A stretch of DNA of 64,000 nucleotides, from the NCBI RefSeq assembly GCF_018141545.1, contig NZ_CP064356.1, positions 558,001-622,000 on the forward strand. The letters run 5' to 3'. The stretch comes from Miltoncostaea oceani (GTDB taxonomy: Bacteria; Actinomycetota; Thermoleophilia; Miltoncostaeales; Miltoncostaeaceae). The translations under genes and the position numbers were made by a program. Positions 1 to 64,000 of the stretch are shown here, piece after piece. The first letter of the stretch is position 1. Each line of letters starts with the position of its first letter. The notes beneath the pieces are model-generated. The model had not been told where the DNA came from. It saw only the letters and a list, made by a program, of their open reading frames with translations, and made no database searches.

Positions 1-2493
1 TTCACCACCGAGGAGGCGGGCGAGCTGCTGGCCGCGCGCGGCGTGCCGGCGTCGGCCGAGGACGTCGTCGCGGCGTCGGGCGGGTGGGCCGCGGGGATCG
101 TCTTCGACGCGCTCCGTGGGGCACGTCCCGCCCCCGGGGAGCCACCCCCGGACGACCCGTTCTTCGCCTACCTGGGCGCCGAGGTCCTCGACGCCCTCCC
201 CGCCGACCTGCGGCGCGACGTCGTCCGGAGCGCCCTGCTCCACACCGTGGACCCCCGCGGGCTCGAGGCGCTCCTCGGCGTGCCCTCCGGCGAGGCCCTG
301 CTCACCGCGCTCCGCCGTCACCACCTGCCCGCCACGCTCGAGCCCGAGGGCCTGCGGTACCACCCGCGGTTCCGCGAGTTCCTGCTCAGCCGCCTGCGGG
401 AGGACCCCGACCAGCTGCGGATGCTCCTCATCCGCCACGCACGCAACCTCGCCGGCACCGGGCACCTGGAGGAGGCCGCCGACCACTTCATCGCCGCGGG
501 GGCCCTCGCCGAGGCCGTCGACGCGGTCGTGGGCGCCGCGACGCCGGTGCTGCTGCGCGGCGACTGGGAGAAGGTGCTCGCGTGGTGCGCCGACCTCGGC
601 GAGGACCTCCTGAGCAGCCACCCGACCCTCCGGGGGTGCGAGCTGCGGGCGCTGCTCGCGGGACGCCGCAACGAGCTGCCGACCTTCGTCGACGCCCTCC
701 GCCGCAGCGGCGAGTACGACCGGCTGGTGGCGGGCGACCCCGACGCGGCGACGACCGCCGCCTTCGGCCTCCACCTGTCGATGGACTGGGGCGACCTGCT
801 CGACCTGCTGCCGCCCGACGACGCCTCGCCCGGGGTCCGGGCCCTGCGCTACGTGCTGGAGGTCGGGTCGGGGCAGGACCCGCCGCGGCCCTGGCACGCC
901 CGCGAGGTCCGGCGCCTGACCCCCAACGTCGGCCTCTTCCAGTGCGGGTTGTACTTCCAGGGGCGCCTCGACGAGGTCGACCACCTCGCCTCGGTCACGA
1001 CCGGCCGGGAGATCGTCGGCGGCGCGGACTTCGAGCTCTACCGCATCGCCGCCCTCCGCGTGCGGGGCCTGCTCGGCGACGCCCGTGCGGCACACACCGC
1101 GGCGTTGTCGCAGCTCTCCACCTTCGCGTTCCACGACTTCTGGACCCACGTCGACGCCGAGCTGACGTTCGCGGAGGGCGACCACGAACGGGGACTCGCG
1201 CTCGTCCGGCAGGCGCGGCTCCTGGCACGCCGCGGCGGTCACCAGCCCGCCGACCAGGCGATCTTCGCCGCGGCGGAGGGGGAGATGCTCGTCCGCATGG
1301 GACGCGTCGATGAGGCGGTCGATCTCCTGGGCGCCACCCGCGCCTGGTGCGCGGAGCGGGGCCTGCCGTGCTTCGGCGAGTGGGCGTCCACCTGGCTCGC
1401 GGCGGCGCTCCTGCGCCGGGGGGACCCCCCGGCCGCGGCGGTGGCCCTCCTCGAGGACGCGATCGCCGGGATGGTGCGCGCCGAGCGGATCCTGGAGCTC
1501 CCCGTGGCCTGGGTGCTGCTGGCCGAGGCGCGGTGGCGGCTCGGCGACGAGGCCGGCCACGACGCCGCCGCGGACGCCGCCTACGCCGCCTCCCAGGCGA
1601 TGGGCGGCTCCGGCCCCCTGCTGACGGCGCTCGAGGAGGCCCCGGACGTGCTGGTCCGCCGCATCGACGCCGGCGGCCCGGAGCAGGCGGCCTGGCGGGC
1701 GCTGGCGCGCGCCGGGGGCCCGGCGCACGGGCCGAGCACCCTGACCGGCGCCCGCATCGTCGTCGGCACGCTCGGCCGCGCGCGGCTCGAGATCGACGGC
1801 CGCGAGGTCGACGTGTCGCCGCCGCGCGCGATCGACCTCGCCGCGGCCGTGGCGCGGGCCGGCGCGCGCGGCGTGTCGCGCGCCTCGCTCGTCTCGGCGC
1901 TCGCCGCCCACAGCAGCGACCCCGCCAACTACCTCCGGCAGATGATCCACCGCCTCCGCCGGCTCACGCCGGAGGGCATCGCCCTCACCTCGGAGGACGG
2001 GATGCTGCGGTGGTCGCCGCCGGGCGCGGTCCTGACCGAGGACCAGGTGCTCGGGGCGCTGCTCGCGCGGGCGGACCGCGCGACGGGCGACGCGCGGCTG
2101 GAGGCCCTCGGGGCGGCGCTCGCGATGGCCGACCGGGGCACCCTCGCGGTCGCCGAGGAGACCACGGCCGCGGTGGCGTTGCGCGCCGCGCTGGAGGCGT
2201 CGGTGGCGGGCGCCCGCCGGGACCAGGCGGAGCTGCTGATCGAGGCGGGCCGCGCCGCCGAGGCCGTCGCCGTGGCGCGCGCGGCCGTCACGGCCGACCC
2301 GTACCGCGAGGACGGCTGGCGGCTCCTCATGCGGGCCGGGGCCCAGGACCAGGGGCCGTCGGCGGCGGTCCCCGTCTACCTCGAGTGCGTCCGCGCCCTC
2401 GCCGAGGTCGACCTGGAGCCCGCCCGGGAGACCCGCGTGCTCATGGAGCGGCTGCGGGACCCGGGCGCCCGGGTGGTCACGGCAGGGGGGTGA
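1..2493 (+). CDS. Large STAND/BTAD-type transcriptional regulator (5' end outside window)
   Basis: The frame is open from base 1, so the start and any nucleotide-binding P-loop lie upstream; 830 codons are visible. The first residues (FTTEEAGELLAARG, then GGWAAGIVFDAL) look like the end of a MalT-type STAND ATPase module. About residues 130-560 are Ala/Leu/Arg-rich helical, TPR-like. Around 585-650 is an OmpR/SARP-like winged helix (GRARLEIDGREVDVSPPRA), and roughly 690-815 is a bacterial transcriptional activator domain (RRDQAELLIEAGRAAEAVAV, DPYREDGWRLLM). Such proteins are signal-responsive activators of secondary or stress metabolism. The target is unknown. The 3' end overlaps the convergent LysR gene by 17 bp. 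Confidence 0.8.
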   Translation, partial: FTTEEAGELLAARGVPASAEDVVAASGGWAAGIVFDALRGARPAPGEPPPDDPFFAYLGAEVLDALPADLRRDVVRSALLHTVDPRGLEALLGVPSGEALLTALRRHHLPATLEPEGLRYHPRFREFLLSRLREDPDQLRMLLIRHARNLAGTGHLEEAADHFIAAGALAEAVDAVVGAATPVLLRGDWEKVLAWCADLGEDLLSSHPTLRGCELRALLAGRRNELPTFVDALRRSGEYDRLVAGDPDAATTAAFGLHLSMDWGDLLDLLPPDDASPGVRALRYVLEVGSGQDPPRPWHAREVRRLTPNVGLFQCGLYFQGRLDEVDHLASVTTGREIVGGADFELYRIAALRVRGLLGDARAAHTAALSQLSTFAFHDFWTHVDAELTFAEGDHERGLALVRQARLLARRGGHQPADQAIFAAAEGEMLVRMGRVDEAVDLLGATRAWCAERGLPCFGEWASTWLAAALLRRGDPPAAAVALLEDAIAGMVRAERILELPVAWVLLAEARWRLGDEAGHDAAADAAYAASQAMGGSGPLLTALEEAPDVLVRRIDAGGPEQAAWRALARAGGPAHGPSTLTGARIVVGTLGRARLEIDGREVDVSPPRAIDLAAAVARAGARGVSRASLVSALAAHSSDPANYLRQMIHRLRRLTPEGIALTSEDGMLRWSPPGAVLTEDQVLGALLARADRATGDARLEALGAALAMADRGTLAVAEETTAAVALRAALEASVAGARRDQAELLIEAGRAAEAVAVARAAVTADPYREDGWRLLMRAGAQDQGPSAAVPVYLECVRALAEVDLEPARETRVLMERLRDPGARVVTAGG

Positions 2494-3445
2494 TCCCCGG
2501 GGCCTCCGCGGCCCGCTCGCCCACCACGCCCCGGACCAGGTCCACGAGCCCGAGCACCGCGGGGCGCTCCTCGCCGCGTCGCACGGCGACGCCGAGCGGG
2601 TTCGGCGCGAGACCCGGGACCGGGACGAAGGCGACCCGGGGGAGGGGGTGGAAGCGGGTCATCGACCGGCACCCGACGGTGAGCAGGCCGAGGTGCCCGA
2701 CCGCGTCGATCACCTCCTGCATGGTGTGCGCGGCGCCCCCGATCACCGGCGTGCGCCCCCCGCGGTCGGCGAGCGCCAGCCAGTGGTCGCGGGTCGCGAC
2801 GGCGTGGGGCGCGACGGCGACGAAGGGCTCGCCCGCGACGTCGTCCATCGCGACCGCGGCCGCCCGTGCCGCCGGGTGGTCCGGCGGCACCAGCAGGCCG
2901 CGCTCCTCCGTCGCCACGGGGTGGACGTCGAGCGCGTCGTCGGGAGGGGTGCGGACCAGGGCGACGTCGAGGCGCTGGTCGAAGAACGCCTGCGGCAGGC
3001 CGAGCGACTCGCGCACGATCAGCCGCGCCCGCGGGTGGCGCTCCGCGACGGCGGCGAGGACCGGGCCGTTGAGCTCGGCGAGCCCGGGGCCCTCGATGCC
3101 GATCCGCAGGGTCCCGGTCGCGACGGGCGTCGCGGCCGCGGCCGACCGCGCCGCGACCATGCCGCGGAGGATCGTCCGGGCCACCGGCAGCAGGCGCGTC
3201 CCCGCCTCCGTCAGGCTCACGTGGCGGGACGTCCGCTCGAGCAGGACGACGTCGAGCTTCGCCTCGAGCCGCCGGATGGCCTCGGACAACGACGACTGGG
3301 CGAGCCCCAGCATCTCGGCGGTCTGCCCGAAGTGCAGCGTCTCCGCGAGCCGCACGAAGGCGCGCAGCTCGTGCGCCGTCGGCCACCGCGTCCCGTCCTC
3401 GCGCCGTGACGTCGCGGTCTTCCGTTCCTGGAGCATCGTCCCCAC
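2477..3445 (-). CDS. LysR family transcriptional regulator
   Basis: About 322 aa. The N-terminal winged helix is clear (LRAFVRLAETLHFGQTAEMLG, then SSLSEAIRRLEAKLDVVLLERTSRHVSLTEAG), followed by a periplasmic-binding-like effector domain (TLRIGIEGPG, LIVRESLGLPQAFFDQRLDVALVR). I chose the GTG at 3445 because GGAGGGAGGGG lies 5 nt upstream; ATG at 3436 and GTG at 3502 are alternatives. It is divergent from an intradiol dioxygenase, and the space between holds a GGCGTTAACGCC palindrome, so it probably regulates that gene and itself in response to an aromatic compound. That role is inferred from layout. Confidence 0.9.
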   Translation of the reverse strand: MGTMLQERKTATSRREDGTRWPTAHELRAFVRLAETLHFGQTAEMLGLAQSSLSEAIRRLEAKLDVVLLERTSRHVSLTEAGTRLLPVARTILRGMVAARSAAAATPVATGTLRIGIEGPGLAELNGPVLAAVAERHPRARLIVRESLGLPQAFFDQRLDVALVRTPPDDALDVHPVATEERGLLVPPDHPAARAAAVAMDDVAGEPFVAVAPHAVATRDHWLALADRGGRTPVIGGAAHTMQEVIDAVGHLGLLTVGCRSMTRFHPLPRVAFVPVPGLAPNPLGVAVRRGEERPAVLGLVDLVRGVVGERAAEAPGITPLP

Positions 3446-3513
3446 GCCGGCCCCTCCCTCCGACGGGCGGGTGGTGGTCACCCCGCCTTTGTGACGATGC
3501 ACGCTAAGTGGGG

Positions 3514-3557
3514 GGCGTTAATGGACGCGTCCCCGGGGTCGCCGCGGCGTTAACGCC
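3514..3557. promoter_or_regulatory. Candidate LysR operator: GGCGTTAA half-site plus GGCGTTAACGCC palindrome
   Basis: GGCGTTAA occurs at 3514-3521 and again as the left half of the perfect 12-bp palindrome GGCGTTAACGCC at 3546-3557. The two are 32 bp apart, about three helical turns on the same face. They lie in the 174-231 bp space between the divergent LysR gene and the dioxygenase gene, where LysR proteins usually bind a strong and a weaker site. No binding data. Confidence 0.5.
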
Positions 3558-3676
3558 AGAATCTCACGATCGGACGCCCCTCACGCCCAGGCCCCTCACA
3601 GGGGGTCCCCAGGGTCCGCGCGGGCCCGCGTCCTCGCCTCGGCGTACCGCTGGCACGGACCGACGAGGAGGAGCGA

Positions 3677-4531
3677 ATGGGCGACCACCACGGGCACGAC
3701 GACGACGGGGTCCACGACCACGACCGCGGGCTGCAGTTCGACATGTCGACCCTGATGAGCCGTCGTCGTGCGCTGCAGCTGCTCGCCGTCGGCGGTCTGT
3801 CGGTCGGCGGCCTGGCGGCCATCGTGGGCTGCGGGTCGTCGTCGCCGGCGGCGGGCACGACCGCCGCCGCGACCACGGCCACGACCGCCGCCACGACCGC
3901 GACGGACGTCGCCGCGGTCCCCGAGGAGACCGCCGGGCCGTTCCCGGCCGACGGCTCGAACGGCGTCAACGTCCTCACCGAGAGCGGGATCGTGCGGCGG
4001 GACATCACCACCAGCTTCGGCGCGGCGTCCGGGGTGGCGGAGGGCGTGCCGCTCACCATCGAGATGACGATCCTCGACATCGCCCGGGGCGGCGCGGCGG
4101 CGCCCGGCGCGGCGGTCTACGCCTGGCACTGCGACCGGGAGGGGCGGTACTCGCTCTACGACGGGGAGATCGCGTCCGAGAACTACCTGCGCGGCGTCCA
4201 GGAGGCCGACGGGTCGGGCCGCGTCACGTTCCGCAGCATCTTCCCCGCGGCGTACTCCGGCCGGTGGCCGCACATCCACTTCGAGGTCTACCCTCGCCTC
4301 GACGAGGCGACCGCCGCCGGCGCGAAGCTCGTCACGTCGCAGATCGCCCTGCCCGACGACGCGTGCGCGGCGGTGTACGCGACGGCCGGCTACGAGCAGA
4401 GCGCGACGAACCTGTCGCGGACGTCGCTCGCGACGGACATGGTCTTCTCGGACGGCTACTCGACCCAGCTCGGGACCGTCACCGGGTCGGTGTCGGAGGG
4501 CATGACGGTGCGGCTCAACGTGGGGGTCTGA
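3677..4531 (+). CDS. Exported intradiol ring-cleavage dioxygenase-like protein
   Basis: 284 aa. GGAGGAG lies 4 nt before the ATG. After a His/Asp-rich start comes a twin-arginine/lipoprotein-like segment (SRRRALQLLAVGG, lipobox-like AAIVGCGSS near residue 52) and an Ala/Thr linker. The catalytic region has family hallmarks: EETAGPFP, YAWHCDREGRYSLYD, YLRGVQEADGSGRVTF, then FPAAYSGRWPHIHFEVY. In protocatechuate/catechol dioxygenases the tyrosines and the HIH pair of these motifs bind Fe(III). The exported single-subunit forms often act on unknown aromatic substrates, so the exact substrate is open. It is divergent from a LysR gene that probably controls it. Confidence 0.85.
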   Translation: MGDHHGHDDDGVHDHDRGLQFDMSTLMSRRRALQLLAVGGLSVGGLAAIVGCGSSSPAAGTTAAATTATTAATTATDVAAVPEETAGPFPADGSNGVNVLTESGIVRRDITTSFGAASGVAEGVPLTIEMTILDIARGGAAAPGAAVYAWHCDREGRYSLYDGEIASENYLRGVQEADGSGRVTFRSIFPAAYSGRWPHIHFEVYPRLDEATAAGAKLVTSQIALPDDACAAVYATAGYEQSATNLSRTSLATDMVFSDGYSTQLGTVTGSVSEGMTVRLNVGV

Positions 4532-4541
4532 CCCCCCGGGC

Positions 4542-5232
4542 TCAGGCGGGGGGCGTCTGCGGCGCGGGCGCCCCGGCGCCGCCCCGGCGGAGGCGCCGGT
4601 CGAGCAGCAGGGCGCCGTAGGCGAGCGCGAGGAACAGCACCGCCACGACGGCGCAGTTGACGAGGACGACGGGGTACCCGTGCTCCTGCACGTCCATGAA
4701 GGGGTACGGGTAGTAGTCGTCGCCGAACCGGTCCTGCACGAGCGTGCCGCGCACCAGGGTGTAGGCGAGCCAGAGCACGGGGGCCACCACCGACAGCGCC
4801 ACGACCCGCGGCGACAGGTGGCCGCGGGGGCCGAACAGCACCCAGCCCGCGACCGCCAGGATCGGCGAGAGGGTGTGCAGCACGAAGTCCGCGAAGGCGT
4901 TCCAGCCGGTGAGCTCCTGCAGGTCCGAGAGCGCGAGGTGGAACACCACGCCGGTGACGGCGATCGCGAGGACGCCGTCGAGGCGCAGCACGCGGAAGAG
5001 CGTCGACCGCCGGTCGGGGTCGGCCGCGAGCATGCCGGTGGTCACGGCCACCGTGACGTTCGACAGCACCGTGAAGAAGCTGAAAGAAGTTGACGATCCG
5101 GTCGGGCGTCGACACGAAGTAGCCGGTGTCGGCGTCGGCGGTGACCGAGAGGACCAGCTGCATCACGAGGCCGACGGTCACGATGACCGAGGTCGCCCCG
5201 AGGAACGCCCTGCCGATGACGGGCCACCGCAC
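4542..5232 (-). pseudogene. Pr6Pr-type membrane protein split by a 1-bp frameshift
   Basis: Two overlapping frames together give one protein. The first runs from GTG 5232 (VIGRAFLGATSVIVTVGLVMQL, then STPDRIVNFF). The second covers 4542 to about 5085 (VLSNVTVAVTTGMLAADP, WLAYTLVRG, DDYYPYPFMDV). The natural join DRIVNFFSFFTVLSNVTV requires removing one base: the minus strand reads AACTTCTTTCAGC where AACTTCTTCAGC would keep frame (A run at 5083-5085 on the plus strand). The joined product has about six membrane segments and the WxxYTLxRG/YPYPF pattern of Pr6Pr-like proteins, whose function is not known. Either the gene is broken or the assembly has an extra base. Confidence 0.75.
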
Positions 5233-5309
5233 GCCGGGAGCCTATCCCGCGTCCCGTCCCACCGGCACGGGGTCCGCGCCGCCGCCGGCCGGTGTGAGAC
5301 GATCGCGGC

Positions 5310-5795
5310 ATGCGACGCGTCCCGCTCGCCGCCACCGAACCCGGGGACGAAGGCGACCGGCCCGAGGGGTTCCGCCGCCGCGGCGTCCGCCTCGGCACGG
5401 TCGTCGGGGCCGAGCGGTCCGGCGCCAGCCTCTACGAGCTGCCGCCGGGTCAGGCGGTGTGCCCGTACCACTACGAGCACGCCGACGAGGAGTGGCTGCT
5501 GGTGCTCTCCGGGCACCCGTCGGCGCGCACCCCCGAGGGCGTCGTGCAGCTCGACCCGATGGACCTGGTGTTCTTCCCGATCGGCCCGGAGGGCGCCCAC
5601 CAGATCCGCAACGACACCGGGACGCCCGTGCGGATCCTGATGTGGTCGACGATGGGGTGGCCTTCGGTGACGGTCTACCCGGACAGCGACAAGGTCGGCG
5701 TCTACACCCGTGACGGTGCGGACGACGTCGTGGTGCGGCGCGCGTCGGGCGTCGGCTACTACGACGGGGAGACGACGGCGGGGCCGCCGGTCTAA
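5310..5795 (+). CDS. Cupin domain protein
   Basis: 161 aa, start ATG 5310. A single cupin barrel is recognisable: YELPPGQAVCPYHYEHADEEWLLVLSG holds the first motif (H-x-H-x3-4-E type, with HYEHADEEW), and DLVFFPIGPEGAHQIRN holds the second (G-x5-P..H). Tail VYPDSDKVGVYTRDG is typical of stand-alone actinobacterial cupins. It could bind a metal and act as an isomerase, dioxygenase or sensor; no substrate can be read. Stop TAA at 5793-5795. Confidence 0.85.
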   Translation: MRRVPLAATEPGDEGDRPEGFRRRGVRLGTVVGAERSGASLYELPPGQAVCPYHYEHADEEWLLVLSGHPSARTPEGVVQLDPMDLVFFPIGPEGAHQIRNDTGTPVRILMWSTMGWPSVTVYPDSDKVGVYTRDGADDVVVRRASGVGYYDGETTAGPPV

Positions 5796-5901
5796 TCACG
5801 GACGGTCAGAGTGCTCACCGCGCGGCGCCGGCGGGGGGTTCGGGCGCGGGGCGACCGGGCAGCACCGGGCTCCTGAACCGCACGCAGCCCGGAGGCGAAC
5901 C

Positions 5902-6069
5902 ATGGCCGACGACACCCCCCGCACCGACGACCCGAAGCGCCGCGACGAGGAGGACCTGACGACCGGTCCGACCCCGGAGTCCCGCCGCGCCGACGGCGAG
6001 CCCGCCCGCGAGCACGACACGAGCGACGGCCCGACGCCCGAGACGCGCGAGGCCGACCGCCGCGCGTAG
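5902..6069 (+). CDS. Small charged protein with GPTPE repeats
   Basis: 55 aa, too short for routine ORF cutoffs but with a GGAGG (5891-5895) 6 nt before ATG. The product is highly acidic/basic and probably unstructured, with two similar units: TTGPTPESRRADGEP and SDGPTPETREADRR. A strong hairpin follows the stop. No known family recognised. Similar hydrophilic small proteins occur at 12026 and 12949 in this window. Confidence 0.65.
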   Translation: MADDTPRTDDPKRRDEEDLTTGPTPESRRADGEPAREHDTSDGPTPETREADRRA

Positions 6070-6079
6070 GTGACCGCGG

Positions 6080-6111
6080 CCGGGAGCGTCCCCCGCGGGG
6101 GACGCTCCCGG
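6080..6111. terminator. Strong hairpin between convergent genes
   Basis: Perfect inverted repeat CCGGGAGCGTCCCC / GGGGACGCTCCCGG, 14-bp stem with a 4-nt loop. It starts 10 nt after the 55-aa gene and ends 5 nt before the stop of the convergent GNAT gene, so it could end transcription from both sides. No U-tract. Confidence 0.7.
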
Positions 6112-6115
6112 CGGC

Positions 6116-6448
6116 TCACCCCGCTCCGTCCCCGCCGGCGGCGTCGAGCAGGTGGCGCGCGGCCTCGGGGACGAGGTCGGCGTACCCGGGGTGGCGGCGG
6201 ATCCACGCCGCGATGAACGGGCAGGCCGGGACGACCCCGAGCCCGCGGGCGCGGATGTCGTCGAGCGCGGCCTGCGCGAGCGCGCCCCCGACGCCCCGCC
6301 GCTCCACCAGCACCTCGGTGTGGGCGAGCACCACGTCGTCGCCGTGCCTGCGGTAGGCGACGATCCCGGCGAGCGCGTCCCCGGCGGCCGCCTCGTAACG
6401 GTCGCGCTCCGGCACGTCCCGGATCGTGAGGGGCGGTGGGTCGTCCAC
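6116..6448 (-). CDS. GNAT family N-acetyltransferase (YjdJ/NATD1-like)
   Basis: 110 aa, start GTG 6448. This is the short one-domain GNAT form: LAGIVAYRRHGDDVVLAHTEVLVERRGVGGALAQAAL holds the acetyl-CoA loop (R-x-G-V-G-G-A), and VVPACPFIAAWIRRHPGYADLV is the C-terminal signature of the YjdJ/NATD1 subgroup. Substrates of this subgroup are not established. It lies alone between a terminator hairpin and the DUF1990 gene. Confidence 0.85.
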   Translation of the reverse strand: MDDPPPLTIRDVPERDRYEAAAGDALAGIVAYRRHGDDVVLAHTEVLVERRGVGGALAQAALDDIRARGLGVVPACPFIAAWIRRHPGYADLVPEAARHLLDAAGGDGAG

Positions 6449-6484
6449 GGCCGGGATGCTACGACCCGGCCCGCCGCGGCGCCC

Positions 6485-7924
6485 TCAGCTGGCCTCGGTG
6501 TCGTCCGGGCGCCCCGCCGCGGGGACGTCGACCTCGGTGACGCCGCCGTCCCGCGCGTGTCCGCGGCCGGTCGCGAGCGCCTCCGCCACGAGGCTCCGCA
6601 TGCGGGCGCACGCCAGCCGGGCGAACCGGAGCTGCAGGTGGCGGCCCAGCAGGTGGAACCCGATCCGGATCACGGGGTTGCGGATGTGCGCGCGGCGGGA
6701 CACGGCGTGGATCCGGAACTCGACCTCGCCGGTGTCGACAACCTTCACCGCCTCGAAGTCCATCTGTCCGCTCTCGAGGTGGCCCTCCAGCGTCCGGTAG
6801 CTCCAGCCCCACACGCGCTCGCGCCGCCCGTCGACCTCGCGCTCCTCGTCGCGGACGGCGGCGACGCGGGCGCCGAGCAGGAACGTCATGCCGAGGAACC
6901 GCCCCTGCAGCAGCATGTTGCGGCCCTCGAGGGCGTCGCCCGGCCGGTAGACGGCCTCGATCAGCCGCGGGTCGGCGAAGCGGTAGTGGGCGACGAGGTC
7001 CCGGGCGGCCTCCCACGAGCCCCCCTCCTCCGGGGGGCCCGGCGCCTCGGCGGGGAGCACCGCCCGGTGGTCGTCGACCGTCCAGCCGGTCGCCGGCCCC
7101 GCGCCCTCCAGCTCCCGGGGGTCGAAGTTGAGCTCCCGCTGCTGCAGGCCCGCGAAGGCCCGCCGCGCGCGGCGCGACGTGGTGGGGGCGAGGTCGCCGC
7201 CGTGGTCGTCGGGGTAGCTGAGCGTGGTCGCCCGGATGCGCCCGCGGGCCGTGCCGCCGGCGATGCGGGCGGCCTGCTCGCAGAAGTGCGCCCACATGTG
7301 GAGCTGGATCTCCTGGGCGACCCGCAGGGGGCCGTAGACGAGCCAGAAGGCGGCGCTGCCGCTGCGGGCGACCGACTCGATCTCGAACACGAGGTCGTCG
7401 CCCTCGGGGCGCGCGCGGAACTCGATCTCACCGGCCTCCATGTGGCCGCGCAGGGTCGCGAGCCGGAACGAGGTCGGCGTCCGGTCCGCGACCCGCACGG
7501 GCCCGTTCCAGGGCCCCGGCAGCCAGACGAGGTACTCGTCGCCCTCCACCATCTCCCCGAGGAGGCCGGACGTCTTCACGAAGCGCGAGACCTCGATCGG
7601 CGAGGCGGCGTTCGGGTCGCGGGCGATCGCGTCGATCAGCTCCGCGGCGGACATGCGGGCGCCGGCGATGGTCACCGCGTACCGCCGGCGCAGCGACGGC
7701 CCGGCGCCGTCGGATCGCGTCTGGACGTCGGTGGGGTCGCCCCCGACGGGGCGGTCGCTCGGGCCGCGGTCGTCACCGGAGATGGTGCGCGTGTCCCGCG
7801 CCACCCGGGTCGTGCGGGTCGCGTACCGCCAGGTGGCCAGGGACGCGCCGGCGCCCCACCGGGCCGTCGCCCGGGCGCGGAGCGTCAGGTCGTAGAGGCG
7901 CTCGGCGACCTGGCCGGCGGTCAC
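6485..7924 (-). CDS. Tandem DUF1990 protein
   Basis: 479 aa. The GTG at 7924 overlaps the stop of the upstream gene (GTGA); the much longer open frame upstream is a GC artefact. The C-terminal half (about 310-460) is a clear DUF1990 domain: FADPRLIEAVYRPGDALEGRNMLLQGRF, VWGWSYRTLEGHLESGQMDFEAVK, RNPVIRIGFHLLGRHLQLRFARLACARM. The N-terminal half (about 60-220) repeats the same plan more loosely: RLATLRGHMEAGEIEFRARPEG, FWLVYGPLRVAQEIQLHMWAHFCEQAARI. It therefore looks like an internal duplication. DUF1990 function is unknown. It forms a two-gene operon with the 173-aa protein. Confidence 0.8.
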   Translation of the reverse strand: MTAGQVAERLYDLTLRARATARWGAGASLATWRYATRTTRVARDTRTISGDDRGPSDRPVGGDPTDVQTRSDGAGPSLRRRYAVTIAGARMSAAELIDAIARDPNAASPIEVSRFVKTSGLLGEMVEGDEYLVWLPGPWNGPVRVADRTPTSFRLATLRGHMEAGEIEFRARPEGDDLVFEIESVARSGSAAFWLVYGPLRVAQEIQLHMWAHFCEQAARIAGGTARGRIRATTLSYPDDHGGDLAPTTSRRARRAFAGLQQRELNFDPRELEGAGPATGWTVDDHRAVLPAEAPGPPEEGGSWEAARDLVAHYRFADPRLIEAVYRPGDALEGRNMLLQGRFLGMTFLLGARVAAVRDEEREVDGRRERVWGWSYRTLEGHLESGQMDFEAVKVVDTGEVEFRIHAVSRRAHIRNPVIRIGFHLLGRHLQLRFARLACARMRSLVAEALATGRGHARDGGVTEVDVPAAGRPDDTEAS

Positions 7925-8442
7925 GCCGGCTCCCGCGCCGGGGCGTCGGGGGCGAGCACCCGTGCGGCCGCCGCGAGGCGGGCCTCCTCGACCCGCGGGC
8001 CGAGGTCGGCGCACCGCTCCGCGTGGTCGCGCACCGGCGTGCGCGCCGCGAAGCCGGCGCGCTCGACCGCCGCCCAGAACGCGCCGGCGGTCCCGACCGC
8101 GCCCCGCAGGGCCTCGAGCTCGAGGACCTCCGACAGGGGGGAGCGCCGTGCGACGCGGCCGTTCATCTTGATCCGGCCGATCCGCTCGACCGTGCCCATC
8201 GCGAGCATCTTCAGCCGGGGCGGCGAGCCGCCGAGCTGGCCGAGGAACGCGCGGACGGTGCCGCAGCCGGCGGCGAGCTCCGCGGCGACCTCCGCGATGA
8301 GACCGGCGGCGTCCCGGTGGTGGGGGGCGTCGAGCATCCGCGCCGCGAGCGCCGCCCCGCCGTGCATCACCGCGAGGTGGTCGCCGAGGTAGACGCGCAC
8401 GACGCGCCGGTCGGCGGTGGGGTGGTCGCGCTCGCTGGTCAC
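7921..8442 (-). CDS. Conserved helical protein, function unknown
   Basis: 173 aa from GTG 8442, with GGAGG 5 nt upstream (an upstream ATG-type start at 8490 is less likely). The sequence is almost entirely helical, like a ferritin-type bundle: RVYLGDHLAVMHGGAALAARML, EVAAELAAGCGTVRAFLGQLGG, PPRLKMLAMGTVERIGRIKMNG, SEVLELEALRGAVGTAGAFW. The D-H-L and LE-LEALRG segments are the parts I would expect to be conserved. It overlaps the DUF1990 gene by 4 nt, so the two are probably co-translated. Confidence 0.7.
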   Translation of the reverse strand: MTSERDHPTADRRVVRVYLGDHLAVMHGGAALAARMLDAPHHRDAAGLIAEVAAELAAGCGTVRAFLGQLGGSPPRLKMLAMGTVERIGRIKMNGRVARRSPLSEVLELEALRGAVGTAGAFWAAVERAGFAARTPVRDHAERCADLGPRVEEARLAAAARVLAPDAPAREPA

Positions 8443-8563
8443 GGGCCCCTCCGTACCCGCGGCCCGGGCGGCCGAACCGGGGTCCGGCACCGGGCGTGGT
8501 CCGGTCGCGACGCGGCGGGCCCCGGCACCTCACGCATCGGACCGCGCGCGCCGATGGGATCCC

Positions 8564-10078
8564 ATGACATCGCTTGCGGGGGAGCTCTCGCGGGGACGCC
8601 GCGCGCTCGTGCTCGCGGCCTGGGCCCTCATCGTCGCCGCCACGGCGCTCTACGCCGTCCACACGGCGTCGGGCGGCGCCGTGTGGCACGGCGACGCGCT
8701 CTACTCGTTCGCCGTCACCGCGGCCGCCGTGGGCATCGCCGCCCGGGTGGCGCTCGTCCGGGAGGACCGCGTCGCGTGGTCCCTGATCGCGGCGGGCGCG
8801 CTCGCCTGGTCGGCGGGCGACCTCTGGTGGATCGCCGCCTACACCGGCGTCGAGGACGTGCCGTACCCGTCGGTCGCCGACGGCCTCTACCTCGCGTTCT
8901 ACCCCCTCGTGTACGCCGGCCTGGTCGTGCTGGTGCGCGGGCGGGTGCGGCGCTTCCACGCGAGCCAGTGGCTGGACGGCCTCGCGGCCGCGCTCGTCGT
9001 CGCGGCGATCGGGGCGGCCGTGCTGCTGCCCCCGATCGTCGACGCCAACGCCGGCAGCAGCGCCGCCGTCGTCGCGACCAACCTCGGGTACCCGCTCGGC
9101 GACCTCCTGGTCCTCGGGCTCGTCGTCGCCCTCACCGGGCTCATGGGCTGGCGCCCCGGGCGGGCCGTCGGCCTGCTCGTCGCCGGCTGCCTCGTGTTCA
9201 CCCTCGCCGACTCCGTCTACCTGTTCGAGGTCGCCGCCGGCACCTACGCCGAGGGCGGGCTGCTCGACGCGCTCTGGTCTGTCGCGATGGTCGCCATCGG
9301 CCTCGCGGCCTGGCAGCCGGCGAAGCGCACCGCCGCAGGCCGCCTCGAGGGCTGGTACGTGATGGTCCTCCCCGGCGTCGTCGCCGTCGGGGCGATCACG
9401 CTGCTGGTGTTCGACCACTACGCGCGGGCCTCGTCCGTCGCGGTCTGGCTGTCCGCGTCCGCCCTCGTCGTCTGCGTCGTGCGCGCCGGCATCACCTTCC
9501 GGGAGAACATCGCCCAGGCGGTGACGGACGCCCTCACCGGGCTGCCGAACCGCCGCCTCTTCCACGACCGGCTCGACGCGGCCGTCGCCCGCTCCCGGCG
9601 CCAGCGCACCCCGATGGCGGTGCTCGTCATCGACCTCGACCGGTTCAAGGACGTGAACGACTCCCTCGGCCACGCCTCGGGCGACCACCTGCTGCAGGAG
9701 GTCGCCGTGCGGCTCCGCGACCTGGTGCGCGAGGGCGACACCGTCGCGCGCCTCGGCGGCGACGAGTTCGCGGTGCTGCTGCCGGGCGTCGCGGGCGTCG
9801 CCGCCGCCGAGGGCGCCGCCGCGTCGATCGCCGCCGCCCTCGCGCGGCCGCTGGTGCTGGACGGGGTCACCATCGCGCCGCAGGCGAGCGTCGGCGTCGC
9901 CGTCCACCCCGACCACGGCGCCACCCCCGCCGACCTGCTCCGCCGGGCGGACCTCGCGATGTACACGGCGAAGGCGGGGGCGTACGCCGACGCCGCGCCC
10001 GCGGTCGCCGCTCAGGCGACCGGCGCCGGCGCCTCCCCGCCCCCCACCGTCCGGGGACCGCGGCCCGTCGCGTCCTGA
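8564..10078 (+). CDS. Membrane-bound diguanylate cyclase (GGDEF)
   Basis: 504 aa, ATG 8564. About nine or ten hydrophobic segments (residues 10-325) form a membrane sensor. The GGDEF domain follows (DALTGLPNRRLFHDRLDAAVARS, VIDLDRFKDVNDSLGH) with an intact active site GGDEF at 398-402 and an inhibitory I-site RxxD (REGD, 389-392) exactly five residues before it. It should make c-di-GMP with product inhibition. No EAL domain. The last 67 nt overlap the 3' end of the convergent GH15 gene. Confidence 0.9.
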   Translation: MTSLAGELSRGRRALVLAAWALIVAATALYAVHTASGGAVWHGDALYSFAVTAAAVGIAARVALVREDRVAWSLIAAGALAWSAGDLWWIAAYTGVEDVPYPSVADGLYLAFYPLVYAGLVVLVRGRVRRFHASQWLDGLAAALVVAAIGAAVLLPPIVDANAGSSAAVVATNLGYPLGDLLVLGLVVALTGLMGWRPGRAVGLLVAGCLVFTLADSVYLFEVAAGTYAEGGLLDALWSVAMVAIGLAAWQPAKRTAAGRLEGWYVMVLPGVVAVGAITLLVFDHYARASSVAVWLSASALVVCVVRAGITFRENIAQAVTDALTGLPNRRLFHDRLDAAVARSRRQRTPMAVLVIDLDRFKDVNDSLGHASGDHLLQEVAVRLRDLVREGDTVARLGGDEFAVLLPGVAGVAAAEGAAASIAAALARPLVLDGVTIAPQASVGVAVHPDHGATPADLLRRADLAMYTAKAGAYADAAPAVAAQATGAGASPPPTVRGPRPVAS

Positions 10079-11889
10079 GCGCCCGCCGCGCCGCGGGCGC
10101 GGTCGATGCTGCAGGCGGCGGAGATCAGGCCGACGTGGGAGAGGCCCTGGGGGAAGTTCCCCACCTGGGTGCCGTCGCGCGGGTCGATCTGCTCGGCGAG
10201 CAGCCCGACGTCGTTCGCGTGGCCCCACACCTCCTCGAACACCTCGACGGCCCGCTCGACGTCACCGGCGCGCGCGAGGCAGTCGGCGAGCCAGAACGAG
10301 CAGATCACGAAGCCCCCGTCCTCGGCGCCCGTCCAGCGGCGGACCAGGCCCCCGGTGGCGAGGTCGCGGGCGATGACGTCGATCGTGCGGCGCATGCGGG
10401 GGTCGTCGGCGGGCAGGAACCCGATCAGCGGCAGCAGCAGCACGCTCGCGTCGAGGTGGTCCGAGCCGAAGGCGCCGGTGTACGCCCCGACCTCCTCGCA
10501 CCAGGCCTCCCGCACGACGGTCTCGTGGATGCGCCCGCGCTCCCGGTCCCAGCGCCGCCGCCGGTCGTCCCCCGCCTCCAGCAGGTCGGCCATCGCGAGG
10601 GCACGGTCGAGGGCGACCCAGCACATGGCCTTGCTGCTGGTGTAGTGCCGCTCCGGGCCGCGGGCCTCCCAGATGCCGGCGTCCGGTTCCCGCCACCGCT
10701 CCGCCGCGAGGTCGGCGACGGTCACGAGGAACCGGCGGGTGATGTCGTCCATGTCGGCGAGCCCGTCCCGCAGGATGTGCGCCGACGCGAGGATCTCCCC
10801 GTAGACGTCGAGCTGGGTCTGCCGCCACGCGTCGTTGCCGACCCGCACCGGGGTGCTGCCGCGGTACCCGCGGAGGTGGGGGAGGGTGTGCTCGGTCAGG
10901 TCGCGCTCGCCCTCCAGGCCGAAGACGATCTGGAGCCCGCCGTCGCGTTCGGCGCCCGCGGCGGCCCGGGCCATCCACGCGAAGTGGTGCTCGGCCTCGT
11001 CGGGGCACGTCGCGATCGAGAGCGCCTCGAGGGTGAGGCTTGCGTCCCTCAGCCACGCGAAGCGGTAGTCCCAGTTGTCCTCGCCGCCGACGATCTCCGG
11101 GAGCGAGGTCGTGGGCGCCGCGACGATGGCGCCGCTCGGCGCGTAGGTCAGCGCCTGCAGCACGAACGCGCTGCGGCGGACGGGCTGCCACGCGTAGCCG
11201 CGGTACCCGTCGTGGTGCGCGGCCCAGGAGCGCCACGCGGCGATCGCGTCCTCGAGCGCGGCGACCGGCTCGACGACCTCGTCGTCGCCGTCCGCCCCGC
11301 CCAGCCGGTGGCGGAGCGCGAGCGACAGCACGTCGCCACGGCGGACGGTCGCCGACATGTCGACGCGGTCGCGCCCGACGCGCACCGGCCCGCCCGCGCG
11401 CAGCAGCAGGCGGTCGGCGCCGCCGAACGTCCGGACGAGCCCGCCGTCCTCGACGAGCTCGGGTACCACCAGCCCGTACTCCGTGCGCGGCACCAGCTCC
11501 ATCGCCACGTCGACGGAGCCCTCGAGGCCCTCGAGCACGCGGACGATCGTGTGGGGTGACCGCAGGCCGATCGCGTGGTCCCGCGCCCCGGGCTCCAGCG
11601 CCAGCGCGTCGCGCAGCCGGACGCGGCCGGACGACGTCGTGAAGGTCGTCTCGACCACCATCGTCCCCGGCACGTACACCCGGTCGGCGTCGGCCGGGCC
11701 GGCGGGGCCGAGCGACCAGTGGCCGGCCTCCGGGTCGAGGATCCGCCCGAGGGAGCTCCGCGAGTCGAACCGCGGCGCGCACCACCAGTCGATCGATCCG
11801 GCGCGGCTGACGAGCGCGGCGCCCTGCGAGTCGCCGAGGAGGGCGTAGTCCGCGATCGCCGGGGCGCCGGGGACGGCGTGGGATGTCAC
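10012..11889 (-). CDS. Glycoside hydrolase family 15 protein (glucoamylase/trehalase-like)
   Basis: 625 aa from GTG 11889, with AGGAG 5 nt upstream. The N-terminal beta domain (about 1-230: IADYALLGDSQGAALVSRAGSIDWWCAPRFDS) precedes an (alpha/alpha)6 barrel with NWDYRFAWLRDASLTLEAL, WREPDAGIWEARGPERHYTSSKAMCWVALDRAL and a final LLAEQIDPRDGTQVGNFPQGLSHVGL. In GH15 the Glu of GIWE and the Glu of LLAEQ are the acid/base pair; both are present. No signal peptide, so it probably acts inside the cell on trehalose or short alpha-glucans. A second GH15 gene lies at 56661. Confidence 0.9.
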   Translation of the reverse strand: MTSHAVPGAPAIADYALLGDSQGAALVSRAGSIDWWCAPRFDSRSSLGRILDPEAGHWSLGPAGPADADRVYVPGTMVVETTFTTSSGRVRLRDALALEPGARDHAIGLRSPHTIVRVLEGLEGSVDVAMELVPRTEYGLVVPELVEDGGLVRTFGGADRLLLRAGGPVRVGRDRVDMSATVRRGDVLSLALRHRLGGADGDDEVVEPVAALEDAIAAWRSWAAHHDGYRGYAWQPVRRSAFVLQALTYAPSGAIVAAPTTSLPEIVGGEDNWDYRFAWLRDASLTLEALSIATCPDEAEHHFAWMARAAAGAERDGGLQIVFGLEGERDLTEHTLPHLRGYRGSTPVRVGNDAWRQTQLDVYGEILASAHILRDGLADMDDITRRFLVTVADLAAERWREPDAGIWEARGPERHYTSSKAMCWVALDRALAMADLLEAGDDRRRRWDRERGRIHETVVREAWCEEVGAYTGAFGSDHLDASVLLLPLIGFLPADDPRMRRTIDVIARDLATGGLVRRWTGAEDGGFVICSFWLADCLARAGDVERAVEVFEEVWGHANDVGLLAEQIDPRDGTQVGNFPQGLSHVGLISAACSIDRARGAAGAQDATGRGPRTVGGGEAPAPVA

Positions 11890-12025
11890 ATGTGCTCCTG
11901 CTGGACGGGGTCGCCCACCGGTACCCGTCGCCGCCCCCTCCGGAACGGGGACCGGACCCCGCACCCCGTTTGCGCCCCTCCGGCCACGGGTAGCGCCGGG
12001 GTCCCCCGACGGAGGTGACGGAACC

Positions 12026-12226
12026 ATGGACGACACGGACCGCACGACGCACGACGGCGAGGACGGCGACGAGGCCATCACCCCGGCCGAGTTCACGAAG
12101 CGGATCGGCGACACGCAGGCGGCCTCGGCCGGCCCGGGCGCGCCCGAGACCGTGGAGCCCACCCAGGGCCGCGACGGCGACGGTCCCTCCGGGCCCCCGC
12201 AGCGCGACATCGGCTCCGGCCACTAG
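12026..12226 (+). CDS. Small acidic hydrophilic protein
   Basis: 66 aa. ATG 12026 with GGAGGTGA starting 14 nt upstream. Composition is Asp/Glu/Gly/Pro/Thr-rich with no hydrophobic core (MDDTDRTTHDGEDGDEAITP, then EFTKRIGDTQAAS). No family recognised. A 10-bp-stem hairpin follows 14 nt after the stop. It may be stress-related like other small hydrophilic proteins in this region, but that is only a guess. Confidence 0.6.
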   Translation: MDDTDRTTHDGEDGDEAITPAEFTKRIGDTQAASAGPGAPETVEPTQGRDGDGPSGPPQRDIGSGH

Positions 12227-12239
12227 GGCGTCACGTGGT

Positions 12240-12264
12240 GCCCGCCGCCCCCGTGGCGGCGGGC
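12240..12264 (+). terminator. Hairpin terminator after the 66-aa gene
   Basis: Perfect inverted repeat GCCCGCCGCC-CCCGT-GGCGGCGGGC, 10-bp stem, 5-nt loop, 14 nt after the stop codon. No U-tract. Confidence 0.6.
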
Positions 12265-12269
12265 CCCGC

Positions 12270-12287
12270 GGGACGGTCGACCGTCCC
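12270..12287. promoter_or_regulatory. Perfect 18-bp palindrome, possible operator
   Basis: GGGACGGTCGACCGTCCC is fully self-complementary, has no loop and follows directly after the hairpin. It lies 100 bp before the anti-sigma-type kinase gene at 12388. A loopless palindrome of this length fits a dimeric repressor site better than a terminator. It could also simply be part of a compound terminator structure. Confidence 0.35.
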
Positions 12288-12387
12288 CACGGACCCCCGG
12301 CTGTTCACGATCGGACGCACCGGGTAGGCAGGGCGGGCACCCGCCGGGATCGACGGCGAGCCACACCGCACCGAGGGACCGACGCGC

Positions 12388-12870
12388 GTGGAGAGGCACA
12401 CCGAGCAGATGCAGGAGCGCCCCGCACCGCCCCCGCCGACCGCCTGGGACGACGTGCCGTGCCCGTGGCGGGCGGCGCGCGGGCGGCTGGCGCACACCCG
12501 CACGACGCTCGACGGCGGCATGACCGCGCCCGGCGCCGCACGTCGCGCCGTGGCCGCCGCCGCGGCGGACCTCGACGAGGACCTCCGCACGGACCTGCAG
12601 CTCCTGGTGTCCGAGCTGGTCAGCAACGCCGTGGTGCACGCGCGTCCCGCGGCGGGCGAGCGGCGGATCGCGCTCGACGTGCACATCTCGTCCGAGTGGG
12701 TGGCGGTGACGGTCACCGATGCCGGCGGCGGCTTCGACCCGGGCCGGCTCGCGGGCCCGCGCCCCGGCGTCCCCGGCGCGCACGGGCTCGAGATGGTCGC
12801 GGCGCTGTCCGACATGCGCGGCATCGACAGCCGCGACCCGTTCCGCATCTGGTTCGCGCGCCTGCTCTGA
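12388..12870 (+). CDS. Anti-sigma-factor-type ATP-binding kinase (RsbW/HATPase_c_2-like)
   Basis: 160 aa, start GTG 12388. Only a GHKL ATPase domain is present: N-box LQLLVSELVSNAVVHARP, G1 box VTVTDAGGGFDPG, and a G2-like GAHGLEMVAALSD. The order and size match the RsbW/SpoIIAB-type regulators common in Actinomycetota that control a sigma factor or signal to SpoIIE-type phosphatases. Partners (sigma factor, anti-anti-sigma) are not adjacent. The N-terminal 40 residues are Pro/Arg-rich and may not be part of the fold. Confidence 0.8.
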   Translation: MERHTEQMQERPAPPPPTAWDDVPCPWRAARGRLAHTRTTLDGGMTAPGAARRAVAAAAADLDEDLRTDLQLLVSELVSNAVVHARPAAGERRIALDVHISSEWVAVTVTDAGGGFDPGRLAGPRPGVPGAHGLEMVAALSDMRGIDSRDPFRIWFARLL

Positions 12871-12948
12871 CGGGCGCGGGCGGGCCCCCGCCGTTTTGGG
12901 CGGGCCCCCGGCGGGGGAGCTACGGGGTCGACCCGAAAGGACGTCCCC

Positions 12949-13113
12949 ATGGACCAGCAGCCGCGCGCCCAGCGCCCCCCCGGCGAGACCCACCACGAGG
13001 TGCCGGACGAGGGCCAGGAGGAGGAGCCGGTCACCCCACCCGCCGACCCCGACAAGCCGACGGACGACGTGAAGAAGGGGAACACGCTCGTCGAGCCGTC
13101 CCCCGGGGCGTGA
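12949..13113 (+). CDS. Small acidic Pro/Glu-rich protein
   Basis: 54 aa, read directly from the sequence: starts MDQQPRAQRPPGETHHEVPD, continues with EGQEEEPVTPPADPDKPTDD and ends NTLVEPSPGA, TGA at 13111-13113. An AAAGGA sits 7 nt before the ATG. No family recognised; the product should be unfolded and soluble. Confidence 0.5.
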   Translation: MDQQPRAQRPPGETHHEVPDEGQEEEPVTPPADPDKPTDDVKKGNTLVEPSPGA

Positions 13114-13171
13114 ACCAGGCTCGGCGGGGCCGCGCCGCGACGCGGCCCCGCCGACCCCCGGGAGCGTCCGC

Positions 13172-13648
13172 GTGACCGAGCCGCGCCGCACCGAGACCGA
13201 CGCCGAGCGGTGGGACCGCCAGCTCGGTGAGCTCCTGCAGGAGCTGCGGGTCGCCCTCCCCGGTGTGCAGGTGCTCTTCGCCTTCCTGCTCACCGTCCCG
13301 TTCAGCGCCCGCTTCGACGACGCCAGCAGCACCCAGCGCGTCGTCTACTTTCTCACCCTCCTCTGCACCGGGGTCGCGACCGTGGTGCTGATGGCGCCCG
13401 TCGCCGTCCACCGCCTGCGGTTCCGCCAGGGGCGCAAGCGGGAGATCGTGGAGGTCGCCCACCGCCTCACCCTCGCCGGCCTCGCCGCCCTCGGCCTCGC
13501 CGTCACGGGGGCCGTCCTGCTCGTCACCGACGTGCTCTTCGGGATCGTCACCGCCGGGATAACCGCCGGCGGCACGCTCGTGCTGATCGTCGTCCTGTGG
13601 TGGGTCGTCCCGTCCCGCGCCGCCGGCGGGGGGACGTCCGGGCGGTAG
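13172..13648 (+). CDS. DUF6328 family membrane protein
   Basis: 158 aa, GTG 13172. The soluble N-terminus (RWDRQLGELLQELRVALPGVQVLFAFLL) leads into the family pattern FLLTVPFSARFDD, APVAVHRLRFRQGRK and four transmembrane helices. DUF6328 proteins are frequent in Actinomycetota and have no assigned function. The 54-aa small gene lies 58 bp upstream on the same strand. Confidence 0.8.
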   Translation: MTEPRRTETDAERWDRQLGELLQELRVALPGVQVLFAFLLTVPFSARFDDASSTQRVVYFLTLLCTGVATVVLMAPVAVHRLRFRQGRKREIVEVAHRLTLAGLAALGLAVTGAVLLVTDVLFGIVTAGITAGGTLVLIVVLWWVVPSRAAGGGTSGR

Positions 13649-13729
13649 CCGGTCGCGTGGCGACGGGCCGGGGCGGCCGGCGTCCGCGACGGCCTACCCT
13701 CCCCCGGTGCGCGGCGACGGGGGTGCGGG

Positions 13730-14656
13730 ATGAGGATCGAGATGGCGGGTGCGGGCGCCGGCCCGGGGGCGACCCCGGCCGTCGCGCGGCCGCGTGCGGC
13801 GACCCGCGGGCGGGGGCCGAACCTGTCGCCGGCGCTCCTCGTGGTCGCCTCGACGTCGGTGTTCGTCGGCACGGCCATGGCGACGTCGTTGTTCGCGACG
13901 GTCGGCTGGGGGGCGACCGCGGGACTGCGGCTCGGCCTGGCCGCCATCATCCTGCTGGCGATCGCCCGCCCGCGGGTCCGGGGCCGCTCGCGCGGCGAGT
14001 GGGGGCGGCTGACGCTGCTCGGCGGCACCCTCGCGGTCATGGGGACGGCGTTCTACGGCGCCGTCGACCGGATCCCGTTGGGCGTCGCCGCCACGATCGA
14101 GTTCCTCGGGCCCCTCACCGTCGCGGTCATCGGCAGCCGGCGCCGCCGCGACCTGCTGTGGGTCGGGCTCGCCCTCGGCGGCGTCGCCGCCCTGTCGGGC
14201 GCCCACTGGGGCGGGGGCTCCGCGGCCGGCGTCGGCCTGGCGCTGGTCGCCGCCGCCGGCCTCGGGGGGTACCTCGTCGCATCCCAGCGGGTCGGCGACC
14301 AGGCCGGCGGCCTCGACGGCCTCGCCCTGTCGGTCGCGATCGCGGCCCTGATGGTGCTGCCGTGGACCCTCAGCCCCGGCGGCGCGCTCCTCAGCCCGTC
14401 GGTGCTCGCGGTGGGCGCCGCCGTCGCCGTGGCGGGGGTCGTGGTGCCGACGGCCCTCGAGATGGAGGCCCTGCGCCACCTGCGCGCCGGGACCGTCGCG
14501 ATCCTCCTCAGCCTGGAGCCCGCCATCGCCGCGGCCGTCGGCTTCGGACTGCTCGGCCAGCGGCTCACCGCCGCGGAGGCGCTCGGGGCGCTGCTGGTCG
14601 TCTGCGCGTCGATCGGGGCGCTCTCCGGGGGCTTGACCCGGGCCACCACCGGCTGA
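13730..14656 (+). CDS. EamA/DMT family exporter (RhtA-like)
   Basis: 308 aa, ATG 13730. Ten predicted transmembrane helices in two EamA repeats. The segment GTAFYGAVDRIPLGVAATIEFLGPLTVAV and its second-half counterpart LRHLRAGTVAILLSLEPAIAAAVGFGLLGQRL are typical of the RhtA/RarD group that exports amino acids and small metabolites. The start is preceded by about 30 Gly/Ala/Arg-rich residues that could be trimmed by a later start. Confidence 0.85.
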   Translation: MRIEMAGAGAGPGATPAVARPRAATRGRGPNLSPALLVVASTSVFVGTAMATSLFATVGWGATAGLRLGLAAIILLAIARPRVRGRSRGEWGRLTLLGGTLAVMGTAFYGAVDRIPLGVAATIEFLGPLTVAVIGSRRRRDLLWVGLALGGVAALSGAHWGGGSAAGVGLALVAAAGLGGYLVASQRVGDQAGGLDGLALSVAIAALMVLPWTLSPGGALLSPSVLAVGAAVAVAGVVVPTALEMEALRHLRAGTVAILLSLEPAIAAAVGFGLLGQRLTAAEALGALLVVCASIGALSGGLTRATTG

Positions 14657-14682
14657 CGGCGACGGGGGCGGCGTTTCACGCC

Positions 14683-14711
14683 GCTCACCGCATCGCAACC
14701 GATCTGTCACC
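14683..14711 (+). promoter_or_regulatory. Possible PHO box upstream of phoX-like gene
   Basis: Three units end exactly 11 bp apart: GCTCACC (14683-14689), CGCAACC (14694-14700) and TGTCACC (14705-14711). Actinobacterial PhoP binds 11-bp direct repeats with core GTTCACC; the outer units match that core at 6 of 7 and 5 of 7 positions, the middle one poorly. The site ends 60 bp before the phosphatase start. Confidence 0.35.
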
Positions 14712-14771
14712 TCCGCGACCCGCGGCTGCGATGGGCTTCCCCCCGGACCGTCCACCAGCCTGGAGGTGACC

Positions 14772-16517
14772 GTGGAGCCCGACGTCACGCCCCGCACCGA
14801 GCACGCCGACGAGAGCGAGTGGCACGCGCTCGTCGCGGGCCGCATGAGCCGCCGCCGCCTGCTGACCGGCGCCGCCGCCGCCGGCGTCGCCGCGGCGGTC
14901 CCGCTGCACCTGACCATGGGGCGGGCCGCGGCGGCCACCGCCGCGACGGTCGCCGCCGTCCGGCCGACCACCGCCGACCGCCTCGTGCTGCCGCGCGGCT
15001 TCCGGGCGGACCTGATCGCGCCGTGGGGGTCGGAGATCGGCGGCGGCCTCACCGCCGGCTTCAACCACGACTGGATCGGCTACTACCCCATCGACCTCCT
15101 CGAGCGCGGGACCGACCTCGACGCCCCGCACCTCGGCTACCTGCCGCGCCGCGCGTCGAGCCGCGACGGGATCCTCGTGATCAACCACGAGTACACCAAC
15201 CCCCTCTTCGTGGGCGGCGACACGGGCTCCGGCCCGAAGACGCCGCAGCAGATCGCCGCGGAGCAGGCGGCGGTCGGCGCATCGGTGCTCCGCGTGCGCC
15301 GCGACCGGAGGGGCGTCTGGGCAGTCGACGCGTCCGACGCGACGTACGCCCGGCGCCTCGACGCGACGACCCCCTGCGTGCTCACCGGCCCGGCGGCCGC
15401 GATCGACGGCGGCCCCGGGGCGGTCGGCACCCTCGCCAACTGCAGCGGGGGCGCGACGCCGTGGGGCAGCGCCCTCTCCTGCGAGGAGAACTTCCAGACC
15501 TACCCGCAGCCCGCCCCCGCCGGCGACGGCTGGGACCCCGCCGTCTACGGCCGCCGCCACTACGGCTGGGTCGTCGAGGTCGACCCGTTCTCGCCGGGGA
15601 CGCCGCCGCGCAAGCACACCGCCATGGGCCGCTTCCGCCACGAGAACGTCGCGATCGCCGTCGGCCCCGACCGCACCGTCGTCGCGTACATGGGCGACGA
15701 CCTCGCCGACTCCTGCGTCTACAAGTTCGTCGCCGACCGGCGGCTCGGCCCCGCCACGGACCGCGACGCGAACCTCGGGATCCTGGAGAGCGGCCGCCTC
15801 TACGTCGCCGACTTCGGCAACGCGGCGTGGGTGCTCCTCGACTACGCGACCCAGGCGAGGCTCCGCGACGCGCGCACCCCGGCGGGCGCCCCCGTCTTCA
15901 CGTCGCAGGCCGACGTCCTCGCCGACGCCCGCGCCGCGGCCCTGCTGGTCGGCGGGACACCGGTCGACCGCCCCGAGGACATCGAGATCAACCCGGTCGA
16001 CGGCGCGGTGTTCGTGGCGCTCACGAACAACACCGGCCACGGCAACTTCCACGGCCAGATCGTGCGGATCGCCGAGGACGGCGGCGACCCGTCCGCGACG
16101 TCGTTCGACTGGTCGATCTTCGCCGTCGGCGGCCCGCAGAGCGGCTTCTCGTCGCCCGACAACCTCGTCTTCGACGCGACCGGGAACCTCTGGATGGTCA
16201 CCGACATCTCCAGCTCGCGCGTCGGGAAGGGCATCTACTCCTTCCAGGGCAACAACGGGCTGTTCCTGCTGCCGACCCGCGGACGCGACGCCGGCACCGC
16301 GTACCAGTTCGCGAGCGGACCGGTCGACTGCGAGCTGACCGGCCCCGCCTGGACGCCCGACGGCGGCACGCTCTTCCTGTCCGTGCAGCACCCCGGCGAG
16401 CTGTCGACGTCGGCGGCGGAGCCCACGAGCCGCTGGCCGAACGGGGGCGACGACGTGCCGCGCCCGTCGAGCGTCGCGATCACCGGGCCGTGGGCGGGGT
16501 GGCGTCGTGGCCGGTAG
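14772..16517 (+). CDS. PhoX-type alkaline phosphatase (DUF839), Tat-exported
   Basis: 581 aa. Of two in-frame GTG codons I chose 14772, with GGAGG 5 nt upstream. A Tat signal is clear (MSRRRLLTGAAAAGVAAAVP near residues 25-45). The body follows the PhoX/DUF839 plan: LPRGFRADLIAPWG, GILVINHEYTNPLF, SALSCEENFQTYPQ, HYGWVVEVDPF, RFRHENVAIAV, MGDDLADSCVYKFV, RPEDIEINPVDGAVFVALTNN and a closing SPDNLVFDATGNLWMVTD. PhoX enzymes are Ca/Fe phosphatases that release phosphate from organic esters outside the cell. A PHO-box-like repeat lies upstream. The next gene starts inside the last 11 nt. Confidence 0.9.
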   Translation: MEPDVTPRTEHADESEWHALVAGRMSRRRLLTGAAAAGVAAAVPLHLTMGRAAAATAATVAAVRPTTADRLVLPRGFRADLIAPWGSEIGGGLTAGFNHDWIGYYPIDLLERGTDLDAPHLGYLPRRASSRDGILVINHEYTNPLFVGGDTGSGPKTPQQIAAEQAAVGASVLRVRRDRRGVWAVDASDATYARRLDATTPCVLTGPAAAIDGGPGAVGTLANCSGGATPWGSALSCEENFQTYPQPAPAGDGWDPAVYGRRHYGWVVEVDPFSPGTPPRKHTAMGRFRHENVAIAVGPDRTVVAYMGDDLADSCVYKFVADRRLGPATDRDANLGILESGRLYVADFGNAAWVLLDYATQARLRDARTPAGAPVFTSQADVLADARAAALLVGGTPVDRPEDIEINPVDGAVFVALTNNTGHGNFHGQIVRIAEDGGDPSATSFDWSIFAVGGPQSGFSSPDNLVFDATGNLWMVTDISSSRVGKGIYSFQGNNGLFLLPTRGRDAGTAYQFASGPVDCELTGPAWTPDGGTLFLSVQHPGELSTSAAEPTSRWPNGGDDVPRPSSVAITGPWAGWRRGR

Positions 16518-16875
16518 CCCCGCACCCGCCGCCGTCGTCGTCCCCGCCCCCGGGGGCGGCCTGCGGGAGGTCGGCCGCGTCCACGGCCGCACCCTCCACG
16601 GGGCGATCGACGCGTACGTCGGGTCGCTCCACCACACCCGGCCGTGGCTCGTCGCCGAGCGGGAGGCGGCGCTCGGCGACCTGGCGGAGGCGTGGCGCGC
16701 CGCCGGGGGCGCCAACGCCCTCGGAGCGCTCCGGGCCGACGCCGTCGCCGCCCACCTCGGGGCCCTGCCCCCCGACGGGCGCGGCCGCGCCGCCGATGCG
16801 ATCCGCGACCTGATGGCCTGGGCGCGGGCCGCCGGGCTCCTCGACGAGGGGGAGGGCCCGCCCGTCGCCGCGTGA
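16507..16875 (+). CDS. Small helical protein resembling a recombinase N-terminal (SAM-like) domain
   Basis: 122 aa, GTG 16507, overlapping the phosphatase gene by 11 nt. The helical section GRTLHGAIDAYVGSLHHTRPWLV through ALRADAVAAHLGALPPDGRGRAADAIRDLMAWARAAGLL has the spacing of a phage-integrase core-binding domain (ydaYL..l..-type start, then a helix ending in W-A/G-L). No catalytic domain follows, so it is either a domain fossil or a separate helical protein. Translational coupling to phoX suggests co-expression. Confidence 0.6.
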   Translation: MAGSPAPAAVVVPAPGGGLREVGRVHGRTLHGAIDAYVGSLHHTRPWLVAEREAALGDLAEAWRAAGGANALGALRADAVAAHLGALPPDGRGRAADAIRDLMAWARAAGLLDEGEGPPVAA

Positions 16876-16879
16876 GGGG

Positions 16880-16896
16880 GCCGCCGCCCCGGCGGC
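16880..16896. terminator. Hairpin between convergent genes
   Basis: GCCGCCG-CCC-CGGCGGC, 7-bp stem with a 3-nt loop, placed between the stop at 16875 and the stop of the convergent SOS-operon gene at 16897. Can serve both directions. Confidence 0.5.
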
Positions 16897-17247
16897 TCAG
16901 GCGCGCGTGCGGTCGAGCAGCTGCAGGAGGTCGTGCGCGGCGAGTTCGACCTCCTTGTGACCCCATTCGGCGGCGCGGTAGACGCAAGCGATCAGCGCCG
17001 AGCGGTGGACGCGGCGCAGGTCGCCGCACACGAACGCGTAGCGGGCCTTGGTGCCGTCCGCCGCGCCGTCGGTGAGCCCGAGGTGCCAGGCCGCGAAGGC
17101 GTCCCAGCCGTGCCGCTCGAGGTAGGCGTTCTCGTCGTCCGCGGAGGGCTGCGCGTCGCCCCAGTCGCTGTCGAGCACGTACCGGCGCGCACGGATCCGC
17201 TCGCGCGCGCGCGCGACGGCGACGTCGTTCACGGTGTACCGGGCCAT
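16897..17247 (-). CDS. Conserved protein of unknown function, second gene of the dinB SOS operon
   Basis: 116 aa. Its ATG (17247) shares a base with the dinB stop (TGATG), so the two are coupled. Distinct conserved-looking segments: YTVNDVAVARARERIRARRY, VLDSDWGDAQPSADDENAYL, WDAFAAWHLGLTDGAADGTK, FVCGDLRRVHRSALIACVYR, AAEWGHKEVELAAHDLLQLL. I recognise this as a widespread uncharacterised bacterial family but know no function. Being under the same SOS box as DNA polymerase IV, it may have a damage-response role; that is inference from position. Confidence 0.75.
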   Translation of the reverse strand: MARYTVNDVAVARARERIRARRYVLDSDWGDAQPSADDENAYLERHGWDAFAAWHLGLTDGAADGTKARYAFVCGDLRRVHRSALIACVYRAAEWGHKEVELAAHDLLQLLDRTRA

Positions 17248-18485
17248 CACCCGTCCCCTGCCCGGGACGGCCCCCGTCCATGCCGGCCGCGGTCGCCGGG
17301 GAGCATGTGGGCGGCCAGCCCCGGGTCGCGCCCGGCGAGCGACGCCCGCGTCACCGCGGTGGGGCCGAAGCGGTCGCGGACGGTGTCGAGCGCGGCGTCG
17401 AGGCGGTCGCCCGTGGCGTCCCCGAGTGGCAGCTCGAGCTGACCGCCGTCCGACTCGCCGTCGAGGTTGGCGACGGTGATCCCGACGAGGGTCAGCCCGC
17501 GGGCGGCGACGGTGGGCGCGGCCTCGGCCAGCAGCGCACGCGCCGCGGCGAGGACCGGCCCCGACGACGACGTGCCGTGGGGGAGGGTCCGCGAGCGGGT
17601 GGCGGCGCTGTAGTCGGCGAAGCGCAGGCGCAGCACCACGGTGCGGCCGGTGCGGCCCGCGGCGCGCATCCGGCGGGTCAGGCGGTCCGCGAGGCCGATC
17701 AGCGTCGCATCGACCGCCTCCGCCGACCGCGGGCGCCGGCCGAGCGCGGACTGGGCGCCGAACGACCGGCGCCGCCGCCGGGGGCGCACGGGACGTGGGT
17801 CGCGGTTGTGGGCGATCGCGTGGAGGTGCCGGCCGCCGGCGCGGCCGAGGATCGCGACCAGGTCCCCCTCGTCGAGGGCGGCGATCTGCCCGACCCGGGT
17901 GATGCCGTGGGCGTGGAGGCGTGCCGCGGTCGCCGGGCCGACCCCCCAGAGGCGCTCGACGCGCAGGCCGTGGAGGAGGGTGATCTCGCACTCGGGCGGG
18001 ACCACCATCAGGCCCTCCGGCTTCGCCAGGGCACTGGCGATCTTGGCGAGGCTCTTCGTGGTCGCGACGCCGACCGTGATCGGAAGGCCGGCCCGGTCGC
18101 GGACGTCCCACCGCAGCCGCAGGGCGATCTCCGTCGGCGACCCCGCGCTGCGGGCCATGCCGTTGACGTCGAGGAACGCCTCGTCGATCGACAGGCCCTC
18201 CACCACCGGCGACGTGCGGCGGAAGACGTCGAAGACCGCCCGGCTGGCCTCGACGTACGCCGGCCACCGGGGCGGCACCACCACCAGGCCCGGGCACCGG
18301 CGCCGCGCCTCGGCGCCGCCCATGCCGCCCTGCACCCCGAACGCCTTCGCCTCGTAGCTCGCCGCCATCACGACCCACGAGCCGACCGCGACCGGCCGCC
18401 CGCGCAGGGCGGGGTCGTCGCGTTGCTCGACGGATGCGAAGAACGCGTCGAGGTCCGCGTGGAGGATCGCGGCGTCCCGTGACAC
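17247..18485 (-). CDS. dinB: DNA polymerase IV (Y-family translesion polymerase)
   Basis: 412 aa from GTG 18485. Y-family motifs in order: ILHADLDAFFASVEQ (Asp11 metal ligand), VMAASYEAKAFGVQGGM, GLSIDEAFLDV (catalytic Asp/Glu pair), PITVGVATTKSLAKIASALAKP, a helix-hairpin-helix LWGVGPATAARLHAHGI, then a little-finger domain. The C-terminus has QLELPL, resembling the beta-clamp binding QLxLPL motif, so the clamp link is probably intact. A perfect LexA-type box covers the start codon, so the start cannot lie far upstream and the message may have almost no leader. Confidence 0.93.
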   Translation of the reverse strand: MSRDAAILHADLDAFFASVEQRDDPALRGRPVAVGSWVVMAASYEAKAFGVQGGMGGAEARRRCPGLVVVPPRWPAYVEASRAVFDVFRRTSPVVEGLSIDEAFLDVNGMARSAGSPTEIALRLRWDVRDRAGLPITVGVATTKSLAKIASALAKPEGLMVVPPECEITLLHGLRVERLWGVGPATAARLHAHGITRVGQIAALDEGDLVAILGRAGGRHLHAIAHNRDPRPVRPRRRRRSFGAQSALGRRPRSAEAVDATLIGLADRLTRRMRAAGRTGRTVVLRLRFADYSAATRSRTLPHGTSSSGPVLAAARALLAEAAPTVAARGLTLVGITVANLDGESDGGQLELPLGDATGDRLDAALDTVRDRFGPTAVTRASLAGRDPGLAAHMLPGDRGRHGRGPSRAGDG

Positions 18486-18498
18486 GAACACATGTTCG
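18485..18498. promoter_or_regulatory. SOS (LexA) box over the dinB start
   Basis: CGAACACATGTTCG is a perfect match to the Gram-positive/actinobacterial LexA consensus CGAAC-N4-GTTCG; the symmetry extends by one base on each side (ACGAACACATGTTCGT). Its position over the GTG start of dinB predicts tight repression until DNA damage. Confidence 0.9.
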
Positions 18499-18655
18499 TG
18501 CCCGCGCCGGACGGCGTCCACCCACGGGGCGGGTCGCGCGATCCGCCCGCCGCGGGGATGATCGGTCCGTGGCGCCCGATGTCCCGGCACCTGTCGATTC
18601 CGCGGGGTCCCGTTCGTCTCAGGAGGCGGACCACCCCGACCACGAGGAGAACACC

Positions 18656-19000
18656 ATGAAGTACGTCCTGCTGATCCACCACGGCACGTCCCTCGACGGC
18701 TTCGACGACCTGCCGGACGAGGAGAAGCACCGGGTGTACGCCGCCTGGAAGGCCCTGAACGAGACGCCCGGCGTGACCCCCGGCCTGCACATGCAGCCGG
18801 CGGACGCCGCGACGACGGTGCGGGTGCAGGACGGCCGCACCCTCGTCACCGACGGGCCGTTCGCCGAGACGAAGGACGCGATCGGCGGGTGGTGCGTCTA
18901 CGAGGGCGACGACCTCGACGCCGCGATCGCGGTGGCCGCCCGGATCCCGGCGGCGCAGCGGGGCGGCGCCGTCGAGGTGCGTCCGCTCGCGGAGTGGTGA
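18656..19000 (+). CDS. YCII/DGPF domain protein, sigma-factor partner
   Basis: 114 aa, ATG 18656 with GAGGAG upstream. Contains [29 protein letters not shown] and the signature [20 protein letters not shown] of DGPF proteins (YCII-related fold), ending VEVRPLAEW. Such genes are habitually next to ECF42-type sigma factors, and here the stop overlaps the sigma-factor GTG (GTGA). The DGPF protein is thought to be the product and possible modulator of the sigma circuit; its chemistry is unknown. Confidence 0.9.
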
Positions 19001-20199
19001 CGGAGCTCGAGCAGGCGTTCCGCGACCACTGGGGGCGGGTGCTCGCCGCGCTCGTCGGCCTCCTCGGCGACGTCGACCTCGCCGAGGAGGCCGCCCAGGA
19101 GGCGTTCGCGGTCGCGGCGGCCCGCTGGCCGCGGGACGGGGTCCCCGCCCGTCCCGCGGACTGGCTGGTGGCGACGGCCCGCAACCGCGCCATCGACCGC
19201 ATCCGCCGTGACCGCACCCTCGCCGCGAAGACGCGCCTGCTGGAGGTCCCCGGACCCGTGACGGACCCCGACCCCCTCGACCCCCCGGCCTTCCCCGACG
19301 AGCGCCTCGAGCTGCTCTTCACCTGCTGCCACCCGGCGCTCGCGCCGGAGTCCCAGGTGGCCCTCACCCTCCGCACCCTGGGCGGGCTCCGGACGCCGGA
19401 CGTCGCCCGCGCGTTCCTGGTGCCGGAGGCGACGATGGCGCAGCGCCTCGTGCGGGCGAAGCGCAAGATCCGCGTCGCCGGCATCCCCTTCCGGGTGCCC
19501 CCCGCCCACCTGCTGCCGGACCGCCTGCCGGCGGTGCTCACCGTCGTCTACCTCATGTTCAACGAGGGCTATGGGGACCGCGCCGCGCCCGCCGCGGAGG
19601 CCCTGTCGCTGGGCGCCGCGCTCGCGGCCCTGATGCCCGACGAACCCGAGGTGCTCGGCCTGCTCGCGCTGATGCTGCTGCACGACGCCCGCCGGGCCGC
19701 CCGGTTCCGCGACGGCGAGAGGGTGCTGCTCGCCGACCAGGACCCCGCCCTCTGGGACCGCGACCGCATTGACCGGGGCCGCGCCGCGCTCGACCGTGCC
19801 CTGGCGCTGCGGGGCCGCGGCCCCCACGTCGTCCAGGCCGCCATCGCCTCCCTGCACCTCGACGTCCCGCGCGACTGGCGGCAGATCGCGGTGCTCTCCG
19901 CGGAGCTCTCGCGCATCACCGGCTCGCCGGTCGTCGAGCTCAACCGGGCGGTGGCCGTCGCCGAGGCCGAGGGACCCGCCGCGGGCCTCGCCATCGTCGA
20001 CGGCCTCGACCTCGGCGACTACCACCACCTCCACGCGACGCGCGGGGAGCTGCTGCGGCGCCTCGGGCGCACGGGGGAGGCGCGCGCCGCGCACGTCCGG
20101 GCGCTGGAGCTGGTGCACGACCCCTCCGAGCGACGGCTGCTGGAGCGGCGGCTCGCGGACCTCGGACCGGGCGACGGTCCGTCCGCACCGGCGGGCTAG
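18997..20199 (+). CDS. ECF42-type RNA polymerase sigma factor with TPR-like extension (DUF6596)
   Basis: 400 aa from GTG 18997 (4-nt overlap with the YCII gene). Sigma region 2: [33 protein letters not shown] and [18 protein letters not shown]. Sigma region 4: [41 protein letters not shown]. The second half ([73 protein letters not shown]) is the long C-terminal extension that stands in for an anti-sigma factor in this group. Partner promoters were not identified. Confidence 0.92.
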
Positions 20200-20208
20200 C
20201 CTGGGCCG

Positions 20209-21123
20209 ATGGCGGGTGGGCTGCAGGGGCGGGTGGCGCTGGTCGCCGGCGCGACGCGGGGGGCGGGCCGCGGGATCGCCGTGGAGCTCGGCGCCGCGGG
20301 GGCGACGGTCTACTGCACCGGCCGGAGCACCCGCGCCGCGCGCTCGGAGTACGACCGGCCCGAGACGATCGAGGAGACCGCCGAGCAGGTCACCGCCGCC
20401 GGCGGCCACGGCGTCGCCGTCCGCGTCGACCACCTCGAACCCGACGCCGTCCGCGACCTCGTCGCGCGCATCGACGCCGAGCAGGGGCGCCTCGACGTGC
20501 TCGTCAACGACATCTGGGGCGGCGAGCTGCTGACGGGGTGGAACCAGCCGGTCTGGGAGCACGACCTGGACGCCGGCCTGCGCCAGATCCGGCTCGCGGT
20601 CGACACCCACCTGATCACGAGCCACCACGCACTGCCGCTCCTCATCCGCCGCCCCGGCGGGCTGGTGGTGGAGATGACCGACGGCACGGCCGAGTACAAC
20701 GCCACCACCTACCGGCTGTCGGCGTTCTACGACCTCTGCAAGTCGGCGGTCATCCGGCTGGCGTGGGCCCAGGCGCAGGAGATCGCGCCGCACGGTGGCA
20801 CGGCGGTCGCCCTGACCCCGGGGTGGATGCGCTCGGAGATGATGCTCGACGCGTTCGGGGTGACGGAGGAGCGGTGGCGCGACGCCCTCGCCCGCGTGCC
20901 GCACTTCGGGATCTCCGAGACGCCGCGCTACACCGGCCGCGCCGTCGCCGCGCTCGCCGCCGACCCCGACGTCGCACGGTGGAACGGGCGTTCCCTGTCG
21001 AGCGGTGGCCTCGCGGCCGAGTACGGCTTCACCGACCTCGACGGCAGCCGCCCCGACGCCTGGCGGTACATGGTCGAGGTGCAGGACCCGGACCTCCCGG
21101 CGGACGCCACCGGCTACCGCTGA
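20209..21123 (+). CDS. Short-chain dehydrogenase/reductase
   Basis: 304 aa, ATG 20209, 9 bp after the sigma-factor stop. Rossmann motif ALVAGATRGAGRGIAVELG and catalytic YDLCK (Y-x3-K) after the conserved stretch TDGTAEYNATTYRLSAF; cofactor region VYCTGRSTRAARSEYDRPET suggests NADP preference because of the Arg residues. It has the long C-terminal form with GRSLSSGGLAAEYGFTDLDG. Substrate unknown. It may be part of the ECF42 transcription unit. Confidence 0.88.
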   Translation: MAGGLQGRVALVAGATRGAGRGIAVELGAAGATVYCTGRSTRAARSEYDRPETIEETAEQVTAAGGHGVAVRVDHLEPDAVRDLVARIDAEQGRLDVLVNDIWGGELLTGWNQPVWEHDLDAGLRQIRLAVDTHLITSHHALPLLIRRPGGLVVEMTDGTAEYNATTYRLSAFYDLCKSAVIRLAWAQAQEIAPHGGTAVALTPGWMRSEMMLDAFGVTEERWRDALARVPHFGISETPRYTGRAVAALAADPDVARWNGRSLSSGGLAAEYGFTDLDGSRPDAWRYMVEVQDPDLPADATGYR

Positions 21124-21128
21124 CCCCC

Positions 21129-21148
21129 GGCCCGGCGCGTCCCGGGCC
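21129..21148 (+). terminator. Hairpin after the SDR gene
   Basis: GGCCCGG-CGCGTC-CCGGGCC, 7-bp stem, starting 5 nt after the stop codon. No U-tract. Confidence 0.45.
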
Positions 21149-21245
21149 TCCGGGGAAGCCCGCAGCCGGTGCGCACGGATCCCCGATTCAGCCACCCGCC
21201 GCCGCATCGAGGATCCGTTCGTTGGCTACCCATCGGAGGCGGGTC

Positions 21246-22634
21246 ATGACGACACTCTCGACACCGGCGCGGCGTGGACGCGCAAACCGGGGCCCGGCGG
21301 GCCCGTCGCCGTGGGTGCGGCGTGCGGCCGTGGCCGTCGGCGTCGCCGTCGCGGCCCTGCTGCTCCTGATCGACGTCGGCTCCGCGACCGCCTCGCCCGC
21401 CGTGCTCCGGGTCCTCGACGACGGGGCGCCCTCGTACGGGCGCGCCATCCCGATCGCGGCGCCCGGTGGCGGCACGTTCACCGCCGACCCCGGCCGCGCC
21501 CTCGTGACCCTCACGCCCGCCGGCGGCACCGCCGTGACGGGCCCGGCGTGGTGCGTCGACCGGCTCCGCCGCACCTCCGTCGGCGTCGACCGCGCCGTCG
21601 ACCTGCAGACCCCCGCCGACACCCCCGCGCTCGCCGAGCCCGGGATGCAGTCGGCCGGCTGGCTGATCGCCGCCGCCGACGACCTGATCGCCGCCGCCCC
21701 GGACCCCGGCCGTGAGGCCGCCGCCGTCCAGGTCGCGGTGTGGCGCCTGACGGGGCAGGCGGCCGACGTCCTCGCCGTCACCCCCGACGCCGCCCTGAAC
21801 GCCCGTGCGCAGGAACTGCGCGAGCTGGCGCGCGGCATGGCGCCCGTCACGGCGCTGGCGCTCGCCGGCCCGGGGGGCACCCTCGCCGCCGGAACGCCCG
21901 CGACGGTGACCGTGACGGCCACCCCAGGAGCGGTCGTCGACCTGGCCGTCACGGCCGGCGCCGCCGCGCTGTCCTCCCCGCAGGTGCAGGTCGGCCCGTC
22001 CGGGTCGGCCACCGTGACCGTGACGCCCTCCGGGGCCGGGACGGTGATCGTCGGCGCGACCGCACGCGGCGGCCACCTCGCCCGCGCGGCGCACCTCCCC
22101 GGGGCGCGCGGCCCGCAGGACATGGCGCTCATCACCCCCGCGACGCTCACGGCCTCCGCCACCCTCGTCGCGGCCGCGCCGGCCCCGCCCGCCGTCACCA
22201 CGGGGGTCCCCCCGGCGCCCGCGCCGCGGGTGACGCCGGTCCCCGCCGTCCTGCGCGTCCACAAGACCGCCCCGGCGCGGGTGACCCGCGGACGGGTCAT
22301 CCGCTACTCCCTGACCGTCACCAACACCGGTCCGGTCACGGCCCGGGGCGTCGTGGTCCGCGACCCGCTCCCCGCCGGGACGTACGTCGCCTCCATGCCC
22401 GCCCGCGCCCGGCTCCGCGCGGGGGCGGTGGTCTGGGACATCGGGGCGCTGGCCCCCGGCGCACGGGTCACCGTCCACCTGCGCCTCGGCACGCGCCTCG
22501 TGGCCCCCGGGGACCTGCGGAACGTGGCGACGGCGTCGGCGCGCAACGCTCGGACGGTCCGCGCCCGCGCCACGACCCGCATCCTCCCGGTGCGGGTGCC
22601 GGTCCCCCGGGTCGCGCCGGCGGTCACCGGCTGA
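21246..22634 (+). CDS. Surface protein with thioester-like domain and DUF11 repeat
   Basis: 462 aa, ATG 21246 with GGAGG 6 nt upstream. After a basic N-terminus comes a signal segment (AVAVGVAVAALLLLIDVGS, 29-47). The next region (55-170) resembles Gram-positive thioester (TQXA) domains: Cys103 in PAWCVDRL and Gln162 in AAAVQVAVWRLTG sit where the Cys-Gln thioester partners lie in (A/V)xCVD and TQxAVW motifs. Then an Ig-like stretch, and at about 335-440 a DUF11 domain (YSLTVTNTGPVTARGVVVRDPLPAGTYV, VWDIGALAPGARVTV). No sortase motif is visible at the Gly end. Probably cell-surface; covalent adhesion is only a hypothesis. Confidence 0.75.
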   Translation: MTTLSTPARRGRANRGPAGPSPWVRRAAVAVGVAVAALLLLIDVGSATASPAVLRVLDDGAPSYGRAIPIAAPGGGTFTADPGRALVTLTPAGGTAVTGPAWCVDRLRRTSVGVDRAVDLQTPADTPALAEPGMQSAGWLIAAADDLIAAAPDPGREAAAVQVAVWRLTGQAADVLAVTPDAALNARAQELRELARGMAPVTALALAGPGGTLAAGTPATVTVTATPGAVVDLAVTAGAAALSSPQVQVGPSGSATVTVTPSGAGTVIVGATARGGHLARAAHLPGARGPQDMALITPATLTASATLVAAAPAPPAVTTGVPPAPAPRVTPVPAVLRVHKTAPARVTRGRVIRYSLTVTNTGPVTARGVVVRDPLPAGTYVASMPARARLRAGAVVWDIGALAPGARVTVHLRLGTRLVAPGDLRNVATASARNARTVRARATTRILPVRVPVPRVAPAVTG

Positions 22635-22658
22635 GCGCCCTCCCGCGACCGGCGCGTG

Positions 22659-23132
22659 TCAGGCCCCCTCGGCCGCGAGGTGGGCCTGCAGCGCGTCGAT
22701 CGCGGGGACCTGCCCGGCGACGAGCGCGACGCGCGCCCGGTCGAGGGCGACCCACTCGGCCCGGTCGACCTCGGGGAAGCGGGCGGTCCGGCCCGACCCG
22801 CGGGGCCACTCCATCTCGAACTCGTTGCTGGAGATCGCGGTGGCGTCGAAGTCGCCCTCCTGCGCGAACACCACGACGACCTTGCCGCCCCGCTGCCGGA
22901 ACTCCCCGAGCGCCACGGGCGTCCCCTCCGGCGGCGGTGAGCCCATCTCCTCGGTGAACTCGCGCCGCGCGACCTGCAGCGGCTCCTCGCCCTCCTCGGC
23001 GAGGCCCTTCGGGATCGACCACGCCGCGGCGTCGCGGCGGGCCCAGAACGGACCGCCCATGTGGCCGATCAGCACCTCCGTCCCGGAGGGGCCGCGGCGG
23101 TGCAGCAGCAGGCCGGCGCTGCGCGTCGGCAC
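22659..23132 (-). CDS. NUDIX hydrolase
   Basis: 157 aa, GTG 23132. The Nudix box is present with small changes: GLAEEGEEPLQVARREFTEEMGSP (G-x5-E-x7-RE-x2-EE-x-G form, with REFTEEMG intact). It begins with AGLLLHRRGPSGTEVLIGHMGGPFW and AAWSIPKG, as in the NTP-pyrophosphohydrolase/DUF4743-like group often found with LigD polymerase domains. It starts 3 nt after the upstream LigD-type gene, so the two are one operon. Confidence 0.9.
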   Translation of the reverse strand: MPTRSAGLLLHRRGPSGTEVLIGHMGGPFWARRDAAAWSIPKGLAEEGEEPLQVARREFTEEMGSPPPEGTPVALGEFRQRGGKVVVVFAQEGDFDATAISSNEFEMEWPRGSGRTARFPEVDRAEWVALDRARVALVAGQVPAIDALQAHLAAEGA

Positions 23133-23135
23133 GGC

Positions 23136-24158
23136 TCAGTCCGTGGGGGGCGTGCGGGCCCGGCTGGGGGCGACCCGCGGGGCCTCGTCGGGCATCTTCG
23201 GGTAGACCGGCGGCCACGGGTTGTCGGGGATGCCGGCGGCGAGGTCGGCCCGGTAGCGCTCGACGAGGGGCGCGATCGACTGGGGTGCGTCGTCCATCCC
23301 CTCCCAGGGGTCGCCGAGGCGGGCGAGCCGCTCCGGGACGCTGCGGATGGTGAGGGCGTCGGGTTCGATCCCCTCCAGCTCGTCCCAGGCGAACGGCGCG
23401 GACACCTGGGCGCCGGTGCGGGCCCGGATGCACCACGCCCCGAACACCGTCTTGTGCGGGGCGTTCTGGTTGAAGTCGACGAAGACCCGGGTGCCGCGCT
23501 CCTCCTTCCACCAGGCGCCGGTGATGAGGTCGGGCCGGCGGCGCTCCATCTCGCGCGCCACGGCGACGGCGGCCTGCCGGACGGCGAACGCGTCCGACCC
23601 CGGCGCGACGCGCACGTAGAGGTGCAGCCCGCGGTTGCCGGTGGTCTTCGGGAACGCGGCGACACCGACCTCGGTGAGGAACGCGCGGACCTCGGCGGCC
23701 GCCTCGCGGACCATCGCGAACGTGACGCCCGGCGACGGGTCGAGGTCGAGGCGCAGCTCGTCGACGTCGTCCGGCGCGGAGGCCCGGTACGCCCACGGGT
23801 GGAAGCCGAGGCACCCCTGGTTCGCCGCCCAGAGGACGTGGGCGATGTCGGCCATGACGAGGGCGCGGGAGGTGGTGCCGTTGGGGGTGGAGACGGTCGT
23901 CGTCTCGAGCCAGTCGGGCGCCGTGGCGGGGATGCGCTTCTGGAAGAACGAGGAGCCGGTCGCCCCGTTCGGGAACCGCTGCAGCAGCGTCGGCCGGTCG
24001 CGGACGGTGCGCATCAGCGGCGCGGCCACCGCGAGATAGTACCGGGCGACGTCGGCCTTCGTCTCGCCGTGCTCCGGGAACATCACCTTGCCGGGGCTGC
24101 TGATGGCGATCGTGCGCCCACCGGCGTCCAGCTCGAGGTGCTCGGCGTCCTTCGGCAT
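23136..24158 (-). CDS. Stand-alone LigD polymerase/primase domain (NHEJ-type)
   Basis: 340 aa, ATG 24158. It is the archaeo-eukaryotic-primase polymerase of bacterial end joining: ISSPGKVMFPEHGETKADVARYY, LQRFPNGATGSSFFQKRIP, CLGFHPWAYRASAPDDVDEL, catalytic DLDPSPGVTF (DxD pair), GNRGLHLYVRV, VFVDFNQNAPHKTVFGAW and SAPFAWDEL. Ligase and phosphoesterase domains are absent and no Ku gene is in the window; many Actinomycetota encode the LigD parts separately. Fills gaps at double-strand breaks with NTPs or dNTPs. Confidence 0.92.
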   Translation of the reverse strand: MPKDAEHLELDAGGRTIAISSPGKVMFPEHGETKADVARYYLAVAAPLMRTVRDRPTLLQRFPNGATGSSFFQKRIPATAPDWLETTTVSTPNGTTSRALVMADIAHVLWAANQGCLGFHPWAYRASAPDDVDELRLDLDPSPGVTFAMVREAAAEVRAFLTEVGVAAFPKTTGNRGLHLYVRVAPGSDAFAVRQAAVAVAREMERRRPDLITGAWWKEERGTRVFVDFNQNAPHKTVFGAWCIRARTGAQVSAPFAWDELEGIEPDALTIRSVPERLARLGDPWEGMDDAPQSIAPLVERYRADLAAGIPDNPWPPVYPKMPDEAPRVAPSRARTPPTD

Positions 24159-24218
24159 GGGACCCGACGCTAGCGCACCCGGCGCGCGCGGACCCGCCGC
24201 CTCCCTATGATCGCCCGC

Positions 24219-25667
24219 ATGCCGCTCGCCCGCCGCCGAACCAAGATCCTCGCCACGATCGGACCGGCCTCCGACTCGGAGGCCGTGCTGCGCGGGATGA
24301 TCGAGGCGGGCCTGGACGCCGTGCGGCTGAACCTGTCGCACGGCACCCTCGAGGAGGCGCTCGCCACCCACGCCCGGGTGCGCGCCCTCGCGGCGGAGAT
24401 GGGGCGCGCGGTCGGGACGCTCGTCGACCTGCCGGGACCGAAGATCCGCGCGGGCTCGTTCGGCCGCGACGGGGTCGACCTCACCGCCGGTCACCGCCTC
24501 CGCCTCGAACCCGGCAACGAGCGCTCGACGGCCGAGGTCGTCCAGGTCGACTACGACGGCCTGCTGGATGGCATCGAGGTCGGCGACCGCATCAGCTTCG
24601 GCGACGGTGGCATCGACATCGAGGTGGTCGACACCCCCGGTGACCGCCTGGACGCGGTGGTCAGCCACGGCGGCCACCTGACGGGGCGGCCGGGTGTCCA
24701 CATCCCCTCGGAGCGCCTGCGGGTCGCCACCCCGACGCCGGACGACCTACGGATCCTCGACGCGTTCGTCGAGGCGGGCGTGGACATGGTCGCCATCTCG
24801 TTCGTGCGCTCCGCCCACGACGTCCGCCGCCTCGGCGCCGAGCCCCACCCGCGGGGGCCGCTGGTGGTGGCGAAGATCGAGACCCGCAGCGCGATCGACA
24901 ACCTGGCGGGGATCCTCGACGCCGCCGGCGCGGTGATGATCGCCCGCGGCGACCTCGGCATCGAGTGCGCGATCGAGGACCTGCCGCACCTGCAGAAGCA
25001 CATCATCCGGGAGTGCATCGCCCACGGGCGACCGGCGATCACGGCGACGCAGATGCTGGAGTCGATGATCCACGCCCCGTCGCCGACCCGCGCCGAGGCC
25101 TCGGACGTCGCGAACGCCGTCTTCGACGGGTCGTCGGCGGTGATGCTCTCCGGCGAGACGGCGACGGGCCGGGACCCGGTGAACGTGGTCGCGACGATGG
25201 CGCGCCTCTGCGCCCGCGCCGACGCGAACTTCGACGTCGACGGGTGGACGCGCCTCGTGAGCCGCCTGCGGGTCGCGGACCCCGACGGCGGCGACGGCCG
25301 CTACCGGCGGATCACCGACACGATGACCGACGCCGCCTGGCGCGTCGCCCAGGAGCTCGGGGCGAACGCGATCCTCTGCCTGACCCGCACGGGCTTCACG
25401 GTCCGCGCGATCGCCCGGTACCGGCCGACCACCCCCATCCTGGGCTTCACGCCCGACGAGCGCGTGCAGCGCCAGCTGTCGGTGAGCTGGGGGGCGACGC
25501 CGCTGCCCCTCTCCGGCTTCGCCGGCAACGAGCAGATGGTGGAGGAGGCGATCCGGACGGCCCGCGACGCCGGCCACGTGCGCGTCGGCGACATCGTCGT
25601 GGTCCTCGCGGGCATCGACGGCCGGTCCCGCACCACCGACGTCCTGCGCGTCATCCACGTCACCTAG
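24219..25667 (+). CDS. pyk: Pyruvate kinase
   Basis: 482 aa from ATG 24219 (an in-frame ATG at 24207 is possible). Family motifs: TKILATIGPASDS, AVRLNLSHG, LVDLPGPKIR, VDMVAISFVRSA, KIETRSAIDNL, the active-site segment VMIARGDLGIECAIEDLPHLQK, ITATQMLESMIHAPSPTRAE and VMLSGETATGRDPV, then the C-terminal regulatory domain. Converts PEP and ADP to pyruvate and ATP. A TATGAT box ends 7 nt before ATG 24219 and there is no Shine-Dalgarno, so the mRNA may be leaderless. Confidence 0.95.
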   Translation: MPLARRRTKILATIGPASDSEAVLRGMIEAGLDAVRLNLSHGTLEEALATHARVRALAAEMGRAVGTLVDLPGPKIRAGSFGRDGVDLTAGHRLRLEPGNERSTAEVVQVDYDGLLDGIEVGDRISFGDGGIDIEVVDTPGDRLDAVVSHGGHLTGRPGVHIPSERLRVATPTPDDLRILDAFVEAGVDMVAISFVRSAHDVRRLGAEPHPRGPLVVAKIETRSAIDNLAGILDAAGAVMIARGDLGIECAIEDLPHLQKHIIRECIAHGRPAITATQMLESMIHAPSPTRAEASDVANAVFDGSSAVMLSGETATGRDPVNVVATMARLCARADANFDVDGWTRLVSRLRVADPDGGDGRYRRITDTMTDAAWRVAQELGANAILCLTRTGFTVRAIARYRPTTPILGFTPDERVQRQLSVSWGATPLPLSGFAGNEQMVEEAIRTARDAGHVRVGDIVVVLAGIDGRSRTTDVLRVIHVT

Positions 25668-25773
25668 CCCCGGGGGAAACCGCCCCATCGGGGGGATGCC
25701 GCCCGGTGCGCGGCCGGTCACGATGGCGCCGCGCCGTGTCGCGCGCCGTCAACCGACCCCGAGGAGACACGCG

Positions 25774-26161
25774 ATGATCCGCCTGCTGATACGGACGGCG
25801 GTGATGCTGGTCGCGAACGCGATCGGCCTCATCGTGGCCGCGGCCCTCCTCGACGGCATGACCCTCGACGCCGCCGGGTTCATCACCGCGGTCCGTCGTG
25901 TTCACGGTGGCGATGGCGCTGATGCAGCCGTTCCTCGCGGTCCAGCTCCGCCGGGGCGGCTCGGCGGCGCTCGGCGGGGTGGCCCTCATCGCCACGCTGG
26001 CCGCCCTGATCCTCACGGCCGTAATCACCGACGGGCTCTCGATCGACGGCGCCGGCACCTGGATCGCCGCCTCCGTCATCGTCTGGGTGGCGGCACTCCT
26101 CGCCGCGTTCATCCTCCCGTTCCTCGGGCTGAAGAAGTACCTGGAGGAGCGGCGGGCCTAG
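25774..26161 (+). pseudogene. Phage-holin-family-4-like membrane protein with a 1-bp frameshift
   Basis: The start (ATG 25774, GAGGAG upstream) reads MIRLLIRTAVMLVANAIGLI, then AAALLDGMTLDAAGFITAV and then shifts. The remainder lies in the next frame (VVFTVAMALMQPFLAVQLRR, ALILTAVITDGLSIDGAGTW, AFILPFLGLKKYLEERRA, stop 26159-26161). Removing one C from GTCCGTCG at 25893-25894 joins them to a 128-aa protein with four membrane helices like the small holin-like membrane proteins of Actinomycetota. Either a broken gene or an assembly indel. Confidence 0.7.
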
Positions 26162-26190
26162 TCCCGCCGCGGCCGTCCGCGGCCGCCCGG

Positions 26191-26215
26191 GCGGGGTGCG
26201 CTCAGCGCACCCCGC
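26191..26215. terminator. Strong hairpin between convergent genes
   Basis: GCGGGGTGCGC-TCA-GCGCACCCCGC plus flanking pairs gives an 11-bp perfect stem. The TGA of the minus-strand gene lies in the loop, so the hairpin closes both convergent genes. Confidence 0.65.
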
Positions 26216-28043
26216 AGATCACGAGGTCACCGGCCGACGCGGCCTCGAGGCGCCACTCCGACGGGGCGACGACGGGCGTGACGCGCAGGACGGAGCCGTC
26301 GGCGGCCGCCGTGGCCATCGCCGCGCCCCCGGGGGACAGGTCGGCGTACCGCACCACGCGCACGCCCACGGGGCTCGACCCGGGGGCTCCGGACGAGCGC
26401 ACCTGGAGCCCCGCCGGGGGGACGTCGAGGTTCACGATGACCGACGCCCCGGGCAGCGGGCTCGCGGTGAGGCACCCGGCGGGCCCGGGGCGCAGGGTGC
26501 CGTCGGCGGCGACGGCGCCGCGGGGCGGGCGCGTGCCGGTGGGGGCGGGGGCGGCCCCCTCGAGGGTGATCGCCCCGGCCCGGCGCAGGACGTCGTCGGC
26601 GGCGAGGCGGGCGTTGACGCTGCCCGCGCGGATCTCGTCGGCGCTGAAGGCCGGCGACCCGAGGTCCTCCACGGCCGCGAAGAAGGTCGCGGCGCGGATC
26701 TGGGGCCCGTACTGGGAGGCGGGCTGGAAGTCGTCGGGCACGCGGTCGCGCACCTCCGTCATGGCGCCGAGCGACGCCTGCACCTGGGCGGAGTAGTCGC
26801 GCCACTGGGCGCTCCCGGCGCGCAGCACGCCGATGTTGGTGATCAGGGAGAGCGTGACGAGCACGATGCCGACGACCCGGGCGCGGGGTGCCGTGATCGC
26901 CCGGGAGCCGATCAGAGCCGCGAGGAGCAGCAGCATGAACGCGGCGCCGGGGTAGATGTACCGCGGCTCGGCGGGGGTCCCGATGCCGAAGCGCGAGAGG
27001 CACAGCAGGCTCCACGTGACGCCGACGGCGAGCAGCACGAGCGTGACGCGGTCGCGGTCCGCCCACCGCCCGACCAGCCCGGCGACGGTCGCGACGGCGA
27101 CCGCGATCAGGATGGAGCGCCCGATCTCCGGGTTCATCCCGAACACCCCGGCGAGCGCGGCGGCGGCGGCGTCGGCCATGTAGACCGGGATCTGGGGGAT
27201 GTTCTCGGCCTTGGTGCTCGACTTCTCGGCTCCGTACGCGAGGTACCAGGCGCCGTAGAGGACGGCGGGGACCGCGACGATCCAGAGCCGCCGCACCCAC
27301 CCGCCGCGCGCGAGCATCAGCGCGAAGACCCCGATCGTGAACGGCACGCCGAGGCTGGCCGCCGCGAGGCTGAGCAGGAGCAGGCCGCAGGCGGCGACGT
27401 CCCCCCGCGGGGTGCGCCGTTCGATCGCGAGGATCGCCCCCATCCCCGCCGCGAGCGACACGGTGACGCCGAGCTCGAAGGGCCACAGCAGCACCCCCCA
27501 GCCCGTGCCGAGGAACAGGAGCACCGTCGTGCCGAGGACCGCGACCTCGTTCGAGCTCCACGAGCGGAGCAGGGCGAAGAGCACCCCGGCGCAGGCGAGG
27601 TGCGAGACGACCAGGGCGATGGCGTACGGCCAGTACGAGGTGATCCCGAAGACCGCGAAGAGCACCTTGTAGACGAACGCCGCGACGAGGGCGAGGTGCT
27701 CGTTGTGCGACTCGAGGAACGCGTCGGGCCCCCATCCACGGCGATCCTGGATGAAGTCCCACTCGTCGAAGAAGAAGATCAGGTCGCGGTAGTTGCGCAG
27801 CAGCACCACCGCGGCGATCAGCCCGGCGACCACCACGATCGTGATCGCGGCCCGCGTGGAGAGGGGCTCACCGGCGAAGCGCCGCGCCCGATCCCACCAG
27901 GCGGGGACGGCACGCGGGGCGCGGCGGTCCGTGCCCGGTGTCGTGGGCTCAGGCGTGGGGTCTCCCTCGGCTGTGGCGGGTGCGCCGCCGGTCGTCGCGC
28001 GGCCGCCGCGGACCCTACCGCCGGCGGCGGACCGGACCAGCAC
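26202..28043 (-). CDS. Large polytopic membrane protein, glycosyltransferase-39-like
   Basis: 613 aa, GTG 28043. A 60-residue Pro/Arg/Thr-rich N-terminus precedes about ten transmembrane helices. The loop after helix 1 carries NYRDLIFFFDEWDFIQDRRG with an acidic D-E-x-D pattern, as in dolichyl-phosphate-mannose-type (GT39/GT-C) enzymes, and SHNEHLALV follows. The last 150 residues are extracytoplasmic, beta-rich (GASVIVNLDVPPAGLQVRSS). A role in adding sugars to cell-envelope polymers is plausible; the donor and acceptor cannot be read. No neighbouring glycosylation genes. Confidence 0.7.
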   Translation of the reverse strand: MLVRSAAGGRVRGGRATTGGAPATAEGDPTPEPTTPGTDRRAPRAVPAWWDRARRFAGEPLSTRAAITIVVVAGLIAAVVLLRNYRDLIFFFDEWDFIQDRRGWGPDAFLESHNEHLALVAAFVYKVLFAVFGITSYWPYAIALVVSHLACAGVLFALLRSWSSNEVAVLGTTVLLFLGTGWGVLLWPFELGVTVSLAAGMGAILAIERRTPRGDVAACGLLLLSLAAASLGVPFTIGVFALMLARGGWVRRLWIVAVPAVLYGAWYLAYGAEKSSTKAENIPQIPVYMADAAAAALAGVFGMNPEIGRSILIAVAVATVAGLVGRWADRDRVTLVLLAVGVTWSLLCLSRFGIGTPAEPRYIYPGAAFMLLLLAALIGSRAITAPRARVVGIVLVTLSLITNIGVLRAGSAQWRDYSAQVQASLGAMTEVRDRVPDDFQPASQYGPQIRAATFFAAVEDLGSPAFSADEIRAGSVNARLAADDVLRRAGAITLEGAAPAPTGTRPPRGAVAADGTLRPGPAGCLTASPLPGASVIVNLDVPPAGLQVRSSGAPGSSPVGVRVVRYADLSPGGAAMATAAADGSVLRVTPVVAPSEWRLEAASAGDLVICGVR

Positions 28044-28117
28044 CCCGGGTCGCCTGCCACTCCCCGACGCGCCGCACCGACGGGCCCGCCCGCCCCGCCG
28101 TAGGGTCCGCGTCCGAC

Positions 28118-28693
28118 GTGGACGTCGCCGCCCCCATTGCCGCTGTCCTCGCCGCGGTCGGCCTCGCCGGGGCCGCCGGGCTGAACGCCTGGCTGCCCCT
28201 GTTGCTGGGGGCGGTGCTGGAGCGCCTCGACGTGGTGGAGCTCGGCGACCCGTTCGGGTCCCTCTCCGGGAACGCGGGGATCGTGGTGCTCACCGTCATC
28301 TTCCTCGCCGACTTCGTCGGCGACAAGATCCCGGGAGTCGACCACGTCCTGCACGTGGCGGGCACCGTCGTCCACCCCGTCGCGGGGGCGGTCCTGTTCG
28401 TCGGCGGGACCGGTGTGGACACGTCCATCCCGGCGGTCGTCGCCATGGTCCTGGGCGCAGCGACCGCCGAGACGCTGCACGCGGGGCGGGCGGCGCTGCG
28501 TCCCGTGTCGACGACCACCACCGCCGGGGTCGGCAACCCGTTCCTGTCGCTGGCGGAGGACGGCGCCAGCCTCCTGCTGACCGTCCTCGCGTTCGCCGTG
28601 CCCGTCCTCGCGGTGCTCGTGGTGCTGGCGTTGCTGGCCGCCGTCCTCAGTCGGGGCCGGCGGCGTACCCGGCGGACCCGCCGCCCCGGGTAG
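28118..28693 (+). CDS. DUF4126 membrane protein
   Basis: 191 aa, GTG 28118. Pattern AAVGLAGAAGLNAWLPLLLGAVLERL, FGSLSGNAGIVVLTVIFLADFVGDKIPGVDHVLH, HPVAGAVLFVG and NPFLSLAEDGASLLLTVLAFAVPVLAVLV is that of DUF4126. About five hydrophobic helices. Function unknown. Confidence 0.85.
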   Translation: MDVAAPIAAVLAAVGLAGAAGLNAWLPLLLGAVLERLDVVELGDPFGSLSGNAGIVVLTVIFLADFVGDKIPGVDHVLHVAGTVVHPVAGAVLFVGGTGVDTSIPAVVAMVLGAATAETLHAGRAALRPVSTTTTAGVGNPFLSLAEDGASLLLTVLAFAVPVLAVLVVLALLAAVLSRGRRRTRRTRRPG

Positions 28694-28712
28694 CGGCGCC
28701 GGTGGCTCCACG

Positions 28713-29183
28713 TCAGCCGGTGGTGGTCCCCGCGATGATCTTCATGATGTCGTGGCGTGCGACGAGGCCGATCAGCCTGCCGTCCTCCACCACCGGCATC
28801 CGCGTGATGTCGCGCTGTGTCATGCGGGTCATCGCGGTCCACACGTCGGCGTCCGGCCCCACGGTCTCGACGGGCGTCCGCATCACGTCCCGCACGGACC
28901 GGCCGGCGATCTCGGAGAGCGCCGCGGAGAGCTGGTCGGGGGTCTGGGCCCAGAGGTCCATGAGCCGGGCCGCGCGGACGGACGGCACGGCGAACGGGAC
29001 GACGGTCTCGGCGAGCTCCACCTCGGCCTCGGTGAGCAGGCCGACGACGGCCGGATCCCCTCCCTCGCCCGTGACGACGACAGAGTTGATCCGATGCCGC
29101 ACCATCAGGGCCGCGGCCTCCCGGACCGTGGCGCCGGGCGTCACGCTCACCGCCGGGCTCGACATGATGTCCCGCACCCTCAC
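28713..29183 (-). CDS. CBS-domain pair protein
   Basis: 156 aa, GTG 29183, GGAGGGG upstream. Two CBS motifs: MSSPAVSVTPGATVREAAALMVRHRINSVVV with GGDPAVVGLLTEAEV, and VMRTPVETVGPDADVWTAMTRMTQRDITRMPVVEDGRLIGLVARHDIMK. Stand-alone CBS pairs usually sense adenine nucleotides. It lies just downstream of the KdpDE-like genes on the same strand, separated by only 30 bp, and may be co-transcribed with them. Confidence 0.9.
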   Translation of the reverse strand: MRVRDIMSSPAVSVTPGATVREAAALMVRHRINSVVVTGEGGDPAVVGLLTEAEVELAETVVPFAVPSVRAARLMDLWAQTPDQLSAALSEIAGRSVRDVMRTPVETVGPDADVWTAMTRMTQRDITRMPVVEDGRLIGLVARHDIMKIIAGTTTG

Positions 29184-29213
29184 CGCCGCCCCTCCCGCTC
29201 GACGGGCCGCAGC

Positions 29214-29933
29214 CTACGGGCCGCCGGCCGGGGCCAGGAGCTCGTCGGTGACCAGCCGGTAGCCGATGCCGGACTGGGTGACGAGGTGACGGGGCCGTGA
29301 GGGGTCCTGCTCGAGCTTGCGCCGCAGGCGCGCCATGTAGACGCGCACGTAGTGGGTCTCGCCCTGGTAGGCGAGACCCCACACCGCCCGCAGCAGCATC
29401 GCGTGGGTGAGGACCTTGCCGGGATGCCGGCTGAGCGTCGCCACCAGCTCGTACTCGGTGGGCGTGAGGTGCACGAGCACGCCGTCGCGGAGCACCTGCT
29501 GGCGTGCGAGGTCGACCACGATCCCCCCGAAGCGGACGATCCCGGCACCGTCCACCGACTCGCTGACCCGTCGCAGCGACGCGCGCAGGCGCGCCAGGAG
29601 CTCGCCCGCCGAGTACGGCTTGGTGACGTAGTCGTCGGCGCCCGCGTCGAGCGCGGCGATCTTGTCGGCCTCCCCGTCGAGTGCCGACACCACGATGATC
29701 GGGACGTCGGTCCACTCGCGCAGTCGCCGGCAGACCTCGACACCGTCCATGTCGGGGAGACGGAGGTCGAGCACCACGGCGGCGGGGTGGCGGAGCGCGG
29801 CGGCCTCGAGGGCCGAGCGCCCATCGACCGCGGTGGCGACGTGGTAGCCGGCGGCCCCCAGGCTGGCGGTGAGGGCCCGGAGGATGAGGGGCTCGTCGTC
29901 GACGACGAGCACCGGCCGGGCGCTGGTCGTCAC
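29214..29933 (-). CDS. OmpR-family response regulator (KdpE-like)
   Basis: 239 aa, GTG 29933 overlapping the kinase stop (GTGA). Receiver: VLVVDDEPLILRAL, phospho-acceptor Asp in VVLDLRLPDMDG, switch Ser in VVSALDGEADKI, Lys in DDYVTKPYSAGELLARL. DNA-binding winged helix: LTPTEYELVATLSRHPGKVLTHAMLLRAVWG, HYVRVYMARLRRKLEQDP, GIGYRLV. Close to KdpE in sequence style, but no kdpFABC genes are in the window, so the target may differ. A direct repeat at 31142-31187 is a possible binding site. Confidence 0.92.
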   Translation of the reverse strand: MTTSARPVLVVDDEPLILRALTASLGAAGYHVATAVDGRSALEAAALRHPAAVVLDLRLPDMDGVEVCRRLREWTDVPIIVVSALDGEADKIAALDAGADDYVTKPYSAGELLARLRASLRRVSESVDGAGIVRFGGIVVDLARQQVLRDGVLVHLTPTEYELVATLSRHPGKVLTHAMLLRAVWGLAYQGETHYVRVYMARLRRKLEQDPSRPRHLVTQSGIGYRLVTDELLAPAGGP

Positions 29934-31081
29934 CCCTCGACCTCCGGGGGGGTCGTGAGGGGGAGGACGAGCGCGAAGCGGGCTCCGCCCCCCGCGGCCG
30001 TCCGGTGCTCCAGGCGCCCGCCCTGGGCCTCGGCCAGCCGACGGCACAGCGGGAGTCCCAGCCCGAGGCCGACGCCCTCCCGGTGGCTGAACGGCTCGAA
30101 GACCGTCGGCAGGACCCGCGGATCCACGCCGGGGCCGGCGTCCTCGACGGCGAGCTCCAGCTCCGCGCCGATGCGACGACCGACGACGCGCACGGGCGGC
30201 GCGCCGTGCCGCGCGGCGTTGTGGAGGAGGTTGACGAGGATGCGCTCGGTGAGCACCGGGTCGGCCTGCACGAGGGGCACGTCGTCGGGGATGTCGGTGC
30301 TCACCCCGACGCCGTCGAGGAACGCCGCCGCGGCCAGCAGGCCCGACCCCACGAGCTCCTCCAGCACGCACCACTCCATCCGGGCGGAGAGGACCCCGCC
30401 CTCGACCCGCGACAGGTCGAGCAGGTTCGAGACGACGCGCTCGAGGCGCTGGGTCTCCCCGATCACCGCGCGGAGGATCTCGGCCCTCTCGCGCGGGTCG
30501 TCGATCACCATCAGGGCGTCCGCGGCGTTCGCGATCCCCGCGAGGGGGGTCCGGAGCTCGTGGGTGACACCCCGCAGCAAGGCGGTCTTCAGCGCGTCGC
30601 TGCGGCGCAGCTCGCCCGCCAGCTCGAGCTGCTCCCGCCGGTGCCGTTCATCGGCGACGGCCCGTGCGAGCCGGTCGGCGACATCGCGCGCGAGGGCGGC
30701 CTCGTCCGGCGGGAACGTCGGCGCCGCGAACCACACGGCGCCCTCGATCCGTCCCTCGGCCCGGAGCGGGACGCAGAGGATCTCGGACCCGCCGGCACGC
30801 TCGCGGCCCTCCGCCCCCTCCCGGGCGACGCCCGCGGCGAGGCGCAGCGCCGCCTCCGCCGTCGCGGGGTCGCCCGGCGGACCGACCGATCGCGCGGAGT
30901 CCGCGCGGACGACCCCTCCCGACGTGACGAGCCCCGCGTCGCGTGCCAGGCGGAGCGCACCGTCGATGCGCTCATCGAGCGATCCCTCCGACTCGAGGGT
31001 CTCGATGACGGTCAGGAGGAGCTCGAGCCGGCGCGCCCGCCCCGGTGCCCCGGACGCGTCCGGTGAGCTCGTCGCCCTCAT
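29930..31081 (-). CDS. GAF-domain sensor histidine kinase (KdpD C-terminal-like)
   Basis: 383 aa from ATG 31081. Residues about 15-170 form a GAF-like domain (LLLTVIETLESEGSLDERIDGAL, ILCVPLRAEGRIEGAVWFAA); no transmembrane segment, so it is cytoplasmic. Kinase core: H-box LLRGVTHELRTPLAGI, N-box ERILVNLLHNAARHGAPP, G1 VEDAGPGVDP, G2 GVGLGLGLPLCRRLAEAQGG. It lacks the KdpD universal-stress and membrane parts. A TACGAT box lies 6 nt before ATG and there is no ribosome-binding site, hence probable leaderless mRNA. Confidence 0.9.
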   Translation of the reverse strand: MRATSSPDASGAPGRARRLELLLTVIETLESEGSLDERIDGALRLARDAGLVTSGGVVRADSARSVGPPGDPATAEAALRLAAGVAREGAEGRERAGGSEILCVPLRAEGRIEGAVWFAAPTFPPDEAALARDVADRLARAVADERHRREQLELAGELRRSDALKTALLRGVTHELRTPLAGIANAADALMVIDDPRERAEILRAVIGETQRLERVVSNLLDLSRVEGGVLSARMEWCVLEELVGSGLLAAAAFLDGVGVSTDIPDDVPLVQADPVLTERILVNLLHNAARHGAPPVRVVGRRIGAELELAVEDAGPGVDPRVLPTVFEPFSHREGVGLGLGLPLCRRLAEAQGGRLEHRTAAGGGARFALVLPLTTPPEVEG

Positions 31082-31141
31082 CGCCGGATCGTAGGCCACG
31101 GCGGGGGCGGCCTCCGCCGGCCGGATCCGCGGGGCGGGCGC

Positions 31142-31187
31142 CGTTGACGATCCGTTTCCGCCTGCCGGCGGACGTTGACGATCCGTT
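31142..31187. repeat. 15-bp direct repeat between two-component system and greA-like gene
   Basis: CGTTGACGATCCGTT occurs perfectly at 31142-31156 and 31173-31187, 31 bp apart (three helical turns), in the space between the divergent kinase gene (start 31081) and Gre-factor gene (start 31282). OmpR-type regulators bind direct repeats in tandem, so this is a good candidate site for the adjacent response regulator. Confidence 0.55.
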
Positions 31188-31281
31188 GAGGTGCCGGCGC
31201 CCATGATCCCATTGGCGGTGCCGCCGTGGGGATGTCCGGCGGCACCGCCTCTCCCATCCGGGGCCCGAGGAGGCACACCCC

Positions 31282-31788
31282 ATGACGTCGAACGATCAGA
31301 TGACCCTCGAGATCCGTCTGACCCGGCCGGGCTTCGACCTGCTGCGGGCGGAGCTGGCCCACCTCGTCGAGGTCGCCCGCCCGGACGCCCTGCGCCGCGT
31401 CCACGGCGCGTACGAGTCGGGCGGCGGCGACGGCGACTCCGAGATCTCCGACGCCCGCTGGGAGCAGGATCGGATCGAGATGCGCATCCGGCGGCTGGAG
31501 GACCAGCTCCGCACGGCGCGCCTCATCACGGACGGCGACCTCCGGTCGGGCCGGGTCGCGGTCGGCCACCGCGTCGACGTCCGGCGGGCCGGCGGACGGG
31601 AGCGCAGCTACGTGCTCGTCACCCCGCTCGAGGGGGACCCGCGCACGGGCCGGCTCTCGTGTGAGAGTCCTCTGGGCAGGCTCCTCCTCGACGCCGCCGT
31701 CGGCGACGTGGTCGTCCTGGAGCCGACGGGTGAGGAGATCACGATCGTGGCCGTCGAACCCGGTGGCGACCACGGGGGGGCCGTGTGA
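31282..31788 (+). CDS. GreA/GreB-family transcript cleavage factor
   Basis: 168 aa, ATG 31282 with GAGGAGG upstream. N-terminal coiled coil: LTRPGFDLLRAELAHLVEVARPDALRRV, with the acidic tip loop GGGDGDSEISDARWEQD (corresponding to the GDLSENAEY tip of GreA that reaches the polymerase active site). C-terminal FKBP-like domain: VAVGHRVDVRRAGGRERSYVLV, SCESPLGRLLLDAAVGDVVVLE. The tip sequence departs from the usual GreA consensus, so it may be a paralogue such as those that inhibit or tune RNA polymerase. Confidence 0.88.
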   Translation: MTSNDQMTLEIRLTRPGFDLLRAELAHLVEVARPDALRRVHGAYESGGGDGDSEISDARWEQDRIEMRIRRLEDQLRTARLITDGDLRSGRVAVGHRVDVRRAGGRERSYVLVTPLEGDPRTGRLSCESPLGRLLLDAAVGDVVVLEPTGEEITIVAVEPGGDHGGAV

Positions 31789-31870
31789 CCCGCCCCACGC
31801 GCCGGGCGATCCACGCGTTGTCGTGGTGGACGGCCGTGGAATAGGTTGGTCACGCGAGCCGACCGAGCAC

Positions 31871-32686
31871 GTGGGGGCCCCGTTGCCGATCCCGATCCGC
31901 GTCATGGCGTGCGTCCTCACGGTCGCGGGGTGCGCCACGGGCGCGGGGCTCGCCGCCGCGCAGACCGTCCCGGCGGTGCCGGCGGTGCCGGTCGTCCCGG
32001 GGGCGGAGACGGCCGAGTTCCGCCTGGTGATCGAGGGGACCTCCACCGCGACGCGCGACCTCGACCTCGGGGGATCGAACGGGATCTGCGACGCCCAGGT
32101 GAACGTCCACCTGGAGGAGACGGCGACGTGGCAGCGCGGGCGCGGCGTGGTCGTGCGGTTCACGAAGCTCGGGACGGGTCCGCGGGCGCCCGTCTTGATG
32201 ACCCGCGTCGGGAGTCCGCGACCGGCCGTCACCGTCGTCGTGTCGGCGACGCGCACGAGCAGCGGCGCCGCGACGCGGACCCCCTCCGGCCCGCCGGAGG
32301 CCTGCCCGCCGGTCAGCGAGGACCTCTCCGGAGGGCCCGACTGCGGGAAGCCCGACCGCTCGCGGGCGGTGATGAGCCTCCTCTACGCCGGCGGGCTGCT
32401 GCGGATCCGGCAGACGGGCCTCGGGGCGCTCCCGGAGATCGACTGCCCCGTCAGCCAGGTCTACGGCGGGACCCCCGACATGCGGTTCAGCTGGCCGACC
32501 CCGCCGGCCCTGCGGCCGGAGCTGATCGCGCCGTCGCTCATCTTCGGCAACCGGCGGGCGTTCGTGGTGCGCGCCGCGTCCGGCCGTGCGCGCACCAACG
32601 CGCCGATCGCGTCGGGTCCCCTCACGGGTCGCGTCAGCGACTTCGGGCAGAACCGGGTGACCGTCCGCTTCATCCGGCTCCCCTGA
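31871..32686 (+). CDS. Secreted protein of unknown function
   Basis: About 271 aa; GTG 31871 chosen because a signal peptide follows at once (LPIPIRVMACVLTVAGCATG, then GLAAAQTVPAVPAVP cleavage area). The mature part is beta-rich with four or more cysteines (NGICDAQVNVHLEETATW, EACPPVSED, GGPDCGKPD, EIDCPVSQVYGG) that could form disulfides. No family recognised. The convergent gene at 32700 is also secreted, and a shared hairpin separates them. Confidence 0.65.
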   Translation: MGAPLPIPIRVMACVLTVAGCATGAGLAAAQTVPAVPAVPVVPGAETAEFRLVIEGTSTATRDLDLGGSNGICDAQVNVHLEETATWQRGRGVVVRFTKLGTGPRAPVLMTRVGSPRPAVTVVVSATRTSSGAATRTPSGPPEACPPVSEDLSGGPDCGKPDRSRAVMSLLYAGGLLRIRQTGLGALPEIDCPVSQVYGGTPDMRFSWPTPPALRPELIAPSLIFGNRRAFVVRAASGRARTNAPIASGPLTGRVSDFGQNRVTVRFIRLP

Positions 32687-32705
32687 CCGGGCCGGTCGGT
32701 CAGGG
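32681..32705. terminator. Hairpin between convergent secreted-protein genes
   Basis: CCCTGACC and GGTCAGGG form an 8-bp stem around a 9-nt GC-rich loop. The stop codons of both genes lie in or next to the stem. Confidence 0.5.
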
Positions 32706-34265
32706 AACGAGGCGGATGGGCCGGATGACGGGGTCCGTGGCCCGCTGACCCGGCCGGCTCCGCGCCCCGAGCGCGTAGCCGACGGCGAAGCGGAGTGGGG
32801 TGCGCACGTCGAAGGTCCGCGCCCGCCGCGGGACCTGGATGCAGGTGCGGGTGCGCCCGGCGGCGCGGAACACGACGAGCCGCTGGCCGAAGAGGCGCAC
32901 GCTCCGCCGTCCGCTGAAGATCGTCACCAGGACCCGCGCAGGCCGGGTGCTGCCGACGACGACGGCGACGCATTTCGAGTGCTGCAGGGACCGCAGGGAG
33001 AGCTGCGCGGGACCCGTGACGGCCACCGGTCCGGCGCGCACCTCGCGGGGGCTCGGGATCGTCGTCTCGAGGTCGGGCACGAGCGGGAACGGGCGGCCGA
33101 CGGCGCGCCGCGTGACGTCGACCTGCCGGCCGGGCACGAGGCGCAACCCGGCGAGCGCCGGATCCGAGGGCGTGACGGCGACGCCGCCGCGGACGTTGCC
33201 GACGCGGGTGCGGGCGCGCGTCGCGCTGTGGGCGACGCGCGCGACCCCGTCGTCGACGTCGACACGCGCGAGGGGCGTGAGGAGGGACGCGCCGGCGGGC
33301 GCCCCGGCCTGCTGGGTGCGCATCGGGCCCTGCGGGCCGAAGGCCGTCATCTCGACCTCCCCCTCGCGGAGCCGTGGGATGCGCTCCACCTCGAAGTACC
33401 CGGGCGTCGCGACGGGAGCCCCGTCCCCGCGGCTGAGGATCGTGCCGGTGATGGTGAAGGTCGCGCCGCCGGAGATCGCCTGGAGCTTCACGCCGGCGGG
33501 GCCCGCGCGGCCGGTGACCGGCAGCACGCTGATCGCGTCCCCGGCGCCGAGCACCCACCCGACCCGGGGTGTCAGCGTGCCACCGTTGATGCCCGAGTGG
33601 AACGTCGTCCCGCCTCGCGCCGCGAAGTCGATGCCGACGATGCGGAAGAGCGGCGGCCCGGTGATCGCCGGCTGGCCCGGGGGCGTACCGGGCGGGACCG
33701 CGGGGGCGGGCGGGGGCGTCGCGGGGACGGGTGCCTCGCCGTAGAGCTCGATCGCGATGCCACCCGTCCCGGTCGCGTTCAGGAACGCCCGCACCTGCGC
33801 CCCGAGCGGGCCGCTGGCCGGCGCGACGAAGGTGAGGTCGTACTCGTGGTCGGCCGCGTAGGGGAGCGCCCGCCCCGCGAGGGCGGTGGGCGAGCGCCGG
33901 TTGGCGGGGTCGCCGCCGAAGTCGAGGAACAGGGGCGAGACGGACCCCGGGCCCGGCGGCTGGTCCGTGCAGTCGTCCCCGGGGATGGGGGGACCCCCGG
34001 CGTGGAAGAAGCAGTAGAGGGCGTCGACGTCCTCCCGCCGCCCGAGGGTCGTGTAGTCCAGCGTCACGGTCGCCCCGAGGACGAGCCGGTAGGTCCGGCC
34101 CTGCTCGAGCGACACGGCGGTCTGCACCCGTGCGCCGCTGCCCGGCGCGGTCATCGTGGCGAGGAGCTGCTCGGCGCCCCGGGCGGGCTGCGGCGCGGCG
34201 ACCGCGACGGCCAGCGCCGCGGCGAGGACGGCGAGAAGTGCGAGCGTGCGCGGTCTCGTGGCCAC
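32700..34265 (-). CDS. Large secreted beta-rich protein, function unknown
   Basis: 521 aa, GTG 34265. Sec signal LALLAVLAAALAVAVAAPQPARGA. The first part (30-180) resembles a carbohydrate- or lipid-binding beta sandwich (YRLVLGATVTLDYTTLGRRED, HEYDLTFVAPASGPLGAQVR) and is joined by a Pro-rich linker (VPATPPPAPAVPPGTPPGQP) to beta-rich modules (TFHSGINGGTLTPRVGWVLG, GATFTITGTILSRGDG) and a basic C-terminal 200 residues. No enzyme motif seen. May be an envelope or matrix protein. Confidence 0.65.
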   Translation of the reverse strand: MATRPRTLALLAVLAAALAVAVAAPQPARGAEQLLATMTAPGSGARVQTAVSLEQGRTYRLVLGATVTLDYTTLGRREDVDALYCFFHAGGPPIPGDDCTDQPPGPGSVSPLFLDFGGDPANRRSPTALAGRALPYAADHEYDLTFVAPASGPLGAQVRAFLNATGTGGIAIELYGEAPVPATPPPAPAVPPGTPPGQPAITGPPLFRIVGIDFAARGGTTFHSGINGGTLTPRVGWVLGAGDAISVLPVTGRAGPAGVKLQAISGGATFTITGTILSRGDGAPVATPGYFEVERIPRLREGEVEMTAFGPQGPMRTQQAGAPAGASLLTPLARVDVDDGVARVAHSATRARTRVGNVRGGVAVTPSDPALAGLRLVPGRQVDVTRRAVGRPFPLVPDLETTIPSPREVRAGPVAVTGPAQLSLRSLQHSKCVAVVVGSTRPARVLVTIFSGRRSVRLFGQRLVVFRAAGRTRTCIQVPRRARTFDVRTPLRFAVGYALGARSRPGQRATDPVIRPIRLVP

Positions 34266-34424
34266 GCGGGGGGTCCGCCTCCGGTGGGGTGTCGAAACCG
34301 CCAGAACCTATCCCGCCCCGCGCCGCCCGGTCAACGGCGGGGACGGCCGCCGGCGATCACCGGCCCGAGGGGACATGATCCCCGGGCGGGCGATGACATC
34401 ACGCACGGCGGGGGGTGTCGCGGA

Positions 34425-35360
34425 ATGGATGAGGGCGGTGATCCGACGCCGGCGGGGGGTGGCCCCGTGACGGATGCCGCGACGGGGATCGCCGTCGACC
34501 GGCTGCCCGGTGCCGGCGCGTCCCTGGAGGTCGTGCTGATCGAGGGGGCCCGGTTCGGGGCGGACTCCGACGCCGGCCCCCGGCGGCCGCATCGGCACGA
34601 CTACCACGAGCTCGTCTGGACGCGGCGCGGCGCCGGCCGGCACCTCATCGACGGGGAGGTCTCGTTGGTCGAGCCGGACACGATCACCCTGATCGGCCGC
34701 GGGCAGGTGCACATCTTCGAGAGCGCCCGCGGCCTCCATGGGGCGATCGTGCGCTTCGGCGACGAGCTGCTGCACGGCGACCCGGCGACGGGCGTCAACC
34801 CGGCGTGGCTGATCGGCAGCCGCGCCGTCCCGCGGGTGGCCGTCCCACCCGGCGAGGCGGGGCGCCTGGAGGCGGCGGTCGGGTTGCTGGCCGCCGAGGC
34901 GCGCCGCCCGCGGGATTCGCGCACGGTCGACCTCCAGCGCCACTTCCTGTCGGCGCTCCTGCTGTGGGTGGAGCGCTGGTACGAGGCGACGCGCACGGAG
35001 CAGCGCGACGCCGACGACCCGGACCTGCAGCTGTACCGGGGCTTCAGCGAGGTGCTCGAACGTGACTACGCGCGCCACCACGACGCGCCGCACTTCGCGA
35101 ACGCGCTCGGCGTCCCGCAGGCGGCCCTGTCGCGCGCGCTCGTCCACGTCACCGGGCGGACGACGAAGGAGCTGATCACCGACCGGCGGATGCTGGAGGC
35201 GGCGCGGTTGCTGCGTTTCAGCGAGATGGGCGTCGGCGAGATCGCCCACCGCGCCGGCTACGGTGACCAGCTCTACTTCTCGCGGGCCTTCAAGCGCCGG
35301 TTCGGCGAGGCGCCATCGGCGTACCGCGAACGGGTGCGCGGGCGCGCCCCGGAGCGCTGA
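34425..35360 (+). CDS. AraC family transcriptional regulator
   Basis: 311 aa from ATG 34425; GTG 34467 is a possible later start. N-terminal cupin sensor (RRPHRHDYHELVWTRRGAGRHLIDGEVSLVEPDTI, VHIFESARGLHGAIVRFG). C-terminal double HTH: PHFANALGVPQAALSRALVHVTGRTTKELITDRRMLEAARLLRFSEMGVGEIAHRAGYGDQLYFSRAFKRRFGEAPSAYR, the last part being the AraC signature. Effector unknown. It is convergent with the F420-reductase-like gene. Confidence 0.93.
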   Translation: MDEGGDPTPAGGGPVTDAATGIAVDRLPGAGASLEVVLIEGARFGADSDAGPRRPHRHDYHELVWTRRGAGRHLIDGEVSLVEPDTITLIGRGQVHIFESARGLHGAIVRFGDELLHGDPATGVNPAWLIGSRAVPRVAVPPGEAGRLEAAVGLLAAEARRPRDSRTVDLQRHFLSALLLWVERWYEATRTEQRDADDPDLQLYRGFSEVLERDYARHHDAPHFANALGVPQAALSRALVHVTGRTTKELITDRRMLEAARLLRFSEMGVGEIAHRAGYGDQLYFSRAFKRRFGEAPSAYRERVRGRAPER

Positions 35361-35380
35361 GCCCCGGGGCGCGACGTGCG

Positions 35381-36004
35381 CTACGAGACGATCTTCAGCG
35401 CGCTGGCGTACGTGCCGCCCACGCCGGGCTGGATCGCCATGTGCAGGTAGCCGGCGCCTTCGAGCTGGCGGGCGACGGCGAGCGGGCCGGCGTCGAGGAC
35501 GCGCAGCCCGGCGCTCTCGGCGAGCTCACGGACGACGGCCTTGGCCGCGTCGTCGTCGGACGCGACGAAGACGTCGAGCGGCTGGTCGGCGACCCGGCCC
35601 TCGAGGAGCGAGCCGGCGAAGGTGGTGTTGAACGCCTTCACGACCTTCGCGCCGGGCGCCTTCGCCGCGATCTCCTGTGCGGCGGACCCGGCCTCCACCG
35701 TCAACGGCGCGTAGGTCTGCGGGTCGACGGGGTTGGTGATGTCGACGACGGTCTTGCCGTCCAGCCGGCCGGCGTAGCGGCCGAGCACGTCGTCGAGCGC
35801 CTGGTACCAGACGGCGAGGACCACCACGTCGCCGGAGATCGGGTCGCCGACGGCACCGGAGCGGACGTCTCCGGAGAGCTCGTCGGCGAGGGCCCGGGAC
35901 TTGTCGGCGTCGGTGCCGAGCAGGGTGACGGCGTGGCCGCCGGCCAGTGCGCGGGTGGCGATCCCACGAGCCATGTTGCCGGTGCCGATGATCGTGATGT
36001 CCAT
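35381..36004 (-). CDS. NADPH-dependent F420 reductase-like protein
   Basis: 207 aa, ATG 36004, GAGGAG 10 nt upstream. Rossmann start MDITIIGTGNMARGIATRAL (GxGxxA), then VVVLAVWYQALDDVLGRY, KTVVDITNPVDPQTYAP, VVKAFNTTFAGSLLEGR and ESAGLRVLDAGPLAVARQLEG, as in NADP:F420 oxidoreductase-type proteins. Family members transfer hydride between NADPH and cofactor F420, but many homologues lack F420 activity, so the cofactor is uncertain. Confidence 0.85.
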   Translation of the reverse strand: MDITIIGTGNMARGIATRALAGGHAVTLLGTDADKSRALADELSGDVRSGAVGDPISGDVVVLAVWYQALDDVLGRYAGRLDGKTVVDITNPVDPQTYAPLTVEAGSAAQEIAAKAPGAKVVKAFNTTFAGSLLEGRVADQPLDVFVASDDDAAKAVVRELAESAGLRVLDAGPLAVARQLEGAGYLHMAIQPGVGGTYASALKIVS

Positions 36005-36303
36005 GGTGGCGTCTCCTCGGGGTGCGGTGTGCGGGTCGAACGGACCACCCGAGGATGGACCGGCCGGGCGCGTGCCGGTATGGGCGAGATGCGCCGACGC
36101 ATGGACCTCCTGGCGAGTGCCGAGCCCCCCCCCGGGCTCCCGTGCCAACGGGCGCGCCGGGTCGCGTGTCCGCCGGGAGCGGGACGCGGCACCGTGCCGG
36201 TCGCCGGAGGGTCCGAGGTCCGCGACCCAATGGGGCATCGCGCAGGCGGTCGTCAGCGCGTCGGGACGGAACGGTCGCCGATGGGCGGCCACGCTCGGAC
36301 GTG
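36005..36303. other. Intergenic stretch, no gene seen
   Basis: About 300 bp between two minus-strand genes. I see no coding sequence with a ribosome-binding site on either strand and no clear repeat, apart from a nine-C run near 36126. It must hold the promoter of the F420-reductase-like gene, but I cannot point to -10/-35 boxes. Confidence 0.4.
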
Positions 36304-36786
36304 TCAGCTGCAGTCGCCGTCGAATCCGGTGCGGGGGACGGAGACGCCGGGCTCCCCATGGACCATCACCCGGTCAGGTCCGAGCGCGGCGAGGTCGTCC
36401 GCCGACACCGCCGGTCCGTGCAGGGCCGTCCCGTCCTGCCCCTGCAACGTGCCGTCGATGATCCATACCGTGTCGCCCGTCGGCCCGGCGGCCGCGTCGC
36501 CACGCCACTCCGCGCCGGGATCCGCGGGGCGGAGGGTGCGCGGGGCCTCGTCCCCGACGGCCGTCCAGGCGCCGACCCGGGCGTTCTGCTCGTCGTCGGA
36601 CATGTCCGCGGTCCGTCCCTCCGCGATGCTCACCATGACCACCCCCTCGCGGCAGGCGGCCACCAGGACCTCCAGCCGCCCCGAGTCGTCGAGGGCGGCG
36701 CCGAGCCTGCCGACCCGCTCGGGGGGTTCCGCCAGGTTGCCGCAGCCGGCCATGACCAGCAGGACGACCACGCTCACGGTGCGCAT
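36304..36786 (-). CDS. Small lipoprotein, function unknown
   Basis: 160 aa, ATG 36786. Lipoprotein signal MRTVSVVVLLVMAGCGNLAE with lipobox VMAGC (Cys15). Mature part is soluble: RLEVLVAACREGVVMVSIAE, GPTGDTVWIIDGTLQGQDG, VSVPRTGFDGDCS with a final cysteine. No family recognised. It follows the nitrate operon by 40 bp on the same strand and might be its last gene. Confidence 0.65.
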   Translation of the reverse strand: MRTVSVVVLLVMAGCGNLAEPPERVGRLGAALDDSGRLEVLVAACREGVVMVSIAEGRTADMSDDEQNARVGAWTAVGDEAPRTLRPADPGAEWRGDAAAGPTGDTVWIIDGTLQGQDGTALHGPAVSADDLAALGPDRVMVHGEPGVSVPRTGFDGDCS

Positions 36787-36826
36787 GCCACAGGGTGTCA
36801 GACATCCCCGACATACGCGGCGGCGC

Positions 36827-37966
36827 TCAGGGAAGGGCGCTCATGTGCACGAGGGTCCCCGGATCCACCGTGCCTTCTCCCGGTTCGATCCATGCGAGGG
36901 CTCGTGCCCCCGCCAGGGACCCGAGCTGCGCCGAGCCCTGACGCGCGAGGGGACGCAGGCCCTCCGGGCCCTCGGAGCACCGCACGAAGGTCGTCGCCCG
37001 CGGGTGGCGCCGGCAGGGCGCGGCGAGCGCGGCGCGGCGCGACCAGTCCCCGCGCGCGCCGAGCAGGGGGCGGCCCAGCAGATGGAAGGCGACCACGGCG
37101 GCCGCGGGGTTACCGGGAAGGGCCAGGATCACGGTCGAACGGCAGACCGCCAGGCCGACGGGATGGCCGGGACGCATCGCGACGCCCCGGAAGGCCCATC
37201 GCGCCCCCAGGCGCATCAGCGCCCCGGCGACGTGGTCGTGATCGCCCACCGACACGCCGCCCACCGTCACGATGAGATCCGGCTCGCCCTCGAGCAGCGC
37301 CGAGAGGGCCGACGCGGTCACCCGCCGGTCGTCGCCGGCATGGACGTGCTCCCCGGCCACCGCGCCGGCGGCGCGGGCCTGGGCACCGAGGGCGGCCAGG
37401 TTCGACTCGGTCCGGTGGGCGTGCGGGACGCGTGCGCCGGGGGGCACGAGCTCGTCTCCGGTGGTCAGGACCGCGACCACGGGACGAACCCGGCAGAGCG
37501 CCCCGGCATGACCGGCGGCCGCCAGCACCGACAGCTCGTGTGCGGCGACCACCGTCCCGGCCTCGAGCAGTCTCTCGCCCGCGGCGAGGTCGTCTCCGCG
37601 CGGCCGGACATGGTCGCCGGCCGCCCCCCCGGCGTCGATGAGCAGGCGCCCGCCGATCTCGCGGCCGTCCTCCCGTCGCACCACGGCGTCGGCGCCGTCG
37701 GGGATCAGCGCTCCCGTCGAGATCCGGCACGCCTCGCCGGGGTGCAGCGACCGGGCGGGGCCGTGGCCCGCGGCGCTCTCGTCCGTGATCCGCCGCACCG
37801 ACCGCCCCCCGCCGGAGCGCACGGCCCAGCCGTCCATGGCCGAGGATGGCGCGGGCGGCAGGTCGTGCCGCGCCACGACGGCGGCGGCGAGGCACCGGCC
37901 GTGGACGTGTTCCAGCGGCACCCACTCCGTCGTACGGGCGGTCTCCAGCGAGCGCGCGCGGAGCAC
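36827..37966 (-). CDS. moeA: Molybdopterin molybdenumtransferase MoeA
   Basis: About 379 aa. Start uncertain: GTG 37966 is the first likely codon after the narK stop, without a strong ribosome-binding site. Motifs: VPLEHVHGRCLAAAVVARHDLPPAPSSAMDGWAVR, ISTGALIPDGADAVVRRED, VVAVLTTGDELVPPG, ESNLAALGAQARAAGAV, TVGGVSVGDHDHVAGALMRLG, ILALPGNPAAAVVAFHLL. MoeA inserts molybdate into adenylylated molybdopterin. Its place after narK fits supply of Mo cofactor to NarG, and perhaps to the sulfite-oxidase-like fusion at 55159. Confidence 0.92.
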   Translation of the reverse strand: MLRARSLETARTTEWVPLEHVHGRCLAAAVVARHDLPPAPSSAMDGWAVRSGGGRSVRRITDESAAGHGPARSLHPGEACRISTGALIPDGADAVVRREDGREIGGRLLIDAGGAAGDHVRPRGDDLAAGERLLEAGTVVAAHELSVLAAAGHAGALCRVRPVVAVLTTGDELVPPGARVPHAHRTESNLAALGAQARAAGAVAGEHVHAGDDRRVTASALSALLEGEPDLIVTVGGVSVGDHDHVAGALMRLGARWAFRGVAMRPGHPVGLAVCRSTVILALPGNPAAAVVAFHLLGRPLLGARGDWSRRAALAAPCRRHPRATTFVRCSEGPEGLRPLARQGSAQLGSLAGARALAWIEPGEGTVDPGTLVHMSALP

Positions 37967-38040
37967 GGCGTCGCGTGCCGCCAGGCCCGGTCGTCCGCCG
38001 ACAGGGCTCCGCCGTGGACCAGGGCACTCGGCGGCGGCGC

Positions 38041-39252
38041 CTAGCGTGACGCCACCACGGACGCGTGGGTGGCCGCTCCGGCCCCCCGGCGTCCCATGAG
38101 GTACAGCACGACCAGGGCGACGACGGCGGTCAGGGCGAGGGCGGCGAAACCGAGCGCGTAGCCGCCGGTGGCCGACTTCACGAAGGCCATCAGGAGGGGT
38201 GGGAAGAAGCCCCCCAGCCCGCCGGCCGCCCCGACGACGCCGGTCACGGCGCCCACCGAGTCCGGGAAGTCGTGGGCGACGAGCTTGAAGACCGCACCGG
38301 TCCCGAGCCCGAAGGCCGCCGCCATGCTGAGGGCGAGAAACGTCAGCGGGACCATCTGGTCGTGGAGTGGCGCCAGCAGGGCGGCGAGCACCCCGGTGGC
38401 CGCGAACGAGACACGGAGGATGGTGTCGGCGCCGACGCGGTCGGCCAGCCACCCGCCGATCGGCCGGGCGATCACGGCCACGAGGGCGAAGCCCGCGGCC
38501 CGCGCCGCCGCGTCGGGCTTGTCGAGCTCGTGGACGCCGGTCAGCAGCTTCGGGAGGTAGGCGAACATCGCCACGAAGCCGCCGAACGCGAGGAAGTAGT
38601 AGAAGGTCGGCGCCCATGCGGCGGGCTGTTCGCGGAAGATCCGCAGGGAGGAGAACATCCCGCCTGTGGACGTCGGCCGTGCGACCGGGGCGTCACGGGC
38701 GAGCAGCCAGAAGACGACCGCCATCGCGCCCACCAGGACCATGGCGAACACGAATGGCGCGGAGACGCCCCAGCGGTCGGCGATGCGGGGGGCGGTGAGG
38801 CCGCCGAGCACGGTCCCGCCCATGCCGATGCCGTAGAGGCCGAGGGCCATCCCCTGACGCTCACGCGGGTACCAGCGGCTCACGAAGGGGACGCCGACGG
38901 CGAAGGAGGCTCCGGCGAAGCCGAGGAAGAACCCGAAGAGGACGACGGCCGAGAAGGAGTCGTGCCACACGGCGAGCGCCGCCAGGGGCAGCGATGTGAA
39001 GGCCAGGAGCGCGGTGAACACGCGGCGCCCGCCGTACCGGTCGGTGAGCAGGCCGAGCGGTATGCGCATGAGCGATCCCATGAGGACCGGCACCGAGATC
39101 AGGACCGCGAGCTGGACCTCCGAGAGGCCGAGCAGGTCCTGCAGGTCGGGTCCCAGGGGGCCCATCATGCTCCACGCGTAGAACGAGACCGTGAACGCGA
39201 GGGTCGCCAGGACGAGCGCCCTGGTGTTCCCCCGGGGCTCGAAGGTGGACAC
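38041..39252 (-). CDS. narK: Nitrate/nitrite transporter (NarK-like MFS)
   Basis: 403 aa, GTG 39252 with AAGGGGGG 5 nt upstream. Twelve membrane helices of the NNP family: LAFTVSFYAWSMMGPLGPDLQDLLGL, VLMGSLMRIPLGLLTDRYGGRRVF, FFLGFAGASFAVGVPFVSRWYP, GMALGLYGIGMGGTVLGGLTAPRIADRWG and the second nitrate signature GAVTGVVGAAGGLGGFFPPLL. The conserved Arg residues of helices 2 and 8 (SLMRIP; VIARPIGGWLADR) are present. Imports nitrate and/or exports nitrite for the NarGHI enzyme encoded just upstream. Confidence 0.92.
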   Translation of the reverse strand: MSTFEPRGNTRALVLATLAFTVSFYAWSMMGPLGPDLQDLLGLSEVQLAVLISVPVLMGSLMRIPLGLLTDRYGGRRVFTALLAFTSLPLAALAVWHDSFSAVVLFGFFLGFAGASFAVGVPFVSRWYPRERQGMALGLYGIGMGGTVLGGLTAPRIADRWGVSAPFVFAMVLVGAMAVVFWLLARDAPVARPTSTGGMFSSLRIFREQPAAWAPTFYYFLAFGGFVAMFAYLPKLLTGVHELDKPDAAARAAGFALVAVIARPIGGWLADRVGADTILRVSFAATGVLAALLAPLHDQMVPLTFLALSMAAAFGLGTGAVFKLVAHDFPDSVGAVTGVVGAAGGLGGFFPPLLMAFVKSATGGYALGFAALALTAVVALVVLYLMGRRGAGAATHASVVASR

Positions 39253-39266
39253 GACAACCCCCCTTT

Positions 39267-39992
39267 TCAGGCTGTGGTGCGCGGCCGTGCGCGCTCGTCG
39301 GCGAGCGCGGTGGGCCGGCGGGAGCGGTACAGGATGTTGCTGCGGCCGAGATAGCCGAACGGGATGCTCCACGCGTGCACGAGCCGGCTGAAGGGCCAGA
39401 GCGCGTAGAGGAGCCAGGCCGCGACGACGTGGATGCGGTAGACGAGGGGCGCGCCGGCGATGAGCGACGTGTCGGGGTCGAGGGTGAACAGCCCGCGGAA
39501 CCACGGGGCCACCGTCTCGCGATAGTCGTAGCCGCCGAGCAGCAGGTTCTCGCCCACCGTCGCGTACATGCCCGTGACGAGCATCACGCCGAGCAGCAGG
39601 TAGGTGGCGCGGTCGGTGGGTGTCGTGGTGGCGCGCACCCGCGCGTCGGTCTCGCGGCGCGCGAGCAGCAGCACGAAGCCCGCCAGCATCGTCAGGCCCG
39701 CGAGGGTGCCGGCGGTCACCGAGACCACGTGGTACATGTGCTCGGACACCCCGGCCCGCTCGGTCAGGGACGCCGGCACCAGCACCCCGAGCACGTGACC
39801 GCCGAGGACCGCGAACAGCCCGAGGTGGAAGAGCAGGATCGCCGGCCGCAGCCGACGGCTCTCCAGGATCTGGGTCGAGCGCGTGGTCCAGCCGAACTGG
39901 TCGTGCCGGTAGCGCCACACGTGCCCGACGACGAAGACCGTCATCGCCACGTAGGGGAGGACGATCCACAGGAGGAGCTCGACCGGCCTCAT
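39267..39992 (-). CDS. narI: Respiratory nitrate reductase gamma subunit (cytochrome b)
   Basis: 241 aa, ATG 39992 overlapping the narJ stop (ATGA). Five membrane helices with heme-b histidines in FHLGLFAVLGGHVLG and VYRIHVVAAWLLYALWPFSRLVHAW; also VFVVGHVWRYRHDQFGW. It anchors NarGH to the membrane and takes electrons from quinol. The C-terminal segment after the last helix (RSNILYRSRRPTALADERAR) matches NarI tails. Confidence 0.95.
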   Translation of the reverse strand: MRPVELLLWIVLPYVAMTVFVVGHVWRYRHDQFGWTTRSTQILESRRLRPAILLFHLGLFAVLGGHVLGVLVPASLTERAGVSEHMYHVVSVTAGTLAGLTMLAGFVLLLARRETDARVRATTTPTDRATYLLLGVMLVTGMYATVGENLLLGGYDYRETVAPWFRGLFTLDPDTSLIAGAPLVYRIHVVAAWLLYALWPFSRLVHAWSIPFGYLGRSNILYRSRRPTALADERARPRTTA

Positions 39993-40633
39993 CGCGTGCC
40001 TCCGGCGGGTCCGCAGGGCGCGGTCGCGCGCACGGGGTCGGGCATGACCTCGGGCGGCGCGAAGGGTTCGAGTCCGACGGTCTCGCCGGGCGGGCCCTCG
40101 CGGGCGAGACGACGCAACTCGGCGACCTCGTCCTCCGCGAGGGGCGGGAGCAGCCGGCAGAGGGCGCCGATGAGGCCGGCCCAGGGGCTCTCGGCGCGCT
40201 CGAGCGACAGGCGGATGAGCTCGATGACCGGGCGGAAGCCCGCGAGCAGCTCACCGCCGCCGCCCGGTTCGAGCGCGGCGAACTCCACCACCACCGGCAG
40301 GTGGTCCGGGAGCTCGGGGCCCTCCAGCTCGAGCCCGGCTGCGTCATAGCGACGGCGCAGGTCGAGCAGGGCGAGGCCGCGCTGGCGGCGGTCGCCGTGG
40401 GTGTAGTAGGTGAGGTCGAGCGCGGTGCGACGCGAGAAGTCGAAGGTCTCGACGTAGGAGCGGCGCAGGTCGTCCGCGGGCTCGGCAGCCCACCAGGCGA
40501 GGAAGTCGCGGAGCGCCGCGACGCCCGGGGAGTCCGGCAGGGCGCGGGCCGCGGCGGCGACCTCGCCACGGCTCGCGACCAGCGTGGGATCCGGGTGCTG
40601 CAGTGCGATCGCGATGAGGGCGAGGGGCTCCAT
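39989..40633 (-). CDS. narJ: Nitrate reductase assembly chaperone NarJ
   Basis: 214 aa; ATG 40633 shares a base with the narH stop (TGATG). All-helical NarJ/TorD fold: LALIAIALQHPDPTLVASRG, YVETFDFSRRTALDLTYYTHGDRRQRGLALLDLRRRY, ELPDHLPVVVEFAALEPGG. It is a private chaperone that helps put Mo cofactor and the FS0 cluster into NarG before membrane attachment. Confidence 0.93.
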   Translation of the reverse strand: MEPLALIAIALQHPDPTLVASRGEVAAAARALPDSPGVAALRDFLAWWAAEPADDLRRSYVETFDFSRRTALDLTYYTHGDRRQRGLALLDLRRRYDAAGLELEGPELPDHLPVVVEFAALEPGGGGELLAGFRPVIELIRLSLERAESPWAGLIGALCRLLPPLAEDEVAELRRLAREGPPGETVGLEPFAPPEVMPDPVRATAPCGPAGGTR

Positions 40634-42267
40634 CACGCCCCCGGGGCCGGGACGGGCGCGTCGCCGCCGCATCCGCATTCGCGGCTCCCGCACCCGCTCG
40701 ACGGCGACGACGCGGCGCGGGCGACGGGGTCGGATGCCGGCGAGGGCGCCGTGACGTGGAAGGCCTCGCCCGCCGCCTCCTCCCGCGTGGCCCGTCCGTT
40801 GGCGCCGCAGCCACCGGGCCCGCCCGCGAAGTCCAGGCCACAGGCGCCCTGCTGGGCGGACAGGGCCCCGGCGAGCTCGGCATGGGCGCTCGGGATGACG
40901 AAGCGCTCGTCGTACTTGGCCAGGGCCAGCAGCCGGTACATGTCCTCCATGTCCCCGACCTCCATGCCCACCGAGGCGGCCACCGACGGATCGGCCTCCC
41001 CGCCGAGGGACAGCTCGCGCATGTACCGCCGCATCGCCGCGAGCTGCTTGAGGACCCGCCGGACGACCTCGTCGTCGCCGGCGGCGAGCAGGTTGGAGAG
41101 GTACCGCACCGGGATCCGCAGCCGGTCGATCGCCGGGAAGACGTCGTCCGGGTCGGCGGTGCTCCCCTCCCCTTCGATCATCCCCATCACCGGCGACAGC
41201 GGCGGCACGTACCAGACCATCGGCAGGGTCCGGTACTCCGGGTGGAGGGGCAGCGCCACCCGGTGGCGCATCGCCAGGGCGTACACCGGCGAGCGGCGGG
41301 CGGCGTCGATCCAGTCGGCCGGGATGCCGTCGGCCTCGGCGCGGCGGCGGACCTCGGGGTCCTCGGGGTCGAGGAAGACGTCGAGCTGCGCGTCGAGCAG
41401 GTCCCTTGGGTCCTCCACGGAGGCCGCGTGCTCCACGCGGTCGGCGTCGTACAGGACGACGCCGATGTAGCGGATCCGGCCCACGCAGGTCTCGGCGCAG
41501 ATCGTCGGCATCCCCGCCTCGATCCGCGGATAGCAGAGGGTGCACTTCTCGGCTTTACCGGTCTGCCAGTTGAAGTAGACCTTCTTGTAGGGGCAGTTGG
41601 AGACGCACATGCGCCACCCCCGGCACGCCTCCTGGTCGACGAGGACGATGCCGTCCTCCTCGCGCTTGTACATGGCGCCCGACGGGCACGAGGCGACGCA
41701 CGAGGGGTTGAGGCAGTGCTCGCAGATGCGTGGCAGGTACATCATGAAGACCCGCTCGTACTCCATCCGCACGGCGTCCTCTATGCCCCGCAGGTTGGGG
41801 TCCGCGGGGGCGTGCTCGGGGGCCCCGGCGAGGTCGTCCTCCCAGTTCGGCCCCCACTCGATCTCCATCGGCTCGCCGGTCAGGGCCGACACGGGCCGCG
41901 CGACCGGCTGGTGCTCGGAGGTCGGCGCCCGCGTCAGCGCGTCGTAGTCGAAGGTGAACGGCTCGTAGTAGTCGTCCAGCGACGGCAGGTCGGGGTTGAA
42001 GAAGATGTTGAACAGGCGCCGCGAGCGCGAGCCGCTCCTCAGCTCTAGGCGCCCTTTTCTCGAGAGCTCCCATCCGCCGTGCCAGGAGTCCTGGTCCTCC
42101 CAGCGTTTCGGGTATCCGACCCCGGGCTTCGTCTCGACGTCGTTGAACCACATGTACTCGGCGCCGTCGCGGTTCGTCCACACGTTCTTGCAGGTGACGC
42201 TGCACGTGTGGCACCCGATGCACTTGTCGAGGTTCATCACCATGCCGACCTGGGCCCGCACGCGCAT
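40633..42267 (-). CDS. narH: Nitrate reductase beta subunit (iron-sulfur)
   Basis: 544 aa, ATG 42267 sharing a base with the narG stop. Cluster ligands: CIGCHTCSVTC (Cys16,19,22,26), then CEHCLNPSCVASCP, CRGWRMCVSNCPYKKVYFNW (the Trp-containing site of the 3Fe-4S cluster) and CTLCYPRIEAGMPTICAETC. It passes electrons from NarI to NarG. Odd point: the last 65 residues form a Gly/Cys-rich tail with about seven extra cysteines (GGPGGCGANGR, then SGCGSRECGCGG), which is not usual for NarH and may bind metal or be a recent extension. Confidence 0.95.
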   Translation of the reverse strand: MRVRAQVGMVMNLDKCIGCHTCSVTCKNVWTNRDGAEYMWFNDVETKPGVGYPKRWEDQDSWHGGWELSRKGRLELRSGSRSRRLFNIFFNPDLPSLDDYYEPFTFDYDALTRAPTSEHQPVARPVSALTGEPMEIEWGPNWEDDLAGAPEHAPADPNLRGIEDAVRMEYERVFMMYLPRICEHCLNPSCVASCPSGAMYKREEDGIVLVDQEACRGWRMCVSNCPYKKVYFNWQTGKAEKCTLCYPRIEAGMPTICAETCVGRIRYIGVVLYDADRVEHAASVEDPRDLLDAQLDVFLDPEDPEVRRRAEADGIPADWIDAARRSPVYALAMRHRVALPLHPEYRTLPMVWYVPPLSPVMGMIEGEGSTADPDDVFPAIDRLRIPVRYLSNLLAAGDDEVVRRVLKQLAAMRRYMRELSLGGEADPSVAASVGMEVGDMEDMYRLLALAKYDERFVIPSAHAELAGALSAQQGACGLDFAGGPGGCGANGRATREEAAGEAFHVTAPSPASDPVARAASSPSSGCGSRECGCGGDAPVPAPGA

Positions 42268-45200
42268 CAGTACGCCACCTCCGACTGGCGACGGCGGATG
42301 ACCGTCAGCTCGTCGCGCTGTGATCCGGTGGGCCCGTAGTAGTTGAAGCCCCACGAGAGCTGCGCGTAGCCGCCGATCATGTGCGTCGGCTTGATCGTGA
42401 TCTTGGTGAGCGAGTTGTGCGTGCCGCCGCGGGTGCCCGACACCTCGGAAAGCGGCACGTTGATGTGACGGTCCTGGGCGTGGTACATGAGCGACGTCCC
42501 CTCGGGGATGCGGTGCGAGACGACCGCCCGGCAGGCCACCACCCCGTTGCGGTTGTAGGCCTCGATCCAGTCGTTGTCGCGGACGCCGATGCGGTCGGCG
42601 TCGAGCGGGCTCAGCCAGATGACCGGGCCGCCCCGGAACAGCGTCAGCATCTGCAGGTTGTCCTGATAGGTCGAATGGATCGACCACTTGGAGTGCGGCG
42701 TGAGGTAGCGCAGCGTGACCTCCGCGACCCCGTCGTCGATGCCCTGCTGGCCGAGGTGGCGCGCCAGGTTGAGCGGGGGGCGGTACGCCGGCAACCCCTC
42801 GCCGTACTCCCGCATCCAGGGGTGGTCGAGGTAGAAGTGCTGGCGTCCGGTGAGGGTGCGGAAGGGCACCTCGCGCTCGATGTTGATCGTGAAGGGGGAG
42901 TAGCGGCGCTCGCGGCTCTCCATCCCCGACCACTCTGCCGATGCGATCACCTTGCGGGGCTGGATCTGGGTGTCCTCAAAGGTGATCCGGGTCTCGGCGT
43001 GCTCGGTCGCGAGATCGGCGAGCCCGTTGCCGGTGCGCTTCTCCAGCGCGCGGAAGCTCTCGACCGCGAGCCGGCCGTTGGTGGTGCCCGACAGCGCCAG
43101 GATCGTCTCGCAGACCTGCTCGGCGCGCTCCATCCGGGGTCGTCCGTTGGCCGGTCCGCCGCGCACGCGGCCGTGACGGACAGCCAGTTCCTCCACCTCG
43201 CGGTCGGGCGTCCACGAGACACCCTTCCAGGCCGTGCCGGCGCTCTCGACGAGTGGGCCCAGCGCCGTCATGCGGGCGTGCAGGGCCGGGTAGTCGCGCA
43301 CCACCGGTATCAAGCGGGGCATCGTCTGCCCGGGGATCGGCTCGCACTCCCCGAGCTTCCAGTCGCGCACCGGCGCGCCGATCTGGGCGAGCTCGTCGGG
43401 GCTGTCGTGGAGCAGCGGCGCGGCGACCAGGTCGGTGCGCACCCCGAGGTGCCGTTCGGCCAGGCGCGAGAACGACTCGGCGAGGCGGACGAAGATGTCC
43501 CAGTCGGTGCGGGTCTCCCACGGCGGCCCGATGGCGGGGGAGAAGGCGTGGACGAACGGGTGCAGGTCCGTGCTCGAGATGTCGTGCTTCTCGTACCAGG
43601 TGGCGGCCGGAAGGACGACGTCCGAGTGCAGGCACGAGCCGTTCATCCGGAAGTCGAGGGTGACGAGCAGGTCGAGCTTCGCCTCGGCCGCCTCGTTGTG
43701 CCACACGACCTCCGCCGGCCGCAGCTCCGGCGGCGACTCCTCACCCCGGATCGCCGAGGTCGTGACGCCGAGCAGGTGCTTGAGGAAGTGCTCGTGCCCC
43801 TTACTGGACGATCCGAAGAGGTTGGATCGCCACAGGGTCAGGACCCGCGGGAAGTTCTCGGGCGCGCCCGGGTCCTCGGCGGCGAACCGGAGCGCGCCCG
43901 CCTTCAGCTCGCGCACGACGTAGTCCGCCGGCGTGATGCCCTCCGCCTCGGCGGCCGGCGTGATCTCGAGCGGGTTGCGGTCGAAGCTGGGGTACGCCGG
44001 GAGCCAGCCCATCCGCGCGGCCTTGGCGTAGAGGTCGGCGAAGTGGGCGCCGCGCATGGCGCCATCGCCGAGGGGCGAAGCGAGCTCGTCGGCCGCGAAG
44101 GCCTCGTAGCGGTACTGCTCGGTGGCCAGGTACCAGAAGGGCGTGGCCGCCTGGTGGCGCGGGGGCCGGTTCCAGTCGAGCGCGAATGCCACCTGCGAGA
44201 AGCCGGTGATCGGCCGCACCTTCTCCTGCCCGACGTAGTGCGCCCAGCCGCCCCCGTTGACCCCCTGGCAGCCGCAGAGCACGACCATGCTGAGCATCGC
44301 GCGGTAGATCAGGTCCGAGTGGTACCAGTGGTTCGTCCCGGCGCCCATCACGATCATGGAGCGGCCGTTCGTCCGCTCCGCGTTCCGGGCGAACTCGCGG
44401 GCGATGCGCGTCACGAGCCCGGCGTCCACGCCGGTGATCTCCTCCTGCCATGCGGGTGTGTACGGCTCCGGGTCGTCCAGGCCGTCCGGCCAGTCGCCCG
44501 GGAGTCCCTCACGGGCGACGCCGAGCTGGGCGGCCAGCAGGTCGAAGACCGTGGTCACGAGGTGGCCGCCGACGCGGCGCACCGGCACGCCCCGGCGCAT
44601 GACCGTGCCCCCCTCGGTGTCGCCCACGTCGAACCGCGGCAGGTCGACCGCGACCGACTCGCCCGTGTCGAGGAGGGTGATCGCCGGGACGACCCCCTGG
44701 AGGTCGAGGTTCCAGCGCCCGAGTCCCTCGTCGCCCCAGCGGAATCCGATCGATCCGTTCGGGACGGCAGGGCGGGCGGCGGTCGTGTCCCAGACGACCG
44801 TCTTCGCCTCGGCGTTCTCGCTCGTCTCCCCCAGGTCGGCGGCGGTGAGGAACGCGCCCGCGACGTGCGCCCCGTCGCGCTCGGTGAGCCGCACCAGGAA
44901 CGGCAGGTCCGTGAAGCGACGGGCGTAGTCGGCGAAGTACGGCGTCTCGCGCTCCACGTAGAACTCGCGGAGGATCACGTGGGTCATCGCCAGGGCCAGG
45001 GCGCCGTCGGTGCCCGGCTGGGCGGCCAGCCAGTGGTCGGCGAACTTGGTGTGGTCCGAGTAGTCGGGCGAGACCACGACGGTCTTCTGGCCCTTGTAGC
45101 GCGCCTCGGTCATGAAGTGCGCGTCCGGCGTGCGCGTCATGGGGATGTTGGAGCCCCACATCATCAGGTAGGTGGCGTTCCACCAGTCGGCCGACTCCGG

Positions 45201-45911
45201 CACGTCGGTCTGGTCGCCCCAGACCTGCGGCGAGGCCGGGGGCAGGTCGGCGTACCAGTCGTAGAAGCTCGTCAGAACCCCTCCCATCAGGGAGAAGAAC
45301 CGCGTGCCCGCCGAGTACGAGACCATCGACATCGCCGGGATCGGGGAGAACCCCACGATCCGGTCGGGTCCCCACCGCAGGATCGTGTGCACGTGTGCGG
45401 CGGCCACCATGTCGGCGACCTCGTCCCAGGAGGCGCGCGCCAGCCCCCCCTTGCCCCGCTGCGAGGTGTAGGCGAGGCGTGCCTCCGGGTCGTCCACGAT
45501 CGCGGCCCACGCATCGACCGGGTCACCCGTCGTCGCGAGCGCAGCCCGGTAGCGCTCGAGGAGGGCGCCGCGGACGTAGGGGTGCCGGATCCGCAGCGGC
45601 GAGTAGACGTACCACGAGAACGACGCGCCCCGCGGGCAGCCACGCGGCTCGTAGTCGGGGACGTCCGCCCCGTTCTCGGGGTAGTCGGTCTGCTGGGTCT
45701 CCCAGGTGACGATCCCCTGCTTGACGTGCACCTGCCAGGAGCACGAACCGGTGCAGTTGACGCCGTGGGTCGAACGCACGATGCGGTCGTGCTGCCAGCG
45801 CTCACGGTACGACGACTCCCAGTCGCGCGATCGGCCGCCGTCGAGGGCGCTCCAGGCACCGTCGGGCCTCGATGTCAGTCGGCGGAAGAAGCGCGGGCTC
45901 GGCAGGGTCAT
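42267..45911 (-). CDS. narG: Respiratory nitrate reductase alpha subunit (molybdoenzyme)
   Basis: 1214 aa from ATG 45911 (GGAGG 10 nt upstream), the usual NarG length; open frame further upstream is non-coding. FS0 cluster ligands His49, Cys53, Cys57 and Cys92 (STHGVNCTGSCSWQVHVKQG, EPRGCPRGASFSW). Bis-MGD region: WGSNIPMTRTPDAHFMTEARYKG, VVVSPDYSDHTKFADHWLA, MGAGTNHWYHSDLIYRAML, LCGCQGVNGGGWAHYVGQEK, GSCLHSDVVLPAATWYEKHD. C-terminus TLFRGGPVIWLSPLDADRIG, HINVPLSEVSGTRGG, GFNYYGPTGSQRDE. Reduces nitrate to nitrite in anaerobic respiration; first gene of narGHJI-narK-moeA. Confidence 0.97.
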   Translation of the reverse strand: MTLPSPRFFRRLTSRPDGAWSALDGGRSRDWESSYRERWQHDRIVRSTHGVNCTGSCSWQVHVKQGIVTWETQQTDYPENGADVPDYEPRGCPRGASFSWYVYSPLRIRHPYVRGALLERYRAALATTGDPVDAWAAIVDDPEARLAYTSQRGKGGLARASWDEVADMVAAAHVHTILRWGPDRIVGFSPIPAMSMVSYSAGTRFFSLMGGVLTSFYDWYADLPPASPQVWGDQTDVPESADWWNATYLMMWGSNIPMTRTPDAHFMTEARYKGQKTVVVSPDYSDHTKFADHWLAAQPGTDGALALAMTHVILREFYVERETPYFADYARRFTDLPFLVRLTERDGAHVAGAFLTAADLGETSENAEAKTVVWDTTAARPAVPNGSIGFRWGDEGLGRWNLDLQGVVPAITLLDTGESVAVDLPRFDVGDTEGGTVMRRGVPVRRVGGHLVTTVFDLLAAQLGVAREGLPGDWPDGLDDPEPYTPAWQEEITGVDAGLVTRIAREFARNAERTNGRSMIVMGAGTNHWYHSDLIYRAMLSMVVLCGCQGVNGGGWAHYVGQEKVRPITGFSQVAFALDWNRPPRHQAATPFWYLATEQYRYEAFAADELASPLGDGAMRGAHFADLYAKAARMGWLPAYPSFDRNPLEITPAAEAEGITPADYVVRELKAGALRFAAEDPGAPENFPRVLTLWRSNLFGSSSKGHEHFLKHLLGVTTSAIRGEESPPELRPAEVVWHNEAAEAKLDLLVTLDFRMNGSCLHSDVVLPAATWYEKHDISSTDLHPFVHAFSPAIGPPWETRTDWDIFVRLAESFSRLAERHLGVRTDLVAAPLLHDSPDELAQIGAPVRDWKLGECEPIPGQTMPRLIPVVRDYPALHARMTALGPLVESAGTAWKGVSWTPDREVEELAVRHGRVRGGPANGRPRMERAEQVCETILALSGTTNGRLAVESFRALEKRTGNGLADLATEHAETRITFEDTQIQPRKVIASAEWSGMESRERRYSPFTINIEREVPFRTLTGRQHFYLDHPWMREYGEGLPAYRPPLNLARHLGQQGIDDGVAEVTLRYLTPHSKWSIHSTYQDNLQMLTLFRGGPVIWLSPLDADRIGVRDNDWIEAYNRNGVVACRAVVSHRIPEGTSLMYHAQDRHINVPLSEVSGTRGGTHNSLTKITIKPTHMIGGYAQLSWGFNYYGPTGSQRDELTVIRRRQSEVAY

Positions 45912-46237
45912 CGCGGCCGTACCTCCGGGTGTCTGCGGGCTGCCGATCGTCCGCTGGCCCCGGAGGGTCGCCATCGGGGCGCCCCCCGAGCGGAGCGGCG
46001 CGAACCACCCGGCCCGGCGTGCGGCGAATCCGCAGGGGGCGCGGGCGCCGGCGGGGACGGGGGGCGACGCGGCGGGGGCGACGGACACGACACGTAACCG
46101 TTGTATAGTCGAGGGTGATCTCTAATAAATGCCTGCAACGTCCCGACATCGGCGGCCGACCCACCGGGATCGCCCCCCTGGAGACGACGGGCGCCCGCGG
46201 GGAGATGCTCGCCCGGGACCGCGATGGAGGTGCATCG
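45912..46237. other. Divergent control region of the nitrate operon
   Basis: 326 bp between narG and the DUF6457 gene without a convincing coding sequence. The GC content drops sharply at 46095-46130, where -35/-10-like boxes can be drawn on both strands. I do not see a clear FNR, NarL or NsrR consensus site. Confidence 0.5.
46101..46128 (+). promoter_or_regulatory. Candidate divergent promoter for nar operon and accessory genes
   Basis: Plus strand: TTGTAT (46101-46106), 16 bp, TAATAA (46123-46128), 110 bp before the DUF6457 start. The same segment read on the minus strand gives TTTATT, 16 bp, TATACA pointing to narG. This AT-rich island is exceptional in the surrounding GC-rich DNA. Confidence 0.4.
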
Positions 46238-46456
46238 ATGACCGACCGCCAGTGGATCGACGCGTTCGCGGCGGCGCTGGGGGCCGAGCCGCCCACCGAT
46301 GCGGCCATCGAGGCGCTCCTGGCGCTGGCGGGCGAGGCCGCGCACGCGTCACAGAGGACCGCCGCGCCGGTCGCCTGCTGGCTGGCGGCGGTGGCGGGGC
46401 GCACCCCCGATGACGCCCTCGCCGTGGCCCGGACGATCGCGCTCCGGAACGGGTAG
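46238..46456 (+). CDS. DUF6457 small protein
   Basis: 72 aa, ATG 46238, GGAGG 7 nt upstream. Sequence MTDRQWIDAFAAALGAEPPT, EALLALAGEAAHASQRTAAP and CWLAAVAGRTPDDALAVART is the helical DUF6457 domain. In other actinobacteria this domain stands alone or fused to MobA next to molybdenum-cofactor genes, so a Mo-cofactor or nitrate-enzyme role fits. Mechanism unknown. Confidence 0.85.
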   Translation: MTDRQWIDAFAAALGAEPPTDAAIEALLALAGEAAHASQRTAAPVACWLAAVAGRTPDDALAVARTIALRNG

Positions 46457-46460
46457 GCCC

Positions 46461-47180
46461 ATGGGCGCCGCCCACCCACCCGGCGCCGTGGACGCCCTGA
46501 CGCCCGCACGGCACGCGCGCGCGGCGAGCCTGGCCCGGCCCGCCGCCCGCCGGGTCGCCGCGGCACTCGAGGCCGCCCGACGACCGGTGACGGCCCAGGA
46601 GCTGGCGGACGCGCTCGGCCGGCACCACACGGGGGTCCGCGTCCAGCTGCGCGCACTGGAGCGCGCCGGCGTCGTGGAGGGCGTCAGCGACCCACCCCGG
46701 AGGCGCGGTCGTCCCACCCGTCGCTACACCCTCACCTCCGATCCCGGAGAACGTGAGGCTGCGGGGCACCGCGAGCTCGTGCGCCTGTTGATGGGGCTCG
46801 TCCGCCAGACGGGCCTCGGCCCCGGGGACGTGGAGCGCTTCGGGGAGCGCCAGGGCTGGGCGGTCCCGGCGCCCGGCGGCGGCGCCGACGAGCTGCGGTG
46901 GGCCTTCGAGCGGTTGGGCTTCGCCCCTCGCTGGGCGGCGGTCGCCCCGCTCTCCGAGCTCGTGCTCGACCAGTGCCCGTTCGCCGACGGCGTCGAGGCC
47001 CCGGGGGGAGAGGTCATCTGCCTCATGCACCGGGGCCTGGCGCGCGGCATCGCGCGGCGCGCCTGCCCCGGCCTCGCGATCACCGAGCTCGTCATCGAGG
47101 ATCCGCGGCGGGCCGGCTGCCGCCTCCGCCTGGGCCCCGCCGACGGGCCGGCCATCCACCACCCGAGGGAGTCCCCATGA
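46461..47180 (+). CDS. ArsR-type winged-helix regulator with cysteine-rich C-terminus
   Basis: 239 aa, ATG 46461, 4 bp after the DUF6457 gene. Winged helix: AALEAARRPVTAQELADALGRHHTGVRVQLRALERAGVVEG, then the wing RRRGRPTRRYTLT. The C-terminal part has four cysteines plus a His: Cys172 (DQCPFADG), Cys187/His190 (GEVICLMHRGL), Cys202 (RRACPGL), Cys220 (AGCRL). The CPF...C-x2-H-x-GL spacing resembles iron-sulfur or metal-sensing regulators such as the SufR-like group. Next to narG it is a good candidate oxygen, NO or metal sensor for the nitrate genes. Confidence 0.8.
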   Translation: MGAAHPPGAVDALTPARHARAASLARPAARRVAAALEAARRPVTAQELADALGRHHTGVRVQLRALERAGVVEGVSDPPRRRGRPTRRYTLTSDPGEREAAGHRELVRLLMGLVRQTGLGPGDVERFGERQGWAVPAPGGGADELRWAFERLGFAPRWAAVAPLSELVLDQCPFADGVEAPGGEVICLMHRGLARGIARRACPGLAITELVIEDPRRAGCRLRLGPADGPAIHHPRESP

Positions 47181-47524
47181 CGTCGAGCGCCTTCCATGTC
47201 GAGCTCGACCCTGCGGGTGCCATCGAGGTCCCCGCCGCGGGCACGCTGAGCCGCACCCTCTATGCGGACGACGATCTCCGGGTGGTCGTCTTCGGGTTCT
47301 CGGAGGGCGAGGAACTGACGGAGCACACGTCCTCCCGCACGGCGATCGTCGAGGTGCTGCGGGGGGAGTTCGAGCTGACCCTCGCAGGCGAGACCGTCAC
47401 GGCCCGCGCGGGCGCCTGGGTGAAGATGGATGCGGGTCTCCGCCACGCTGTGCGGGCGCGCACGGCGGCGGTCATGATGCTGACGTTGGTGGGGCCGGTC
47501 GTGGGCGGTGCGACGGCCGGATAG
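47177..47524 (+). CDS. Small cupin protein
   Basis: 115 aa; ATG 47177 overlaps the regulator stop (ATGA). One cupin barrel: DDLRVVVFGFSEGEELTEHTSSRTAIVEVLRGEFELTLAGETVTARAGAWVKMDAGLRHAVRARTA. The metal-binding set is reduced (EHTSS...E, then H). Translational coupling with the cysteine-rich regulator suggests a common signal. Function unknown. Confidence 0.85.
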   Translation: MTSSAFHVELDPAGAIEVPAAGTLSRTLYADDDLRVVVFGFSEGEELTEHTSSRTAIVEVLRGEFELTLAGETVTARAGAWVKMDAGLRHAVRARTAAVMMLTLVGPVVGGATAG

Positions 47525-47541
47525 GGCAGTCCGTCCCGGGC

Positions 47542-48024
47542 TCAGGGCACCAGCGAGACCGCCAGCCAGAGGGTGGCGAGCGCTGCGACGAGCAGGAACC
47601 CGTCGAAGGCCGCGCCCAGCAGGCGCCAGCGCCGGGCCGTCGCCGGGTCGTCGGCCTCGTCGGCGCGCCGGGCGCGCGGGCCCTGCCAGAGCGCGTGCAG
47701 CAGGGTCACGACGCCCATCGCCGCGAGCAACACCATCTTCGCCACGATGCGGCGGCCGTAGTCGCTCTCGGCGAGATCGCCCACGGCGACGCCGCGATGG
47801 TCGATGAGCGCGAATCCCGTCGTGACGAGCAGGGCGAAGGCGACGGCCCCGATCACGCCGAATCGGCGCGCCGCGGAGGTGACGACCCGTCGGCCGGCGG
47901 CGCGGTCGCCCGCGCGCCGGGCGGCGGGTACCGCCACGGCGCCGAGCACGATCATCCCGCCCACCCAGGTGGCGGCCCCGAGGACGTGGAGGAAGCGCAC
48001 GAGCGTCCAGACGTCGTCCCTCAC
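47542..48024 (-). CDS. CopD-like four-helix membrane protein
   Basis: 160 aa, GTG 48024. Starts TLVRFLHVLGAATWVGGMIVLG, the H-x3-A-x2-W-x-G-G pattern of CopD/DUF2269-type proteins, with FALIDHRGVAVGDL, AKMVLLAAMGVVTLLHALW and GFLLVAALATLWLAVSLV. His residues in helices 1 and 3 could bind heme or copper. 4 bp after the DUF2249 gene, same operon. Possibly linked to nitrate/NO metabolism by position. Confidence 0.75.
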   Translation of the reverse strand: MRDDVWTLVRFLHVLGAATWVGGMIVLGAVAVPAARRAGDRAAGRRVVTSAARRFGVIGAVAFALLVTTGFALIDHRGVAVGDLAESDYGRRIVAKMVLLAAMGVVTLLHALWQGPRARRADEADDPATARRWRLLGAAFDGFLLVAALATLWLAVSLVP

Positions 48025-48028
48025 GCGG

Positions 48029-48265
48029 TCACCGCTTGCCGATGCGCACGCGCCAGACCTCCGGCCCCTCCTCCAGGTAGTCCCAGGTGTAGCTGCCGGG
48101 GAGCCGCGTCTCGAACTGGCGACGCAGCGGTTGCGGGTCGTGGTCGTTCACCAGCTCCATCGCCTGCCCTGGGGACAGCGCCTCGAAGGTGGTGAAGATG
48201 GTGGGGTGACGGTCGCGCGGGACCATCTCCCGCACGTCGATGACGGTGGTGGGCGATGCCGCCAT
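48029..48265 (-). CDS. DUF2249 protein
   Basis: 78 aa, start 48265. VIDVREMVPRDRHPTIFTTFEALSPGQAMELVNDHDPQPLRRQFE then SYTWDYLEEGPEVWRVRIGK is a complete DUF2249 (SirA-like fold). These domains are regularly found beside denitrification, NO-detoxification and hemerythrin genes, which agrees with the nearby nar operon. Molecular role not known. Confidence 0.9.
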   Translation of the reverse strand: MAASPTTVIDVREMVPRDRHPTIFTTFEALSPGQAMELVNDHDPQPLRRQFETRLPGSYTWDYLEEGPEVWRVRIGKR

Positions 48266-48320
48266 GGCTGCCTCCTGTGGATGGGTGGGTGGATGATGTG
48301 GCGTGCGCGGCCGCCGGCGC

Positions 48321-48614
48321 TCAGCGCGACGGCCCCGTCGGCCCCGGCCGCGCCATCGCGTCGCGGACCTGATCGTTCACGTCGCCGTCGTCCACGGCCA
48401 GCACCACGACGACCCAGACGAAGTTGATGCCGAGCGCGATCGCCAGGCCGCTGCCGATGCCGATCGCCACGCCGAATCCGAAGATGACGCTCGCCGCGAT
48501 GCTGAGGACGACGGCGAGCGGCCACGGCGCGATCAGCACCGTCCAGAAACGGCGGCCGCGCGCATGCGATCGCACGGCCTCGCGATCTGGTGGCGTCTGC
48601 CGGCTCGTCTCCAT
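48321..48614 (-). CDS. Small two-helix membrane protein
   Basis: 97 aa from ATG 48614 (GGGAG 6 nt upstream). Two hydrophobic helices (VLIAPWPLAVVLSIAASVIFGFGVAIG, GLAIALGINFVWVVVVLAV) flanked by charged ends (DDGDVNDQVRDAMARPG). No family recognised. First gene of a probable operon with DUF2249 and CopD-like genes. Confidence 0.65.
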   Translation of the reverse strand: METSRQTPPDREAVRSHARGRRFWTVLIAPWPLAVVLSIAASVIFGFGVAIGIGSGLAIALGINFVWVVVVLAVDDGDVNDQVRDAMARPGPTGPSR

Positions 48615-48663
48615 GGCCATCTCCCTCACTCGGATCCCGTGCAGGGACCGTAGGCCGTCGCCG

Positions 48664-48699
48664 ACGATTTTTCAAACTGATGAGCAGAAAAAAAACTGC
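48664..48699. promoter_or_regulatory. AT-rich island, probable promoter region
   Basis: GATTTTTCAAACTGATGAGC followed by GCAG-A8-CTGC (48684-48699) is the most AT-rich stretch in several kb. It lies about 50-85 bp upstream of the minus-strand start at 48614 and 130 bp beyond the end of the MarR gene, so it is likely the promoter or an UP element of the 48.6-kb operon. Confidence 0.35.
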
Positions 48700-48831
48700 G
48701 ATGGGGCAGGCGGCCCGGCACCGGGACGCACGGCCACGACGCGGGACGGGCCCGATGGCGATCGCCATCACTCGGCGCACCGCCCCCACACCGCCGCGAC
48801 CAGGGTCGGTCGCCGCGGGAATGGACGACCC

Positions 48832-49269
48832 TCAGGTGCCGGTGCGCTGAGAGCGATCCAGTTCGCCGACGAGCGCGATCAGCCTCCTGCGGTCTGCCAC
48901 CAGGCCGGCGACCGTTCCGGCCAGTCGGCGCTCGCCCTCACTCGAGAGGCGCAGGTAGGCGCTCCGCCCATCGTCCGCGGATCGCTCGCGTGTGAGGAGC
49001 CCCGCCTCCTCAGCCCGCGCAACGAGGTCCGTCACGGTGTTCTGAGCGAGCTGCATCCGTCCGGTGAGGTCGGTCACCGTTGCACGCTCCGAGCCGTCCG
49101 GCGCCCCCTTGATGAGCAGGAGCAGGAGCTGGCGCTGGGGCGTCAGCCCATGCGCCGCGGCGATCTCCTCGCTGCGCCGCAGGAACCGCCGGAGTCCCTC
49201 CCGCAGTGCGGCGGCCTCGCGGTACTCCTCCGCGCCCATCGCCTGGTCGGTCGTTCCATCGGGATTCAT
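48832..49269 (-). CDS. MarR family transcriptional regulator
   Basis: 145 aa, ATG 49269. Winged-helix core LTPQRQLLLLLIKGAPDGSERATVTDLTGRMQLAQNTVTDLVARAEEAGLLTRERSADDGRSAYLRLSSEGERRL contains the MarR wing (DxRxxYLxLSxxG). Divergent from the TPP-oxidase operon, whose promoter carries a 13-bp palindrome (ATCGT-N3-ACGAT) of MarR-site size that recurs at three other promoters of the region. I therefore suspect that it represses all four in the absence of a phenolic, oxidant or acid signal. That link is inference. Confidence 0.9.
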   Translation of the reverse strand: MNPDGTTDQAMGAEEYREAAALREGLRRFLRRSEEIAAAHGLTPQRQLLLLLIKGAPDGSERATVTDLTGRMQLAQNTVTDLVARAEEAGLLTRERSADDGRSAYLRLSSEGERRLAGTVAGLVADRRRLIALVGELDRSQRTGT

Positions 49270-49380
49270 TCGTTCGGGGCTCCGGCGGGCGGCGTCGATC
49301 CGTGAAGGCTAGCCCCACGCCGGACCCGTCACCGGTTCGTCGTGGGTTTACGCGCATGCCGCCCGGGGCATCGGCGATAA

Positions 49381-49402
49381 ACATCGTCTTACGATCTATC
49401 GT
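49381..49402 (+). promoter_or_regulatory. Operator-promoter, site 1 (TPP-oxidase operon)
   Basis: Sense strand ACATCGTCTTACGATCTATCGT: palindrome ATCGT-CTT-ACGAT at 49383-49395, directly followed by -10-like TATCGT (49397-49402), 13 nt before ATG 49416. The same layout is at 62315 and 62634 and, degenerate, at 60428. Confidence 0.7.
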
Positions 49403-49415
49403 CAGGAGCCCCGGT

Positions 49416-51212
49416 ATGGGCGAGACCGTCGCCGACTTCTTGCTGGATCGCCTTCGCGCGTGGGGAGTGGAGCGGATCTACGGCTACCCCGGCGACGGGA
49501 TCAACGGGATCCTCGGCGCCCTCAATCGCGCGGACGACGATCCCGAGCTGATCCAGGTGCGACATGAGGAGATGGCGGCATTCATGGCGTGCGCCCACGC
49601 CAAGTTCACCGGCGAGGTGGGCGTGTGCCTGGCGACCTCGGGCCCCGGTGCCGTCCACCTGCTCAACGGCCTCTACGACGCCAAGCTCGACCACCAGCCC
49701 GTGGTCGCCATCGTGGGCCAGCAGGCCCGCTCCGCGCTCGGCGGCAGCTACCAGCAGGAGATCGACCTCGACTCCCTGTTCAAGGACGTCGCCCACGAGT
49801 ACGTCCACGTCGCCACGGAGCCGGCCCAGGTCCGCCATCTGATCGACCGCGCGATGAGGATCGCACGGGCCGAGCGCACCGTCACATGCCTGATCATCCC
49901 GAACGACCTCCAGGACATGGACGCGGTGGCCGAACCGCCTCGCGCACACGGCACGGTCCATTCCGGGATCGGTCACTCGACGCCGCGCGTCATCCCGCGG
50001 GACGACGATCTGCGACGTGCGGCCGAGGTCCTCAACGCAGGCGAGAGGGTCGCGATGCTCGTCGGCGCCGGGGCGCTCGCGGCCCCGGAGGAGGTCACGC
50101 AGGTGGCCGACCTGCTCGGCGCGGGCGTCGCCAAGGCCCTTCTCGGCAAGGCCGCGCTGCCCGACGACCTCCCCTGGGTCACGGGCTCGATCGGGCTGCT
50201 CGGCACCCGCCCGAGCTGGGACCTCATGATGGGCTGCGACACCCTCCTGATGGTCGGCTCCAGCTTCCCCTACTCGGAGTTCCTGCCCCGCCCCGGCCAG
50301 GCACGAGGGGTCCAGATCGACATCGACGGGCGGATGCTCGGCATCCGCTACCCGATGGAGGTGAACCTCGTGGGCGACAGCGCCGAGGCCCTCCGTGCGC
50401 TCCTCCCGCTGCTGCGCCGCAAGGACGACCGCTCCTGGAGGGAGTCCGTCGAGGCGAACGTCGCCGACTGGTGGGACCTCATCGAGACGCGGGCCATGGA
50501 CGACGCCGCCCCGATCAACCCCCAGCGGGTGTTCCACGAGCTCTCCCCCCGGCTGCCCGAGAACGCGATCGTCTCCTGCGATTCGGGCTCGGCGGCCAAC
50601 TGGTTCGCGCGCGATCTGCGGCTACGCCCCGGGATGCTGGCGTCCCTGTCGGGCACCCTCGCGACGATGGGTCCCGGGGTCCCCTACGCGATCGCGGCGA
50701 AGTTCGCGCATCCGCACCGGGTGGCGGTCGCCCTCGTCGGCGACGGCGCCTTCCAGATGAACGGGATGAACGAGCTGATCACGATCGCCAAGTACTGGCG
50801 GCGCTGGGCCGATCCGCGGCTCGTGATCATGGTGCTCCACAACAACGACCTCAACCAGGTGACCTGGGAGCAGCGGGCGATGGAGGGCGATCCGAAGTTC
50901 GCCGCCTCCCAGGATCTGCCCGACTTCCCCTACGCCGCCTACGCCGACCTCGTCGGCCTGCACGGCATCCGCGTGGACCGGCCCGAGGACGTGGCGGGCG
51001 CCTGGGAGGAGGCCTTCGCCGCCGACCGGCCCGTGGTCCTCGAGGCGATCACCGACCCCGACGTCCCTCCGCTGCCCCCGCACGTGACCCTTGAGCAGAT
51101 GAAGGCCATGACGCTCGCCATGGCCAAGGGCGACCCCGACCGGCTGGGCGCCGTGACGCAGATGGTCAAGGGCAAGATCGAGGAGTTCATGCCTCATCGG
51201 GGCGGGCGATGA
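49416..51212 (+). CDS. TPP-dependent oxidase/decarboxylase (pyruvate oxidase-like)
   Basis: 598 aa, ATG 49416, AGGAG 7 nt upstream. The PoxB/acetolactate synthase fold: ETVADFLLDRLRAWGVERIYGYPGDGINGIL, catalytic Glu in IQVRHEEMAAFMACAHAKFTG, LATSGPGAVHLLNGLYDAKLD, and the TPP-Mg motif LVGDGAFQMNGMNELITIAKYW ending in LHNNDLNQVTWEQ (GDG-x-NN). Similar enzymes decarboxylate pyruvate to acetate with FAD and quinone; substrate not certain here. First gene of a seven-gene operon; its stop overlaps the next ATG (ATGA). Confidence 0.9.
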   Translation: MGETVADFLLDRLRAWGVERIYGYPGDGINGILGALNRADDDPELIQVRHEEMAAFMACAHAKFTGEVGVCLATSGPGAVHLLNGLYDAKLDHQPVVAIVGQQARSALGGSYQQEIDLDSLFKDVAHEYVHVATEPAQVRHLIDRAMRIARAERTVTCLIIPNDLQDMDAVAEPPRAHGTVHSGIGHSTPRVIPRDDDLRRAAEVLNAGERVAMLVGAGALAAPEEVTQVADLLGAGVAKALLGKAALPDDLPWVTGSIGLLGTRPSWDLMMGCDTLLMVGSSFPYSEFLPRPGQARGVQIDIDGRMLGIRYPMEVNLVGDSAEALRALLPLLRRKDDRSWRESVEANVADWWDLIETRAMDDAAPINPQRVFHELSPRLPENAIVSCDSGSAANWFARDLRLRPGMLASLSGTLATMGPGVPYAIAAKFAHPHRVAVALVGDGAFQMNGMNELITIAKYWRRWADPRLVIMVLHNNDLNQVTWEQRAMEGDPKFAASQDLPDFPYAAYADLVGLHGIRVDRPEDVAGAWEEAFAADRPVVLEAITDPDVPPLPPHVTLEQMKAMTLAMAKGDPDRLGAVTQMVKGKIEEFMPHRGGR

Positions 51213-52306
51213 GGGACGACGGACCGCCGGTCGAGCGACTCGATGTGGCCGCCTACCGCATCCCGACCGACCAGCCCGAGAGTGACGGGACGATGGCCTG
51301 GGACGCGACCTCGGTGGTGGTGGTGCACGCCGGCGCGGGGGGACTGTCGGGACTCGGCTACAGCTACGCCCACCCCGCCGCCGGCGAGGTCGTCGCGACG
51401 GTGCTGTCGGAGGCCGTCGTCGGGCGCGACGCCTTCGCGACCCCCGGCGCATGGCAGGCGATGGCCGTCACCGTGCGCAACATCGGGCGCCCCGGGATCG
51501 CCTCGTCGGCGATCGCGGCCACCGACATGGCCCTCTGGGACCTGAAGGCGCGCCTGCTCGGCCTGTCCCTCGCCGATCTGCTGGGACGCGCCCGCGAGGG
51601 CATCGCCGTGTACGGCAGCGGTGGGTTCACCTCCTACGACCTGCCGCGGCTGCGCGAGCAGCTGGGCGCGTGGGCCGCTGCCGGGATGCGCTTCGTGAAG
51701 ATGAAGATCGGACGGGAGCCGGAGCGCGACCCCGCGCGGGTCGCGGCCGCCCGCGAGGCGATCGGACCGGACGTCGAGCTCTTCGTCGATGCCAACGGAG
51801 CCTTCGACCGCCCGGGTGCGCTGGCCATGGCGAGCGCCCTCGAGGGCCTCGGCGTGACCTGGTTCGAGGAGCCGGTCTCCTCCGACGACCTCGCCGGCCT
51901 GGCCCTCGTGCGCGAGAAGGCGCCGCCCGGGATGGCGGTCGCGGCGGGGGAGTACGGCTACGACCTCCCCTACTTCGGGCGCATGCTCGGCGCCGGGGCG
52001 GTGGACTGCCTGCAGGCGGACGCCACCCGATGCGGGGGGCCCACGGCATTCCTCGGGGTGGCGGGACTCTGCGAGGCGCACTGCCTGCCGCTCTCCGCCC
52101 ACACCGCCCCGTCCGTCCACGCCCACCTCTGCTGCGCCCTGCCGGTGGCGCGCCACGTGGAGTACTTCCACGACCACGCCCGGGTGGAGCGGATGCTCTT
52201 CGACGGCGTGCTCGAGCCGCGCGACGGCGTCCTGTCGCCGGATCGCTCGCGCCCGGGCCTGGGCATCGCGCTGAAGGGCGCCGACGCGGCCAGGTACGCG
52301 CTGTGA
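51209..52306 (+). CDS. Enolase-superfamily enzyme (mandelate racemase/muconate lactonizing type)
   Basis: 365 aa, ATG 51209. MR/MLE motifs: SAIAATDMALWDLKARLLGLSLADLLG, general-base KxK in AGMRFVKMKIG, metal ligands in ELFVDANGAF (Asp), TWFEEPVSSDD (Glu) and AVAAGEYGYDLPYF (Glu), and the closing LPLSAHTAPSVHAHLCCAL. Typical substrates are sugar acids or lactones. Together with the GMC dehydrogenase and GH15 genes this suggests oxidation of a sugar to an acid followed by dehydration, but no substrate can be read. Confidence 0.9.
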   Translation: MRDDGPPVERLDVAAYRIPTDQPESDGTMAWDATSVVVVHAGAGGLSGLGYSYAHPAAGEVVATVLSEAVVGRDAFATPGAWQAMAVTVRNIGRPGIASSAIAATDMALWDLKARLLGLSLADLLGRAREGIAVYGSGGFTSYDLPRLREQLGAWAAAGMRFVKMKIGREPERDPARVAAAREAIGPDVELFVDANGAFDRPGALAMASALEGLGVTWFEEPVSSDDLAGLALVREKAPPGMAVAAGEYGYDLPYFGRMLGAGAVDCLQADATRCGGPTAFLGVAGLCEAHCLPLSAHTAPSVHAHLCCALPVARHVEYFHDHARVERMLFDGVLEPRDGVLSPDRSRPGLGIALKGADAARYAL

Positions 52307-52752
52307 GGGGGCGGCCCGAGCACCGCATCGACCGGCTGGTGGGCGACGTCCAGCACGGGCGCTTCGAGCGCACGCTCTCGGGCCTGACGGCGGTCGCGGC
52401 CATCGTGACCACCGCCGAGGTCTACATCGAGCACTACCGTGCGAGCTTCGGCAACAAGATGATGTGGAGTCCGATCGCCGTCACGCCGCCGGTCGTCGTG
52501 GCGGGCATCGCCGGGGTGTTCAGCCGTCGATGGGCCAAGACGGCCCTGCCGGTCGCCTCGGCCGTCTACGCCCTCGACGGCATCGTCGGCGTCTACTACC
52601 ACGGCCGGGGTGTCGCCCGGCGTCCGGGTGGCTGGCGCCTGTGGACCTACAACCTGCCGATGGGGCCTCCGATCGTCGCCCCCGGGCTGATGGGCATCGT
52701 GGGAGGCATGGGTGTCCTGGCGGCGCTGCTGCGGCGGGAGGGGGAGGGATGA
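52303..52752 (+). CDS. Small membrane protein of the redox operon
   Basis: 149 aa, GTG 52303 overlapping the previous stop (GTGA) and the next start (ATGA). Three or four hydrophobic helices: FERTLSGLTAVAAIVTTAEVYIEH, WSPIAVTPPVVVAGIAGVFS, LPVASAVYALDGIVGVYYHG, GPPIVAPGLMGIVGGMGVLA. No family recognised. Tight coupling to the dehydrogenase genes suggests an accessory or anchoring role. Confidence 0.7.
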   Translation: MRGRPEHRIDRLVGDVQHGRFERTLSGLTAVAAIVTTAEVYIEHYRASFGNKMMWSPIAVTPPVVVAGIAGVFSRRWAKTALPVASAVYALDGIVGVYYHGRGVARRPGGWRLWTYNLPMGPPIVAPGLMGIVGGMGVLAALLRREGEG

Positions 52753-53483
52753 GCGGCTCCATCGAGCGCCCCGACCATCTGCCGAACCTGCGCCCCGGCC
52801 GCCGGCCCCCGCCGCCGAGCTGGCTTCCGCGCCAGCGCCGCGGCACCACGCCGCAGATGATCGGGCGCTACCCCGACTTCGACGTCCTGGAGCAGGCCGG
52901 GGCCTGGGACGCGGTCACCCGGCGGGAGGTGCTCTCGCGCCTGGAGGAGGCCGGCCCCCTGCGCTTCTTCGCCGTCGAGGAGGAGCCCGCTCTGCGGGCC
53001 TTCTGCGACATGGCGCTCGCGCAGGACGCCGAGCCGCGGGTCCCGGTGGCCGCGATGGTCGACGCCAAGCTCGCCGCGGGCCGCCTCGACGGATTCCAGT
53101 ACGCGGGCCTGCCCGACGACCGCGAGACCTGGCGACGCGTCCTCGCGGGCCTCGACCAGGCCGCGCACCGGCACGGCGTCGAGGGGTATGCGGCGTGCGA
53201 CCCCGACCGGCGCTGGCGGATCATGGGCAGGCTGGAGGACGGGACGCTCGCGGCGGACGCCCTGGCCGGGATGGACGTCGCGCGCGCGTGGGCGGTCTGC
53301 ATGCGCATGGCGCTCGCCGCCTTCTACTCGCACCCGTGGGCGTGGAGCGAGATCGGCTTCGGCGGTCCCGCGTACCCGCGCGGGTTCATGCGCACCGGAC
53401 CGCTCGCCACGCGGGAGCCGTTCGAGCGGCCGGGCGCCGTCGATGTCGACCCGGCCGGCGACAGCGGTCCGGACGGCGCCTGA
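52749..53483 (+). CDS. Gluconate 2-dehydrogenase subunit 3-like protein
   Basis: 244 aa, ATG 52749 (GGAGGG upstream). GTTPQMIGRYPDFDVLEQAG, EEPALRAFCDMALAQDAEPRVPVAAMVDAKLAAGRLDGFQYAGLPDD, and SHPWAWSEIGFGGPAYPRGF are the conserved parts of the small (gamma) subunit of membrane-bound gluconate/sorbitol-type dehydrogenases. No clear Tat signal, unlike classic family members. The stop shares a base with the GMC start (TGATG), so the pair probably forms one complex. Confidence 0.85.
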   Translation: MSGSIERPDHLPNLRPGRRPPPPSWLPRQRRGTTPQMIGRYPDFDVLEQAGAWDAVTRREVLSRLEEAGPLRFFAVEEEPALRAFCDMALAQDAEPRVPVAAMVDAKLAAGRLDGFQYAGLPDDRETWRRVLAGLDQAAHRHGVEGYAACDPDRRWRIMGRLEDGTLAADALAGMDVARAWAVCMRMALAAFYSHPWAWSEIGFGGPAYPRGFMRTGPLATREPFERPGAVDVDPAGDSGPDGA

Positions 53484-55162
53484 TGCGGCTGCTCACGGGA
53501 TCGCGCGGCCCGCGCGCGAACGACTCGCGGTACCTGCTCGACGTCCATCGCCGGGGCCTGCCCGGTCGCGACGCGATGCGGAGCCACCGGGACGACGACG
53601 AGGTCGACCTCTGCATCGTGGGGGCGGGGGCGGGGGGCTCGGTGCTGGCGCAGCGCCTGGCCCGGCGCGGCTGGCGCATCGTGGTCATCGAGGCCGGGCC
53701 CTTCTGGGATCCCGACGAGGACTGGGTGAGCGACGAGGCCGGCTCGCACGAGCTCTACTGGACCCAGAAGCGGATCATCGGCGGCCGCGATCCGGTCGAG
53801 CTGGGCAAGAACAACTCCGGCCGCGGCGTCGGCGGATCGATGGTCCACTACGCCGGCTACACGCCGCGCTTCCACCCCTCGGACTTCGCCACCCGCACCA
53901 TCGACGGGGTCGGCGCCGACTGGCCGATCGCGTACGAGGACCTCAGGCCCCACTACGAGGAGCTGGAGCGGGAGCTTCCGGTCGCCGGCCAGGACTGGCC
54001 CTGGGGCGACCCGCACTCCTATCCCTTCTCGCCCCATCCGGTCGGCGGCGCCGCCGCCGCGCTCTGGAAGGGGGCGATCGAGCAGGGCGTCGAGATGCGG
54101 GTCGGGCCGGTCGGGATCGTCAACGGGACCTTCGGCAACCGCCCGCACTGCATCTACCGCGGCTACTGCCTCCAGGGCTGCAAGGTCAACGCCAAGGCGA
54201 GCCCGTTCGTCACCCATCTGCCCGACGCCCTCGCCCACGGGGTGGAGGTGCGCGCGCGCTGCATGGCGGCGCGCGTCGAGATCGACGCGCGAGGGCGCGC
54301 GATCGGGGTGACCTACCTGCGCGAGGGTGATCGCAGCGAGCGCCTGCAGCGCGCCCGGCTGGTGGCGATCGCCGGCTACTCCATCGAGACGCCCCGACTC
54401 CTGCTCAACTCGGTCTCCGCACGCCATCCGCACGGTCTGGGCAACGCCCACGACCAGGTGGGCAGATACGTGATGGTCCAGGGGGCGACCCAGACCGCGG
54501 GGCGGTTCCCCGACGAGATGCGGATGTACAAGGCGCCCCCGCCGGAGGTCTCCTCGGAGCAGTTCTACGAGACCGACGAGCGGCGCGGGTTCGCGCGGGG
54601 CTTCTCGATCCAGACCGTCTCGCCGCTGCCGATCGGGTGGGCCGAGCACGTCCTGGCCGACGGCCACCGCGGCCGGGCCCTGCGCGAGTACATGCGCGAC
54701 TACAACCACTGGGCGACCATCGGGGTGCTCAACGAGTTGCTCCCGAGCCCCGACAACCGGGTCACGCTGGCGGACGAGAAGGATGCGCTGGGGATCCCGA
54801 TCGCCCGCTTCGACCACTCCCTCGGCGACAACGACCGCGCGAGCATCGAGTACTCGACCCGCGTCATCCGGGGCATCGTCGATGCCGCCGGCGCGCAGGA
54901 CGTGCTCACGATCCGCCGCTACGCCCACCTGATCGGCGGCTGCCGCATGGGCGCGTCGCCCGAGGAGAGCGTCATCGACTCCGACCACCGTGTGTGGGGG
55001 GTGCCCAACCTCCTCGTCGCCGACGGGAGCGCGTGCCCGACCCAGGGGGCCGCGAACCCGGCGCTGACGATCATGGCGCTCTCCTCGCGGCTGGCCGAAC
55101 GGCTCGCGGGGGGCGCTCCGGACGCCGGCCGGAGTGCGACGGCCTCGGCGCGGGCGGCGTGA
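53483..55162 (+). CDS. GMC-type FAD oxidoreductase (gluconate/sugar dehydrogenase large-subunit-like)
   Basis: 559 aa, ATG 53483. FAD-binding start VDLCIVGAGAGGSVLAQRLARRGWRIVVIEAGPFW, GGSMVHYAGYTPRFHPSDF, a Cys-rich YRGYCLQGCKVNAKAS, IAGYSIETPRLLLNS, HLIGGCRMG and the C-terminal signature LLVADGSACPTQGAANPALTIMALSSRLAERL. The active-site His of GMC enzymes should be the His of RYAHLIGG. With the subunit-3 partner it should oxidise a sugar or sugar acid; the usual third subunit, a tri-heme cytochrome c, is absent and a cytochrome b561/Mo protein follows instead. Confidence 0.9.
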   Translation: MRLLTGSRGPRANDSRYLLDVHRRGLPGRDAMRSHRDDDEVDLCIVGAGAGGSVLAQRLARRGWRIVVIEAGPFWDPDEDWVSDEAGSHELYWTQKRIIGGRDPVELGKNNSGRGVGGSMVHYAGYTPRFHPSDFATRTIDGVGADWPIAYEDLRPHYEELERELPVAGQDWPWGDPHSYPFSPHPVGGAAAALWKGAIEQGVEMRVGPVGIVNGTFGNRPHCIYRGYCLQGCKVNAKASPFVTHLPDALAHGVEVRARCMAARVEIDARGRAIGVTYLREGDRSERLQRARLVAIAGYSIETPRLLLNSVSARHPHGLGNAHDQVGRYVMVQGATQTAGRFPDEMRMYKAPPPEVSSEQFYETDERRGFARGFSIQTVSPLPIGWAEHVLADGHRGRALREYMRDYNHWATIGVLNELLPSPDNRVTLADEKDALGIPIARFDHSLGDNDRASIEYSTRVIRGIVDAAGAQDVLTIRRYAHLIGGCRMGASPEESVIDSDHRVWGVPNLLVADGSACPTQGAANPALTIMALSSRLAERLAGGAPDAGRSATASARAA

Positions 55163-56658
55163 GCGGGATGCCGGCCTTCTTCCCGCTCTGGGTCGTGCTG
55201 ACCCACTTCCTCAACATCCTCTTCCTGCTGCTGCTCGCCCGCAGCGGCGTCGAGGTGCTCTCAGCCCTGCCCAAGCTCTACTGGAACGACGACTGCCATC
55301 CGGGACGGGAGTGGTTGCGCTTCTCCCGCCGCGTGTTCTCCGCCGATTCGCGCCGGCTCTGGAGCTCGCTCGAGGAGGAGGAGTCCTGGTCGCCCGTCGT
55401 GGCCCTGCCCGGTCGCAGGAACCTCGGCCTCGGGCGCCACTGGCACTTCATGACGGTCCAGTTCTGGATCCTCACCGGCGTCGTCTACGTCGCGATGATC
55501 GTCGTCACCGGCTACTGGCGCTACGTGGTGCCGACCGATTGGGCGATCGTGCCCGACGCGCTGCGCGCGGTGGGCGACTACCTCCGGTTCCGCCTGCCCC
55601 CACCCATCGCCGGCGAGCCGTTCGAGCCCGCCCAGAAACTCACCTACTTCCTCGTGATCTTCGTGCTGGCCCCGCTCCAGATCGCGACGGGCGCGGCGAT
55701 GTCGCCGTCCGTGCTCGCCCGCTTCCCCCGCTACGGGCGGCTGTTCGGGGGCACGCAGGGCGCGCGGAGCCTCCACTTCCTCGGCCTCGTGGCGTTCGCC
55801 GCCTTCACGCTCGTCCACACGGCCCTCGTGGTCATCCACGGGCTCCCGTCCGAGCTCGCGAAGATCACCCTCGGCGACGCAGATGGCAACCACGGCGTCG
55901 CGATCGCCGTGGCGGCCGCGGGGCTCGCGGCGGTCCTCGCCGTGCAGGTGATCGCGACCCGCGCCTCCCTGGCGCAGCCGCGGCGGGTGCAGCGGGCGCT
56001 CGGAGCGCTGGTCGACCCGCTCCAGCGGGCGATCACGCGCACCTCCACCTCGCGCCAGCGGTTCTCGCCGCGAGACGTGTCGCCCTACCACCGTGTCAAC
56101 GGCTTCCCCCCTCCCGATGAGGGGTACGAGCGGCTCGCCGCCGGCGGGTTCGCCGACTACCGGCTGACGGTGGGCGGTCTCGTCGACCACCCGCTCGTCC
56201 TGTCCCTCTCCGATCTGCGCGCGTTCGGAGTCGATGCCCAGATCACCACGCACCACTGCATCCAGGGCTGGACGGCGACCGCGCAGTGGGCGGGCGTGCC
56301 GCTCGCGCGCGTGCTCGAGCGGGCCGCACCCCGGGCCTCCGCCCGCCACGTCGTCTTCTACGCGTTCGACGACAAGGGGCTCACCGAGGGTGAGGGGCGC
56401 TACGGGCACTTCTACGGCACCCTCCCGCTCGCGCGTGCGGGTGACCCCCAGACGATCCTCGCCCTGGAGATGAACGGGGCGCCGCTGCCGATCCAGCACG
56501 GGGCTCCGGTGCGGCTGCGCGTCGAGACCCAGCTCGGCTTCAAGATGGTCAAGTGGATCTCGGCCATCGAGCTGGTGGACGACTACCGCTCGATCGGCAT
56601 GGGCCAGGGCGGGTGGCGCGAGGACCAGATGTACTACTCGACGTCCGCCGGGATCTGA
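55159..56658 (+). CDS. Fusion of cytochrome b561-type membrane domain and sulfite-oxidase-like Mo domain
   Basis: 499 aa, GTG 55159 (overlap GTGA; ATG 55168 also possible). Residues 1-290: five or six membrane helices with likely heme His in GRHWHFMTVQFWILTGVVYV, SLHFLGLVAFAAFTLVHTALVVIHG, as in Ni/Fe-hydrogenase/thiosulfate-reductase b-type cytochromes. Residues 310-499: SUOX/MsrP domain, DYRLTVGGLVDHPLVLSLSDL, the presumed Mo-ligating Cys in HHCIQGWTATAQWAGVPL, VVFYAFDDKGLTEG, LALEMNGAPLPIQHGAPVRL, LGFKMVKWISAIELVDDY. It could pass electrons between the quinone pool and the Mo site, or serve the GMC complex. Confidence 0.85.
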   Translation: MSGMPAFFPLWVVLTHFLNILFLLLLARSGVEVLSALPKLYWNDDCHPGREWLRFSRRVFSADSRRLWSSLEEEESWSPVVALPGRRNLGLGRHWHFMTVQFWILTGVVYVAMIVVTGYWRYVVPTDWAIVPDALRAVGDYLRFRLPPPIAGEPFEPAQKLTYFLVIFVLAPLQIATGAAMSPSVLARFPRYGRLFGGTQGARSLHFLGLVAFAAFTLVHTALVVIHGLPSELAKITLGDADGNHGVAIAVAAAGLAAVLAVQVIATRASLAQPRRVQRALGALVDPLQRAITRTSTSRQRFSPRDVSPYHRVNGFPPPDEGYERLAAGGFADYRLTVGGLVDHPLVLSLSDLRAFGVDAQITTHHCIQGWTATAQWAGVPLARVLERAAPRASARHVVFYAFDDKGLTEGEGRYGHFYGTLPLARAGDPQTILALEMNGAPLPIQHGAPVRLRVETQLGFKMVKWISAIELVDDYRSIGMGQGGWREDQMYYSTSAGI

Positions 56659-56660
56659 CG

Positions 56661-58436
56661 GTGGACGTGCTCGAGGCCGCTCCCGGCGACGCGTCGCAGG
56701 CGCCGCACGTCCTGCGCGAGTACGCACTGATCGCCGACGGTGAGCGGGGCGCGCTCGTCGGCCCGCGGGGAGACATCTGCTGGATGTGCGCCCCGCGATG
56801 GCACTCCGACGGCGTCTTCAACGCGTTGATCGGCGGTGAGGGGAGCTTCGCCGTCTCTCCCGTCGAACGATGCGTCTGGGGCGGGCACTACGAGGAGGGC
56901 ACGCTGATCTGGCGGGGGCGCTGGGTCACCGACTCGGGGGTCGTCGAATGCCGCGACGCGCTGGCGCGGCCTGCAGCGCGGGGCGTGGCGGTTCTCCTGC
57001 GGCGGGTGATCGCCCGGGAGGGCGACGCCAGGATGCGGATCATGCTCGACGCGTCGGCGGGCTTCGGGCGGCACGCGATGACGGACCTGGCGCTCGAGGA
57101 CGGGGTCTGGCGCGGCCGCTCGGGCCCTCTGCACCTCCGCCTCCAGGGCGCCGAGCGCGCACACACGACGGCGTCCCCCGCGGGGCGGCACGCCGTGGCC
57201 TTCGACCTGGTGGTGGCGGCGGGCGCGACGCACGACGTTGTGCTGGAGATCGCGGTGGATCCGTTGGCGGGCGACGCTCCGCGCCCGCAGGCGCTGTGGG
57301 CGGCGACACAGGCGGCATGGTCCGCGGATGTCCCCCGCCTTCCCGAGGCGATCGGCGAGCGTGACGCGCGCCACGCGTGCGCCGTGCTGCACGGGTTGAC
57401 GAGCGCGGACGGCGGGATGGTCGCGGCCGCGACGCTCGGTCTGCCCGAGCGCGCCCGGCAGGGGCGCAACTACGACTATCGCTACGCGTGGATCCGCGAC
57501 CAGTGCTACGCGGGGCTCGCCGCCGCCGCCGCGGCCGGCCGGGACCCGCTGCTCGACAGCGCGGTGCACTTCGTGTCCGAGCGCCTGCTGGCCGACGGGC
57601 CGGGGCTGAAGCCGGCGTACACCGTCGACGGGAAGCCCGTCCCGGACGAGCGTGAGCTGCCCCTTCCGGGATATCCCGGCGGCACGGCCATCACCGGCAA
57701 CTGGGTCAACGGGCAGTTCCAGCTGGACGCCTTCGGCGAGGCCCTGCTCCTGCTCGGAGCGGCCGCGCGCCGCGGACGCCTCGATGCCGACGGCCACCGG
57801 GCCCTCGTGACCGCGGCCGATGCCGTGCGGAGGAGGTGGCGCGAGCCCGACGCCGGGATCTGGGAGATCGAGCCGCGCGACTGGGCCCACAGCCGGCTCA
57901 TCTGCGCGGCGGGGTTGACCGCGGCGGCGGAGGCCGACCCTGGCGCCGCGGCCGTTTGGACCGACCTGGCCGGCACGATCGTCGCCGACACGGCCCGTCA
58001 CTCGCTGCACGGCTCGGGGCGGTGGCAACGTGCGCCCGACGATCCGCGCGTGGACGCGTCGCTGCTGCTGCCGGTGATCCGCGGCGCGCTCGCCGCCGAC
58101 GACCCGCGGAGCACGGCGACGCTGCGCGCCGTGCGCGCGGATCTCTCCGAGGACGGCTACGTCTACCGCTTCCGGCCCGACGAGCGCCCACTCGGCGAGG
58201 CCGAGGGCGCCTTCCTGCTCTGCGGCTTCGTCACCGCGCTGGCTGAGCACGACGCCGGCGACCGCGTCCGGGCCCTGCGCCGCTTCGAGCGCACCCGGGC
58301 CGCCTGCGGACCGCCCGGGCTCTACTCCGAGGAGTGGGACGTCGCCCAGCGGCAGATGCGCGGCAACCTCCCACAGGCCTTCGTCCATGCACTGCTCCTC
58401 GAGTGTGCGGTGCGTCTCGGAGGGCCGCCCGGCTAG
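56661..58436 (+). CDS. Glycoside hydrolase family 15 protein
   Basis: 591 aa, GTG 56661, 2 bp after the Mo/cytochrome gene. Beta domain: VLREYALIADGERGALVGPRGDICWMCAPRWHS. (alpha/alpha)6 barrel: QGRNYDYRYAWIRDQCYAG, acid Glu in WREPDAGIWEIEPRDWAHS, base Glu in GLYSEEWDVAQRQMRGNLPQAF. No signal peptide. It is distantly related to the GH15 gene at 10012. Its presence at the end of a redox operon suggests that glucose from an internal glucan or trehalose feeds the dehydrogenase enzymes. Confidence 0.9.
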   Translation: MDVLEAAPGDASQAPHVLREYALIADGERGALVGPRGDICWMCAPRWHSDGVFNALIGGEGSFAVSPVERCVWGGHYEEGTLIWRGRWVTDSGVVECRDALARPAARGVAVLLRRVIAREGDARMRIMLDASAGFGRHAMTDLALEDGVWRGRSGPLHLRLQGAERAHTTASPAGRHAVAFDLVVAAGATHDVVLEIAVDPLAGDAPRPQALWAATQAAWSADVPRLPEAIGERDARHACAVLHGLTSADGGMVAAATLGLPERARQGRNYDYRYAWIRDQCYAGLAAAAAAGRDPLLDSAVHFVSERLLADGPGLKPAYTVDGKPVPDERELPLPGYPGGTAITGNWVNGQFQLDAFGEALLLLGAAARRGRLDADGHRALVTAADAVRRRWREPDAGIWEIEPRDWAHSRLICAAGLTAAAEADPGAAAVWTDLAGTIVADTARHSLHGSGRWQRAPDDPRVDASLLLPVIRGALAADDPRSTATLRAVRADLSEDGYVYRFRPDERPLGEAEGAFLLCGFVTALAEHDAGDRVRALRRFERTRAACGPPGLYSEEWDVAQRQMRGNLPQAFVHALLLECAVRLGGPPG

Positions 58437-58443
58437 GGGCCGT

Positions 58444-58680
58444 TCAGTCGGCCGAGCGCAGCGTCGCGGTCCGTGCCGCGACCTCCTCGAGGTGCTCCAC
58501 CACCGGCCGACCCGCGAGCGACGAGCGGCGACGTGTGTGGCGTGCGACCTCATCGTCGTCCGCTCCGGGTCCCCGTCCACCGAGGAGACGGGCACGCAGC
58601 GCGGTGATCGTCCGCGCGGCGTCGATCCTCGAGCGGAATTCGCGAGTCGGGTCGGGGTCGGCGGCCCGCCGGCTACCCAT
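58444..58680 (-). CDS. Small basic protein, function unknown
   Basis: 78 aa, ATG 58680, overlapping the upstream gene by 8 nt. Charged helix-rich sequence: DPTREFRSRIDAARTITALR, GADDDEVARHTRRRSSLAGR, VVEHLEEVAARTATLRSAD. No family recognised. Last gene of the minus-strand CLC/PRC/SDR cluster. Confidence 0.55.
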   Translation of the reverse strand: MGSRRAADPDPTREFRSRIDAARTITALRARLLGGRGPGADDDEVARHTRRRSSLAGRPVVEHLEEVAARTATLRSAD

Positions 58681-59017
58681 GCGACGTCGCCAGGCGGCGG
58701 GATCGGCGCCGTCCCGCGACCGCGAAGGCTGTGGCCACCCCCGCGTCGATGAGGGCGGGACGACGACGTTGCCGGTCGACGAGCGCCAGAGCCGCGGCCG
58801 AACACGCATGAACCAGGTCGACGGCCACGCCCCTGCGCGCCGCGCGTCGGGAGGGCATCCCTGCGAGCACGGCGGCCTGGAGCACATGGCGGGCCCCGAG
58901 CGCCCGAATCACGAGGCGACTCCGTGGATCGACCCGCGCGCCGAGCAGGCGGGCGCCTGCCTCCGGCCGGACGAGCAGGCCGAGGCCGACGGCCATCCGT
59001 CCCACGGTGAGGCTCAT
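58673..59017 (-). CDS. Small membrane-associated protein, function unknown
   Basis: 114 aa, ATG 59017 overlapping the SDR stop (ATGA). Segments LTVGRMAVGLGLLVRPEAGARLLG, SRLVIRALGARHVLQAAVLAG, RGVAVDLVHACSAAALALVD and ALIDAGVATAFAVAGRR suggest three or four short hydrophobic helices, similar in plan to small actinobacterial membrane proteins linked to SDR genes. No defined family. Confidence 0.6.
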   Translation of the reverse strand: MSLTVGRMAVGLGLLVRPEAGARLLGARVDPRSRLVIRALGARHVLQAAVLAGMPSRRAARRGVAVDLVHACSAAALALVDRQRRRPALIDAGVATAFAVAGRRRSRRLATSHG

Positions 59018-60057
59018 CCCCGCACGCGCCACGCGCCGGCGGCTGCCGTCGCGAGCGCCGCGACCCCCAGGAGCCCGTGGTGCTGCGAGGCCCACAGCTG
59101 GAGGCTGGCGGCGTGCGATCGTGCGTCGAACGGACCGTGAGCCCCGTGGTCGTGCCCGTCCGCTCCGTCCACGGGCTCCCAGAGGTTGGCGGGGGCGTCC
59201 GGCGGTCGCGGCTCGGACGTCTGCTGGGAGCGGAAGCCCGTGAGCGCCAGATAGCGATCGAGGAGCCCTGGCGCGATGGCGTTGGCCGCCAGGGTGCCGA
59301 GGGTGGTTCCCCCGACCCAGTACTCGCGGCGGCGCGGGTGGTCGGCGGCGTACGCCACGGCCCGCGCCGCGACCTCCGGCTGGTAGATCGGCGGCACCGG
59401 CCGGGCGAGGTGGGGGAGGCGCGACAGCACCCAGCGGAACTGGGGCGTGTTCAGGGCCGGCATCTGCACCATCGTCACGCGCACGCCGCTGCGCTCGTGC
59501 AGCAGCTCGCAGCGCAGGGCCTCGTTGAAGCCCTGGATCGCATGCTTCGCACCGCAGTACGCCGTCTGCAGCGGGATGCCGCGGTAGGCGAGGGCGGAGC
59601 CGACCTGCACGATCGCGCCGCGGTCGCGCTCGCGCATCCGGGCGAGCGCCGCGCGCGTGCCGTTCACGTAGCCGAGGTAGCTGACCTCGGTGACGCGCTG
59701 GTACTCGTCTGCCGTGATCTCCATGAACGGGGCGAACACCGAGGTGAAGGCGACGTTCACCCAGACGTCGATCGGGCCGAGTTCGCGCTCGACCCGGTCG
59801 GTGGCACGCTCGAGGCCCTCGGCGTCGGCCGTGTCGACGGAGATGGCCAGCGCGCGGCCGCCGGCCGCCTCGACGTCCGCGGCCGCTCCCGCGAGGCCAC
59901 GCGTCCCCCGGGCCAGCAGCGCGACACGATCGCCTCTCGCTCCGAAGAGGCGCGCGCTGGCGCGGCCGACACCACCGCTCGCCCCGGTGACGACGATCGT
60001 CCGTGGGCCCGCCGACGCCCGGGCGGGCCCACGGCGGCCCGCCCGGGTGCCGCTCAC
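59014..60057 (-). CDS. SDR oxidoreductase with C-terminal extension
   Basis: 347 aa, GTG 60057 overlapping the PRC-type gene stop (GTGA). Rossmann IVVTGASGGVGRASARLFGARGDRVALLARG, NVAFTSVFAPFMEI, catalytic Ser in IVQVGSALAYRGIPLQTAYCGAKHAIQGF (S..YCGAK), LNTPQFRWVLSRLP. The C-terminus has GYWVGG-like EYWVGGTTLGTLAANAIAPGLLDRYLA and a hydrophobic end (LLGVAALATAAAGAW), so it may associate with the membrane. Substrate unknown. Confidence 0.88.
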   Translation of the reverse strand: MSGTRAGRRGPARASAGPRTIVVTGASGGVGRASARLFGARGDRVALLARGTRGLAGAAADVEAAGGRALAISVDTADAEGLERATDRVERELGPIDVWVNVAFTSVFAPFMEITADEYQRVTEVSYLGYVNGTRAALARMRERDRGAIVQVGSALAYRGIPLQTAYCGAKHAIQGFNEALRCELLHERSGVRVTMVQMPALNTPQFRWVLSRLPHLARPVPPIYQPEVAARAVAYAADHPRRREYWVGGTTLGTLAANAIAPGLLDRYLALTGFRSQQTSEPRPPDAPANLWEPVDGADGHDHGAHGPFDARSHAASLQLWASQHHGLLGVAALATAAAGAWRVRG

Positions 60058-60428
60058 TTCTGGTCTGCGTGCAGGTAGGGCTCGCTCGTGCGGCCCTCCG
60101 GGGCGAAGAGCCCGTAGTGGCCGAGGAGGTCCGCCCACCACTCGTTGCTCATGTGCCAGCCGTCAGGGCTCTCGTCGGGCGGGGGCGGGGCGTCCACGAC
60201 CTGCTCCACGCCGATGCCCGGCGCGAGGAGGACCGTGTTGGTGGACGCCTCGACGGTCCCGATCATCTCCTCCGGGACGTAACCGGCCCGGTGCGGGTGC
60301 CCTGTGAGCTTGTGGATGCGGATCCCCCGCGGCCGGACGCCCTCGATCTCGCCGATCACCGCGGAGCCGTCGGCGCTGCGCACCTGGTAGCCCACGACCC
60401 CGATCCCCAGCTCGCGTTCCCGAGTCAT
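60054..60428 (-). CDS. PRC-barrel-like protein (as a separate gene)
   Basis: 124 aa from ATG 60428, GGAGG 6 nt upstream. GIGVVGYQVRSADGSAVIGEIEGVRPRGIRIHKLTGHPHRAGYVPEEMIGTVEASTNTVLLAPGIG has the strand pattern of PRC-barrel/DUF2171-type proteins; the C-terminus WHMSNEWWADLLGHYGLFAPEG is peculiar. It has its own operator-like site and ribosome-binding site, yet the CLC frame runs into it without a stop (see the CLC entry). Confidence 0.7.
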   Translation of the reverse strand: MTRERELGIGVVGYQVRSADGSAVIGEIEGVRPRGIRIHKLTGHPHRAGYVPEEMIGTVEASTNTVLLAPGIGVEQVVDAPPPPDESPDGWHMSNEWWADLLGHYGLFAPEGRTSEPYLHADQK

Positions 60429-62315
60429 CGTCATCCTCCCAACAAGCATCGTTGTACGATGTTTAGATGGTACCCCCTTCCGTTGCCGGAGCAAACCGCC
60501 GGACAGATGCCGCTCGCGGAGGCTCTCCTCGACCATCACGCGTCGATGCGCCGAGAGCAGGTGGAACTGACTGACCACGCCGAGGAGGCGGTGGGGGTCG
60601 TCACGAGCGACCACCGGGAACACCCCGTGCTCGGTCGCCACCATCCGGTCGGCAACGGCGCGCAACGTCTCATCGGGGTGGGCCACGACCGGCGGCCGGG
60701 CGAGCTCGCCCGCCGTGCGAGGACCCCCCGCGGTCTGCGCGTCGAGGACGTCGGAGAGGGCGAGCACGCCGCGCATCGCCCCGTCCGGGGCGATCACGGG
60801 GTAGAGCCGCTGCCGGCGGCGTGGGGACCCCTCGGGAAGCCACGCGTAGACGTCGCCGACCGGCATGACCGCCGCCACCGTGTGAGGTTCGGCATCCATC
60901 ACCTCCCGGACGAACAGCGCCTGGAGGGAGTCGACCTCGTACTCGCGGTTCACGTGATGTCCCCGGCGTGCGATCCGCTCGGTGAGAAGGTCGCGTCTCA
61001 GCCAGAGCGCGCTTGCGAGGTGGCCTACGGCGCAGGCGGCGAGGAGTGGCAGCATCACCCCCACCTGGTGGGTGAGCTCCAGCGAGAAGACGATCGCCGT
61101 CAGCGGCGAGCGCATCGCCGCCGCCATCGTCGCCCCCATGCCGACCACCGCCCAGGCCCCGGGAGACGCACCCGGGAGCCCGGTGCCGACGATCCCACCG
61201 AGCGCCGCGCCCATCATCAGCAGCGGCGCCAGGATCCCGCCGCTGGTGCTCGAGCCGAGGGCCACCGACCAGACCACGAGCTTGCAGATGAGGATCGTCA
61301 CCAGCGTCCCGACCGCCAGGCGCCCGGCCAGCTCGTCATCGATGGTCGCGTAGCCCGCGCCGAGCACCCGGGGCTCGATCAGCCCGCCGACCCCGACCAC
61401 GACTCCCCCGATCGCGGGCCACCAGGCCCAGTGCACCGGCAACCGCGAGAAGCCGTCCTCGGCCGCATAGACCGCCCGCGTGAGCACCCAGGCGAGGCCG
61501 GCGCAGGCGACGCCGATCAGGAGCCCCCCGGCCACCGTCCCGGCCCCGAGGTCGCCCACGTCCGGCACCGGGAAGAGCGGCGCGGCGTGGATCAGGCCGG
61601 CGTCGGCGAGGCCGTCCCGCACGACGGCGGCGGCCGATGCGGCGAGGGCGGCGGGGACCATGGAGCGCGGACGCCACTCGAACGCCAGCAGCTCCACCGC
61701 CAGGAGCACGGCGGCCACGGGCGTCCCGAAGATCGCGGTCATCCCGCCCGCCGCGCCCGCCACCAGCAGGCTGCGGCGCTCGGCGGCCGTCAGGTGCAGC
61801 AGCTGGCCGGTCACGCTGCCGATCGCGCCGCCCGTGACGATGATCGGTCCCTCGGCTCCGAAGGGCCCGCCCGTCCCGATGCTGACCGCGCTCGAGAGCG
61901 GCTTCAGTACGGCGAGGCGCGGCTCCATCCTGCTGCCCCGCAGGAGGATCGTCTCGATGGCCTCCGGGATCCCGTGGCCGCGGATGCGCTCCGCGCCGAA
62001 GCGGGCCATCACGCCGATCACGAGCCCGCCCGCGACCGGGATCAGGATGCTCCACGGCCCGCGCACGGTCGGGTCGGGCGGGGTGAGCGTCGTGCTCCAG
62101 CGCCCGGCGTAGCAGAGGTTCGAGATCAGCGCGATCAGGTCCAGCAGCCCGAGCGCCACCACCGCGACCGCCGCCCCGATGACTGCGGCGATCAGCCCGA
62201 TCCGCACCAGGTCCGGTGTCGCGGTGAAGTCACCCTGCGCCCGCTCGGGACCGTCGGTCGCCCGCAGGTCGGGAATCGCGACGCCGTCATCGGGAAGCGG
62301 GCGCGGGCGGGCCAT
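60054..62315 (-). CDS. CLC chloride channel with CBS pair, reading frame open into the PRC-type gene
   Basis: 753 codons from ATG 62315. Channel part (about 1-480): HGIPEAIETILLRGSRMEPR, gating Glu in GTGGPFGAEGPIIVTGGAIG, GGMTAIFGTPVAAVLLAVELL, LGSSTSGGILAPLLMMGAALGG, MRSPLTAIVFSLELTHQVG. CBS pair (about 495-605): VMDAEPHTVAAVMPVGDVYA, GELARPPVVAHPDETLRAVADRM. CLC homologues should end near ERHLSGG (60.49 kb), but no stop occurs and the frame continues through an operator and a ribosome-binding site into the 124-aa protein. One extra G in the GGGGG at 60471-60475 would give an immediate TAA. A TATAGT box 6 nt before ATG predicts a leaderless message. Confidence 0.85.
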   Translation of the reverse strand: MARPRPLPDDGVAIPDLRATDGPERAQGDFTATPDLVRIGLIAAVIGAAVAVVALGLLDLIALISNLCYAGRWSTTLTPPDPTVRGPWSILIPVAGGLVIGVMARFGAERIRGHGIPEAIETILLRGSRMEPRLAVLKPLSSAVSIGTGGPFGAEGPIIVTGGAIGSVTGQLLHLTAAERRSLLVAGAAGGMTAIFGTPVAAVLLAVELLAFEWRPRSMVPAALAASAAAVVRDGLADAGLIHAAPLFPVPDVGDLGAGTVAGGLLIGVACAGLAWVLTRAVYAAEDGFSRLPVHWAWWPAIGGVVVGVGGLIEPRVLGAGYATIDDELAGRLAVGTLVTILICKLVVWSVALGSSTSGGILAPLLMMGAALGGIVGTGLPGASPGAWAVVGMGATMAAAMRSPLTAIVFSLELTHQVGVMLPLLAACAVGHLASALWLRRDLLTERIARRGHHVNREYEVDSLQALFVREVMDAEPHTVAAVMPVGDVYAWLPEGSPRRRQRLYPVIAPDGAMRGVLALSDVLDAQTAGGPRTAGELARPPVVAHPDETLRAVADRMVATEHGVFPVVARDDPHRLLGVVSQFHLLSAHRRVMVEESLRERHLSGGLLRQRKGVPSKHRTTMLVGRMTMTRERELGIGVVGYQVRSADGSAVIGEIEGVRPRGIRIHKLTGHPHRAGYVPEEMIGTVEASTNTVLLAPGIGVEQVVDAPPPPDESPDGWHMSNEWWADLLGHYGLFAPEGRTSEPYLHADQK
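60446..60463 (-). promoter_or_regulatory. Operator-like palindrome, site 4 (PRC-type gene)
   Basis: Perfect CATCGT-TGT-ACGATG (60447-60461). On the sense (minus) strand AACATCGTACAACGATG matches the first 15 positions of the shared motif, but the CTATNNT -10 part is degenerate. Centre 26 bp before ATG 60428, inside the open CLC frame. Confidence 0.6.
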
Positions 62316-62321
62316 CGCGGC

Positions 62322-62343
62322 ACTATAGATCGTATTGCGATAT
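62322..62343 (-). promoter_or_regulatory. Operator-promoter, site 2 (CLC gene)
   Basis: Sense (minus) strand AATATCGCAATACGATCTATAGT: palindrome ATCGC-AAT-ACGAT (62329-62341) followed by -10-like TATAGT (62322-62327), only 6 nt before the ATG. Confidence 0.65.
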
Positions 62344-62385
62344 TTCTTTCGCGACCTGTCCGCCGGTCCCCGGACGCAGGGACGC

Positions 62386-62634
62386 TCAGGCGGCGTCCTC
62401 GGGATCCTCGCGGACCACCCGTCCGAGGGCCTGCCCGCCCGACTCCTCGCGCACCACCCGGCCCAGCCGTTTCGTGGTGGGCTCGAGCGGGTCGGGAAGC
62501 ACCCGGCCACGGGCGGCGGGCCGCTCCGCGGGATCGCCGCGGACCACGCGGCCGATGACGTCCACGTCCTGGCCGGGGTCGGGGTGCCCAGCCGGGATGC
62601 GGCGGTCCCCGCGGGCGTCGTCGTCGTCGGTCAT
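62386..62634 (-). CDS. Small protein with four GRV(V/L)-type repeats
   Basis: 82 aa, ATG 62634, with GGAGGAG upstream. After an acidic start (MTDDDDARGDRRIPAGHPDP) it has four similar units: IGRVVRGDPAERPAA, RGRVLPDPLEPTTKR, LGRVVREESGGQA and LGRVVREDPEDAA. Repeats of about 14-16 residues without hydrophobic core; may bind a partner through multivalent contacts. No known family. Controlled by the shared operator (site 3). Confidence 0.65.
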   Translation of the reverse strand: MTDDDDARGDRRIPAGHPDPGQDVDVIGRVVRGDPAERPAARGRVLPDPLEPTTKRLGRVVREESGGQALGRVVREDPEDAA

Positions 62635-62657
62635 CGCTCCTCCTCGAAGCTTCGCCG

Positions 62658-62680
62658 AGAATAGATCGTAATACGATGTT
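62658..62680 (-). promoter_or_regulatory. Operator-promoter, site 3 (GRVV-repeat gene)
   Basis: Sense (minus) strand AACATCGTATTACGATCTATTCT: perfect palindrome ATCGT-A-T-T-ACGAT (62665-62677) followed by -10-like TATTCT (62658-62663), 23 nt before ATG 62634. Confidence 0.7.
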
Positions 62681-62809
62681 GCGGTGGCGGCAAGGGAGGG
62701 CAGGCGCGCGACGGCGCTCGCCTCCAGGGATTCGGACCTCTGGATCGCGGCGCGCAGGCCACGGCCGACCCGCGCGGTCGGTCGAAGCCGCGATCGGGCC
62801 AACGGACGA

Positions 62810-62852
62810 TGGGCCGTGTCGGGCTCGAACCGACGACCTTGGGATTAAAAGT
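62810..62852 (-). other. 3' fragment of tRNA-Lys(TTT), probable attachment site
   Basis: Minus-strand sequence from 62852 to 62810 gives the anticodon loop CTTTTAA, the 3' anticodon-stem arm TCCCA, variable loop AGGTC, a perfect T-arm (GTCGG-TTCGAGC-CCGAC), acceptor strand ACGGCCC and discriminator A. The 5' half is absent: the sequence upstream of the loop does not pair. Integrases leave just such a displaced 3' end when they insert into a tRNA gene, and the element should lie on the high-coordinate side. Confidence 0.8.
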
Positions 62853-62861
62853 AGCCGCGGT

Positions 62862-62981
62862 CCGTCTCTGGCCGTCTCGTGGCGCCTCGGGCACCGCGGT
62901 TCCCTGCGGCGTTTCGTGGTCGCGGGTCGCCCGGCCCTCTCGGGCCGTCTCTGCCCGTCTCGTTCCCACCCTGTTCCCACC
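62862..62981. repeat. Short direct repeats beside the att site and initiator gene
   Basis: CCGTCTCTGGCCGTCTCGT (62862-62880) recurs with one change at 62945-62963 (83 bp later); each copy holds two CCGTCTC heptamers. GTTCCCACC is repeated at 62962-62970 and 62973-62981, 11 bp apart. They lie between the tRNA fragment and the initiator gene and could be integrase arm sites or replication iterons. Confidence 0.5.
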
Positions 62982-62992
62982 TCGGCGGGCCG

Positions 62993-63967
62993 ATGAGTGC
63001 GCTGGAGCTGGTGCCAACCCCGCGCGATCCTGCTCTCCGCGCCCTCCTGGAGCGAGGTCTCGCCCAGGCGCACGCCCGCGAGGCGGCGGCGCCCCCGGAG
63101 GCGGCGCCTGAGCAGGTAGAACCCGCTTCCAAGCCCACGGTCCGGCCTATCCCGCGCACGCTCGGCCTCGCCTCCGACCGGGCGTGCGTCGAATCCAACC
63201 TCGCCCGCAAAGGGCTCTGGCGTTCGGGCACGACCAGCGGCGGGGAGCTCGTGCGCCTCCTCGATGCCACCGACCAGCTCGGGACCGTCCAGCGCGTCGA
63301 CGCCGGGCCTCCCCTCGGCGCTCTCGCGTTCGACGTCGTTGTCTGGGCTTGCAGCCGCTGGCGTGAACTCGGGCAGGCCGGTGAGCGTCACGTTCCCTTC
63401 ACTCTCGAGGTCATGGCCACCAACCTCGGCTGGCGGAAGGGCGGCGGTGCCTCCGCTGAGCTTGCGCGGGTGCTCGACACCCTGCGCGGCGCAACCTTCC
63501 GGGCACGGGTCTACAACGCCCGCCTGCAGGAGACGCGGATCGACACCTTCGGCCTCATCGACCGCTGGGAGCGCGGCGAGCCGGACCGTTCCGGACGACC
63601 GGCCCGCGCCGGCTTCCTGGTCCTCGGCGACTGGCTGCACGAGCAGCTCGCGCGCAAGCACGTCACCTTCGTGAACTGGTCAGAGCTCCGCGCGCTGTCG
63701 AGCGGCACCGCCCGCCGCCTCCTCGTCTACCTGGAGGCCGAGCGCTTCACCGGTCCCACGTGGCGCCGGACGATTGACGACACTCTGTTGACGACGCTCG
63801 GCATCGTCGCTGCCAAGCCATGCCACCAGCGCGCCACCCTTCGGCGCGCCGCAATCGAGGTCACGCGAGCCGAGAACCGCTACCTCAGCGTTGGCGTCGA
63901 GCCCGGCAACCAGCGGGGCGTCCATGTCCTGAATGCGCGCCGCCGCAACAGCGCGGCCGACCGGTGA
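62993..63967 (+). CDS. Plasmid/element replication initiator-like protein
   Basis: 324 aa, ATG 62993. Two winged-helix units are suggested: GALAFDVVVWACSRWRELGQAGERHVPFTLEVMATNLGWRKGGGASAELARVLDTLRGATFRAR, then FLVLGDWLHEQLARKHVTFVNWSELRALSSGTARRLLVYLEAERF, in the manner of RepA/TrfA/RPA-type initiators. Amino-acid and codon use is less extreme in GC than neighbouring genes, which fits foreign origin. It would start replication of an excised circular element. Confidence 0.7.
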   Translation: MSALELVPTPRDPALRALLERGLAQAHAREAAAPPEAAPEQVEPASKPTVRPIPRTLGLASDRACVESNLARKGLWRSGTTSGGELVRLLDATDQLGTVQRVDAGPPLGALAFDVVVWACSRWRELGQAGERHVPFTLEVMATNLGWRKGGGASAELARVLDTLRGATFRARVYNARLQETRIDTFGLIDRWERGEPDRSGRPARAGFLVLGDWLHEQLARKHVTFVNWSELRALSSGTARRLLVYLEAERFTGPTWRRTIDDTLLTTLGIVAAKPCHQRATLRRAAIEVTRAENRYLSVGVEPGNQRGVHVLNARRRNSAADR

Positions 63968-64000
63968 CCAGGGCAGCTCGTGCGATCGAACTCGGCCCGG

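Follow-up and report, generated by a model that had tools for sequence, protein, structure and literature searches.

A winged-helix regulator of the ArnR/SufR kind divergent from narGHJI in Miltoncostaea oceani, a candidate iron-sulfur sensor of nitric oxide

A nar locus of Miltoncostaea oceani raises the question of how nitrate respiration is controlled in Thermoleophilia, as no description of nar or nirK control in this group was found in the open literature that we searched, nor any paper on the nitrite reductase gene nirK with a divergently transcribed ArsR family regulator. In the 64,000-nt stretch analysed here (contig NZ_CP064356.1, positions 558,001–622,000; ‘the window’), a cysteine-containing regulator gene lies beside narGHJI, and an earlier note made from the sequence alone had proposed that its product may be an iron-sulfur or NO sensor.

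Gene layout and the divergent promoter region

The nar genes are on the minus strand, with narG at 42267..45911 (approximate start; TIGR01580, 1696.5 bits, cut-off 1084), narH at 40633..42267, narJ at 39989..40633 and narI at 39267..39992, followed on the same strand by genes for a narK-type nitrate/nitrite transporter (38041..39252; TIGR00886, 217 bits, under the cut-off of 311.7) and a moeA-type molybdenum cofactor protein (36827..37966). Divergent from narGHJI-narK is a tight three-gene unit on the plus strand, consisting of a DUF6457 gene (46238..46456; PF20058, 37.6 bits, cut-off 27), the regulator gene (46461..47180, 239 amino acids) and a cupin gene (47177..47524; PF07883, 35.3 bits, cut-off 27.2); the first two are separated by 4 bp and the last two overlap by 4 bp. 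Beyond the cupin gene, a second unit in the opposite orientation (minus strand) encodes a two-helix protein (48321..48620 or 48629), a DUF2249 protein (48029..48265; PF10006, 107.3 bits, cut-off 29.5) and a CopD-like membrane protein (47542..48024; PF05425, 47.4 bits, cut-off 32.1). The two-helix protein has no family match above cut-off, and its helices were read from the sequence by eye, without a predictor. All of the genes that the earlier note had named beside nar, from DUF6457 to the two-helix protein, are thus present. Gene starts are approximate, because they come from a home-made gene caller that was trained on seven window genes and is weak at some loci (for example L065, L067, L123 and L147). 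Parts of the arrangement recur elsewhere: the regulator unit of the same-genus genomes G073 (68%) and G109 (67%) also contains a cupin gene, a DUF6457 homologue lies between moeA and a regulator homologue near nar in genome G113 (locus L071), and DUF2249 genes recur near regulator homologues.

The narG-DUF6457 intergenic region spans 326 bp and is 75% G+C. The divergent AT-rich promoter region that had been proposed to be common to the regulator and narG holds by way of the operon, in which the regulator is the second gene, but only the block at about 46097-46146 is AT-rich. This block (46097..46146, unstranded; 52% A+T, versus 25% for the window) is a candidate common promoter/operator. Upstream of the regulator unit it is conserved in four same-genus loci, with 25/50 columns invariant compared with 38/220 elsewhere, although it was picked as the best 50-column stretch and the four loci are closely related. 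The block may represent a promoter and not an operator. A sigma-70-like match for the regulator unit (CGGACA-16-TATAGT, 9/12, a consensus match only) is located at 46082..46109 on the plus strand, and the search upstream of this unit found 1 such match against a mean of 0.1 in shuffled sequences. No exact inverted-repeat operator common to 16 intergenic regions rose above shuffles, and an operator common to the host nirK region and the region upstream of the two-helix/DUF2249/CopD unit was dropped, its alignment being unconvincing.

Family of the regulator and its predicted ligands

The regulator carries a PF12840 (HTH_20) winged helix at residues 24-75 (37.7 bits, cut-off 27), followed by a C-terminal domain, and the AF2 model (mean pLDDT 80.7) likewise has a winged helix and then an additional alpha/beta part. 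The description ‘ArsR-type’ is loose, since the winged helix is there but the protein falls below the cut-offs of the ArsR model PF01022 (14.4 versus 22 bits) and the ArsR/SmtB model NF033788 (19.3 versus 55), scores by which a plain ArsR/SmtB metal sensor was ruled out. ArsR/SmtB sensors have the N-terminal winged-helix fold in common with the regulator (Foldseek gives SmtB and CzrA at E ∼6e-3), whereas the regulator has an extra C-terminal sensory domain. The single Foldseek match at E ≤0.001, Phr 2p4w (7.6e-4), fits the winged helix, and Foldseek gave no reliable structural match for the sensory domain; a PDB sequence search returned weak matches only, of which the three aligned ones cover the winged-helix part. 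Membership of the Crp family, to which FNR belongs, was ruled out (HTH_Crp_2 reaches 15.5 bits against a cut-off of 27, and a cNMP-like domain was not listed at E 0.1), and so was that of the Rrf2 family of NsrR (no Rrf2 match at E 0.1). Sequence comparison places the regulator with SufR and ArnR, as a protein in which a winged helix is joined to a C-terminal domain with three Cys and a His.

C172, C187, H190 and C220 are invariant in 13/13 sequences of alignment A1 and 32/32 of alignment A2, the window protein counted, and the cysteines are spaced C-x14-C-x32-C. The protein had been described as having four Cys and one His, and Cys 172, 187, 202 and 220 are indeed present, but it has eight His, with H190 alone near the Cys. 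Conservation of the cysteines holds for three: none of the 12 further sequences in A1 or the 31 in A2 has C202, and a four-Cys cluster was ruled out because this residue is private to the window protein. The site is therefore three Cys and a His, and by analogy with studied relatives we predict C172, C187 and C220 as iron-sulfur cluster ligands, probably together with H190. Among 77 distinct homologues (131 matches minus duplicates, matches covering fewer than 150 profile positions left out), 70 have CxxH, three have CxxD, one has Asn and two have Leu at the His position, and one lacks the motif. At locus L140, the homologue located directly upstream of narG has lost the ligands. In L057, a relative, the residue neighbouring the C202 position is a Cys.

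Linkage of the family to nar and nirK

Across 149 Thermoleophilia genomes, 14 of 56 regulator homologues lie within 2 kb of the narG/nirK matches listed, compared with 0.1 expected, and 13 of these 14 are divergent; within 10 kb the count is 17/56 (0.51 expected). Control ArsR proteins (PF01022) gave 0 of 150 listed matches within 2 kb of narG/nirK and 1 within 10 kb. In genomes with narG/nirK listed, pairing within 2 kb occurs for 14/38 regulator matches versus 0/35 listed ArsR matches (Fisher p 3e-5), a recount that omitted the nirK place G130:C7, G130 supplying none of the listed ArsR rows. The co-occurrence with nitrate genes that the earlier note had suggested as a check is found as well: the regulator is present in 26/44 genomes with narG/nirK listed versus 14/105 without (p 3e-8), with 18 of the 44 lacking a regulator match at E 1e-5. 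Both linkage and co-occurrence p-values overstate independence because the genomes share common ancestry. The nirK rows in the linkage count are the 33 of 66 with E 1.2e-38 or better, 33 weaker, partial ones having been dropped, and for narG 33 of the matches listed were kept, each scoring 236.8 bits or more and some being fragments. Two places were uncounted yet consistent: G109:C341, where the contig ends within nirK, and G137:C48, where narHJI-narK is beside the regulator and narG is missing.

In the host, the regulator at nar has a paralogue at the copper nitrite reductase gene nirK, which is frameshifted in the assembly. Divergent pairing with narG is also seen in G113:C52 and in same-genus G007, in the latter without DUF6457 and cupin alongside, and divergent pairing with nirK is seen in ten matches. 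In the same-genus genomes G073 (92% complete) and G109 (86% complete), the regulator faces nirK and no narG match was found. That homologues may be unlinked to nitrate genes, which the earlier note had named as counting against its idea, is true in part, as many lie away from nar and adjoin nirK or other genes. Other neighbours include DUF59/DUF2249 clusters, ferredoxin, truncated-globin-like genes and hemerythrin, some homologues are beside none of these, and many family members adjoin unrelated genes.

Relation to ArnR and SufR and the proposed mode of control

ArnR of Corynebacterium glutamicum is described as a [4Fe-4S] repressor of narKGHJI and hmp that is released by NO, with a cluster that is very O2-stable and NO-sensitive, conserved Cys 179, 193 and 223 with a conserved His close by, and single Cys variants in which cluster and DNA binding are both lost (PMC12343034). 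The two regulators have in common an N-terminal winged helix, three C-terminal Cys with a nearby His, a nar neighbour and an actinobacterial host, and their Cys spacings are C-x13-C-x29-C (calculated from the ArnR residue numbers) and C-x14-C-x32-C. Unlike ArnR, the window regulator is divergent from narG and shares its operon with DUF6457 and cupin genes, and its family pairs with nirK too. The A2 profile finds corynebacterial-type regulators in two genomes (E 4.1e-38 and 1.3e-34), one with Cys 179, 193 and 224 when numbered from one possible start, the other ∼2.8 kb downstream of narGHJI. In the tree, whose deep branches are weak, the window protein joins proteins encoded by genomes of the same family as its host (support 0.99) and is apart from the corynebacterial-type L181 and L182 (1.00), which are likely ArnR counterparts and not ArnR itself. 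By these comparisons the window regulator is a relative of ArnR, orthology not being implied. If the present reading is right, the conserved His is a simple candidate for the fourth cluster ligand in ArnR.

SufR of Synechocystis and M. tuberculosis (Rv1460) is the suf repressor; its binding hinges on cluster presence and redox state, and the M. tuberculosis protein requires three Cys (PMC6034842), and its repression is described as lost once NO or ROS damages the cluster (PMC9045647). An hhalign profile alignment against three SufR-type (Asp) proteins, including one located near sufB, gave a probability of 99.85 and E 6e-31 with the Cys columns aligned. The regulator resembles SufR in its winged helix, its three cluster-type Cys and an often divergent placement, but it adjoins nar rather than suf and has CxxH rather than CxxD/E. 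The host sufB (C1:1098904-1100244) is ∼494 kb from the regulator, and a separate Asp-type homologue (L115) is near it. Asp/Glu stands at the His position in 19/21 sufB-linked relatives; 15 of these 19 were fetched for their SufR-like profile match, and 18 of the 19 come from one genome family. A strict rule that sufB-linked proteins have Asp/Glu was ruled out, as L123 (sufB ∼3.8 kb away) and L037 (adjoining a 49-residue sufB fragment at the locus end) have His; in the tree the Asp/Glu proteins do not form one clade. We rate the regulator as a further member of the already known ArnR/SufR kind, with the nirK pairing and the contrast of His with the Asp/Glu of SufR as the additions.

Given the observed layout, family, invariant ligand set, linkage statistics and conserved promoter block, and drawing by analogy on ArnR and SufR for dimer formation, the presence and type of a cluster, NO as the inducing signal, the repressing mode of action and the DNA site, we consider it probable that the regulator is an ArnR-like iron-sulfur repressor of nar and its own unit that is released by NO, with the paralogue acting likewise at nirK. 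A dimeric regulator would hold a cluster, most likely [4Fe-4S], through C172, C187, C220 and probably H190, would occupy the AT-rich promoter at ∼46.1 kb, and would repress both narGHJI-narK and the DUF6457-regulator-cupin unit. NO accumulating from nitrate/nitrite reduction at low O2 would attack the cluster, and the damaged regulator would leave the DNA so that nar is expressed. Activation instead of repression is possible. If the proposed mode of control is right, nar and nirK are under the wider control of a kind of regulator that has been studied mainly in a single Corynebacterium protein. An iron-sulfur or NO sensor, as proposed earlier, is thus likely from the invariant three Cys and His, the SufR/ArnR-type matches and the nar/nirK linkage, but not with the fourth Cys. 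A broader idea, that ArnR-like CxxH regulators are general NO switches of denitrification in FNR/NsrR-free Actinomycetota, with a paralogue each for nar and nirK in Thermoleophilia and with His in nar/nirK-linked proteins (versus Asp/Glu in most sufB-linked SufR proteins) as the fourth ligand that sets NO sensing apart from the sensing of cluster supply, is offered tentatively and is in our judgement doubtful.

Other signals could act on the same protein. An O2- or redox-responsive regulator with SufR- or FNR-like input, sensing oxygen or cluster supply and having nar as one target, would fit the dependence of SufR binding on cluster presence and redox state and the derepression of suf on cluster loss (PMC6034842, PMC9045647), as well as the DUF59 genes, of an Fe-S assembly type, that are divergent from many family members, and the two His-type homologues near sufB, L037 and L123. 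We regard it as unlikely, because the recognised neighbours are nar, nirK, DUF2249, hemerythrin and truncated-globin-like genes, the window regulator has His where 19/21 sufB-linked relatives have Asp/Glu, and the ArnR cluster is described as O2-stable and NO-sensitive (PMC12343034).

Three Cys and a His are also the composition of a zinc site. The residues might thus hold structural Zn or form disulfides, with a metal or thiol-reactive nitrogen species as the signal, and the authors of the ArnR paper liken the ArnR sensory domain to zinc-bound TRAPPC3; however, the two studied relatives, ArnR and SufR, each bind an Fe-S cluster for which the corresponding Cys are required (PMC12343034, PMC6034842), so that we consider a zinc- or thiol-based sensor improbable. 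That the regulator governs itself and the DUF6457-cupin unit alone, its adjacency to nar being incidental, would agree with its operon with two other genes and with the many family members away from nar, but is very improbable given that divergent pairing recurs with narG (G007, G113) and nirK (ten matches), where chance predicts 0.1 of 56 matches within 2 kb of the narG/nirK listed.

In the host, four Crp-type proteins exceed the Pfam cut-off (L206, L207, L208 and L209). No FNR-like N-terminal Cys cluster was found among them, because the Cys of L206 and L207 are confined to positions 45, 46 and 92 and L208 is Cys-free; L209 has one Cys and by eye resembles metal-dependent regulators. NsrR-type Rrf2 regulators carry Cys, and the single strong Rrf2 protein of the host, unlike NsrR, has no Cys in the 127 amino acids that were called, out of a full length of at most 150. 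With this survey covering Crp- and Rrf2-type proteins, it is plausible that the regulator stands in for Fnr/NarL in this host, as the earlier note had suggested. Regulation of nar by DnrS/DnrT and DrpA/DrpB is described for Thermus, with DrpA/DrpB proposed as nitrate sensors (PMC6282519); a DUF2249 protein is near nar both there and in the window, a likeness of gene neighbourhood.

Gene organisation and conserved residues of the regulator

In the 4.54-Mb host genome (three contigs), family models and gene calling placed narG, narH, narJ, narI, a narK-type transporter gene and moeA on the minus strand, with narG starting at ~45911. Divergent from narG and separated from it by 326 bp is a compact plus-strand unit, in which DUF6457 (46238-46456) is followed after a 4-bp gap by the regulator (46461-47180), and the cupin gene (47177-47524) overlaps the regulator by 4 bp. 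A second unit, encoding a two-helix protein, DUF2249 and a CopD-like protein (48620 down to 47542, minus strand), is convergent with the regulator unit, and Pfam bore out the families that the earlier note had assigned to the accessory genes. A short AT-rich stretch (48664-48700) lies upstream of this second unit in a window that is otherwise 75% G+C, and it has no clear site in common with the nirK regions. Next to the accessory set, the genes of a MarR-type regulator and a thiamine-diphosphate enzyme are divergent (48832-51212), with no evident nar link.

Pfam identified an HTH_20-type winged helix at residues 24-75 of the regulator, and membership of the ArsR or ArsR/SmtB families was rejected because both models score below their cut-offs. 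Relatives can be aligned over the entire length, and C172, C187, H190 and C220 are invariant in all 13 and all 32 sequences of our two alignments, the window's own protein counted. Thus, of the four cysteines and one histidine pointed out in the earlier note, these three cysteines and the histidine stand, and C202 is absent from every other aligned sequence. Among 77 distinct homologue sequences from the loci covered by this comparison, the motif was C-x2-H in 70 and C-x2-D in 3, with Asn in 1, Leu in 2 and no such motif in 1. An AlphaFold2 model (9 sequences, mean pLDDT 80.7) places C172 just past a strand, C187 and H190 within the opening turns of one helix and C220 where a strand begins, suggesting that the four residues lie near one another in space.

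Four same-genus loci, of which two face narG and two nirK, share the AT-rich stretch at about 46.1 kb as a conserved feature; its best 50-column stretch has 25 invariant columns, compared with 38 of the remaining 220, and a sigma-70-like match, CGGACA-16-TATAGT, ends within it. Across 16 intergenic regions, no shared exact dyad rose above shuffles.

Linkage to narG and nirK

The regulator was matched at E 1e-5 in 40 of 149 Thermoleophilia genomes (56 matches). With narG counted among the matches listed, 14 of the 56 lie no more than 2 kb from a retained narG or nirK match (0.1 expected) and 17 within 10 kb (0.51 expected), and 13 of the 14 close pairs are divergent, 3 with narG and 10 with nirK. 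Control ArsR proteins (PF01022) of the same genomes gave 0/150 and 1/150 at these distances among the matches listed. When only genomes with narG or nirK were counted, the comparison was 14/38 for the regulator and 0/35 for the control (p 3e-5), and for co-occurrence the regulator was present in 26/44 genomes with narG or nirK and in 14/105 others (p 3e-8); all these counts are among the matches listed, and because the genomes are related by descent both p-values overstate independence. Against the association, the other 18 of the 44 gave no regulator match at E 1e-5.

By its sequence, nirK of the linked loci is homologous to copper nitrite reductase genes: one nirK-type protein is matched by solved nitrite reductases at 8.6e-67, although no nirK match reaches the 296.3-bit cut-off of TIGR02376 (four proteins at 169-191 bits; 0/149 genomes above). 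The host carries two strong regulator copies, one at narG and the other at nirK, and the same-genus genome G007 has the regulator at both genes. In G073 and G109 (92% and 86% complete) the regulator and cupin face nirK, with no narG among the matches listed. The host nirK (L053:11281-12377; C1 ~3,448,280-3,449,376, outside the window) has its N-terminal part in one frame and the remainder in another, a frameshift that may be genuine or may come from a sequencing error; its G007 homologue is a single reading frame.

Comparison with SufR and ArnR

In a profile-profile comparison, the 32 relatives matched three SufR-type (Asp) proteins with probability 99.85 and E 6e-31, the Cys columns aligned. 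Of these three, L115 is close to the host's sufB, a single gene separating them, and the other two were picked by sequence. L115 (7867-8625) has Asp at the His position of the C-x2-H motif, whereas the host's nar and nirK regulators have His. The regulator profile matches 151/151 genomes of the family of genome G217, judged Mycobacteriaceae-like by suf layout and genome sizes; the 15 SufR-type proteins examined from it all adjoin sufB and all carry C-x2-E; sufB-linked L183, L184 and L187 also have Glu. Overall, 19 of 21 sufB-linked proteins carry Asp or Glu, and all 22 nar- or nirK-linked proteins of the tree set (within 6 kb, plus L182) carry His. Under uneven sampling, this residue thus tracks the target operon closely, though with exceptions: sufB-linked L037 and L123 carry His, and a homologue directly upstream of narG (L140:4032-4829, outside the tree set) has neither the Cys nor the His ligands. 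A second homologue with the full ligand set lies ~3.6 kb from the latter.

Four host Crp-type matches exceed the Pfam cut-off; L206, L207 and L208 lack the N-terminal group of cysteines typical of FNR, and L209 by eye resembles a metal-dependent regulator. The one strong host Rrf2 protein has no Cys in its called part. C. glutamicum likewise is described as having no direct FNR and NsrR homologues (PMC12343034). The same paper reports that its ArnR is a [4Fe-4S] repressor of narKGHJI and hmp, with Cys 179, 193 and 223 and a conserved His nearby, and that it tolerates O2 and comes off DNA upon nitrosylation. Two further matches in G217's family, L181 and L182 (genomes of 2.7 and 3.0 Mb), carry C-x2-H; L181 has Cys 179, 193 and 224 when numbered from one of its possible starts, and L182 has narGHJI ~2.8 kb upstream of it. 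Because of these features, the window's regulator most likely works like ArnR. The arnR gene is immediately downstream of narKGHJI (PMC12343034), whereas the window's regulator unit is divergent from narG, and in the tree, whose deep branches are weak, the window's clade (support 0.99) is apart from that of L181/L182 (1.00).

By analogy, our best reading is a putative Fe-S repressor of nar: the cluster-bearing regulator would repress nar at its predicted site, and NO would release it, so that nar would be derepressed. This kind of regulator is already known; what the analysis adds is the recurrent nirK pairing, the two copies in one genome and the contrast of His with Asp/Glu, of which we found no description in the literature searched, mostly without subscription papers. 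The residue contrast makes it possible to test directly which residue is ArnR's fourth ligand.

Wider family and neighbouring genes

At E 1e-15, a phylum-wide scan of 346 genomes matched the regulator in 98. Neighbours in the examined loci include DUF59 (Fe-S assembly type), DUF2249, hemerythrin, ferredoxin, membrane proteins, nirK and nar, together with truncated-globin-like proteins identified by eye. Some family members occur without any of these neighbours. In L116 (7011-13659), two homologues ~5.3 kb apart on opposite strands flank a cluster of a DUF59 protein, a cupin, DUF2249 and a membrane protein. Beside another homologue (L137:9076-12743), an 841-aa protein has a long hydrophobic part fused to a copper nitrite reductase-like part, and adjoins a 381-aa membrane protein that is also found with DUF59/DUF2249 clusters. 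Near nar in two genomes (L071:4324-5420 and L072:7962-8933) are two similar LuxR-type proteins encoded divergently, possibly a second nar sensor; the longer protein of L071 combines a PAS with a GerE domain and contains several cysteines.

Follow-up and report, generated by a model that had tools for sequence, protein, structure and literature searches.

The displaced half of a tRNA-Lys gene at window positions 62810-62852 is very probably the left junction of a 47.8-kb ICE of the T4SS type, which extends over C1:620835-668694. The window is the whole stretch of 64,000 nucleotides that was analysed. It corresponds to G000:C1:558001-622000 in the Miltoncostaea oceani genome, which consists of three contigs and 4.54 Mb. 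The assignment to an ICE is based on both junctions, the attachment core, the restored tRNA of the empty site, the genes carried and the presence of a homologue at the orthologous tRNA in a genome of the same genus. The main features within the window are:

62810..62852, minus strand: left end of the element; the tRNA-Lys(TTT) 3' half originally present in the chromosome, now displaced; its 43 bases are 100% identical to the 3' end of the flank-joined tRNA
62835..62852, no strand: 18-bp attachment core GACCTTGGGATTAAAAGT in the anticodon region; partner at C1:668677-668694, 47,842 bp rightward
62853..64000, plus strand: in-window part of the probable ICE, which runs on to C1:668694; from gene calls and family searches
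62858..62963, plus strand: two clusters of CTC boxes with 10-bp spacing, obtained by repeat finding
62962..62980, plus strand: putative left integrase arm sites, GTTCCCAC twice with 11-bp spacing; right pair at C1:668559 and 668571
62993..63967, plus strand: replication initiator gene, 324 aa, with a predicted RepE/Pi/RctB two-winged-helix fold; from AlphaFold2 and Foldseek

Two integration genes are located at the far end of the element:

C1:667073-667444, plus strand: excisionase-like HTH protein (HTH_17/excise-type), 123 aa; TIGR01764, 2.1e-10
C1:667387-668547, minus strand: tyrosine recombinase, 386 aa; inside the element, with its start about 100 bp from the tRNA

The 43-bp fragment comprises the anticodon TTT with the 3' side of the anticodon arm, a fully paired T-arm and the 3' strand of the acceptor. 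It is identical to positions 32-74 of the reconstructed tRNA. ARAGORN detected no complete tRNA in the window; the 5' half of the tRNA is thus missing. The sequence-only reading had described precisely this, a tRNA-Lys(TTT) 3' half without its 5' half, and had placed it next to repeats and a replication initiator gene. The repeats are indeed there, as CCGTCTC boxes at 62862, 62872, 62945 and 62955 and as GTTCCCAC boxes at 62962 and 62973. An open frame at window positions 62809-63111, starting with MGRVGLEPTTLGLK, is a spurious gene of a known type, produced by translating the tRNA-Lys 3' half.

A genome search with the fragment revealed two related places, a tRNA-Lys(TTT) at C1:668650-668725 and a tRNA-Lys(CTT) at C1:3558684-3558756. 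The tRNA-Lys(TTT) is intact and located on the minus strand, 47.8 kb to the right of the fragment and in the same orientation. It closes an element that had been predicted to lie to the right of 62.85 kb and to end at an intact tRNA-Lys with an integrase. Both expectations were borne out: the tyrosine integrase gene is positioned inside the element beside this tRNA. The further expectation of the same 43 bp at the other end held in part. A second copy exists, but it is inexact: the match is 87% over 46 bp, the 18-bp core being identical and the T-arm different. A homologous chromosome with the same fragment and no insertion had been named as evidence against an element. No such relative was found, and in G001, a genome of the same genus, the fragment adjoins homologous element genes.

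The exact core GACCTTGGGATTAAAAGT has only two copies in the 137 kb examined, one at each end of the element. Joining the left flank, the core and the right flank in silico produced a complete tRNA-Lys(TTT) in ARAGORN, and the joined element ends produced no tRNA in the same program. Attachment sites are hence defined at both ends by the 18-bp core and by the flank join that restores the tRNA. An intact tRNA at the integrase end and a 3' fragment at the opposite end are the pattern of elements with a tRNA-targeting tyrosine integrase. The empty site is an in silico reconstruction; a truly empty site was not found in a relative. The G+C content is 70.7% in the element and 73.8-73.9% in the flanks.

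The integrase matched PF00589 (6.3e-24) and phrog_1 (9.8e-64). Its R, H-x-x-R, H and Y motifs are readable as TGLRVGE, HTLRHT, LGHH and YVHL. The excisionase-like gene adjoins the integrase gene, and their 3' ends overlap. In other genomes, genes for relatives of the integrase immediately follow the 3' end of a tRNA gene, and the choice of tRNA goes with the integrase. Relatives with 64-82% identity are found at tRNA-Lys(TTT), those with 59-63% at tRNA-Arg(TCT) or tRNA-Arg(CCT), and those with 51-55% at tRNA-Lys(CTT), tRNA-Lys(TTT) or tRNA-Met. Several other genomes of the family also contain displaced tRNA-Lys 3' halves with their start at the anticodon, which makes this gene a recurrent target. 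The relatives in the family that bear names are MAGs, filed under Thermoleophilia or Actinobacteria. At locus L053 (G004:C38:21638-23941), a tRNA-Lys(CTT) and a displaced 3' half are only 2.2 kb apart and may represent a very small island or a remnant.

The two ends of the element share the GTTCCCAC pair. In first-order simulations, an 8-base word occurred twice at both ends in 4 of 20,000 cases. Both ends of the G001 element carry GTTGTCAC twice in place of GTTCCCAC, and other elements have pairs of GTTACCAC, GTTGCCAC or GTTGCCCC with 11-12 bp spacing. These boxes are considered putative integrase arm sites because they differ between elements and agree between the two ends of one element; the integrase would accordingly be expected to bind GTTCCCAC. 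The CTC clusters, to which the four CCGTCTC boxes belong, are located between the core and the arm sites, upstream of rep. In four related elements with three or more different tRNA targets, the left ends can be aligned at the CTC positions without a gap. The boxes are candidate binding sites for Rep and could also be sites for the excisionase or the integrase.

The gene order from left to right is Rep, HmaC, HmaB, HmaA, ParA, SSB, two small regulators, ParB and a MOBF relaxase. After the relaxase follow CBASS, an ArdC-like protein, VirD4, a VirB4-like protein, SCO6880-/SCO6881-like proteins, regulators, an M23 peptidase, the excisionase-like protein, the integrase and the tRNA-Lys. The MOBF relaxase-helicase of 870 aa matched TrwC PF08751 (2.1e-70), NF041492 MobF (206.6 bits, cut-off 100) and the TrwC structure 1omh (1.1e-25). 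The VirD4 coupling protein was identified by PF02534 (8.7e-38; 130.8 bits, cut-off 20.1). The VirB4-like ATPase matched PF12846 (AAA_10; 33.6 bits, cut-off 27.5) and PF19044 (39.9 bits, cut-off 25.8); with 416 aa, it has about half the length of the VirB4 models and is below the NCBIfam cut-offs. The SCO6880 family was matched with 4.8e-94.

The ICE also carries a complete Hma defence locus (C1:622243-632001) between rep and parA. HmaC has a Swt1-type HEPN domain and HmaA a NOV_C domain. The HmaB frame extends upstream of the called start, and HmaB is therefore full length. A CBASS locus at C1:642015-644867 codes for a TIR-SAVED effector, an E2-like protein and a CD-NTase. In the G001 element, the break lies at the position that this locus takes up here. 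Elsewhere in the genome, three more MOBF relaxase loci (C1:220147, 1158799 and 3179756-3180588), one of them interrupted by a stop, may indicate further conjugative elements.

The replication initiator beside the junction, which had been labelled as such from the window, is supported by its fold. Rep has no match in Pfam, NCBIfam, PHROGs or among plasmids and no credible sequence match in the PDB; it was identified only by the fold search. The AlphaFold2 model was calculated with an alignment of 11 homologues and has a mean pLDDT of 75, which is a moderate confidence. In the Foldseek search of the PDB, all 46 matches with E<=0.001 were RepE-type, RctB or Pi initiators. The same genome encodes a homologue (36%) on contig C3, which is 46.6 kb long. 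The modelled fold suggests a role of Rep in replication.

Integration very probably took place by a recombination, through the tyrosine integrase, between the 18-bp core in the anticodon region of tRNA-Lys(TTT) and the same core in the circular element. The 3' half of the chromosomal tRNA was displaced to the far left end. A non-identical copy borne by attP completed the gene at the right end, with the 5' half from the host and the T-arm from the element. Excision would involve the HTH_17/excise-type protein. The excised circle may be replicated by Rep and ParA/ParB, and transfer would require the relaxase and the T4SS. Judged from its genes, the element is apparently self-transferable.

G001 encodes a homologous ICE at the orthologous tRNA-Lys, with 72-90% identity of the backbone proteins. 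The element is present in two parts:

G001, C1:448259-459908: part 1, with the fragment, Rep, SSB, ParB and relaxase
G001, C1:2851514-2835815: part 2, with ArdC, T4CP and the VirB4-like gene up to the integrase and tRNA-Lys

Together, the two parts form one complete ICE backbone without overlap. Synteny with the right flank in the window genome was seen for the G001 genes on the far side of the tRNA, and two genes beyond the fragment match the left flank in the same order. The G001 orthologue of a right-flank gene sits away from the tRNA. Gene-for-gene synteny directly beside the tRNA was therefore unusable; it was found a few genes further out. The channel gene of the left flank has no close orthologue in the genus. 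The split is apparently the result of one large inversion with one breakpoint inside the ICE, between the relaxase and ArdC, and the arrangement is also consistent with an assembly error. IS21-like transposase fragments are located near one G001 breakpoint. A long inverted repeat at the two breakpoints was not detected by blastn in the 20-31 kb compared.

The split homologue shows that such elements can be fixed by rearrangement, and the element at the window could likewise be integrated but immobile. We consider this rather unlikely. Both ends are present, the integrase, the excisionase-like protein, the relaxase, the T4CP and the VirB4-like protein are encoded by open frames, and all stem pairs are retained in the displaced T-arm.

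The T-arm stem reads GTCGG/CCGAC in the displaced half and CTGGG/CCCAG in the intact gene. Two stem pairs are changed on both sides, and pairing is kept in both T-arms. A tRNA-Lys(TTT) on contig JALHRF010000206.1 (L100), which also holds the right flank of the window locus, has the same 5' half as the window locus and a 3' half that equals the displaced fragment exactly. The contig is filed under a Bauldia MAG; its occurrence in this alphaproteobacterial MAG is probably a binning error. The L100 integrase is 80% identical and of the same actinobacterial group. In G001, the T-arm is also of the GTCGG type. For a different genus, g12, a tRNA-Lys(TTT) was recovered from 15 genomes, and every one of them has the delivered T-arm, CTGGGTTCGAATCCCAG.

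Degeneration of the displaced copy was rejected as the cause of the T-arm difference, since two pairs are changed on both sides, the stem is fully paired and the copy equals the L100 tRNA. The simplest reading is that the element carried a different tRNA 3' half in its attP and that the 3' half of the tRNA has apparently been rewritten. The g12 T-arm may suggest an origin of the element from a g12-like host; the same T-arm could occur elsewhere.

The different T-arms and the 6 mismatches in 46 bp between the fragment and the intact gene would also agree with a fragment left behind long ago by another element or derived from a second, degenerate tRNA-Lys, the intact tRNA and the integrase being an unrelated insertion. 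This is very unlikely, as the fragment T-arm is identical to that of the L100 tRNA-Lys(TTT), and L100 matches the locus in the 5' flank and in the 5' half of the tRNA. The perfect tRNA from the flank join, the arm-site boxes of one sequence at both ends and the complementary fragment and integrase ends of the G001 element also argue against this reading. A prophage or a non-conjugative island, which the phage-type family of the integrase might suggest, is extremely unlikely in view of the MOBF relaxase, the VirD4 coupling protein, the VirB4-like ATPase and the SCO6880/SCO6881-type proteins, and in the subset of proteins searched with Pfam and NCBIfam (three proteins with PHROGs), none was of the capsid, terminase, portal or tail type.

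The T4SS-type ICE is thus the preferred interpretation, and this kind of mobile element is well known. T4SS-based ICEs of actinobacteria were defined by an integrase, a VirD4-type T4CP, a VirB4-like ATPase and a MOBF (TrwC) relaxase (Ghinet et al. 2011; PMC3218068). All four are encoded by the present element. A Rep is no requirement in this definition, since such ICEs were assumed, with few exceptions, to lack autonomous replication (PMC3218068). In contrast, the present element has an iteron-type Rep gene beside the displaced att end, and its host belongs to a Thermoleophilia-related family. Like AICEs of the pSAM2 type, it is integrated into a tRNA gene and encodes Rep, excisionase and integrase; closely related AICE integrases also use different tRNA genes, including those for Lys and Met. 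AICEs move double-stranded DNA with a single FtsK/SpoIIIE-like protein and without a T4SS, whereas a relaxase and VirD4-/VirB4-like genes are present here.

Islander maps an island by its two ends, one with an intact tRNA gene and the other with a displaced 3' fragment, and an anticodon-centred crossover is one of its two main site classes (2083 islands; PMC4383910). The ends observed here follow this pattern, but the T-arms differ by compensated base pairs and a search for an identical 43-bp repeat would miss the element. The G001 homologue shares the backbone, the tRNA-Lys target and the layout of the ends. It differs in being split in two, in its GTTGTCAC arm sites, in an unchanged T-arm and in other cargo.

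A more tentative proposal concerns the ICE lineage as a whole. As it has an iteron-type Rep and ParA/ParB in addition to a MOBF T4SS, it might persist as a low-copy plasmid after excision. In addition, the crossover in the anticodon region might exchange the T-arm and the acceptor 3' strand of the host tRNA-Lys(TTT) for those of another lineage, so that the tRNA would record the donor lineage. Literature searches on chimeric tRNAs made by integrases returned nothing relevant.

The bacterial group is little studied. In this poorly sampled actinobacterial class, the exact ends are now fixed for a large ICE carrying two anti-phage systems. Searches for identical direct repeats can miss tRNA-integrated elements, as the half borne by attP may have compensated base-pair changes. 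The element ends provide a comparative data set for the arm specificity of the integrases and its evolution, and the two T-arms are a testable record of the origin of attP.
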